36,065 nucleotides of DNA from a virus. A program made the translations under genes and the position numbers. The stretch is from positions 1 through 36,065 of the IMG/VR virus record IMGVR_UViG_3300028569_000091. One strand, given 5' to 3'. The notes beneath the pieces are model-generated. The model ran no database searches, was not told the DNA's origin, and saw only the letters and a list, made by a program, of their open reading frames with translations. Of the stretch, positions 1 through 36,065 are shown piece after piece; within the stretch, counting starts at the first letter, position 1; the number at the start of each line of letters is the position of its first letter.

Positions 1-1407
1 ATTTTTCTTGGGGTTCAAAGTGGCAATCCAAAAGTTAGTTTTAAGACTGATTCAACAACATTTTTTAAATATGATCCAACAGCTACTTATGATTTAGTCA
101 TTTCGGGTAACGCAAAAATTGGGCCAATTTATGTTGGTAATGACGGATCAAATACTAGTAATCTAACAAGCTCTAGTGGTTTAAGCTACTTTACTGGAGA
201 TTCTGTTGAAATAGTAGATGATGCTGGATTTGGATTTGTAACTTTTAATTTAACAGATACATCGGGTCAAGAAATTACTGGTGGTACAGTTGCTTTAAAT
301 GGATATTCCGGTTCAAATATAATTGCTAGTATAACTCTTTATAATGCAATAAATGGAGGCGGAACTGCTTTAGGTACTTTTGAAACTGAAGACTTAACAA
401 CAATTGGTGGTATTAGTGGTTTTATTTTTTCATCTAATATAAGAAATGTAAAAAGTATTTCGGTTTCTGTGAGTACCATAAATATTCTATCAACATGGAC
501 ATTACCAATAGCGAATATTACTATTACTTCTTATAAACCATCTATACAAATAAATAACTTTACTGTAAACTCTACAGGTGAATTAACTTCAAGTAAATTA
601 ACTATAAATACTTCAAACACAATAGGTAGAGATAGCATAACTATTTTACCAGCTACAGTAGGAACAACTTTTAAAAATATGGTTCTTTCAACTCCAACTG
701 GTGGTTTAACACTTGGTAGAATAGTTAGATTCCCAGACGCAAGCGGAACTATGGCATTAAATGATGCGGCACAAACTTTTAGCGCAATAAAAACATTTAG
801 CGCAGAACCAGTATTTACAGCAGGGGCAATATTTGGTAGTGCGGCTGATGCGGCAAACTCAATAGAAATTACCTCTTCTGGTAACATTATATTTGAAGGT
901 AGTTCTGCAGATGCGAATGAAACTATTTTAACTGCAGCAAATCCTACTGGCGATAGAACAATTACTATACCAGATGCTACTGGAACAATCGCTCTAATGC
1001 AAAGCAGCACCGCAACTATGTATATCGGTAGAATATGGACAAGATCTTATAATAACCAGACTTGGACACTAAGAAGAGATGCTACATTACAAGTTTTACC
1101 AACAGATGGAACTTATCAAGTATTTGATTTAGGTTATGCAATAGTAGACGATTCAGCAAACGCTGATATTATTAAAGTTGAAATTGTTGGTGGAACAAGT
1201 AGTACAAGTGCTGGAAGAGCATTTGTTGAAGTTGTTGCTGGAACATTTCAAACTACTTCAGGCATTGCAGTATTATCATATACGGCTTTTGATGGAGTTA
1301 ATGGAAATATAATTACTCCTATACAATATTTAGCTCAATATAGAACAAATGGAAATAACTTTGAAGTTAGAAGACCTACTTCTATTAGAATGTCCGGAGG
1401 TGCCTAA
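1..1407 (+). CDS. Tail-fibre-like protein, 5' end outside window
   Basis: The frame is open from the first base to the stop at 1405-1407, so at least 468 residues are present and the true start lies left of the window. A GTG at 469 is in frame but is internal, because coding continues upstream of it with the same composition. The protein is rich in Thr, Ser, Gly and Ile and looks like beta-structured phage fibre. Near the middle it has a repeated fibre motif (FEGSSADANET, then DRTITIPDATGTIAL) that recurs in the 2493-4454 gene. The C-terminal 130 residues resemble a small globular beta tip with no repeats. It probably forms part of a fibre or virion appendage, acting outside the cell in adsorption. 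Its stop codon overlaps the next start. The fibre assignment is good; the receptor and the exact virion position are unknown. Confidence 0.75.
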   Translation: MFLGVQSGNPKVSFKTDSTTFFKYDPTATYDLVISGNAKIGPIYVGNDGSNTSNLTSSSGLSYFTGDSVEIVDDAGFGFVTFNLTDTSGQEITGGTVALNGYSGSNIIASITLYNAINGGGTALGTFETEDLTTIGGISGFIFSSNIRNVKSISVSVSTINILSTWTLPIANITITSYKPSIQINNFTVNSTGELTSSKLTINTSNTIGRDSITILPATVGTTFKNMVLSTPTGGLTLGRIVRFPDASGTMALNDAAQTFSAIKTFSAEPVFTAGAIFGSAADAANSIEITSSGNIIFEGSSADANETILTAANPTGDRTITIPDATGTIALMQSSTATMYIGRIWTRSYNNQTWTLRRDATLQVLPTDGTYQVFDLGYAIVDDSANADIIKVEIVGGTSSTSAGRAFVEVVAGTFQTTSGIAVLSYTAFDGVNGNIITPIQYLAQYRTNGNNFEVRRPTSIRMSGGA

Positions 1408-1637
1408 TGATTATTTTTATTAAAGATGATGATTTAGTTACAGAAAATAAAAATGATTTAACTCAAGATACCATAGATAATTTAATGAATTCAGGATATA
1501 ATGAAGTTTCAATACCTGATACTATAATAGAAATTTGGAAATTAAAATTATCAAATTTTGAAAAAATTAATGGAGAGTGGAAATTTATAGTTGAGGAGTT
1601 AATAAAAGAATTAGAAATAGAACCTGAAACATTGTAA
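1407..1637 (+). CDS. Small acidic protein following a fibre gene
   Basis: This encodes 76 residues, acidic and with no membrane segment or cysteine. The ATG shares one base with the upstream TAA, and GGAGGTG sits a few bases before it inside the fibre gene, so translation is coupled to the fibre. The middle contains a Trp-bearing stretch (IIEIWKLKLSNFEKINGEW) and a Glu/Leu-rich, probably helical C-terminus. I do not recognise the family. A short ORF directly behind a fibre gene often encodes a fibre assembly chaperone, and 15535-15942 holds the same position behind another fibre gene, but no clear sequence match links the two. The chaperone role is inference from position only. Confidence 0.7.
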   Translation: MIIFIKDDDLVTENKNDLTQDTIDNLMNSGYNEVSIPDTIIEIWKLKLSNFEKINGEWKFIVEELIKELEIEPETL

Positions 1638-1645
1638 CTCAAAAT

Positions 1646-1674
1646 TTGAATTTTTACCAGCATTATGCTATAAT
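1646..1674 (+). promoter_or_regulatory. Sigma70/SigA-type promoter P1, extended -10
   Basis: TTGAAT (1646-1651), a 17-bp spacer and TATAAT (1669-1674), with TG at 1666-1667 making an extended -10. Transcription should start near 1681. It lies in the only gap between the small ORF ending at 1637 and the gene at 1721, and probably drives the main fibre operon. The sequence just after the -10 (GATAATGT) is shared with the promoter at 19850-19878. Confidence 0.8.
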
Positions 1675-1679
1675 GATAA

Positions 1680-1710
1680 TGTGTATAAAAACGCAAATTT
1701 GCGCTACACA
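1680..1710 (+). promoter_or_regulatory. 5'-terminal hairpin of the P1 transcript
   Basis: TGTGTA (1680-1685) pairs with TACACA (1705-1710). Inside lies the perfect 12-bp palindrome CGCAAATTTGCG (1692-1703). The element starts at the predicted first transcribed base and ends directly before the GAGGTG ribosome binding site at 1711. It could stabilise the mRNA 5' end or be a protein-binding site. That role is inference; the pairing is visible. Confidence 0.6.
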
Positions 1711-1720
1711 GAGGTGAAAT

Positions 1721-2038
1721 ATGGCTACTGGAACTGAATTGACGCTTGTTAAAGGCGACTCATTAACTGTTACTGTCGAAATCGAAGGCGTTGCGGCTGC
1801 CGATGTCGACCATATTTACTTTTCTGTTAGAGATGTAGTTACAGATGAGTTTACTTACGATAATGGTTCAGAAACATGGATATTAACTATACCGGCAACA
1901 AGTACAGATAATGCCGAATATAAAGTAGGAAAGCATAGTTATGACGTAACCGTCTACTTTGCTAATGATACTGTTACTACTATTATTTATAAAGGACTTT
2001 TAACAATTTACGCAAAAGATAACGTAGTGGATGTGTAA
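1721..2038 (+). CDS. BppU-like N-terminal domain protein, probable fibre adaptor
   Basis: This encodes 105 residues with a GAGGTG site 4 nt before the ATG. It starts with a short strand and KGDSLTVTVEI, then YFSVRD, then the acidic loop and GKHSYDVTVYF, and ends in YKGLLTI. This order (KGD-turn, IYFTVKD-like strand, G-x-x-YD-strand, xxGxLTI) resembles the N-terminal domain of phage baseplate upper proteins (BppU type), an Ig-like beta sandwich that docks receptor-binding proteins. Here the domain stands alone as a whole protein and is the first gene after promoter P1, directly ahead of several fibre genes. A role as adaptor or decoration subunit that anchors fibres to the tail or capsid fits well. 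The fold resemblance is by eye and the docking partner is inferred. Confidence 0.7.
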   Translation: MATGTELTLVKGDSLTVTVEIEGVAAADVDHIYFSVRDVVTDEFTYDNGSETWILTIPATSTDNAEYKVGKHSYDVTVYFANDTVTTIIYKGLLTIYAKDNVVDV

Positions 2039-2040
2039 AC

Positions 2041-2475
2041 ATGCCAGATATAAAAGTTACAGTAAATCAAGCCAATGCTATTGCGGCTAAGATTACTCAA
2101 AAGACTTACAAAATAGCAACTGACCAATCAATACTTATAGGTGCTAGTGCTCAAGATGTAATGTTACTTACAACCAATCAAACTGCGGCGGGAAATAAAA
2201 CATTTACAAATAATGTTTATGTTCAAGGAAGTCTTAGAGTTGATGGTGAAGTAAATTTTATTAATAGCAATCAAGTAAATATAGGCGATAATATCATAAC
2301 TTTAAATGCAGATATTGCAGACAACGCCACACCCACAGAGGATGCTGGCATACAAGTAAAAAGAGGAACGCAAACCACAACAGGAATTTTTTGGAGAGAA
2401 ACAGATGATAAGTGGAAAATCGACACTTATGAAATCACTAAAGATGGCGATACGATTGACGGTGGCACTTTTTAG
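2041..2475 (+). CDS. Short fibre-module protein
   Basis: This encodes 144 residues and begins 2 nt after the preceding stop. The first 45 residues are a small N-terminal region. From about residue 48 it has the fibre module seen twice more in this window: the NQTAAGNKTFTNNVYVQGSLRVDGEVNF stretch (split here by role: TNQT-AGNKTF, then a VxGxLxVxGxxxxxN repeat), followed by NIGDNIITLN, then GIQVKRGT and FWRETDDKWK. Comparable modules occur near residues 690-790 of the 4470-7205 product and near 930-1015 of the 7219-10980 product. Such repeats form trimeric beta-helical shafts in phage fibres. Being short, it is probably a minor fibre segment or a connector between adaptor and longer fibre. The stop is followed by the GGAGAG site of the next gene. 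Confidence 0.7.
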   Translation: MPDIKVTVNQANAIAAKITQKTYKIATDQSILIGASAQDVMLLTTNQTAAGNKTFTNNVYVQGSLRVDGEVNFINSNQVNIGDNIITLNADIADNATPTEDAGIQVKRGTQTTTGIFWRETDDKWKIDTYEITKDGDTIDGGTF

Positions 2476-2492
2476 TGCGGAGAGTGATTTAA

Positions 2493-4454
2493 ATGGCATT
2501 CAAACTAAAACTTAAAAGGGGCACTGCGGCGCCTTCAAATACAGCTTTAGATGTCGGGGAACCAGGTTTTGATAGTACTGGTAAAAAACTATATATAGGT
2601 AACGGATCTGGTGTAGCAGCCAGTGGCGTTTCAATGGATGGTCACGCGCACGCTGCGAGTGATGTCACAAGTGGTGAATTCGATATTGCAAGAATACCCA
2701 CAATTACAATTGCAAAAGGTGGAACAAATATTACCACGTATGCAACTGGTGATATTCTTTATGGTTCAAACACAAACATTTTATCTAAACTAGGAATTGG
2801 TTCAACTAATCAAGTATTAACAGTAGTTGGTGGCATTCCAGCATGGGCAGCAATTGGAGCTGCGGCATCGGTAGCAAATAGCTTAACAGTTAAATTTGAT
2901 ACTGGTTCAACAGAAGGCACAGACTTATATACATATAATGGTAGTGCGGCGAAAGCATTCGATATTAAAGCAGGTAATGCTATTACTATTGGAAAAACTG
3001 CTAACAATATTACTATAAATCATACAGATACAAGTTCACAAGCATCTGTTACAGCAAGTAGCAGAACATATGTTACAGGAGTAACTCTTGATACTTATGG
3101 TCACGTTACAGCTTTAACAACTGGAACTGAAAGTGTTGTCGATACAAATACAACTTATTCTATTTCAGCTGAAACAGTAGCTGGTGGTGCAAATCTTAGA
3201 TTGACAGATTCAGCAGCAGGAACAGACGATGTTAAATTTGCTTCTGGAACTGACATCACAGTTCTAAGAACAGACGCAAATACAATTACATTTTCTCATA
3301 ATGATACTTCTACAATTACAGGTCAACAAGGTACAGCCGGTGTTTCATTTGTTACTATTGATGGAAACGGTCACGTTACCGCAGTTGGAACTGCAACGTA
3401 TTTAACCGCAGAAGTAGATACTTTAGATACAGTAACTGTTCGTGGTGCATCAACTTCTAATAATATTACAGTTGGAGATATTGCCGTTAATGGTGGCGAT
3501 ATTACTACCAATCAAGCTACATTTAATATTGGTAATACAGCAACTTCAACACAAACAATTAATTTAGGAACTGCGGCTACTGCAAATACTAATACTAAAA
3601 CAATTAATATTGGTACTGGTGGCGCATCGGGTTCTACTACAAACATTACTGTTGGTTCTACAGTAGCCGGTACATTAACTCTTAACTCACCTACTGTTGT
3701 AATTCCTGGAAACTTAACTGTTACAGGTACTGTTACTACAAATAACGTAGAAACAGTTTCTACAAGTAACGGTGTTGTCTTTGAAGGAAGTGCGGCTGAT
3801 GAAAACGAATTAACATTAATAGCCGGAGTTTTAACAGCTGACAGAACAATTACATTACCAGACGCAACTGGAACCGTTGCATTAACAACTGATTTACATA
3901 CTCGCTCCCACACAATGACGAGCACATCAGACCATACTGCTGGAAACTGGAAAGTATTCCACTCTAACGGTTCTGGTCAAGTTGTTGAATTATCATTAGG
4001 AACTTCAGGACATTACTTAAAAGCTGGTGGAGCTGCAGCAGCCCCAACATTTGCTCAAATTGCATATTCTGAAATTAGTGGAACTCCCACAATTAATGAT
4101 GCAACACACACTATTGCCGGTACAGCAAACGTTATAACGGTAACAAACAGTGGTGGTACATTTACTGCTAATAAGGCAACTGGAACAACTGATACTCTTA
4201 CTTTAGCCGCAGCCTATGGTGATACAATTAATCCATATGCCTCTAAGACTGCAAACAATGTCTTAGCAGCACCAAATGGTTCAAATGGCGTACCAACCTT
4301 TAGAGCTTTAGCTTTAGCAGACTTACCAGCAATTTCATTAGATAATTTATCTGATGTAGTTATTACTACTCCAGCAACTGATTCCTTATTACAATATAAC
4401 GGAACAAACTGGATTGATATTCAAGAATTAGATTGCGGAACATACGCTAGTTAA
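2493..4454 (+). CDS. Tail-fibre protein
   Basis: This encodes 653 residues, with GGAGAGTGA upstream of the ATG. The N-terminus (AFKLKLKRGT, then DVGEPGFD and KKLYIGNG) is the short attachment-type domain of many phage fibres and is nearly repeated at the N-terminus of the next gene. After it come GGTN-type and ASDVTSGEF linkers, long Thr/Asn/Gly-rich beta repeats (TINIGTGG, TITVGS-like), and near residue 430 the FEGSAADENELTL and DRTITLPDATGTVAL motif shared with the first gene of the window. The last 100 residues (ALADLPAISLDNLSDV) resemble a fibre tip. No enzymatic motif and no Gly-X-Thr collagen repeats are seen. It should assemble as a trimeric, extracellular host-recognition fibre. Its TGCGGC-rich codon use is like that of the neighbours. 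Confidence 0.82.
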   Translation: MAFKLKLKRGTAAPSNTALDVGEPGFDSTGKKLYIGNGSGVAASGVSMDGHAHAASDVTSGEFDIARIPTITIAKGGTNITTYATGDILYGSNTNILSKLGIGSTNQVLTVVGGIPAWAAIGAAASVANSLTVKFDTGSTEGTDLYTYNGSAAKAFDIKAGNAITIGKTANNITINHTDTSSQASVTASSRTYVTGVTLDTYGHVTALTTGTESVVDTNTTYSISAETVAGGANLRLTDSAAGTDDVKFASGTDITVLRTDANTITFSHNDTSTITGQQGTAGVSFVTIDGNGHVTAVGTATYLTAEVDTLDTVTVRGASTSNNITVGDIAVNGGDITTNQATFNIGNTATSTQTINLGTAATANTNTKTINIGTGGASGSTTNITVGSTVAGTLTLNSPTVVIPGNLTVTGTVTTNNVETVSTSNGVVFEGSAADENELTLIAGVLTADRTITLPDATGTVALTTDLHTRSHTMTSTSDHTAGNWKVFHSNGSGQVVELSLGTSGHYLKAGGAAAAPTFAQIAYSEISGTPTINDATHTIAGTANVITVTNSGGTFTANKATGTTDTLTLAAAYGDTINPYASKTANNVLAAPNGSNGVPTFRALALADLPAISLDNLSDVVITTPATDSLLQYNGTNWIDIQELDCGTYAS

Positions 4455-4469
4455 TAGGGAGGTCTAAAA

Positions 4470-7205
<2,736 letters not shown>

Positions 7206-7218
7206 GAGGCAATTAATA

Positions 7219-10200
7219 ATGGCAATAGATATAGTAGAGTTGAAGGTTAGAGATAAAATAACCGTCAACGGACAAGAAATAACAGGCCCAGTTGCTGGTC
7301 CTATAGGAGCTACTGGTGTAACTGGTGCTACGGGTATTCAAGGCGCAACGGGTATTCAAGGAGCTACGGGAATTCAAGGTGCAACTGGTATTACTGGAGC
7401 TACCGGTATTACAGGGGCAACTGGAATAACTGGTGCAACTGGAGTAACAGGTCCGATCGGTGTTACAGGTCCGCAAGGTACAACTGGAGCCACTGGAATA
7501 CAAGGTGCGACTGGAATCACCGGTGCAACTGGTCCAATCGGAGTTACTGGACCTATTGGTGTAACTGGCGTAACCGGCGTAGGCACAACTGGTGCAACCG
7601 GTGTAGCAGGAGCAGTCGGAGCAACTGGTGTTACTGGCGCAACTGGCGTTACTGGTGTAACTGGTCCCGTTGGTCCAACTGGTGCGCAAGGCGCAACAGG
7701 AGTGACAGGTGCAACTGGAATTACAGGTGCTACTGGTGTCATTGGTCCTACAGGTGTAACTGGACCAACTGGCGTAACTGGCTCTCAAGGAGCTACTGGT
7801 GTAACTGGTGCTACTGGTGTAGGAACAGTTGGAGCTACTGGTGTTCAAGGACCAACGGGTCCAACTGGCGTTACAGGTGCAACAGGACCAACTTCAGGTA
7901 CCGCGTCTCAAGTTGTAAATACTGTATCAGGAACAACAAGTGCGGAACTAGTTCGTGGCAATATGGCGGATAATGATCAATTTAGAATAATGGTTGGTGG
8001 AACAGCATCTAACGCAGGATTTGTTGAAATAGCAACTGCTGACGACGGCACTGAACCAATTCATGTTAGACAATATACAGGAGTATTTAGTACTTTAATA
8101 AGAACAGCTACTCTATTAGATGGTTCAGGTAATACAAGCTTTCCTGGAACTGTAACTGGAACACGTTTAATTTCTAACATAGCAACTGGAACTGCACCAT
8201 TGAGTGTATCTTCAACAACTGCTGTTACTAATTTAAATGCTGATCTTTTAGATGGACAACATGGTTCATACTTTTTAGATACATCAGGATCAACTCAAAC
8301 AAAAACTGGAAGTATAAACGCAGGAAGATATTATCAAACAGCTAACGGATCTCCAACAGGAAATTTAGGAAATCCAAGTGTTACAGAAATGGCTTTGTTT
8401 GATGAACAATTTTATAATCAAACTTCTTTTTATCCAATAGCAAATTTAAAGTTTTACACTTCAACAGATAATGTAACATGGACAGAAAATACATCTTATA
8501 GTGATACACAAAAAAGAAGATTTTTAGGTGGTGATGCGGGTGCAGGTATTCAAATTGCTAACCTTACACCATATTTCAGAGTTGAAATTACAAACGCTAA
8601 CTCTTATGTTTATTTAAATGCACTTTATATCTATGTTTCTACTCAAAGTCACAGTACTACAGTTAAAATTAGAGCTAGACGTAGAAGTGATTTAACTTAT
8701 GTTCAAATTGAGAATAGTAGCTCTACAGTAAACTTATGGCCTGGACATATTTATTTACCCTTTAATACAATACCCTTTTTAACAGGTGGTTCGTCTTCCG
8801 GACATTACGATATTGTACACATTGATTTTCAACCAACGTGGTCTGGTGATCCAACTTACGGAATACAACCAATTTATTTAGATAAATTACAAATTTGGGG
8901 TGGATATCCTGCTGGTAAAAGAAATATTTATTCTACAGATGAAAATAAAAACGTTGCATTTCCCGCAGCATTAACAGGAACTAGATTATTCTCAACTATT
9001 GCTACAGGAACCTCTCCTTTATCAGTTACATCTACTACGGTTAATACAAATTTAAATGCAGACTTATTGGATGGATTACATGCTAGTTCATTCCAACTTC
9101 AAATAGATGAATCTATAGTAGCTATTGGTTCTCCTGCAAGTAGCAGTGGAACGTGGACAACTACTGATGGTGATGACTGGGGTACACCTAGAATTGGTTC
9201 AGAAGTCGCTAGATATAATGATAACGATGGCATGCTTCAATATAATGTTCCAGCTGGAATGGATACAGCTTACATTTCACATTTAACATGGTCTAGTGGT
9301 GGATATGTTGATGCTTATGGTGTTCAAGCTGACGGTGGTTTAGTATTCTTGAGAAGAATTAATACACGTCAAGCAGTAGAAAACAGTAACGAAGGTTCTA
9401 ACGGTGGAAACCCAAATCAACATGATGGTTCTACTATTACACTTGTAGGAACAGGATTAAGTACATACTCTGCAATAAGATTACAAAATAGACTTGGAAG
9501 ATTCCATCTTACAGGTATGTCTTTCACTTCAAATAGACTTCAAGGTACTGAAGGAACTGGCATGGTACACCCAGGACAAATATCACATACTGGTACAGGC
9601 TCAACTTTAGATGCAGACCTTCTTGATGGAAATCATGCTTCTGCATTTGCGTTATCTTCACATACTCACGATTATGCAGGCTCTCCTTCAGCAGGTGGCC
9701 CAGCTACAAATGCCTTAAACTTAAATATTACTGACGTTAGAGACACCTCCAAAACTCCAGCACAAGTTAATTCATTTAAAGCAAACTTTGAGTTTAATAA
9801 CTTAAGTATTGGAAGCTCTACTTGGTGGAGTATTTTAACTGCAAAAGGTTGGGAAGGAAGTTATGCTGCATGGCAACTTGCAGGTCCTGCCAGTGTTAAT
9901 GAAAATAAAGATGATTTATATTTTAGAGGTGGACAAGATTCTACATGGGGTACATGGAGAAGAATACTTCATGATGGTAATATTAGCAGTTCAGCTGTTG
10001 CTTTAACAGGGGACCAAACAATTGCCGGAACTAAAACATTCTCTAATAACGTTGTTATTTCAGGTGATTTAACTATCAGTGGAACTACAACAAATATCAA
10101 TACAACAAATCTTGTAGTAGAAGATAAAAATATAATTATAGGCGACGTTGCAACTCCAAGTGATGTTACTGCCGCAGGTGGTGGTATTACACTTAAAGGT

Positions 10201-10980
10201 GCAACAGATAAGACGATTACTTGGAATAATGCTACTGCGGGTTGGGAGTTTAATCAAAATGTTACTACTACTGGTAACGTAGGTATTGGAACGAGTAGTC
10301 CTGGTTCGAGATTAGAAATAGTCAATTCTCGAACAACCGAATATTCTTCTTCTACCGTTGTTGAAAACTTCTTAAAAGTTTATAATTATCACAATAACGG
10401 TGGGTCTAACCAACAATCAACTCTTGCGTTAGCAGTTTCAAGTAATAACGGAACGCATAATGGTATCGTTCAATTAAGTGCCGTTGCACCAACCACAGGT
10501 GCTTCTACTGCTGACTTTGTTATTCAAACAAGAAACGCTGGAACGACTGCTGAAAGAATGAGAATCCTTGCCAACGGTAATGTTGGGATTGGGACAGGGA
10601 GTCCGGGTGAAAAATTAGAAGTCTCAGGTACAGTAAAATCAACCGCAATAAACATTGACGGTTTATCAATCCAAGATACAGCAACAGTCACAACAACCTC
10701 TACTACACAAACTGCTCTTGCATCTTTTGCGGCGGCAACTTACGGTACTGGAAAGTTCTTAATTCAAGCAACACAAGGAACTGCTAGACAAGTTTCAGAA
10801 ATATTAGTAACTCACGACGGAACAACCGCAATAGCTACAGAATATGCGGTTTTAAAAACGGGCTCAACGCTTTTCACAACAGAGGTTGACATAAGTTCAA
10901 GTAACGTTAGAGTTTTAGTAACTACAGCGTCTGCAACTTCAACAGTTTATAAAACAAGCTTTACGCTAATAGGAGCATAG
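7219..10980 (+). CDS. Large collagen-repeat tail-fibre protein (1253 aa)
   Basis: This is the longest fibre gene, with AGGAGG upstream of the ATG. A 27-residue N-terminus leads into a collagen-like Gly-X-Thr region (about 28-225). Then follow two copies of an ATGT-PLSV-STT-NADLLDG-H motif (near 320 and 600), a discoidin/F5-8-like beta region between them that is probably carbohydrate-binding (about 355-580, aromatic-rich, ending before [11 protein letters not shown]), a third [13 protein letters not shown] motif (about 800), and an [19 protein letters not shown] segment typical of fibre tips. The [14 protein letters not shown] module (about 960) and two NVGIGT motifs complete the C-terminal part. 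It probably makes the main receptor-binding fibre. A 123-bp stretch inside its collagen region is almost identical to one in the gene at 13961. The carbohydrate-binding label is inference. Confidence 0.85.
7527..7649 (+). repeat. 123-bp near-identical repeat, copy 1
   Basis: This segment of the large fibre gene matches 14506-14628 of another fibre gene at all but one of 123 positions (GGC against GGT in one Gly codon). It encodes the [20 protein letters not shown] part of the collagen-like region and its continuation. The identity at synonymous sites indicates recent gene conversion or duplication. Confidence 0.85.
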
Positions 10981-10982
10981 TT

Positions 10983-11642
10983 ATGGGTATAGTATATAAT
11001 ACGAGTATAGTAAGAGATGGGTTGGTCCTTTATTTAGATGCGGCCAATATTAAAAGTTATTTAGGAAGCGGCACATCAGCAATTGATTTAAGTACTGTAA
11101 AAAACAATGGAATATTAGTTAGTGGAACCTCATTTAGCACTGATAATAGAGGTTCTTTTGTATTTGACGGAACAGACGATAGAATAGATTGTAACAATCC
11201 TGGACTAGCTCAAAGAGTTACAATATCATCATGGATTAGATGCACTAATGTAGCCGGCTCTAATAATATAGTTTCAAAAAATGGCCCTTACTTTATGAGA
11301 ATAGTTGGATCTGTTGTTAAATTTAATATTTTGACTAGCGTAGGTAGTTGGTTATTTCAAAATGGAACTACAACATTAAGTAATAACATTTGGTATAATC
11401 TTACAATGGTTTATGATGGTTCTTTTTTAAAAGGTTATATAAATTCTAATTTAGAATTCTCCACAGCTAAAACAGGAGATATTCAAAGTAATGCCGCCTT
11501 ATATGTAGGGTATACTCCGGCTGGTGGCGAACAAGCAGGATTTAATGGAAATATAGCTCAAGTTTTAATATATCATAAGGCTTTAACATCAGAAGAAGTA
11601 AAAACAAATTTTGAAGCAACTCGCGGGAGGTTCGGTATCTAA
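10983..11642 (+). CDS. LamG/concanavalin-like lectin-fold protein 1
   Basis: This encodes 219 residues with a GGAG site ahead of the ATG. It opens with DGLVLYLDAANIKSY, continues with FDGTDDRIDC and WYNLTMVYDG, and ends with ALTSEEVKTNFEATRGRF. This set of motifs marks LamG-like jelly-roll proteins found next to phage fibre genes. The fold commonly binds glycans or displays surface decoration. There is no signal peptide, as expected for a virion protein. The gene shares its terminal A with the start of the next one and is the first of three paralogues in a row. It probably decorates virion or fibre and touches cell-surface carbohydrate. Fold assignment is confident; ligand unknown. Confidence 0.8.
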   Translation: MGIVYNTSIVRDGLVLYLDAANIKSYLGSGTSAIDLSTVKNNGILVSGTSFSTDNRGSFVFDGTDDRIDCNNPGLAQRVTISSWIRCTNVAGSNNIVSKNGPYFMRIVGSVVKFNILTSVGSWLFQNGTTTLSNNIWYNLTMVYDGSFLKGYINSNLEFSTAKTGDIQSNAALYVGYTPAGGEQAGFNGNIAQVLIYHKALTSEEVKTNFEATRGRFGI

Positions 11643-12355
11643 TGGCACTATCACATTCACCACAAATGGTAAGAAGTGGTTTAATAGTTTATTTAGATTC
11701 ACTTAATCCAAAATCATATCCAGGAACTGGAACAACATGGTATGACTTAAGTGGAAATAATAACCATGGAACTTTAACTGGTTTTACTGGCCCTTCGGCT
11801 GGTAGCACTAGTGGTTTTGACACGAATACAAAATACATGATGTTTGATAGACATTCAGGTAATGGTAATGAAACAGCCAATAATAGAGTCACAATTAATA
11901 ATAGTGAGTCCTTAGATGGTTGTGTAGTAACAACTGGAATGACTATTAGTTTTTGGCTTAAGATGACTACATACGAATGCACAGCAATGACAAAATGGGT
12001 TGATTCTTGGGAACTTTTTTATTGCTCTAGTTTAGTGTGGAGAACAAATGGAACTGGTGGTAATGATGGTAACTCAGGTTTAGCCGCAAGCACCAATCTA
12101 AATAAATTTCATTTAATTACAGCTACACACTCGGGAACTGAAAGAAAGTTTTATATTAATGGTGATTTATATTATACGAATTCAAATACAGTCACAACAC
12201 AAAACTTAACAAACATTGTAAGTATTGGTGGTTATAGTACTGGTACATATGCTACAATAGGAGCTATACCAACGTATATGCTTTACAATAGAGTTTTATC
12301 CGCAGCTGAAGTCAAACAAAATTTTGAAGCACTTCGGGGAAGGTATGATTTATGA
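11642..12355 (+). CDS. LamG/concanavalin-like lectin-fold protein 2
   Basis: This encodes 237 residues. The ATG overlaps the previous stop by one base, so translation is coupled. It has the complete standard pattern: SGLIVYLDSLNPKSYPGTGT, then WYDLSGNNNHGTLTG, a central jelly-roll with MTISFWLKM, ATHSGTERKFYINGDLYYT, and the C-terminal LSAAEVKQNFEALRGRYD. It is the clearest full-length example of the three paralogues and serves as reference for the altered third one. Probable role is glycan binding or virion decoration, outside the cell. It overlaps the next gene by 4 bp (ATGA). Confidence 0.82.
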   Translation: MALSHSPQMVRSGLIVYLDSLNPKSYPGTGTTWYDLSGNNNHGTLTGFTGPSAGSTSGFDTNTKYMMFDRHSGNGNETANNRVTINNSESLDGCVVTTGMTISFWLKMTTYECTAMTKWVDSWELFYCSSLVWRTNGTGGNDGNSGLAASTNLNKFHLITATHSGTERKFYINGDLYYTNSNTVTTQNLTNIVSIGGYSTGTYATIGAIPTYMLYNRVLSAAEVKQNFEALRGRYDL

Positions 12356-13605
12356 GTATAACATCAGGTCCAAAAATTATTGATGATGGATTAGTTTTTT
12401 ATATTGATGCTACAAATAAAAAAAGCATTTCTGCATTAGGTAATGCTTCGTTTAATACTGCACCAGAAGTTATTAGAAGTTTAATATCTGGAATTACAGT
12501 TAATTCCTTTAATGGAGTTAATATAGGTAATTTAAATTATTACACAGTTTTTGCTATTGATTATCCTGAAGGTAGTTATGGTGGAGATGCGGCTGGAAGA
12601 CATGGTATGACACCTGGACTTAATGTTAGGTCAGGAACAAAAACATATGATTCTTCTAGGTCTTTACATATGTGGGTTTGGAATAATGAAACAAACTCTT
12701 GGTTAGCAAGTTCTTTTTTTAATGGTTACAGATTATCTGGACACTCTTATGACAATTATAGTGGCGCCGAAGATGGTTATACAAATCAGATAAATAAATT
12801 TATAGCAGACTTTAATAATATTAAAAAAAGATTTATTAACTGCACATATATTATAACAGGCTCACATAGAGCAGACCAATATAATTCTGGATTAAGAGCA
12901 ATACTGTATGATTTAGGAATGCCAACAGGAACAGCCTTAGATAGTGACTATGTTGGGGCTCCTGAATGGATATTGGTTGGAAAGCCTGGACTAGGCGCTG
13001 GAAACGCTCATGGTTGGGTTTATCAAAACTATACAACAAATGCGGCTCAAGTAGCTCATTTAAATTTTGGTTTACCAATTTATGGCAATAGTGGTAATTA
13101 TTTAACTTTTGATGGGGTTAATGATTATGTCACAACAAACATATCTACAATTAATACAAGCGCTACATATAATGTTTGGTTAAATAGAACAGCAAGTGTT
13201 AATGAATATAATATGTTTATGGGTCAGTATTTACCGTATTTTGCTTTTAGAGCAAATGGTCAAATACATTTCTCTATGAACATTGGTGGTCAACAAAGTC
13301 TATTTAGTACAATCAGTCTTAGTAATAATACTTGGTATAATTTAACTTTTGTTCATAATTATGATGGAACTAATACAACAACATCTATTTATATAAATGG
13401 TTCATTAAATACATCAGCATCTTATGCTGGTTCTCAATCAACTAGCAGTGGTAGAAATTTTATGATTGGTGATTGGAGAACAGACGCTCCTACAGAATAT
13501 CCTTTTTATGGAAAAATTAGTCAAGTATCTATATATAATAGAGCATTAACTGCTTCTGAAATAAAACAAAATTTTGAAGCAAATAGAAAAATATATGGCA
13601 TCTAA
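12352..13605 (+). CDS. LamG-like protein with inserted ILEI/FAM3-like domain
   Basis: This encodes 417 residues and starts in an ATGA overlap with the previous gene. The first 24 residues (DDGLVFYIDATNKKS) and the region from about 248 on (YLTFDGVNDYVTT, WYNLTFVHN, ALTASEIKQNFEANR) match its two upstream paralogues. In place of their short WYDLSGNxNxGTL link there are about 220 extra residues. Within them, about 100-228 read as LHMWVWNNETNSWLASSFF, NQINKFIADFNNIKKRF, YIITGSHRADQYNSGLRAIL, GAPEWILVGKPG. This order resembles the ILEI/FAM3 (interleukin-like EMT inducer) fold, a beta-sandwich also found in some phage and microbial surface proteins. The insert probably adds a second ligand-binding head. 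The LamG call is firm; the ILEI call is by eye and should be read as probable. Confidence 0.75.
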   Translation: MSITSGPKIIDDGLVFYIDATNKKSISALGNASFNTAPEVIRSLISGITVNSFNGVNIGNLNYYTVFAIDYPEGSYGGDAAGRHGMTPGLNVRSGTKTYDSSRSLHMWVWNNETNSWLASSFFNGYRLSGHSYDNYSGAEDGYTNQINKFIADFNNIKKRFINCTYIITGSHRADQYNSGLRAILYDLGMPTGTALDSDYVGAPEWILVGKPGLGAGNAHGWVYQNYTTNAAQVAHLNFGLPIYGNSGNYLTFDGVNDYVTTNISTINTSATYNVWLNRTASVNEYNMFMGQYLPYFAFRANGQIHFSMNIGGQQSLFSTISLSNNTWYNLTFVHNYDGTNTTTSIYINGSLNTSASYAGSQSTSSGRNFMIGDWRTDAPTEYPFYGKISQVSIYNRALTASEIKQNFEANRKIYGI

Positions 13606-13613
13606 GTTAAATC

Positions 13614-13642
13614 TTGACTTTGCGGCACAAATATGTTATGAT
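13614..13642 (+). promoter_or_regulatory. Sigma70/SigA-type promoter P2, extended -10
   Basis: TTGACT (13614-13619), 17-bp spacer, TATGAT (13637-13642), with TG at 13634-13635. The predicted start is near 13649. It follows the last LamG gene by 8 bp and drives the second fibre unit. The spacer contains one of the few noncoding TGCGGC copies. Confidence 0.78.
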
Positions 13643-13649
13643 ATAAGAT

Positions 13650-13665
13650 GATAGATAATTCTATC
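13650..13665 (+). promoter_or_regulatory. 5'-terminal hairpin of the P2 transcript
   Basis: GATAGA (13650-13655) and TCTATC (13660-13665) form a 6-bp stem with loop TAAT. It sits exactly at the predicted transcript start and is followed within 3 nt by the GAGGTG ribosome binding site. It repeats the layout seen at 1680 and 19885, so it is likely functional despite its small size. Confidence 0.5.
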
Positions 13666-13678
13666 AAGAGGTGAGAAT

Positions 13679-13930
13679 ATGGATTATACAAATCGCAAAT
13701 ATGTTATATTTAACGTATCAGAACTAAACAAAATTAACTTTCCAGAAGTCTTAGAAACCTCTGCAGAAACGGTCCGCAAATCAGTAAATGGACAAAAAAC
13801 ATTTGTAAAATGGGAAGGCGAAGCACCAGCTTCAATCCAAACCCTCACAACAAAATCTAAATACTACACACACGAAGAAATACTCAACATACTCTCCGGA
13901 GAGGAATGGAATGCTCCGTTAGAGATTTAA
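13679..13930 (+). CDS. Conserved-looking small protein of the second fibre unit
   Basis: This encodes 83 residues with GAGGTG upstream of the ATG. It contains YVIFNVSELNKINFPEVLET, a KTFVKWEG segment, and a C-terminal YTHEEILNILSGEEW. It is soluble and mixed alpha/beta in appearance, without cysteines or membrane segments. I recall proteins of this type beside tail or fibre genes in other environmental phages but know no function. It is the first gene after promoter P2 and directly precedes a fibre gene, so it may be a minor virion component or assembly helper. Function unassigned. Confidence 0.7.
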   Translation: MDYTNRKYVIFNVSELNKINFPEVLETSAETVRKSVNGQKTFVKWEGEAPASIQTLTTKSKYYTHEEILNILSGEEWNAPLEI

Positions 13931-13960
13931 AAATATTGAACCATTGGGGATAGTGAACTT

Positions 13961-15532
13961 ATGGCAAACAGCAAAAAATTTGTAGTCAAGAATGGTCTTG
14001 AAACACAGAACATTCAATTCGTAGAAGTCGATGGAACTGAAACTATAACGCTTACGGTGCTGGAAGACGGCAGTCTTTCTTTTAGCGGAAGTAGTGGTCA
14101 GCTTTTTTCTATTTCCGATAGTTTAAGTGGAACAATATTTTCAGTCAACGACATATCAGGTATTCCTTCTATTGAAGTTTTTGACGACGGCGAAATTAGA
14201 TTAGCAGAATCTAGTGGTAACGTTTTAATTGGTACCGCAACAGATGATGGTACAAGTAAATTACAAGTAAAGGGAAATGTTAAGATTTTAGGGCTGAATG
14301 GCTCTGTAGTTTTAACAGTTCCAAGTTCAGTAACAGGCGTTCAAACATTAGAACTTCCAGCAATGGGAGCAACTGGTATTACAGGACCTACTGGCGTAAC
14401 TGGTCCAATCGGAGTTACTGGACCTATTGGTGTAACTGGTCCAATCGGAGTTACTGGACCTATTGGTGTAACTGGTCCAATCGGAGTTACTGGACCTATT
14501 GGTGTAACTGGTCCAATCGGAGTTACTGGACCTATTGGTGTAACTGGCGTAACCGGCGTAGGCACAACTGGTGCAACCGGTGTAGCAGGAGCAGTCGGAG
14601 CAACTGGTGTTACTGGTGCAACTGGCGTCGCAGGACCTGGTACAACAATCACAGCAGTCACATCAACTGGACCAACATTATATCCAATAATGGTAAGTGA
14701 TGGAACAGCACAACAAGCAAAATATGATACTGGCTTAGTTTATAATGCTGGTACAGATGAATTAACAGTAGGTTCTGGTAGTTTATCTTGGACATTAGAT
14801 GGATCTAGTGCAGCAACCTTTGCATTAAGAGATAGCGCAGGAACTGCTCGACTTCAAGTTTCTAACGGTGGATTAGTCACCGCAACAACATTTAGTGGTT
14901 CAGGCGCTTCATTGACATCATTAAACGCAGGTAATATCTCATCGGGAACATTAGTTGTCGGAAGAGGTGGAACAGGAACAACAACAGCTCCAGTCGCAGG
15001 CGGAATTATATATGGTGCTTCAACATCAGCATATGCATCAACTGCAGCTGGAACAACTGGTCAAATTTTAAAATCAAATGCAGCATCAGCTCCAACTTGG
15101 GTAACTAACACAGGTACATGGGTATCAGTAAGGTCAAGAGATGACGCGACAGCATTGACATCTACCGGAGCATCAGGTGCTACTGGCGGAAGTATTAGTG
15201 TCGGAGCACTTGCCCAAGGAGATACTATAATGATGGAAGTTAATAGCGTATCAACTGTTGGAGCTACCGACAATATATCTGTAGTTATATTTACTTTAGG
15301 AGCTGCAGATTCATCACCTGATTCAGAAGGTCAAGGCATTCAGTTTGGTCAAATTAGAAACTCATCTACAGTATATAAACAGTATGTTTTCAAGATTGGT
15401 CACGCAAGTCCAGCTTTTTACTTCGATGACGCATACTTAATGACTTATACTGACTCAGCTACAGCAAGTTCTATATTAACAGAAAGTAACTTTACATTGC
15501 ATATAGGAAAGGTTTGGAGGTTAGTAGAATAA
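13961..15532 (+). CDS. Tail-fibre protein with exact collagen-type repeats
   Basis: This encodes 523 residues. The N-terminal 125 residues ([13 protein letters not shown], then [54 protein letters not shown]) form a fibre head typical of environmental phage fibres. A collagen-like region (about 128-225) contains GPIGVT units, encoded by four perfect 36-bp DNA repeats. After it come [38 protein letters not shown] and GQILKSN motifs of fibre shafts, and a C-terminal globular beta tip (about 390-523). The upstream ribosome binding site is weak (GGGGATAG). It should form a second receptor-recognition fibre, and the following gene looks like its chaperone. Confidence 0.82.
14402..14545 (+). repeat. 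Four perfect 36-bp tandem repeats
   Basis: The unit begins GGTCCAATCGGAGTTACTGG (first 20 bases) and is repeated four times without a mismatch: 14402-14437, 14438-14473, 14474-14509 and 14510-14545. Each unit encodes two GPIGVT hexapeptides. Perfect DNA identity where synonymous changes would be harmless points to recent expansion by slippage or recombination. Confidence 0.9.
14506..14628 (+). repeat. 123-bp near-identical repeat, copy 2
   Basis: This is the partner of 7527-7649, about 7 kb downstream in the same orientation. It includes the last copy of the 36-bp tandem unit, which suggests that the tandem array grew from the converted segment. Confidence 0.85.
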
Positions 15533-15534
15533 TT

Positions 15535-15942
15535 ATGAAATATTTAATTAACGAAAAAAGAGTTCTCTCAACAAAAAATTGGGAAGAACGAATGGGAGAT
15601 ATAACTATTGAAACTTTTGCATCTAATGAAAATTATAACATAGTTGAAATAGATGAAAATTTAATAACAATCCCATTAAGTAAAATTGATTTTACAAATA
15701 GAGAATTCGATATTGAAAAATATCACACTCGTATAAAAGAAAAATATATTAATGATTTAAGAAAATTAAGAGCTATTCAATGTTTCTCAGTTGTAGATAG
15801 AAGTAAAATTTGGTGGGATACTTTATCTGAAGAACAAGTGTCTGAGATTAAAGATTGGTATAATGAATGGTTGGATATTCCCAATCAACAATTACAATCT
15901 GTAGAAAGATTACCACTACCAATAAAGCCAAATTTTTTATAA
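15535..15942 (+). CDS. Probable tail-fibre assembly chaperone
   Basis: This encodes 135 residues from the ATG at 15535, 2 nt after the fibre stop. A TTG at 15514 would extend it by 7 residues into the fibre gene, but ATG is preferred and follows GGAGG by 14 nt. The C-terminal third reads WWDTLSEEQVSEIKDWYNEW, then LDIP and LPLPIKPNFL. This matches the layout of tail-fibre assembly proteins (W...L..EQ..E...WR..L.D.., ending in P.KP.WL). Such proteins bind the fibre tip, help trimerisation and are usually absent from the virion. Position directly behind a fibre gene supports this. Family resemblance is by eye; confidence is moderate to good. Confidence 0.7.
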   Translation: MKYLINEKRVLSTKNWEERMGDITIETFASNENYNIVEIDENLITIPLSKIDFTNREFDIEKYHTRIKEKYINDLRKLRAIQCFSVVDRSKIWWDTLSEEQVSEIKDWYNEWLDIPNQQLQSVERLPLPIKPNFL

Positions 15943-15997
15943 ATGTACATAATAGGCAGATTAATATTTTGGTTATTAATAAAGGAGGTATATAATT

Positions 15998-16297
15998 ATG
16001 TCTGGTAAAATAAAATTAAATACCTCTAAGGTAATATTAAATACAGATAAAGTAAAATTTGGAAGACCATATTGGTCTTTTGTAGAAACAAATCCGGGCT
16101 TATCTGCTTATAGTCCTCGTGTGGTTACTATTATTGTTATTGGTGCTTCTGGTTGTACAACAGTTGGAGAAGCAGGAGATGCCTTAGATGCTGGATATCC
16201 TGCAACAAATTATTCTATTGGAGACTACGCTAGGGTATCAGTTTTTGATGATGTTTTAGGATGCGGAACATTTCATTGGTTTATTGTAGTCGGCTAA
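15998..16297 (+). CDS. Small probable virion-associated protein
   Basis: This encodes 99 residues with a strong AAGGAGG site upstream. The first 25 residues repeat short strands (IKLNTSKVILNTDKVKFG). The rest is mixed hydrophobic with two cysteines (GCTTVGEAGDALDAGY, then VLGCGTFHWFIVVG). The opening resembles that of the 16892 gene (MKLNNGSLKLKGS), which suggests a shared small beta docking element. No enzymatic motif or signal peptide is seen. It follows the fibre chaperone and may be a minor structural or decoration protein. Function unassigned. Confidence 0.65.
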   Translation: MSGKIKLNTSKVILNTDKVKFGRPYWSFVETNPGLSAYSPRVVTIIVIGASGCTTVGEAGDALDAGYPATNYSIGDYARVSVFDDVLGCGTFHWFIVVG

Positions 16298-16311
16298 AAT
16301 AGAGGTGAATT

Positions 16312-16518
16312 ATGAAAGTATTTAAAAAAGTAGCGCTAGACGTAAACTATAATTTAATTAGTTTTAACGACCTTCCAAGAATAGAAGCATTTTTAGTTTT
16401 TGAAGTAAATTCAGATAATCCAACGCCGCAAGAATTTAATTTAAAGTATAATGAAATAATTAATAATGGTATTAAAGCAGAAGATATAAGAATAACTAAA
16501 AATTATTATACAACATAA
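16312..16518 (+). CDS. Small protein of unknown function
   Basis: This encodes 68 residues with GAGGTG upstream of the ATG and 14 nt after the preceding stop. It has a basic N-terminus, mixed alpha/beta composition, no cysteines and no membrane segment. I do not recognise it. The good ribosome binding site and tight spacing support it as a real gene in the second fibre unit. Confidence 0.6.
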   Translation: MKVFKKVALDVNYNLISFNDLPRIEAFLVFEVNSDNPTPQEFNLKYNEIINNGIKAEDIRITKNYYTT

Positions 16519-16519
16519 T

Positions 16520-16741
16520 ATGAAAAAAGTAATCTCATACTTGTCAAATTTGACAAAGCGTAAAGGTATATGGTATACTATATATTATGTTACGATAGGA
16601 TTTCTATATAGAGTTTTACGAAGAGCCTGGCTAGGAGTTAAGTCTCTTGGCTGGTTCTTCGGCTTTATAGCCTTCCTAATTTCTACCACTATATTTTTAG
16701 CCCACAATAGCTGGAGTTATAGTATATTGGCTGAAAGGTAA
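16520..16741 (+). CDS. Holin-like membrane protein, 5' part of a split frame
   Basis: This encodes 73 residues and starts 1 nt after the previous stop, with no clear ribosome binding site. The basic start (KKVISYLSNLTKRKG) is followed by two hydrophobic segments, about 17-34 (IWYTIYYVTIGFLYRVL) and about 43-61 (SLGWFFGFIAFLISTTIFL). After that the frame turns hydrophilic and ends. The +1 frame from 16701 then carries a convincing hydrophobic continuation up to 16886. The two parts together would make a three- or four-span small membrane protein with a basic tail, as in holins. So this gene may be frameshifted, or expressed through programmed frameshifting. The holin role is inferred only from topology. 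Confidence 0.55.
   Translation: MKKVISYLSNLTKRKGIWYTIYYVTIGFLYRVLRRAWLGVKSLGWFFGFIAFLISTTIFLAHNSWSYSILAER
16541..16579 (+). promoter_or_regulatory. Internal promoter overlapping a 16-bp perfect palindrome
   Basis: TTGACA (16550-16555), 18-bp spacer, TATACT (16574-16579) with TG at 16571-16572. The -35 lies inside the perfect palindrome TTGTCAAATTTGACAA (16541-16556), an operator-like layout. It sits within the first codons of the membrane-protein ORF, so transcripts from it would serve the genes from 16892 on. Both elements are visible; use as promoter and operator is inferred. Confidence 0.5.
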
Positions 16742-16886
16742 TGTTTGGTTTTTAGGAATAGCTACAAGTTATTTTACATGGGTGGTGCTGCCAACTGGCT
16801 CATCTCTTCTCTATGCATTTATAGTTGCGGCCACAATTCCTATTGTTAGTTTTTTTAAAAAACAATTTATTAAAAAGGAGGCATAG
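16701..16886 (+). other. Out-of-frame continuation of the holin-like ORF
   Basis: This frame is open from just after a TAG (16698-16700) to the TAG at 16884-16886, and has no convincing start codon of its own. Translation gives a continuous hydrophobic sequence: TIAGVIVYWLKGNVWFLGIA, then SYFTWVVLPTGSSLLYAF, IVAATIPIVSFF and a basic end KKQFIKKEA. It overlaps the 16520-16741 ORF and reads as its natural C-terminal half in the +1 frame. The junction must lie between 16701 and 16739. Possible readings: a true 1-base indel that breaks the gene, a sequencing error, or programmed frameshifting. The 16892 gene's ribosome binding site (AAGGAGG) lies inside its last codons. Confidence 0.55.
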
Positions 16887-16891
16887 TATCA

Positions 16892-17575
16892 ATGAAATTG
16901 AATAACGGTTCTTTAAAATTAAAAGGTAGTTCTTTAAAAAATTTTACTATTTTTTCTTCTAATATTACTTTAGATTTTGCTTATACTAGTAATCAATGGA
17001 TTTTTAGCATTGAAAATATTGATCAAAGTGTTCTAGTGGATTTAAATGATGGTTATGAAATGCAAATACAATTAGTTAGATATCAACCGGCATCTTCAAA
17101 AAACAGAAGAACACCAAGGGCAACTTATATCGGTCCGAGTCCATCATTTGTATATAAAGTAAAACCATCTTTTCCTAATTGGATAGGTATAAACGGAGAT
17201 ACGTTAGACCCAATATCAGCAGATAAAAAAGCCAGAATAAATATAAATTCTCAATTAAATGTTAATCCATTAAGCATAGATTTAACTACATGGGTTAATA
17301 ATATGATTAAATATCAAGGTCGTAAGATAAATTCCACTTTTCATAGATTTAAAGGATTATTCGCTAATGTTTTTGGTGATTTGAACAATGAGGGATTTGA
17401 TAGTAGTGGATTTTGGTTTTCAAAGTTTAGGTTTATTATTTTAATTAATAACAGAAAGTATGGTTTAACAAACAAAGAATTAATTATTAATTATTATAAT
17501 GCTGGTAATATATCATCAAACATTATATCAAATGTAGTTCAAACATCAAATTCAATTTCAATTAATGTGTCATAA
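16892..17575 (+). CDS. Unrecognised 227-aa protein
   Basis: A strong AAGGAGG site precedes the ATG. The N-terminus (KLNNGSLKLKGSSLKNF) resembles a short beta docking element and recalls the start of the 15998 gene. The rest is rich in Asn, Ser and Ile with beta-type patterning (WIFSIENIDQSVLVDLNDGY, then WFSKFRFIILINNRKYGL). A Lys/Arg-rich middle contains SSKNRRTPRATYIGPSPSF. There is no transmembrane helix, cysteine pair or catalytic motif. Codon use is more AT-rich than in the fibre genes. It may be a virion-associated protein, but I cannot assign a family. Confidence 0.65.
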   Translation: MKLNNGSLKLKGSSLKNFTIFSSNITLDFAYTSNQWIFSIENIDQSVLVDLNDGYEMQIQLVRYQPASSKNRRTPRATYIGPSPSFVYKVKPSFPNWIGINGDTLDPISADKKARININSQLNVNPLSIDLTTWVNNMIKYQGRKINSTFHRFKGLFANVFGDLNNEGFDSSGFWFSKFRFIILINNRKYGLTNKELIINYYNAGNISSNIISNVVQTSNSISINVS

Positions 17576-17577
17576 AA

Positions 17578-17661
17578 AAATTCTATAAAAACTGTTTGAA
17601 ACGGATTCGGTTAGTCTGCTGTCCAATATAGTTTATTATATTGTAAGTTTTTATAGAATTT
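17578..17661 (+). repeat. 84-bp hairpin element with a 16-bp perfect outer stem
   Basis: A + AATTCTATAAAAACT (17578-17593) pairs perfectly with AGTTTTTATAGAATT + T (17646-17661). Inside is a second hairpin, CAATATA (17624-17630) with TATATTG (17637-17643), and a GC-richer segment around 17600-17623 that could form a small third arm. There is no T tract after the stem, so it is not a standard terminator. It fills the gap between two genes and ends 10 nt before a GAGGTG site. It may be a structured RNA, a leader, or a small mobile palindrome. The pairing is certain; the role is unknown. Confidence 0.7.
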
Positions 17662-17682
17662 AATTAACAAAGAGGTGAGATT

Positions 17683-17967
17683 ATGGCAGAAAAAGACCCA
17701 CGTCTCGAAAGAGCTGGAGTAGAAGGTTTTAACAAACCTAAACGTACGCCTAAACACCCAACTAAGTCACACATCGTTGTGGCCAAAGAGGGGAATAAGG
17801 TAAAAACTATTCGCTTTGGTCAACAAGGTGTAAAAGGATCTCCTCCACGAGAAGGCGAATCTGAAGCAGATAAAAATAGACGTAAGTCATTTAAAGCACG
17901 ACATGCAAAAAATATTGCTAAAGGTAAAATGAGCGCGGCATACTGGAGTTCGCGTGAAAAATGGTAA
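17683..17967 (+). CDS. Small basic conserved phage protein
   Basis: This encodes 94 residues with GAGGTG upstream. It starts AEKDPRLERAGVEGFNKPKR, then TPKHPTKSHIVVAKEGNKVK, TIRFGQQGVKG, and ends KSFKARHAKNIAKGKMSAAY plus WSSREKW. I recognise this pattern as a family found widely in environmental phages, often near other tiny Lys-rich genes. It is strongly basic and has no cysteine. The KSFKARH region recalls nucleic-acid-binding segments. Function is not established to my knowledge. The end overlaps the HNH gene by 7 bp. Confidence 0.8.
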   Translation: MAEKDPRLERAGVEGFNKPKRTPKHPTKSHIVVAKEGNKVKTIRFGQQGVKGSPPREGESEADKNRRKSFKARHAKNIAKGKMSAAYWSSREKW

Positions 17968-18596
17968 AAATTATAAATGATAAAGTTAATTTAGTTGATA
18001 ATAGATTTTTAGCTACTTGTGTTTGTGGAAAAATTAATAGTTATTCTGCTAAAGAAAATGCTTTAAATATGTTAAATAGAAAAACTTGTGCTTATTGCTC
18101 AGAAGACTATAGAAATAAGAATATTCAGCACTTTAATATATATCTTAATGAAAATAAAAAATGGTGTTCTAGATGCCCAAAATGTAATATTGAGCAAGCA
18201 TACACCAGAAGAAGCCATGCGGTAGAAAGTTCCAGAGATGAAAAACATTGTAAAAAATGTGCTCAAGCTCTTGGTAAATTTTCTAAGAGTAATAGCGTTG
18301 GAGATAAGACAAGAATATATAATAAGTTTTCAAAGTCTGCAAAAAGTAGAAATATAGAATGGAATCTTACCGAAGAAGAAATGTTTGAAAATTATAATGG
18401 TCAATGCTCATTAACAGGAATGCCATTATCATTGAAATATAAAGAAACTACCACATCACTAGATAGAATAGATAATAATTTAGGTTATCTTAAAGGAAAT
18501 ATTCAGTGGGTTCATATTAAAGTAAATATGATGAAACAACAATACACACAAGAAGAATTCATCGAAGTGTGTAAATTAGTTGCTAAGAACAACTAG
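17961..18596 (+). CDS. Free-standing HNH-type endonuclease
   Basis: This encodes 211 residues and starts inside the last codons of the upstream gene. Two cysteine-pair zinc ribbons are visible: CVCGK...CAYC (about 20-45) and CSRCPKC...CKKC (about 70-100). The C-terminal third carries NGQCSLTGMPL, SLDRIDNNLGYLKGN, IQWVH and MKQQYTQEEFIEVC. This is the layout of phage HNH homing-like endonucleases, where the SLDRIDN..GY..GN...H region is the metal-binding nuclease core. The gene looks more AT-rich than its neighbours, suggesting recent arrival. It nicks or cuts DNA, probably to spread itself into related phages. The nuclease family is firm; homing is inferred. Confidence 0.85.
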   Translation: MVKIINDKVNLVDNRFLATCVCGKINSYSAKENALNMLNRKTCAYCSEDYRNKNIQHFNIYLNENKKWCSRCPKCNIEQAYTRRSHAVESSRDEKHCKKCAQALGKFSKSNSVGDKTRIYNKFSKSAKSRNIEWNLTEEEMFENYNGQCSLTGMPLSLKYKETTTSLDRIDNNLGYLKGNIQWVHIKVNMMKQQYTQEEFIEVCKLVAKNN

Positions 18597-18606
18597 AGGT
18601 GAAATT

Positions 18607-18726
18607 ATGTGCAACTGTGAAACATGCAAAAATAAAGAAACTTGCACTTGCGAAACTTGTGTAGATTGCGAACTTTGCAAAGTAGAACCAAATCACGTTT
18701 GTGAATGCGACTGCTGCAAGGAATAG
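18607..18726 (+). CDS. Cysteine-rich microprotein, metallothionein-like
   Basis: This encodes only 39 residues, 12 of them Cys and one His. The ATG at 18607 has AGAGGTG upstream, overlapping the stop of the HNH gene. Cysteines are arranged as C-x-C (2/4, 13/15, 32/34/36), C-x-x-C (4/7, 15/18, 18/21, 21/24) and C-C (36/37). The rest is mainly Glu, Lys, Thr and Asp, with no hydrophobic core or membrane segment. This composition is that of metallothioneins, which wrap Zn, Cd or Cu in thiolate clusters. No match to a named family is claimed. It lies among tiny basic phage genes, four nt before the next start. Metal binding is inferred strongly from composition; its use to the phage is unknown. 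Confidence 0.75.
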   Translation: MCNCETCKNKETCTCETCVDCELCKVEPNHVCECDCCKE

Positions 18727-18729
18727 TTT

Positions 18730-18867
18730 ATGATACGTAAGCAGGGAAAACAATATGTTCTTATGAGTAAAGATGGTTCCCGCAAACTAGGAACCTTCCC
18801 CTCACGCAAACAAGCAGAAGAACGTGAAAAACAAATAACTCGTATTAAGTACGCAAAGGGTGGTTAA
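18730..18867 (+). CDS. 45-aa basic protein
   Basis: This encodes 45 residues between the cysteine-rich ORF and the next small gene; it starts 3 nt after one stop and ends 1 nt before the next ATG. It reads IRKQGKQYVLMSKDGSRKLG, then TFPSRKQAEEREKQI. This beta-hairpin plus helix (V-L-x-S-K-D-G-S-R-x-L-G-T-F-x-S-R-x-x-A-x-x-R) resembles a pattern common in tiny phage proteins. Its strongly basic, Arg/Lys-rich make-up suggests nucleic-acid or virion contact. No function is known to me. Confidence 0.7.
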   Translation: MIRKQGKQYVLMSKDGSRKLGTFPSRKQAEEREKQITRIKYAKGG

Positions 18868-18868
18868 T

Positions 18869-19051
18869 ATGGCAAAGAAAGCAAAGTCTCGTGTAAACGA
18901 AGCAGGCAACTATGACAAACCAACGATGCGGAAAAGATTATTTAATAAAATAAAAGCAGGCTCTAAGGGTGGAGACCCTGGGGAGTGGTCCGGGCGCAAA
19001 GCTCAGCTATTAGCCAGAGAATATAAAAAAGCTGGTGGAGGGTACAAGTAA
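18869..19051 (+). CDS. 60-aa basic conserved phage protein
   Basis: Start chosen at the ATG 18869; an in-frame GTG at 18860 lies within the previous gene. The product reads AKKAKSRVNEAGNYDKPTMR, then KRLFNKIKAGSKGGDPGEWS, ending in GRKAQLLAREYKKAGGGYK. I recognise this as a small, highly conserved family in environmental phages. It is Lys/Gly-rich with one predicted helix (ARKAQLLAREYKK type). Function unknown; capsid or DNA association has been a natural guess because of charge. Its stop shares a base with the next ATG. Confidence 0.8.
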   Translation: MAKKAKSRVNEAGNYDKPTMRKRLFNKIKAGSKGGDPGEWSGRKAQLLAREYKKAGGGYK

Positions 19052-19194
19052 TGAATTACTATTTACCAAATGGAAAAGAATATAAAGGAAAAATGCACAA
19101 GATGCCAAACGGTACAATGCATACAGGCGCAACACATACAAGCGCCAGTAAGGTTCTTTCTACAAAGAAACCAGCTATGAGAGGTGGTAGATAA
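19051..19194 (+). CDS. 47-aa basic protein with TGATHT motif
   Basis: This gene is translationally coupled to the previous one through a TAATG overlap. It reads NYYLPNGKEYKGKMHKMPNG, then TMHTGATHTSASK and a basic tail. The pattern Y-x-x-P-N-G-x-x-Y-x-G-x-x-H-x-M-P-N-G with T-G-A-T-H-T is one I recall from small conserved phage proteins. Three of its four His residues lie close together, so metal binding is possible. Function unknown. Confidence 0.72.
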   Translation: MNYYLPNGKEYKGKMHKMPNGTMHTGATHTSASKVLSTKKPAMRGGR

Positions 19195-19277
19195 TGCCAT
19201 ATAAAGGTACAGGTTACGGCGGAAAAGGTAAAGCACCTAAGATGCCAATGCCACGTAGACCACGCGGACGAGGATAG
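19194..19277 (+). CDS. 27-aa Gly/Lys/Arg/Pro-rich peptide
   Basis: The ATG shares its A with the TAA of the preceding gene. The product begins PYKGTGYGGKGKAPK and ends in PRRPRGRG, with almost no hydrophobic residues and no acidic ones. It is very short, but its tight TAATG coupling and close spacing to the next gene (2 nt) on both sides support real translation. It probably is disordered and binds nucleic acid or an acidic surface. Moderate confidence only. Confidence 0.5.
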   Translation: MPYKGTGYGGKGKAPKMPMPRRPRGRG

Positions 19278-19279
19278 TT

Positions 19280-19516
19280 ATGGCGAAGAAGGCTTCGCAA
19301 CGGTCACTTGATGACTGGACAAAACAAGAATGGACAACTTCTGACGGCAAGCCTTCTAAAGGTAAGAAACGATATCTACCTAAGAAAGCATGGGAATCTT
19401 TAAGTGCGGCTGAAAAAGCAGCAACTAACAGAGCCAAGGCCGCAGGCAATCGTAAAGGAAAACAGTTTGTAAAACAACCTGAAAAGATTGCAAAAAAAGT
19501 AAGCAGATATCGTTAG
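19280..19516 (+). CDS. 78-aa basic conserved phage protein (DUF5872-like)
   Basis: The start is ATG at 19280, two nt after the preceding stop. The product reads SQRSLDDWTKQEWTTSDGKP, then a basic KKRYLPKKAWESLSAAEKAA stretch, and ends KGKQFVKQPEKIAKKVSRYR. The pattern (S-L-x-x-W-T-x-Q-x-W-x-T-x-x-G-K-P-S ... R-Y-L-P ... K-G-K-Q-F-V-x-Q-P) fits the family I remember as DUF5872, found in phages and some cellular genomes. Function unknown. It belongs to the cluster of tiny basic genes 17683-19516. The DUF number is from memory. Confidence 0.78.
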   Translation: MAKKASQRSLDDWTKQEWTTSDGKPSKGKKRYLPKKAWESLSAAEKAATNRAKAAGNRKGKQFVKQPEKIAKKVSRYR

Positions 19517-19525
19517 AGGTAAAAT

Positions 19526-19846
19526 ATGAGTTGCACATTAATTACAGAAGGATTGGTTGTAGTTGGAATTGCTCTTGCTTTTGGCGGAACAATGTGGTAT
19601 TTAGTTACCCATAACCCAAACTACGAACCAAAAGAACTTTTAAAACAACCTTGGAAAATCTTTGATTTAATAGACCACGCTAAACAAAATGTTACAGAAG
19701 GTTTAAAGAAAATTAAAGAACAAACTCAAGATGCTATTGATACTACAAAACAAATTAAAGCCGAAGTAGAACAAGTTGTAAAACAAGTTCAAGATACTAT
19801 CAAAGAAACAAAAGACGGTATCAAAGAATTAGGCGATAAAAAGTAA
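19526..19846 (+). CDS. Single-span membrane protein with coiled-coil
   Basis: This encodes 106 residues with AGAGGT upstream. One N-terminal transmembrane helix (about 5-27, LITEGLVVVGIALAFGGTMW) is followed by a long Lys/Glu/Gln-rich helix with heptad pattern (about 48-103, KQNVTEGLKKIKEQTQDAID onward). A Cys at position 3 precedes the helix, but without a lipobox spacing. The architecture (anchor plus coiled-coil) is that of small phage envelope proteins such as i-spanin-like or membrane stress proteins. The next gene, also a membrane protein, starts a new promoter only 3 nt after this stop. A lysis-related role is a guess from topology and position. Confidence 0.68.
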   Translation: MSCTLITEGLVVVGIALAFGGTMWYLVTHNPNYEPKELLKQPWKIFDLIDHAKQNVTEGLKKIKEQTQDAIDTTKQIKAEVEQVVKQVQDTIKETKDGIKELGDKK

Positions 19847-19849
19847 AAT

Positions 19850-19878
19850 TTGATTTTTACATATCAAAGTGTTATAAT
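19850..19878 (+). promoter_or_regulatory. Sigma70/SigA-type promoter P3, extended -10
   Basis: TTGATT (19850-19855), 17-bp spacer, TATAAT (19873-19878), with TG at 19870-19871. Transcription should start near 19885. It drives the membrane-protein gene at 20008 by way of a structured leader. The region after the -10 (GATAATGT) equals that of P1. Confidence 0.8.
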
Positions 19879-19884
19879 GATAAT

Positions 19885-19945
19885 GTAGGGAAAATGGTTC
19901 CCTACGGTTTTCTCATATAGAAACCATTGGCGAAACGCCGGAGTG
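19885..19945 (+). promoter_or_regulatory. Three-hairpin leader RNA with possible pseudoknot
   Basis: Hairpin 1: GTAGGGAA (19885-19892) with TTCCCTAC (19898-19905), loop AATGG. Hairpin 2: GGTTT (19906-19910) with AAACC (19921-19925). Hairpin 3: GGCG (19929-19932) with CGCC (19936-19939), loop AAA. The whole loop of hairpin 1, AATGG, is complementary to CCATT at 19924-19928, so a pseudoknot or an alternative pairing that breaks hairpins 1 and 2 is possible. The GGAGTG ribosome binding site (19940-19945) abuts hairpin 3. This looks like a cis-regulatory RNA. No known riboswitch class was recognised. Confidence 0.62.
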
Positions 19946-19952
19946 TGATATT

Positions 19953-20015
19953 ATGAAATATATTAACTCTGATGTTCGTTGTTTCGTCCAATGCCAAGGT
20001 GGTTCAGATGAGTAA
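19953..20015 (+). CDS. 20-aa leader ORF
   Basis: An ATG stands 7 nt after GGAGTG at the base of the structured leader. The product is 20 residues (KYINSDVRCFVQCQGGSDE after Met) with two cysteines. The ORF overlaps the start of the membrane-protein gene by 8 nt, so ribosomes finishing it can re-start at 20008, which has its own AAGGTGG inside the leader ORF. It may be a coupling or regulatory leader peptide. The product itself may have no function. Confidence 0.45.
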   Translation: MKYINSDVRCFVQCQGGSDE

Positions 20016-20931
20016 TGAAAGCCCGTTCAAAGGAATGATTACCGAATTGGTAGTCGGATTTGCCGGAGCGTTCTTACTAACAGATGGGATATCTTGGATT
20101 GCGGGAGCAAATGAATGGGCAGACTTCATCATTCGATGGGGTATGGCCATTATAGTCGGGTACGGCGTGCTAAAAATTTTGCTTGGCAATATCATGTGGC
20201 CTCTCCTATTCGCGAAGAAATTCGAGTGGAAGGTAGGTTTACTTGAAAGATTCTACAATATCTTAAGACCTGTAAAGGCACAGAAGATGATTGACGAATC
20301 AGACGACGAAGAACATGAACAACAAACAACCATAGAATACATTGACAGGATTGAGAAAACACGTCAATTATTTAATGGTAGTGAACAACACGGAGGTGTT
20401 CAAAGAATGAATTTTAAAGACATTCTTAACGGTATTGTCGCTAACAAGTGGACAATTTTAGGTATTGCTGGTGTAGCCGGCGCCGCTATTATAGGCCAAC
20501 CCTTAGGGGAAGGAACAATAGACGCAATATTATATGAAGGTAACTTAGCTGTCGCCTTAGCATTAGGTGGTCAAATTTTAGCAGGATTCTTAGCAATTAA
20601 AGCTGCAGTAGGACCTGGTTTAGAAACTGTCGCACAAGCTAAAGCTCGTCAAGCTAAAGAAATTGAACTCAAGAAAGCTAAAGCATTAAATAGCGATAAA
20701 CTCGCAATTGAAACTAAAGCTCTCCAGTTAGCAAAACAACTTGGTATTGACTTAGAACAAGCCAAGACAGTTGTAAAAGCAAAGGAAGAAAAAGCTAAAG
20801 CAGACAGACTTGCAGTTAATGCCAAGAAAGAAGAAGCAATTATTGTTAAACTCGAAAAAGCATTAAATGTCGGTAAGGACCAAGCTAAAGCAATCCGCGC
20901 AGCACAATTAGCCAAGAAAGCTAAGAAATAA
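20008..20931 (+). CDS. Multi-pass membrane protein with Lys/Ala-rich tail
   Basis: Start at ATG 20008 (307 aa), preceded by AAGGTGG; an earlier in-frame start at 19972 would run into the leader ORF. Two hydrophobic spans lie near residues 10-33 (ITELVVGFAGAFLLTDGISW) and 42-70 (RWGMAIIVGYGVLKILLGNI). An acidic linker follows (about 98-107). Near 134 begins a second part with its own internal start signal (GGAGGTG then ATG 20407): spans near 143-160 (WTILGIAGVAGAAIIGQPLG) and 175-200, then a 110-residue Lys/Ala/Glu helix. The topology could suit a holin or another envelope protein, but the family is unknown. It is the last gene before the convergent terminators. Confidence 0.7.
   Translation: MSNESPFKGMITELVVGFAGAFLLTDGISWIAGANEWADFIIRWGMAIIVGYGVLKILLGNIMWPLLFAKKFEWKVGLLERFYNILRPVKAQKMIDESDDEEHEQQTTIEYIDRIEKTRQLFNGSEQHGGVQRMNFKDILNGIVANKWTILGIAGVAGAAIIGQPLGEGTIDAILYEGNLAVALALGGQILAGFLAIKAAVGPGLETVAQAKARQAKEIELKKAKALNSDKLAIETKALQLAKQLGIDLEQAKTVVKAKEEKAKADRLAVNAKKEEAIIVKLEKALNVGKDQAKAIRAAQLAKKAKK
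20392..20409 (+). promoter_or_regulatory. Internal ribosome binding site and ATG in frame
   Basis: GGAGGTG (20392-20398) followed after 8 nt by ATG (20407-20409), in frame with the membrane-protein gene. The strength and spacing are equal to those of real starts here. A 174-residue product holding the second pair of spans and the basic tail would result. It may be a dual-start gene or a fusion of two former genes. Confidence 0.5.
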
Positions 20932-20968
20932 CCTAGCGTTAAATCAAATTAAATAGTATTAATACTAG

Positions 20969-20994
20969 CCCCTTGACCCCTCAAGGGGTTTTTT
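20969..20994 (+). terminator. Intrinsic terminator of the rightward block
   Basis: CCCCTTGA (20969-20976), loop CCCC, TCAAGGGG (20981-20988), then six T (20989-20994). It stands 38 bp after the last rightward stop codon. The 8-bp perfect stem and T tract make it a textbook factor-independent terminator. Confidence 0.92.
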
Positions 20995-21000
20995 ATTTGC

Positions 21001-21028
21001 AAAGAAAAAGCCCGCTAGAATGCGGGCT
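21001..21028 (-). terminator. Intrinsic terminator of the leftward block
   Basis: On the minus strand AGCCCGC (21028-21022) pairs with GCGGGCT (21015-21009), followed by a T-rich tract (21009-21001). The stem includes the last codons and stop of the resolvase gene. It ends the leftward replication operon 7 bp from the rightward terminator. Confidence 0.9.
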
Positions 21029-21719
21029 CAAAGGACTCTTGATATTTAATATCGGCTATATAATGACCAATCAGAATTGCCTCTGCTACGTCATCGATTA
21101 CATCTATGTTATACATTGTTTTAACTAATGCGACTGCTTTCGCTTTTATATCATCTCGTTTACCTGTGATTTGGTAATGACTTCTCCATTGAACAGGGGC
21201 GATAATTCTATAATCTAATTTAGCTCTTTTTGCGGCGATAGTAAGAACACCAAGTAGCATTGCAAGTTTTTTATATGTTTGGTAATTATTTTGATATTGA
21301 ATATCTTCCATAACTATATAATCAGGTTTCCAGTTTGCAATCATAACATCATTAACTACTTCAAAGATTTTTGTGATTCTAAAATCAAAGTTTCCATTAA
21401 AGGTAAGTAAGTTATAGTATACTAGTTTTCCATTATCGTAAATAGATAATCCTAATTTTTCTGTTGCGTTATCTAAAGCTAGAATTCTATAGCCCGTTTT
21501 TTCTGGAGGAAAGGCAGTAATTTTTACTTCTCCACCATCACACTTGGGGCATCTAAAAGTATCTTTCCTAAATGAGAATAAGTTTGTTTCTATAACATGC
21601 TCATTCTGACATTTAATAACAAAAGGACTTCTAATGGTTTCGTAGTTTTGTAAATCTAAAACTATGTAACCTTTGCTTTCTATTTCATCAATAACCTTTT
21701 CTTCACTAAGCTTTCCCAT
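21015..21719 (-). CDS. RuvC-like Holliday junction resolvase
   Basis: This encodes 234 residues. The N-terminal 65 residues hold a possible zinc site (C37, H41, C57, C60 in a CQNEH...CPKC layout), not usual for RuvC of about 170 residues. From about 78 the RuvC/RNase H fold is clear: ILALDNATEKLGLSIYDNG (catalytic Asp 83), YIVMEDIQYQ (Glu 138), and GKRDDIKAKAVALVK plus IDDVAEAILIG (Asp 209/210). It should cut four-way junctions and branched replication intermediates before packaging. It is the last gene of the leftward operon; its start lies within the end of the preceding small gene. The fold is secure; the extra zinc-like domain may direct substrate choice. Confidence 0.85.
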   Translation of the reverse strand: MGKLSEEKVIDEIESKGYIVLDLQNYETIRSPFVIKCQNEHVIETNLFSFRKDTFRCPKCDGGEVKITAFPPEKTGYRILALDNATEKLGLSIYDNGKLVYYNLLTFNGNFDFRITKIFEVVNDVMIANWKPDYIVMEDIQYQNNYQTYKKLAMLLGVLTIAAKRAKLDYRIIAPVQWRSHYQITGKRDDIKAKAVALVKTMYNIDVIDDVAEAILIGHYIADIKYQESFEPAF

Positions 21720-21885
21720 CTGTCGATCCTTTGATATCTTTATTTAAAAAGAATTCAATTTGCTCGATTTCATCAACAAGCTCAGATAGTTTTGGATTCA
21801 ATGTTAAAATTCCAAGCTCACGCTTTCTTTCTTCTAACATATCTTCAAGCTGTAGCGTAGTAAATTTACTCAAATCTAATTTCAT
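21706..21885 (-). CDS. 59-aa helical protein
   Basis: Start at the ATG 21885, which has GAGGTG 5 nt upstream; an extension to 21906 would read through that site. The product is mostly helical and charged (LQLEDMLEERKRELGI, then LSELVDEIEQIEFFLNK). No cysteine or catalytic motif is seen. It lies between exonuclease and resolvase, overlaps the resolvase start by 14 bp, and starts 11 nt after the exonuclease stop. It may be a small coiled-coil partner of a replication protein. Function unknown. Confidence 0.7.
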   Translation of the reverse strand: MKLDLSKFTTLQLEDMLEERKRELGILTLNPKLSELVDEIEQIEFFLNKDIKGSTDGKA

Positions 21886-21895
21886 AATATCACCT

Positions 21896-22468
21896 CTAGA
21901 AACCAAGAAGGTTTCGTTTTACAGAACGTTGTTGAGTACCTGTCATTCTGTTATATATTTGTATTAATGCTTTGACATCTTCAATTGCGGAGTGGGCTTG
22001 ATAGCTTATACCATACCCTGCCGCAATAGATTGTTGCTTATACGATGGAGCTCCAGTTGGAGTAACCATTGTAGTTGGCGCTTTAACCTGTCTAGCAATT
22101 TTTAGAGTATCAATAGTTTTAATGTTGGGCCAATTTAAGAAATGGAAAGAGGCTTTTGCTTTAAAAAACTCACCATCAAACGCATCATAGTTATGACCCA
22201 CGATTGCATCGGGATCATATTCTTTAACAAATTGGACAAAGTCTTTAAGGACTTCAAACTCATCTCTACATTTTTCAACTTGGAAATTTGTAATACCAGT
22301 AATCTTTTCAATTTCTTCTGGTATTTTTTTATATGGTTTTATATATTCATGAAAGGTTATAATTTCTTTCTTTAAGTCAGTATTATATAAAACAGCCGCG
22401 ACTTCGATAATAGAATCCCAGCGTCTATCAAAACCTGTGGTTTCTATATCTACAAAAAGTAGTCTCAT
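21896..22468 (-). CDS. DnaQ-type 3'-5' proofreading exonuclease
   Basis: This encodes 190 residues of the DEDDh family. ExoI: LLFVDIETTGF (Asp 7, Glu 9). ExoII: GHNYDAFDGEF (Asp 98). ExoIII: QAHSAIEDVKAL (His 159, Asp 164). All five catalytic residues are present. The size is that of a free-standing epsilon-type subunit. The gene starts in a 4-bp ATGA overlap with the 400-aa gene, with GAGGTG upstream. Standing two genes behind the polymerase III alpha gene, it probably supplies proofreading to that polymerase, since the polymerase itself has no such exonuclease insertion. Confidence 0.9.
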   Translation of the reverse strand: MRLLFVDIETTGFDRRWDSIIEVAAVLYNTDLKKEIITFHEYIKPYKKIPEEIEKITGITNFQVEKCRDEFEVLKDFVQFVKEYDPDAIVGHNYDAFDGEFFKAKASFHFLNWPNIKTIDTLKIARQVKAPTTMVTPTGAPSYKQQSIAAGYGISYQAHSAIEDVKALIQIYNRMTGTQQRSVKRNLLGF

Positions 22469-23667
22469 AACTCTTCACCTCGTTTTATTGATTCCCCGAT
22501 TTTTGCAAGTGTATCTTCTCTTTCAAAGTTGTAAGTGAACTCAACTACTTTTTTAAAGTTAATGTGCGTCACATCTATACTGTTCTCGCCCCACTTTCTT
22601 GTGGTGTAGGGCAACACTTCAGGATATTTTGTAATTACATGTAATAGAAAATCAACTCGAGGTACAGACCATTTTAAAGGATTATTAAGTATCTCTTGCC
22701 AAGTTGTTTTCGTTCTATTAGTTAGTGATAGAAGCATCATTTCTATATAAGATATAAATGGCGATTCTGTAGTCCAGTTCTCCATCATATCAAAGAAGAA
22801 CCAGTAAGGAGTAATCATCCTGTCTTTTGGAGTCTTAATAATAACATATATTTTTTTTCTTTTTGCGTAGTCCGTAATTTTTAATAAACGCTTTAGGTCT
22901 TTAATGCCATTGGTCTGATCTTTCCAGTGGTCGTAAATTACTGACTTAACTGGAAATCCTTGAACTTCCATGTGTGGATGTAGATTTTTAAACTCTGCAA
23001 GCTTATCAATTATTTGTTTAACTTCAGAATATTCTGAGCCGTAATCATTTTTGAATTTAAATAAAGTTCCGCCTTGAAAGTTAAGTTTTTTAAACTTATC
23101 CCAAAAGCGCTCACTGATTATTTTCTTAAGACTTATTGGATGCGCAAATGCGATGTCTTTGTAATCTTTGATTAAATCTAAATACTTATTTAAATCTTCA
23201 TTTCCAAGATCCCAAATTTTTTCATCAACAATATATGTTTTTTGTTTGCCTGATAATGCGGCGTTTGTGGCATCTTGCCAGATAGGAAGAAATTTAACTC
23301 CATCAAGCATTTGAATTACATGTGCATTGGAGTAGGCATTTTTTTCAGGGATATTGTATAACCCATAATCAGGCCGCACCATCTTCATCTCAGAACTCAA
23401 GTCCCAATTATTATCATAAAAATTAAACTCTGCACCAATAAGTTTTACATTTTGTTTATCAATGTATTTTCTCGCAGGAATTGGAGTTGCTTTCTTCTCT
23501 CTTATAATATACAACAAATCGTAGTCAAAAGTCAAATGTTCGCTTTCTTCAATAAAATTAACAATATCTCCCTTTTGTTTATGAAAGGAAGATATTTTTT
23601 GTGCTCGGTAATTTGGTATAAAACTTTGTTTATGAAACCAGTCCATATCCCAGATTGTTATTCTCAT
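22465..23667 (-). CDS. Cysteine-free 400-aa protein in the polymerase operon
   Basis: This gene overlaps both neighbours by 4 bp (ATGA), so it is translationally coupled to polymerase and exonuclease. The N-terminus reads MRITIWDMDWFHKQSFIPNY, then a segment like a Rossmann/B12-binding fold (YDLLYIIREKKATPIPARKY, KLIGAEFNFYDNNW). Later come KKIYVIIKTPKDRM and WFFFDMMENW. This layout recalls radical-SAM-type proteins, but there is not one cysteine in 400 residues, so an iron-sulphur cluster is impossible. I have a vague memory of similar proteins in mobile elements but know no function. A link to DNA replication is inferred from its place. Confidence 0.75.
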   Translation of the reverse strand: MRITIWDMDWFHKQSFIPNYRAQKISSFHKQKGDIVNFIEESEHLTFDYDLLYIIREKKATPIPARKYIDKQNVKLIGAEFNFYDNNWDLSSEMKMVRPDYGLYNIPEKNAYSNAHVIQMLDGVKFLPIWQDATNAALSGKQKTYIVDEKIWDLGNEDLNKYLDLIKDYKDIAFAHPISLKKIISERFWDKFKKLNFQGGTLFKFKNDYGSEYSEVKQIIDKLAEFKNLHPHMEVQGFPVKSVIYDHWKDQTNGIKDLKRLLKITDYAKRKKIYVIIKTPKDRMITPYWFFFDMMENWTTESPFISYIEMMLLSLTNRTKTTWQEILNNPLKWSVPRVDFLLHVITKYPEVLPYTTRKWGENSIDVTHINFKKVVEFTYNFEREDTLAKIGESIKRGEEL

Positions 23668-26600
23668 TGTTTTTCATAGAAGTTTTTAAACTTCCCGTCC
23701 TCTATTTCTAATTTTAAGATAGGTGCTATTCCAACTTCTTTATAAACTTTAGGAACAAACATATCGCCGCGTTTAATCCCGGTAACCATTAGATGAGTGC
23801 CTTTTTTAAAGAAACTATCTTGTATTAAATTTTTACTTCCATCGTCAGCAACGGTAGAAAGCACTTGGTCATACTTCGAGAATTGTGAACGATAGACTTT
23901 AATCATGATAATGCCTTCAGGAGTAGAGAGTGTTACTGTATGCTTTAGTTTATCTTTATCAAGTACAGTTCCAATAATATGTCTAATTCTATATTTAGGG
24001 AATGACTTACCATCAATATTAAACATACCGATAACTTCTTCGTTTTGTAATTTGTCTAATGGTGTAATATCGTAGTTTACCGTTTTGGCAACTCCTGTTA
24101 ATTCATGACCGCTATGATAGAAATTTAAAGATTCTAATTCCCATTGCAATACATTACCAGAAGCATACTTATCCCATTCCTCTTTAAAAGCTTCTCTATT
24201 GTACTCTTCAAGTAGTAAGTCGTGATTTTTTACAATATAGTCGCGGACTTTCTCCATGTGCTTATCATAAACTTTTTCCCACTTCTCCGCGTTAATTGCC
24301 ATGACAATCTCGGCGCCACGTTTTACATTTTCAATGTCAAGACCAAAGTTATTTTCAAAGTAGAACTCTTGCGCTACTTCATCAAGAACATAAAAGTCTT
24401 TTAATTTAGTTTTGCGAATATGTTTAGTAAAGTTAAATACTCTTTTTTCCATATCTAACTCAATAGGCAACATATCATACTTTACTAGTCCTAAAACATT
24501 TTGTAAAGTAATGCGGCTTTTTTTATCATAGGTTTTTAAAATATAGCTCTTCATAATCTCTTCACGGGGCCGCATTTCAATCTTATCAAAAGCTCCTGAT
24601 TTAATTAATGAGATAACTCTATCTTTACTAACAAGCGCTCTCGCTCCTGTTTTATTTAATTTTTCAATAAAGTTATCAACAGAGATATATGGGCGATTAT
24701 CGATTACTGCTCTGATTAAATCATCTCCAATTCTAGAAATTCCTTTTAATCCAAACCAAACAACATTCGCTTCTGCGTCTGGAGTAAATCCAAACTTGGC
24801 GCGATTAACATCTGGTAGCTCAATGCGCATACCTAGTTCTGTTTTAAACTTACCAATTGCTGCGGCGACCTTGCCATATTGAACCTTATTTGCTTCGCGC
24901 TTATTGTCATCGTCTTCTTCAATTTCTATAATACCTTCATCAACTAAGTCTTCGTAATCTTCTTCATTGACAGCACCTGCGTTAACTGATAAGCAAGCAG
25001 TGTTCCAATAAATAACGGGGAATTTGTAAGCTAAATTCATTTCTTGCAAAGCAATTGTTGAATAACCCATAGTGTGTAAAACACTAAAAGAGTATCCTGC
25101 TTGCCGCATAATCTGAACGTTCCATACATAGTCAAGAAGTTTAACTCTCGTTCCTATTGATTTGCCTTTTTCATAAAAGCCTTTTTTAATCTTTTCAATA
25201 GTGTCAAATTTCTTTTTGGCGATTGCTTTGCGCAGACCATTGGCTTCAAGAACTGTAAATGACGAAATCTTGGGATCCATTACCATCATCATAACAGACT
25301 CTTGCGAATCTGCAACGCCGGATAAGGGTTTAAGATAAGGTTCTAATATTTTTATTTCTTTCTCATTTATTCCATTGGTTTCTAATTCTCTATACCACAT
25401 ATTTTCTGAGTTCTTAAACTTAACATAAGTGTTAAGCGGCAATTCTCCACCTTCTTCTTGCGCCATAAGTCTCATTAAAGAGTTAGCGATAGCAAGTTGT
25501 GAAATTGATTGCGGCTTAATTGAGCGCATAGCTTGAGAACCAACGCTTGTATCAAATTGGAATAGGTCTACGATTTCTCCGCGACCAGCCATACCCCACA
25601 TATTTTCATCTTTATATTCTAGTTCTTTTGGTAATAGATATTTGTCGTAAGTTTTTTTCAAACCACCTTGCCATTGAATTCTACCATCTTCTAAAAGTAA
25701 ATTCATGGTTGTGCGGATTTTATCTAATGCGTTGATGGTTAAAAAGTCATACTTTAAACCACCAGCGTACTCAGTGTCTTCAAGATTGTAAGCAGACACT
25801 AAAACGCCGCGACTTGTTTTCATTAAAGAATTGTGTTTTGTGAAGTCTTCGTTAAAAGCAATAACACCAGATGCGTGAACACCTAAGCGAGTAATCAGTC
25901 CTTCAATACTATATGCTAGTTTCCATAAGGATTTTTCTCTACCCATTTCATCTTGGAATTTGGAAATTGCTTTATGGTCTTCATCTCCATACATACATTG
26001 GTCTAAAGTCCAATCAAACCCACGTTCGTTGGGAATTAATGATACGATAAAAGAAACCACGTCATCATCAATATTCAATGCGCGGCCCGCAGTTCTAATT
26101 GCAGACTTGGACTTTTCAGTACCGAAAGTGCAAACGTTAATAACATCTCCACCGATAGACTTAAAATACTCTTTAACTTTATTAAAGACTTTTGTTCTCT
26201 TGCTACCTTCTGTGTCGATATCAATATCAGGTAACTCTGGGCGGTCCTTATGAATAAAGCGCCAATAGGGCATTATAAGCTCTTGGCGAAGCGGATCGAG
26301 TTGGGTGATACCTAGACAGTAATTAAGTAAGAAACCCGCAGCAGAGCCACGAGAAACCCCTAAAAGAGAGTCTCCTTCGTTCCATATAATGTCAATCATT
26401 TTTGCCATAGTGACAAAGTATTTTGACAATGGTTGTTTAATTGTAATAGATGTTTCCCAGACTTGTTCTAACTCATCGTTAAAACGTTTTAGGTATTCTT
26501 CATTAAAATTATTAATCTTTTCAACAAAACCTTCAAATATTTTATATATAAAAAATAAGTCTTGTGTTTCTTTAGCGTTTAAGTAATTGTGAATATAGGG

Positions 26601-27584
26601 GTATTGCGCGGGAATTTGTAATTTTAATTTATTTAAGTTGTCTTGAATCTGCGCCGTAATTTGCACAGGGACAGCCGGAACTGCTTGCGCATGTTTTAAA
26701 TCATAAGTTTGAACAGAGTCGGCAATACGAATAGTATTTAGCCGCATCTCTTCAAGCTTATCCTCGCCTAAGTAATTTAATCTTTCAAAGATTTGTTCTA
26801 CTGTCATCACAAAAGCAGACGCATAAAAGTTTTCTGCGTCTCTGTCGCCATTAGAGGCTGAACTAAGAAATTGTGCATGTAGCTCTTTATCTTCTTCATT
26901 TAAGAAGTGAGCGTCAGTGGTAAAAACAAAAGGGTATTTACCCCAGAAGTTTTCAACCATAAACTTATTATAAGCTATTTGTTGTTCATCCATAGATGGT
27001 TGGACTTCGATAAAGAAATTATCTTTACCGAAAAGTCCTTGCATCTTTTCAAGGTGAGTAGAAATATCATCTAAGGCTGCCGCACCATAGGAAATAAACA
27101 GACTGCCGGTTACACCACCTAAGCAGGCTGTTGTTGTAATAAGATGTCCTGGGTTAGATCCAATGACTTCTTTTAAATCGCTTCCGTATGTTGGGGTTCT
27201 CATTACACCGCGAATGAAAGAACGTGACCAAGCACGAGACGAAAGCTTGCGAAGTTGCTCATGTCCTTCTGCATCTTTTGCAAGCAAAAGAACATGGAAA
27301 AACTTTTCGCCTTTTTCATAGTTCTCAGAATTCAAACCTTCTCTTGTAAGATAGATTTCATTTCCAAGAATAAGCTTAAAAGGTTTGTCTAAATATTTAG
27401 ACTTGAAATTTTGAATAGCTTTTACATGCCCAGATAAAGTATCATGGTCAGTTAATGCGATAGCGTGTAAGCCCTTGTTGAAAGCACCATCTATTAAATC
27501 GCCAACTTTATTGATACTATCAATAACTTTGAGATTTGAATAGTCGGAATGTGCGTGCAAACTGGCATATTTCTTTTCGTTCAT
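23664..27584 (-). CDS. dnaE: DNA polymerase III alpha subunit, DnaE type
   Basis: Start at ATG 27584 (1306 aa), with AAAGGAG 7 nt upstream; a TTG at 27611 would place the ribosome site inside the ORF. The PHP domain is N-terminal (SLHAHSDYS, ALTDHDTLSGH, TTACLGG, TDAHFL; about 1-210). Polymerase core: PDIDIDTEGSKR near 450 (two catalytic Asp) and GGLKYDFLTI near 610 (third Asp), with GVHASGVIAF between. Then FQFDTSVGSQAM, LRKAIAKKK, a helix-hairpin-helix region, and an OB fold near 1180-1260. It copies the phage genome. There is no PolC-type exonuclease insertion, so DnaQ-like 21896-22468 is the likely proofreader. Confidence 0.93.
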   Translation of the reverse strand: MNEKKYASLHAHSDYSNLKVIDSINKVGDLIDGAFNKGLHAIALTDHDTLSGHVKAIQNFKSKYLDKPFKLILGNEIYLTREGLNSENYEKGEKFFHVLLLAKDAEGHEQLRKLSSRAWSRSFIRGVMRTPTYGSDLKEVIGSNPGHLITTTACLGGVTGSLFISYGAAALDDISTHLEKMQGLFGKDNFFIEVQPSMDEQQIAYNKFMVENFWGKYPFVFTTDAHFLNEEDKELHAQFLSSASNGDRDAENFYASAFVMTVEQIFERLNYLGEDKLEEMRLNTIRIADSVQTYDLKHAQAVPAVPVQITAQIQDNLNKLKLQIPAQYPYIHNYLNAKETQDLFFIYKIFEGFVEKINNFNEEYLKRFNDELEQVWETSITIKQPLSKYFVTMAKMIDIIWNEGDSLLGVSRGSAAGFLLNYCLGITQLDPLRQELIMPYWRFIHKDRPELPDIDIDTEGSKRTKVFNKVKEYFKSIGGDVINVCTFGTEKSKSAIRTAGRALNIDDDVVSFIVSLIPNERGFDWTLDQCMYGDEDHKAISKFQDEMGREKSLWKLAYSIEGLITRLGVHASGVIAFNEDFTKHNSLMKTSRGVLVSAYNLEDTEYAGGLKYDFLTINALDKIRTTMNLLLEDGRIQWQGGLKKTYDKYLLPKELEYKDENMWGMAGRGEIVDLFQFDTSVGSQAMRSIKPQSISQLAIANSLMRLMAQEEGGELPLNTYVKFKNSENMWYRELETNGINEKEIKILEPYLKPLSGVADSQESVMMMVMDPKISSFTVLEANGLRKAIAKKKFDTIEKIKKGFYEKGKSIGTRVKLLDYVWNVQIMRQAGYSFSVLHTMGYSTIALQEMNLAYKFPVIYWNTACLSVNAGAVNEEDYEDLVDEGIIEIEEDDDNKREANKVQYGKVAAAIGKFKTELGMRIELPDVNRAKFGFTPDAEANVVWFGLKGISRIGDDLIRAVIDNRPYISVDNFIEKLNKTGARALVSKDRVISLIKSGAFDKIEMRPREEIMKSYILKTYDKKSRITLQNVLGLVKYDMLPIELDMEKRVFNFTKHIRKTKLKDFYVLDEVAQEFYFENNFGLDIENVKRGAEIVMAINAEKWEKVYDKHMEKVRDYIVKNHDLLLEEYNREAFKEEWDKYASGNVLQWELESLNFYHSGHELTGVAKTVNYDITPLDKLQNEEVIGMFNIDGKSFPKYRIRHIIGTVLDKDKLKHTVTLSTPEGIIMIKVYRSQFSKYDQVLSTVADDGSKNLIQDSFFKKGTHLMVTGIKRGDMFVPKVYKEVGIAPILKLEIEDGKFKNFYEKQ

Positions 27585-27613
27585 TTCTTTACTCCTTTTA
27601 AGTTTATACAATA

Positions 27614-27642
27614 ATTATATCATAGTTTTTATCAAAAGTCAA
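27614..27642 (-). promoter_or_regulatory. Leftward promoter of the polymerase gene
   Basis: On the minus strand TTGACT (27642-27637), 17-bp spacer, TATAAT (27619-27614), with TG two bases before the -10 hexamer. The start falls near 27607, about 23 nt ahead of the ATG. It allows the polymerase, 400-aa protein, exonuclease and resolvase genes to be expressed apart from the upstream genes. Confidence 0.8.
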
Positions 27643-27643
27643 A

Positions 27644-28144
27644 TTAATAATTATTCTTTTGTCTTTCGATGTTTACTCTAGCTTTTTCGTTATAGGCATA
27701 AATGATTTCAGTCCATTCACAGTTTAATGTTTTGATGGTTGCGGCGAGTGACGCAAGCATTAATACCATTGGTGGAGTAGCAACGCCTTCTGTAATATTT
27801 TCAGACACGTATCTGATTACATCGACATCTTTATCCATAAACTTATCAAAGTTATCGTCCATCCAAATAGCAACTTGAGCTTGCTTTGTTGGTTCAAGCA
27901 ATAACATATAAGACAAGAAGAAGGCAATAACGTCTGCCAACTCATCTAATATCCTATCTTTTTTAGGAACGTGACTTTTCTTCCACCATTTCCAAACACC
28001 AATTTCATTAAATAATTCAAAGACTTCAACATGCATTGCAAGTGTGTGATCTTCTTTAGTTGGTGGGGTAGTAAGTTTTTTCATAACTTCGTCCCGCACC
28101 GACATTTGTACTTTCATCAATTCATCTAGTTTCCAATTAATCAT
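27644..28144 (-). CDS. All-alpha dimeric dUTPase
   Basis: This encodes 166 residues with GGAGG upstream. The metal-binding pattern E40-x-x-E43 with E68-x-x-D71 (MHVEVFELFNE and LDELADV) and the C-terminal YNEKARVNIERQ mark the dimeric, all-alpha dUTPase/MazG superfamily. WKWWKK between the two motifs is also typical of this dUTPase group. The enzyme splits dUTP into dUMP and pyrophosphate, keeps uracil out of phage DNA and gives precursor for thymidylate. It stands directly upstream of the polymerase promoter. A MazG-type enzyme acting on other nucleotides is the main alternative. Confidence 0.85.
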   Translation of the reverse strand: MINWKLDELMKVQMSVRDEVMKKLTTPPTKEDHTLAMHVEVFELFNEIGVWKWWKKSHVPKKDRILDELADVIAFFLSYMLLLEPTKQAQVAIWMDDNFDKFMDKDVDVIRYVSENITEGVATPPMVLMLASLAATIKTLNCEWTEIIYAYNEKARVNIERQKNNY

Positions 28145-28157
28145 AAATTACCTCCAC

Positions 28158-28826
28158 CTATTTTTTAATAACAATATCTGCTTCATATAAGAAATCATCA
28201 GTATCTTCAGTTACCCAAGCATGTTCTTGTTCACAACTATATTCTTGAGTATTAATTTTCCATGGTTTATCTTTGTATTCTTTTGTTACAAAACTTGGTT
28301 CGTACCATTTTAAAATTCGGTTGTTTGGCTGTAAGGCAAACTGTCCTGTTGACAGCATGATGAAGTGATGCGACTTATGTTCCTGTGGATCTTCTGATAG
28401 CGTGAAGTCCATCCCATTGTTTTCGTTGGCACCCCATTGGATCGTATACAAGTAAGTCCCTTCTAGTGTTGTTTTGTTTTTCATCCTGACATCGACACTG
28501 GCATTGTACACATAGTTAAGTGTAACAAGAGTAAACACTTTAGAGAAGCAATCCCATAGTTGTAGGGCATGGAATGGATATGTATCCCATACCTTTTCAT
28601 CTTCAGGTATTTTCCAAGCTAAAGCAGAAATTGGTAACTTATCACGCATCATACCATATTCAGTTAACACTTGAAATAATGCCGCAGAACCTTCATTACA
28701 TCTAATTGATATTAAAATTCCTTTAGTATATTTACCTTTATATTCTGGGTTATCAGGGTCGTCGAAAAAAAATCCATCTCGTACAAATACTTTCATTGGT
28801 GGTAAACTAGTTTCTATAAATGCCAT
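28158..28826 (-). CDS. Unrecognised 222-aa protein of the replication operon
   Basis: GAGGT precedes the ATG. The product is rich in aromatic residues with many Trp and Tyr (WDTYPFHALQLWDCFSKVF, TYLYTIQWGANENNG, ILKWYEPSFVTKEY), and looks all-beta or mixed. There is no Walker motif, zinc cluster or membrane segment. It lies between RecJ-like exonuclease and dUTPase with short gaps, so it is probably expressed with replication genes. I may have seen related proteins in environmental phages but can name no function. An OB-like or other nucleic-acid-binding fold would fit its composition but is a guess. Confidence 0.7.
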   Translation of the reverse strand: MAFIETSLPPMKVFVRDGFFFDDPDNPEYKGKYTKGILISIRCNEGSAALFQVLTEYGMMRDKLPISALAWKIPEDEKVWDTYPFHALQLWDCFSKVFTLVTLNYVYNASVDVRMKNKTTLEGTYLYTIQWGANENNGMDFTLSEDPQEHKSHHFIMLSTGQFALQPNNRILKWYEPSFVTKEYKDKPWKINTQEYSCEQEHAWVTEDTDDFLYEADIVIKK

Positions 28827-28836
28827 ATAATACCTC

Positions 28837-30624
28837 TTATATTAAATCAGACCCTATGGATTTTTCAAAGTTTAAATTATCCATTATAATCTGAAGTGTC
28901 TTCGTGCCATTAAATTCATTATATTGTGCACGTCCAACAATCTTTACGCGAAGCTTTGGATTTATATCTACAAAAGCATCGTCTTCTTCTTTAAATAATT
29001 CTGCAATAATATCTTTAGCGCCAAACTTAATGAACTCAATATTATTATAGTTGAACTTTATTGTATTGCGTTCTTTGCCAATAAGATTAATCATATCTCT
29101 TGTGATAAAGATTTCAAAAGCAAACTTAGGTTGTGGAATTCCCATGCCATACAGATAATTATATTTTGCAAAATCTGTAAGTATATCGTGAGATATTCTT
29201 CTGCCGCGGAGTATTGCATCTACTTCAATTTCTTCTGTGCCAAAGTCAATGTCTTTTAGTTTATCATTTAGATAAGCATTTAATTTTGGCAAGTCATCTT
29301 CACGAACCCCAACGCCAAAGGCCATATCATGACCTTCTGCAAAATGGATTAAACCACTTTGTTGAAGCACTTCTCTAAATGACTTAAATCCAGGCCGCAC
29401 ATTTGCACGAGCTGAACCATAAAAATAACTTTCTCCATCTATGTTTCTTGGTCTTAAAAGCATTGCGGGCTTTTTGTAATTCTTTACAATGTCCATTGCA
29501 ACTAAACCAGTCATTGTTTTAGGAACCGTAACAGCATCTTCTTGAGAACTAATTACCGTAACAACCATATTTTGGTCAAGGTTATCTTCTTTGATAATGC
29601 TGTGAATGAACTCCATAGACTTTTCTTTTTCTTTATTTTGTTGATTGCGAATGTTGTAGGCCATTCTTGCAAGCATTTCATAAAATGTTTCAGAACTCTT
29701 GTTTCCTTTATATTCTTTTTCATATGTTTCCGTGTGGTCATATTCTGTAAAACCTTGAAACAGTTGTTCGTTTTGTTGAGTTGTGCCAACACGAATCACG
29801 GCGTTAATTAAAGGTGTGATATAAAATGCTACGTCAATTTTATTAGGATGGTCAACAGAGCTGACACTGTAAGATTGTTTTACTAGCAAGGCTTTAAACA
29901 TGGGGTTTTTAATGGTTTTTAAGCCCGTAGCGATGAGAAAGTTATTGTCTAGTTCTCTGGTATCCATCATGTCAGAAATGAGTCCTAGCGCTGCTAAATC
30001 AATATATTGCTTATGATGTTCATTGTTATCATATTTCTTACTATATGCTTGTATGATTTTGTAGACCATTCCAGCACCACTAAGAAACTTATTTTTGAAG
30101 TTAGGTGATAGTTGATTATTTACAACTATGGCACCAGGAACTTCTTGATAGTTATCAACCAAGTGATGGTCGATTACTAAAACCGTCTTGCCTTTACGAA
30201 CAAGTTCGATTTGCTCTTCAATTTGATTTGAGCCGGCATCTGGTATGATAATATATTTAGCGTCTTGCGGAATAGAATTCATTACAATTCCATGTTCTTT
30301 TCCATTGTGTACTCTGCACTTAATTTCTGCCGCAGGGTATAAGTCTTTAAAGTATCTATAAAATATTGAAGCTGAAGTGAAACCGTCCACATCGCTGTCA
30401 ATCTGCATAAAAAATTTCTGCTTTGTAGTAAACCCTTCATGCAAAGTATCTACTAGTTGATTTACTCTTTCGAGTTCTTTATAGCTTTCTTCATCATAGA
30501 TTGACGGTTCTGACAAGAAGCTTTCAGTTTTTTCAATTCCAAGAGACTTTAAGTAGTCCTCGATAATATTGCTACTATCGAGGTTTATTGGGGTCTCTTT
30601 TAATTTGTAATTAAATTTATTCAT
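28837..30624 (-). CDS. recJ: RecJ-type single-strand DNA exonuclease
   Basis: This encodes 595 residues with AAGGTG upstream. DHH motifs in order: QIDSDVDGFTS (Asp 76, 78, 80), IIPDAGS (Asp 129), VIDHHLVD (Asp 152, His 153, His 154), and LGLISDMMD (Asp 218). The DHHA1 region has SYFYGSARANVRPG and FAEGHDMAFGVGV. A C-terminal OB-like segment follows (about 480-590). All metal ligands for two Mn ions are present. The enzyme degrades single-stranded DNA 5' to 3' and would act in recombination, repair and end processing with Sak4-like and OB-fold partners. Confidence 0.9.
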   Translation of the reverse strand: MNKFNYKLKETPINLDSSNIIEDYLKSLGIEKTESFLSEPSIYDEESYKELERVNQLVDTLHEGFTTKQKFFMQIDSDVDGFTSASIFYRYFKDLYPAAEIKCRVHNGKEHGIVMNSIPQDAKYIIIPDAGSNQIEEQIELVRKGKTVLVIDHHLVDNYQEVPGAIVVNNQLSPNFKNKFLSGAGMVYKIIQAYSKKYDNNEHHKQYIDLAALGLISDMMDTRELDNNFLIATGLKTIKNPMFKALLVKQSYSVSSVDHPNKIDVAFYITPLINAVIRVGTTQQNEQLFQGFTEYDHTETYEKEYKGNKSSETFYEMLARMAYNIRNQQNKEKEKSMEFIHSIIKEDNLDQNMVVTVISSQEDAVTVPKTMTGLVAMDIVKNYKKPAMLLRPRNIDGESYFYGSARANVRPGFKSFREVLQQSGLIHFAEGHDMAFGVGVREDDLPKLNAYLNDKLKDIDFGTEEIEVDAILRGRRISHDILTDFAKYNYLYGMGIPQPKFAFEIFITRDMINLIGKERNTIKFNYNNIEFIKFGAKDIIAELFKEEDDAFVDINPKLRVKIVGRAQYNEFNGTKTLQIIMDNLNFEKSIGSDLI

Positions 30625-30632
30625 TATTCACC

Positions 30633-31703
30633 TTATAAGTATATTCTTTTTAGCATTAGCTGTTCGAACAATTCTTTGCCTTGGTCGATTGGAGCATTCT
30701 TATGTTCCAATACGAAGTCGTAGTCGACTATTACACTGACATTGAAGAAATTCTTAGCGTACTTGAAGATTTCTATATACTCATTTAATTCTTTCTCTAT
30801 TTCTTTATGTGATTTATAATCTCTGTCAAAACCTAGTATGATGTTTTGCACTCCATATTTCATAAGTAATGCTACATGTTCTTTACTTAAGTTGCGGCCT
30901 GAAACCGCGACTGAGATATTGTTGTCGCCGTAAAGACTATCCATCTTCATGACGCTCTTCTCACCTTCAAATAGTATGATTGTTTGTAATCGCTGTATTG
31001 CGTTTTTATTTACATCGAGACCGTATAGTATTTTGCTTGTTGGGTGTGCTAAATATTCGCCGTTGTATTTCATTGGCATATACTTTGCTTTAGCATCTAG
31101 GTTTAAAAATCTTCCACGAACACCAATAAGCTCTTTAGTATCTGTATAATATGGTATTACAATAGCATTTGATATTGTATCAAACTTAATTCCATACTTT
31201 ACTAATGTTTCTGGTGTAATTGCTTCAGAAATCCAGGGTGTTAAATAATTTAAATCAAACACATATCTGTTCATAATTTCTTTTGATAAAATCTTAAGCG
31301 TAGTTGGCTCATCTTCAGGATGATTATTTATCTCATAAAGATAATCTAATTGATCCCTAACCCCGTAATATTCATTCTCATCTATACTTTCATTATTTTC
31401 AATGCCACATATTTGAATTGCTTTACGCAAAGATATTTCTTCGCCAGCATTTCGCCGCATCTTAATAACTAATTCAAAGATATCAAACACCGCATTACAC
31501 TCTGTATAGCATTTAAACATATTATTCTTTTTATAATAATAAAGCTTTTGACTACCATGGTCGTGCGCAGGATTATGGCAGACAGTAGGATACACAATCA
31601 TACTGTTGTTTTCTCTGGCAACATCTACACCGTGGTCTTTTAAAATTCTTTTGATGTCTTCAGGCGATAGCATTTCACGATAATCTCTAATCGATTTCGC
31701 CAT
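30633..31703 (-). CDS. dnaG: DnaG-type primase
   Basis: The second ATG (31703) is preferred, because it stands 8 nt after GAGGT; the first at 31709 is only 2 nt away. 356 residues. A CHC2-type zinc finger lies near 42-69 (C42, H48, C65, C69; VCHNPAHDHGS and FKCYTECN). The TOPRIM domain follows: ILFEGEKSVMKM (Glu 246) and ILGFDRDYKSH (Asp 293, 295), with VAVSGRNLS between. The C-terminal helicase-interaction part is short compared with bacterial DnaG (about 600 aa). It makes RNA primers for phage replication. It overlaps the helicase gene by 17 bp, which fits close partnership. Confidence 0.9.
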   Translation of the reverse strand: MAKSIRDYREMLSPEDIKRILKDHGVDVARENNSMIVYPTVCHNPAHDHGSQKLYYYKKNNMFKCYTECNAVFDIFELVIKMRRNAGEEISLRKAIQICGIENNESIDENEYYGVRDQLDYLYEINNHPEDEPTTLKILSKEIMNRYVFDLNYLTPWISEAITPETLVKYGIKFDTISNAIVIPYYTDTKELIGVRGRFLNLDAKAKYMPMKYNGEYLAHPTSKILYGLDVNKNAIQRLQTIILFEGEKSVMKMDSLYGDNNISVAVSGRNLSKEHVALLMKYGVQNIILGFDRDYKSHKEIEKELNEYIEIFKYAKNFFNVSVIVDYDFVLEHKNAPIDQGKELFEQLMLKRIYL

Positions 31704-33270
31704 TGTCATCTACCTCTTTTTTCTTAGACTTAGTCATAAGATCAAGCAGATCCAGTTCTGTTGTTTCATATTCAATCTTATCATAGTTCTTAAGTATGTT
31801 ATGATTTAAACCTGTTAAAAACAAATCTCTTGTTCTGCAAGTTCCGTAATCAAAGTATCTAAATAACTTTACGTTAGTTAATTCTCCGCGACGGTTCTTA
31901 TAAATATCTGTAACCACATTTGGTATTTCAATTCCCGCGTGCTTACATAACTGCTCTACAATTTCTTTTTCTTCAGGTACTTCTTCCAGCTTTACTGTAA
32001 TCATACCCACGTCAGCCTTATCTGCAATAGCTTTACTACCGCGAATATGGTTTACGTTTCTAATCATTGTTTGTTCCCAACGTTCATTAAGTTGAGTTGC
32101 TGATTGAACGAAAACATCATATTGTGCCGCAATTTCTTTTAATGTATTTGACAACATCATTAACGCCACGTCTTCGCGAATCTTGCTTTGTTGATACTCA
32201 ACTAAAAGACTAGGACTAGTAAAGATATAGTCATAAAAAATAAACTGCACATTATTTTGTAAAATATGTTTTGTAAGCTTTGCTCTAATCAATGCAATAG
32301 AAGGATCTGGTATTACTTCAATAATAAAGTTGTTTTCATATTTCTTAATCAACTCTATTGCTTGTAAAATCCTTTGCTCTTCTTCAAAGTTTGCATTTCC
32401 GTATAATATTTTTCTTTCATTAACGCCACTAACATACGCAAGAAGAAGTGTTTGTATTTCATCAGCTTGTTGTTCTGTTGTAACAAACAAGACAGGTGAT
32501 AAGTCATCTCTTATAATTACCTTATCTCCTTCAATTCTTGGTAGCGAAATAGCACAAGCATTACCAACCATGAATCTGGTTTTACCGTGGCCAGAAGGCG
32601 CACTGTTAATATACATTTTACCAAAGCGAGCTCCGCGGACAATATAGTTTAAAATATCGCCTTCAAGAGGTTTTCCAACTTCTGGTCTTTCTTTCAATTC
32701 ATAGTATAGGTCTTGTATACCTGTTGCGGCTTTTTGAGTTGTAGTAATAGTTCTTGATACAAAACTATCTTCTACTTTATTAAGTTTCTTTAAAATAGTC
32801 TTTACGATGTCATCAACCGTGATGGCATTAAGTTTTTCACTTTCTTTATCAAGGTGCATGAAGTCTACTTCAGGATTATAAAATTCTTTAGTTTCAATAC
32901 CTGCTTTTTGCAAGTCTCTTAAAACGGTAAACTTCTTTAATCTTTCATAGTAAAAATTAAACTTACTGGCGTCCATGCTTTCAATAAAGGGCTGTAACCC
33001 TCTAAGATACTCATACCCACCAGCGCTTTTAAATACTTCATATTGTTTATTAAACTGACCTACATAAAGGTCAATGTCTTGCGGAGAAATGTTCTGTGAA
33101 CCCTCAGCTGCAAGATTTGCAATTGCACCAAAAACTATTTTATAAAATTCATTATCAAAATCGTTAGTAGTGAGTTTGAAATTTTCTTGGTCATGTACTA
33201 GTTCCGGAGTTTTAATAAGTCCGGCAATAACCATCATGGCCGCATTTCTGTCGAATAGTGCTTTTGACAC
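31687..33270 (-). CDS. dnaB: DnaB-type replicative helicase
   Basis: This encodes 527 residues from a GTG start with GAGGTG 7 nt upstream. An N-terminal helical domain (about 1-125) and linker are followed by the RecA-type ATPase: Walker A SAPSGHGKTR (about 223-232, Lys 230), LFVTTEQQADEI, the Walker B-like QFIFYDYIFTSP, SATQLNERWEQ and RGSKAIADKADVG near the C-terminus. This order is that of DnaB/gp41-type hexameric helicases. It unwinds DNA at the fork and should work with the overlapping primase gene. The N-terminal domain keeps the DnaB-like opening NAAMMVIAGLIKTPEL. Confidence 0.92.
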   Translation of the reverse strand: MSKALFDRNAAMMVIAGLIKTPELVHDQENFKLTTNDFDNEFYKIVFGAIANLAAEGSQNISPQDIDLYVGQFNKQYEVFKSAGGYEYLRGLQPFIESMDASKFNFYYERLKKFTVLRDLQKAGIETKEFYNPEVDFMHLDKESEKLNAITVDDIVKTILKKLNKVEDSFVSRTITTTQKAATGIQDLYYELKERPEVGKPLEGDILNYIVRGARFGKMYINSAPSGHGKTRFMVGNACAISLPRIEGDKVIIRDDLSPVLFVTTEQQADEIQTLLLAYVSGVNERKILYGNANFEEEQRILQAIELIKKYENNFIIEVIPDPSIALIRAKLTKHILQNNVQFIFYDYIFTSPSLLVEYQQSKIREDVALMMLSNTLKEIAAQYDVFVQSATQLNERWEQTMIRNVNHIRGSKAIADKADVGMITVKLEEVPEEKEIVEQLCKHAGIEIPNVVTDIYKNRRGELTNVKLFRYFDYGTCRTRDLFLTGLNHNILKNYDKIEYETTELDLLDLMTKSKKKEVDDNGEID

Positions 33271-33292
33271 GACTACTCACCTCTGCTTTCTG

Positions 33293-33661
33293 TTATAAAT
33301 TCTCGATGTCTACTATATACCTACCACTGTGGGGTTTGTATTTTTTAGGTTTGACCTTTATAACTTTAGTCTCACCTTGTCTAATCTTCTGTGCCTCATC
33401 TTTTAAGCGCGAACGTTCTACTGCCTGAGCATTATAATAACGATTCGCTTCTTCCATGACAAAGGGAACTATACCTATGCCTTTTCTTCGATCTGGCACA
33501 TTACCCAATACTTCAACATAATAAGCAACGGCACGAGCTATATCTTTTTCGGTATAGCCGTGCAGTTTTTGGAATTTTGTAATTTGAGCATCTATCATTG
33601 AGTTTATAGCTTCTACGCCATACAACTCCGCAATAAGCTGCTCTAATTCTTTCCTGGTCAT
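33293..33661 (-). CDS. Small helicase-linked protein
   Basis: This encodes 122 residues. Its ATG overlaps the stop of the Sak4-like gene (TAATG), so it is coupled. Helical N-terminal part (RKELEQLIAELYGVEAINSM, KDIARAVAYYVEVLGNV), then GIGIVPFVMEEANRYYNAQA and a Lys-rich C-terminus (KVIKVKPKKYKPHSG). I recall such proteins beside phage helicase genes but know of no proven function. A helicase loader or primosome helper would fit its place and charge; this is inference. Confidence 0.7.
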   Translation of the reverse strand: MTRKELEQLIAELYGVEAINSMIDAQITKFQKLHGYTEKDIARAVAYYVEVLGNVPDRRKGIGIVPFVMEEANRYYNAQAVERSRLKDEAQKIRQGETKVIKVKPKKYKPHSGRYIVDIENL

Positions 33662-34635
33662 TATAGAGAAACTTTAATATCTAAAAGTTCTTGTTGAAGT
33701 ATTTTGAGTTGGGGTTCGTATATTTTACTTGCTTGGCTAAGTTTAATTTCCGCACCCATAATTGTAATAATTTTTTGTTCTACAATTTGGAATGCATCAG
33801 TTTCTAAAAGCTCTTTGGCAAGATTGACCACATCAAGTCTTAATTGTTCGAAGTCTTCTACTTCTAATTCATGTAAACTAAATTCTTTTTCTTGAACCGT
33901 TACAATGCCTTCAACTTTCTTTTGTTGTTCAATTGCTTTCTTCATTTCTGCTTTAAGATTGGCATGAGTAAATTCAAATCTATTAGAGAAATAACGAGAA
34001 CGTGTTTTAGTTTCGATTTCAACCAATTGGTTATAAGCGAATACTGTTTGATTTTCGGTAGTTAATGCGCCGTCTGTATTATCTTTATATTCTTTACGAA
34101 CATAGAAAATAAAATCTGCTAAACCTTTAATGATTGCGGCAGGACGTTTATCGATATCTACTTTACTCTTGATATTATTCTTTTCTTCAATTTCATCCGC
34201 GTGTGCGATAAGGACTAACCCGTAGCCCATTTGTGGAATAGATAGTATTGATTTTTCAAATTCTTTCCGAATTGCTCTCCAACCTTTACCGAAACCAAGA
34301 TCACCTGCATCAGTTACACCGTACTGACCTAAGACATATTCTATACATGCAGAATAAGCTAAAGTAACCGTATCAATAACGATTGTTTTAAACATGGAAC
34401 GAACTTCGTCGCGTTTTAATTCACGAAGAAATTGTTTGAAGTCGGACCAACTTTGGACTGGTTGCGCTTTAACACCATCAATAAATTTATAACCGATTTC
34501 AAAAGCAGCGATTAAGCTTCCTTCGAATTCTGCGGCGACGGTTGTTTTGCGAGTACCTGCTTCACCGTAAAATAAAAATATTTTATCATGAAGACTTTCT
34601 GAAATAATGTGCGGCTGTAATTTTGTTAAATCCAT
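33661..34635 (-). CDS. Sak4-like RecA-family ATPase
   Basis: This encodes 324 residues. Walker A is GEAGTRKTT (about 24-32), Walker B is KTIVIDTVT (Asp 88), with VLIAHADE near 160 as a sensor-like strand. The fold order and size match the AAA_24/Sak4 group of phage single-strand-annealing or RecA-like proteins, often paired with an SSB gene, as here. After about 210 comes a C-terminal helical region with Glu/Lys/Gln. It would promote annealing or strand exchange between phage DNAs. AAAGGAGAG precedes the ATG. A RecA-like role without strand exchange is possible. Confidence 0.82.
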   Translation of the reverse strand: MDLTKLQPHIISESLHDKIFLFYGEAGTRKTTVAAEFEGSLIAAFEIGYKFIDGVKAQPVQSWSDFKQFLRELKRDEVRSMFKTIVIDTVTLAYSACIEYVLGQYGVTDAGDLGFGKGWRAIRKEFEKSILSIPQMGYGLVLIAHADEIEEKNNIKSKVDIDKRPAAIIKGLADFIFYVRKEYKDNTDGALTTENQTVFAYNQLVEIETKTRSRYFSNRFEFTHANLKAEMKKAIEQQKKVEGIVTVQEKEFSLHELEVEDFEQLRLDVVNLAKELLETDAFQIVEQKIITIMGAEIKLSQASKIYEPQLKILQQELLDIKVSL

Positions 34636-34659
34636 TTGTTCACTCTCCTTTTAATTAGT

Positions 34660-34689
34660 AAAAGGAGCTGTAACTAAACAGCCCCTTTT
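34660..34689 (-). terminator. Terminator or attenuator hairpin inside the replication operon
   Basis: AAAAGGAGCTGT (34660-34671) pairs with ACAGCCCCTTTT (34678-34689) over 12 positions with one G-T pair on the minus strand; loop of six. Each side of the stem ends in a run of A or T, so it may act in both directions. It stands between the OB-fold gene and the Sak4-like gene, which would let the first two genes be made in excess. Confidence 0.7.
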
Positions 34690-34699
34690 TGTGTTTGGA

Positions 34700-35578
34700 T
34701 TAAAGTAAAGACGTTCTTGGAGTCTTAGCTGGTGCTGGGGCTGCAGTGGTTGTTTTACCAGTTGTAGCTTGACCTTTGACCGCATTTTCAATTGCGATGC
34801 CATCGTCATTATAAGCACGAGTAAGTTCGTTGATGTCTTGTGGGGTATAAGCGCCTTTGTCTAATGGTTGAGAACCGGTTTGAATAAGGTAGTTCTTATA
34901 TGTATTGTGATAAACACGAGTGGATTCACCGAATGCTGTTTGTTCAGAAACTTGAACATCTTCACTGATGATTGATACTGTTCCGCGAACACTAACCGTC
35001 ATGCCTTTTTCATAAAGCTTTTGGATAGCGCCAATTGCGGCTTTGTTGTCTTTTGCAACAGTAAACTTAACATAATTAGGTTTAGTGTTGTTCCAGTTTG
35101 CTTGTGCAACAATCATTTCGTAAGCGAGTAATTCACCATCTTTAGCATTCTTTTCGTAAAGAGGTTTGACGATATAACCAGCAAATGAGAAATCTGCTAT
35201 ATCTTTTTCACCAGTGTCGGCTGGAGCAACATAGCGGCCACGGTTAATTACCGTAGAAACTAATTGCGAATTTTGGGTTGAGAAGAAACGACTTTCTCCT
35301 AATTCACCAGAAACACGAATACGTTTATTTAAGAGCGCGCCTAAATTTGCGTATGTGTCATAAAGCTTATTTGGTGTTCCGTCTTGTTTGAACTTGTTTG
35401 AGTAAAGTTCTACTTCCGTAAGTTGTTGTCTACCATTAATTAATGATTTGACAACGATTTTACCAGAGATAAAATCCTTACCACTACGTCCAGAGGTCTT
35501 AGTATCTAAGTTTACTTCAACTAAGTCTCCTACGATTTTAAAACTATTTTGTTTGGCTAATTCTTTGTTTGCGTCCAT
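34700..35578 (-). CDS. OB-fold single-strand DNA-binding protein candidate
   Basis: This encodes 292 residues with GGAGG upstream. Two regions of OB-fold type strand patterning are seen: about 10-115 (FKIVGDLVEVNLDTKTS, GKIVVKSLIN, RIRVSGELGESRFF) and about 125-235 (DFSFAGYIVKPLYEKNAKDG, MTVSVRGTVSIISEDV). After about 250 the protein turns into a Gly/Thr/Ala/Pro-rich flexible tail, but it lacks the acidic end of bacterial SSB and ends basic (KTPRTSLL). Placed beside Sak4-like and helicase genes, with a hairpin that allows excess expression, it fits a phage SSB. Fold by eye; good but not certain. Confidence 0.72.
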   Translation of the reverse strand: MDANKELAKQNSFKIVGDLVEVNLDTKTSGRSGKDFISGKIVVKSLINGRQQLTEVELYSNKFKQDGTPNKLYDTYANLGALLNKRIRVSGELGESRFFSTQNSQLVSTVINRGRYVAPADTGEKDIADFSFAGYIVKPLYEKNAKDGELLAYEMIVAQANWNNTKPNYVKFTVAKDNKAAIGAIQKLYEKGMTVSVRGTVSIISEDVQVSEQTAFGESTRVYHNTYKNYLIQTGSQPLDKGAYTPQDINELTRAYNDDGIAIENAVKGQATTGKTTTAAPAPAKTPRTSLL

Positions 35579-35632
35579 TGTTATTCCTCCAAGAATAAAT
35601 TATAGGTTTGTCCTATATATTTTTTATTGATA

Positions 35633-35920
35633 TTATTCAGCGTCAATAGTCGCTGCTTCAACGTCTAATGTCTCACCTTTGGGTGTAAGTCCATACACTT
35701 TGTATGACTTGACAACATCGACGCCATCTGCTGAAATCGTTCTTTCGGTATCAACCTTTTCGATAAAACCATTTTTCACTAATGAATTCAGAACACCGTG
35801 AATTCCTCGTGGGTTTAAACCGACTGCGGCAGCGATTTCGTCGCCGAAGTATTGTCCATGATTAGCTTGTAAAAAGCTAATTACAGAAGCTGTTTTTGCC
35901 GTTAGCGTAATTTTTTCCAT
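35633..35920 (-). CDS. Winged-helix DNA-binding protein
   Basis: This encodes 95 residues with AGGAGG upstream. The N-terminal 55 residues are a winged helix: KTASVISFLQANHGQYFGDE (helices 1-2), IAAAVGLNPRGIHGVLNSLV (recognition helix region), KNGFIEKVDTER (wing). An acidic tail follows. It resembles MarR- or RNA-polymerase-delta-like small wHTH proteins. As the first gene of the leftward operon, right after its promoter, it could regulate this operon or its own promoter. Binding target unknown. Confidence 0.78.
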   Translation of the reverse strand: MEKITLTAKTASVISFLQANHGQYFGDEIAAAVGLNPRGIHGVLNSLVKNGFIEKVDTERTISADGVDVVKSYKVYGLTPKGETLDVEAATIDAE

Positions 35921-35956
35921 ATCTTTTCCTCCTGTTTTCTTTTTATATTTGCTATT

Positions 35957-35976
35957 GATAAGGCGCTCTACTTATC
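35957..35976 (-). promoter_or_regulatory. Leader hairpin of the replication operon
   Basis: GATAAG (35957-35962) and CTTATC (35971-35976) form a 6-bp stem with an 8-nt loop, about 10 nt after the predicted start of the leftward transcript. It is a short leader structure or a small inverted-repeat operator; no further evidence separates these. Confidence 0.4.
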
Positions 35977-35992
35977 TTTTAGCATTATAATA

Positions 35993-36021
35993 ATTGTAAC
36001 ATAGTCTTTTAAAAAAGTCAA
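35993..36021 (-). promoter_or_regulatory. Leftward promoter of the replication operon
   Basis: On the minus strand TTGACT (36021-36016), 17-bp spacer, TACAAT (35998-35993), with TG two bases before the -10 hexamer. It drives the winged-helix gene and probably the replication genes after it. The stretch from 36022 to the window end is AT-rich with no gene visible. Confidence 0.78.
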
Positions 36022-36065
36022 TTTCTACAAATTGAAATTAATAAGCTATTTAAGTTTTACAAAAG

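Follow-up and report, generated by a model that had tools for sequence, protein, structure and literature searches.

A cysteine-rich phage microprotein gene beside an HNH endonuclease is a candidate metallothionein-like metal buffer

Results

The window analysed here is a single stretch of viral DNA of 36,065 nucleotides (IMG/VR record IMGVR_UViG_3300028569_000091). Directly 3' of a gene for a homing-type endonuclease it contains a 39-codon open reading frame (Table 1) whose translation product, MCNCETCKNKETCTCETCVDCELCKVEPNHVCECDCCKE, carries Cys at positions 2, 4, 7, 13, 15, 18, 21, 24, 32, 34, 36 and 37 and His at position 30. Translation and inspection of the sequence confirmed the frame, the coordinates, the Cys and His counts and the AGAGGTG ribosome-binding site given in the first-pass annotation, and the spacings named there were counted as four CxC, five CxxC and one CC. 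The product is 31% Cys, with a mass of 4.4 kDa and a pI of 4.6. It contains no Phe, Trp or Tyr and few hydrophobic residues, which bears out the earlier remark that no hydrophobic core is left. The compositional features of the metallothionein class (low mass, about 20-30% Cys or more, CxC, CxxC and CC spacings, few or no aromatic residues) are all present in it. The DNA of the gene shows internal GAAACnTGy repetition.

Table 1. Coordinates of the features discussed; positions refer to the window unless a contig is named.
Feature	Position	Strand	Remarks
Conserved 94-aa gene, phrog_7595	17683..17967	+	E 2e-41; left flank of the insertion
HNH/endonuclease VII-like homing-type endonuclease, 211 aa	17961..18596	+	phrog_3322 E 4e-25; phrog_3118 HNH E 2e-18
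Insertion, HNH gene and Cys-rich gene, approximate extent	17965..18729	+	against the empty site in the closest relative, L082
Leader AGAGGTGAAATTATG, Shine-Dalgarno-like site and start codon	18595..18609	+	overlaps the HNH gene stop
Cys-rich microprotein gene	18607..18726	+	39 codons and TAG; 39 aa, 12 Cys, 1 His
45-aa gene	18730..18867	+	right flank of the insertion; 89% identical in L082
Conserved small-gene run: 60 aa (phrog_17747), 47 aa, 78 aa (phrog_14910)	18869..19516	+	profile matches, relatives
Prophage microprotein, contig L188	678-803		
Prophage microprotein, contig L193	~2277-2098	-	
Prophage microprotein, contig L230	10056-9922	-	

The AGAGGTG site lies at 18595-18601, 5 nt ahead of the ATG. 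The complete leader was found four times in the window at up to two mismatches, where 0.13 occurrences were expected and none of the shuffles reached four. All four copies stand at gene starts, at 13679 (+, 83 aa), 17683 (+, 94 aa), 18607 (+) and 21885 (-), the three other than that of the Cys-rich gene with one or two mismatches. The common leader AGAGGTGAnnnTATG, which occurs on both strands (13667, 17671 and 18595 on the plus strand, 21897 on the minus strand), is, judging by this placement, a phage-specific translation start motif. Cysteine content was compared with two backgrounds. Simulation of 60 windows that matched the trinucleotide statistics of the real one gave roughly 15,500 ORFs of 20-60 codons, each with at most 8 Cys, and a single ORF among 16,604 simulated in all reached 30% Cys. 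The remaining genes of the window hold 45 Cys in 10,873 codons (0.41%), with 11 of the 45 contributed by the HNH gene, and against this rate the Cys content of the 39-aa ORF has a P of about 6e-20. Since the leader is common to other gene starts and the Cys content of simulated and background ORFs is far lower, the ORF is a real gene and the probability of its arising by chance is negligible, as the first reading of the sequence had supposed. An ORF that is short and internally repetitive, that is absent from all relatives examined and that has no detected homologue might instead be a chance or decaying frame that lies where the HNH insertion joins the tract and yields no product. The simulations and the Cys background, the recurring leader and the exact fit between two genes all speak against this explanation, which we consider scarcely credible.

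The neighbourhood of the gene shows how it probably arrived. It had been described as part of a tightly packed run of small genes; it does fit exactly between two genes, but the conserved run itself exists without it. The closest relative found is L082/L162 (IMGVR_UViG_3300043436_001304), with a 78-aa protein 99% identical to that of the window. There the 45-aa gene begins directly where the 94-aa gene ends, at 3440-3460, and the HNH gene and the Cys-rich gene are both absent. The HNH gene was found at 0 of 90 loci carrying a homologue of the 94-aa gene, and scans for Cys-rich ORFs gave no counterpart of the 39-aa ORF in the loci fetched by its neighbour genes. Because both genes are missing from the closest relative and the HNH gene from all 90 loci, the two evidently make up an insertion, about 0.76 kb long and specific to this lineage, that lies outside the conserved small-gene run. 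Such an arrangement would fit a mobile homing-type endonuclease that carries a small cargo gene or has landed beside one. In L054, which is related more distantly in this tract, another Cys-rich ORF occurs (MCAKCGCGCKSGKPAKGCKCTCATCKSAKKKK, 3246-3344) that differs from that of the window, and the tract can therefore host such genes independently. In L054 this ORF is followed by MCATCGCMKPKDKHG... at 3347-3487, within a small-gene tract like that of the window. An inverted repeat with 21-nt arms (90%) 52 nt apart occupies 17573-17666 of the window, just before the 94-aa gene, and a similar stretch lies ahead of the 94-aa gene in L082.

We next consider known protein families. The profile comparison with metallothionein families that the first-pass annotation had proposed gave no match in Pfam, NCBIfam or PHROGs at E values up to 10, including the Pfam and NCBIfam comparison with PF02069 (SmtA/BmtA), and no Pfam zinc-ribbon profile matched the ORF. 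The PDB sequences likewise gave no match at E up to 10 for the ORF, for a 24-mer or for a profile of the viral mini-peptides described below, a soft negative because short Cys-rich queries score weakly. A tblastn search of cultured phages, weakened by the low-complexity filter, returned no match to the ORF. Long-form Cys patterns applied to all of IMG/VR matched only chance or low-complexity ORFs and no second 39-aa form. The ORF found no match in the whole records of 50 related phages, a search that is uninformative because it misses the known mini-peptides as well. The designation metallothionein-like thus stands for composition and Cys spacing and is not supported as a statement of family membership. 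Among the open-licence papers searched, none describes a phage metallothionein; the earlier statement that a phage-borne protein of this kind is unusual is correct for annotated families and this literature, but comparable, smaller peptides proved to be widespread in uncultivated viral contigs.

These mini-peptides were found by scanning IMG/VR with the patterns M-C-x-C-xx-C...C-x-C-xx-C and M-C-x-C-xx-C...C-x-C-x-C-C; all counts given are lower bounds. The set comprises at least 75 loci with at least 45 distinct peptides and at least 53 distinct DNA sequences. The peptides have 19-24 residues (one has 27), nearly all hold 9 Cys, Cys makes up as much as 47% of the residues, and their architecture is M-C-x-C-xx-C-x-C-x(2-7)-C-x-C-x-C-C. 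Examples are MCNCKECNCGTSCECTCCNC (L243), MCECKQCECESCNCSCCEC (L242), MCGCDNCKCEKNCGCDCCCG (L259), MCNCEKCNCNGKCGENCKCDCCKK (L227) and MCGCDVCACTQDCNCGCCCWEE (L357). By their conserved neighbours the loci sort into several groups, and they lie beside phage genes, among them those for a T4-type portal, terminase large subunit, major head protein, holin (phrog_3427) and thioredoxin. In one group the peptide precedes an NAD/FAD-dehydrogenase-like gene, often with a holin-like gene just upstream; a second has a PorP/T9SS-like context (assigned by eye); a third follows an SbcCD-like recombination gene; and the group of L357 adjoins the thioredoxin gene. No mini-peptide matched Pfam, PHROG or NCBIfam, and DNA searches of their regions against cultured phages gave weak, chance-level matches only. 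Most other matches to the Cys-rich patterns (e.g. L192, L218, L225 and L339) were set aside as apparently antisense or low-complexity. Long CCCD-type repeat ORFs (MCCCDMCCCDTCCCD...) of at least 366 residues also occur in viral contigs (L183 from 2702, minus strand; L274 from 6910, plus strand).

A slightly narrower pattern had 11 matches in about 85,000 bacterial and archaeal genomes. Ten were dropped as low-complexity or out of frame, and the one clean cellular member found, MCECDKCECTESCDCKCCDC, is flanked by chromosomal genes in a Cytophagales MAG (L417, 2512-2574); a search of 291 Cytophagales genomes gave no further true member. Conservation of the Cys residues in this set is no evidence, because the scan pattern demanded those positions. 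The features independent of the pattern are the final x-Cys, the stop directly after it, and synteny. Among the matches listed, the final Cys ends 32 of the 45 distinct peptides, and the second pattern did not demand this final x-Cys. The pN/pS ratio at non-Cys codons, pooled across divergent groups, was 0.8-1.0, so that the ratio alone does not show selection and is weak evidence of constraint at most. The mini-peptides, apparently undescribed so far, form a separate lead, supported mainly by recurrence at the same place in many contigs. A hairpin follows 10-19 nt past the stop in L243, L253, L345, L360, L346, L401 and others, with the constant core GATTCATAGCC and a 4-bp stem that covaries (GTCC/GGAC, GCTC/GAGT, GTTC/GAAC, GTCT/AGAC, GACT/AGTC). 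It is present at 24 loci of one mini-peptide group, lies farther from the peptide in L234 and L266, and had no Rfam match in five loci.

The relation of the window ORF to these peptides was evaluated with a profile built from 22 of them. The ORF scored 54.7 bits over two overlapping stretches (residues 1-18 and 13-38), compared with a mean of 31.7 bits for its shuffles, 0.1% of which reached 54.7. When the Cys residues were held fixed, 6.8% of permutations scored as high; the non-Cys residues therefore add nothing significant, convergence is possible, and we rejected a reading in which homology to the mini-peptides is proven. Each of the six Cys in residues 1-18 coincides with a Cys position of the mini-peptides, as happens in 5.6e-4 of shuffles, and the combination of an MCxCxxC start with a CxCxCC end, a mini-peptide trait, is found in 1.2e-4 of shuffles. 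The single-module form (19-24(27) aa, MCxCxxCxCx(2-7)CxCxCC) does not describe the ORF, which has 39 residues and lacks Cys9 and Cys17. The window ORF and the mini-peptides are likely of the same architectural kind, and the ORF perhaps corresponds to one and a half to two mini-peptide modules.

A second set of microproteins bears on the main competing explanation. The prophage-like contigs L188, L193 and L230 encode proteins of the form MCxCxxCKxxA-CxCxxC-x5-C-x7-CRWVRIGGKK, those of L188 and L193 being 80% and 66% identical to that of L230, and none matches Pfam, PHROG or NCBIfam. Their early spacing, MCxCxxCK-x3/5-CxCxxC-x5-C-x7-C, is common to the window ORF up to Cys32, a likeness that is suggestive only, because the search pattern demanded the first part. 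The prophage proteins run from this spacing into CRWVRI and look like a folded domain. By the same token the product of the window ORF may be a miniprotein of the zinc-ribbon or zinc-knuckle type, in which one or two Zn ions have a structural role and which acts on a specific partner (host RNA polymerase, the ribosome or the adjacent HNH enzyme) instead of buffering metal. It holds a CxxC...CxxC...HxC arrangement, and the HNH protein just upstream has 11 Cys, in zinc-knuckle-like pairs. On the other hand, 12 Cys in 39 residues with CxC and CC runs, no aromatics and few hydrophobics leave little to fold round one zinc; the ORF ends in CECDCCKE in place of the CRWVRI tail; and the HNH relatives found (about 40% identity) have no Cys-rich neighbour. 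A zinc-binding partner protein is the main rival, and we judge it unlikely.

Discussion

We propose that the Cys-rich ORF is an accessory phage gene acquired with the HNH endonuclease and that it encodes a metallothionein-like metal-thiolate microprotein serving as a metal buffer in the infected cell, a reading to which we give a probability of roughly 0.6. It rests on composition, Cys spacing and the wider viral pattern. A metal-thiolate cluster is the best fit because the product is a hydrophilic 39-mer with twelve thiols, no core and no signal peptide; to our knowledge, metallothioneins stripped of their metal lack a predictable fold. In the proposed mechanism soft d10 ions, Zn2+ or perhaps Cu+ or Cd2+, would be enclosed as a cluster by the 12 Cys, possibly with a contribution from His30. 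If the peptide resembles known metallothioneins in this respect, up to about four Zn or Cd ions, or a larger number of Cu(I) ions, might be bound. The cytosolic peptide would then buffer Zn- or Cu-type ions during infection, for example by holding zinc or copper freed by the dismantling of host proteins or by envelope leakage. Judging by its strand and by its position among tail-fibre and other small genes, the gene may be expressed late. We infer the binding of metal itself as well as the identity of the metal, the timing and the benefit.

The same thiols could instead make the product a redox buffer, a radical scavenger or a disulfide-rich peptide that binds no metal, and the thioredoxin gene adjoining one mini-peptide group points in that direction. 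The dense CxC and CC spacing, however, suits metal clusters better than disulfides, the peptide is expected in the reducing cytosol because it has no signal peptide, and metallothioneins inside cells carry metal by default. We regard a redox function as improbable.

Taking the metal-thiolate reading beyond the single ORF, we put forward tentatively, and at a little short of even odds, that environmental phages of several groups encode virus-centred, unannotated metallothionein-like buffers, ranging from a module of 19-20 residues with 9 Cys up to the 39-residue, 12-Cys form that resembles two overlapping modules. With the other viral Cys micropeptides, the finding is of more interest than the window ORF by itself. 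If these peptides bind metal, viruses own metal buffers, trace-metal handling would be part of infection biology, and the catalogue of viral genes would gain a function. The peptides would be among the smallest genetically encoded metallothioneins and easily synthesised; most have fewer than 25 residues, and the length cut-offs of gene callers would tend to miss them.

It is plausible that the window ORF works like a metallothionein while lying outside every named metallothionein family compared. Like the bacterial SmtA/BmtA proteins (Metallothio_Pro, PF02069) it is small, presumably cytosolic and Cys-rich, with CxC, CxxC and His, and by analogy a role in Zn, Cd or Cu buffering is presumed for both. 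SmtA has about 55 residues and a zinc-finger core, whereas the window ORF has 39 residues, 31% Cys, no aromatics, no such core and no profile match. The fungal copper metallothioneins of the Neurospora crassa type, with about 25 residues, dominated by CxC and with nearly no hydrophobics, resemble it in being very short and CxC-rich; their Cys register differs, the PDB gave no sequence match, and the ORF is viral. The prophage proteins of L188, L193 and L230 share C-x-C-xx-C-x5-C-x7-C and Lys8 with it at 38-43% identity, mostly at Cys, but belong to other phages and have RWVRIGGKK as C-terminus where the window ORF has ECDCCKE. The viral mini-peptides (L243, L227) are, like the window ORF, phage-encoded and thiol-dominated from an MCxCxxC start to a CxCxCC end, and differ in having about half the length, a higher proportion of Cys (up to 47%), conserved synteny and a home in other phage groups.
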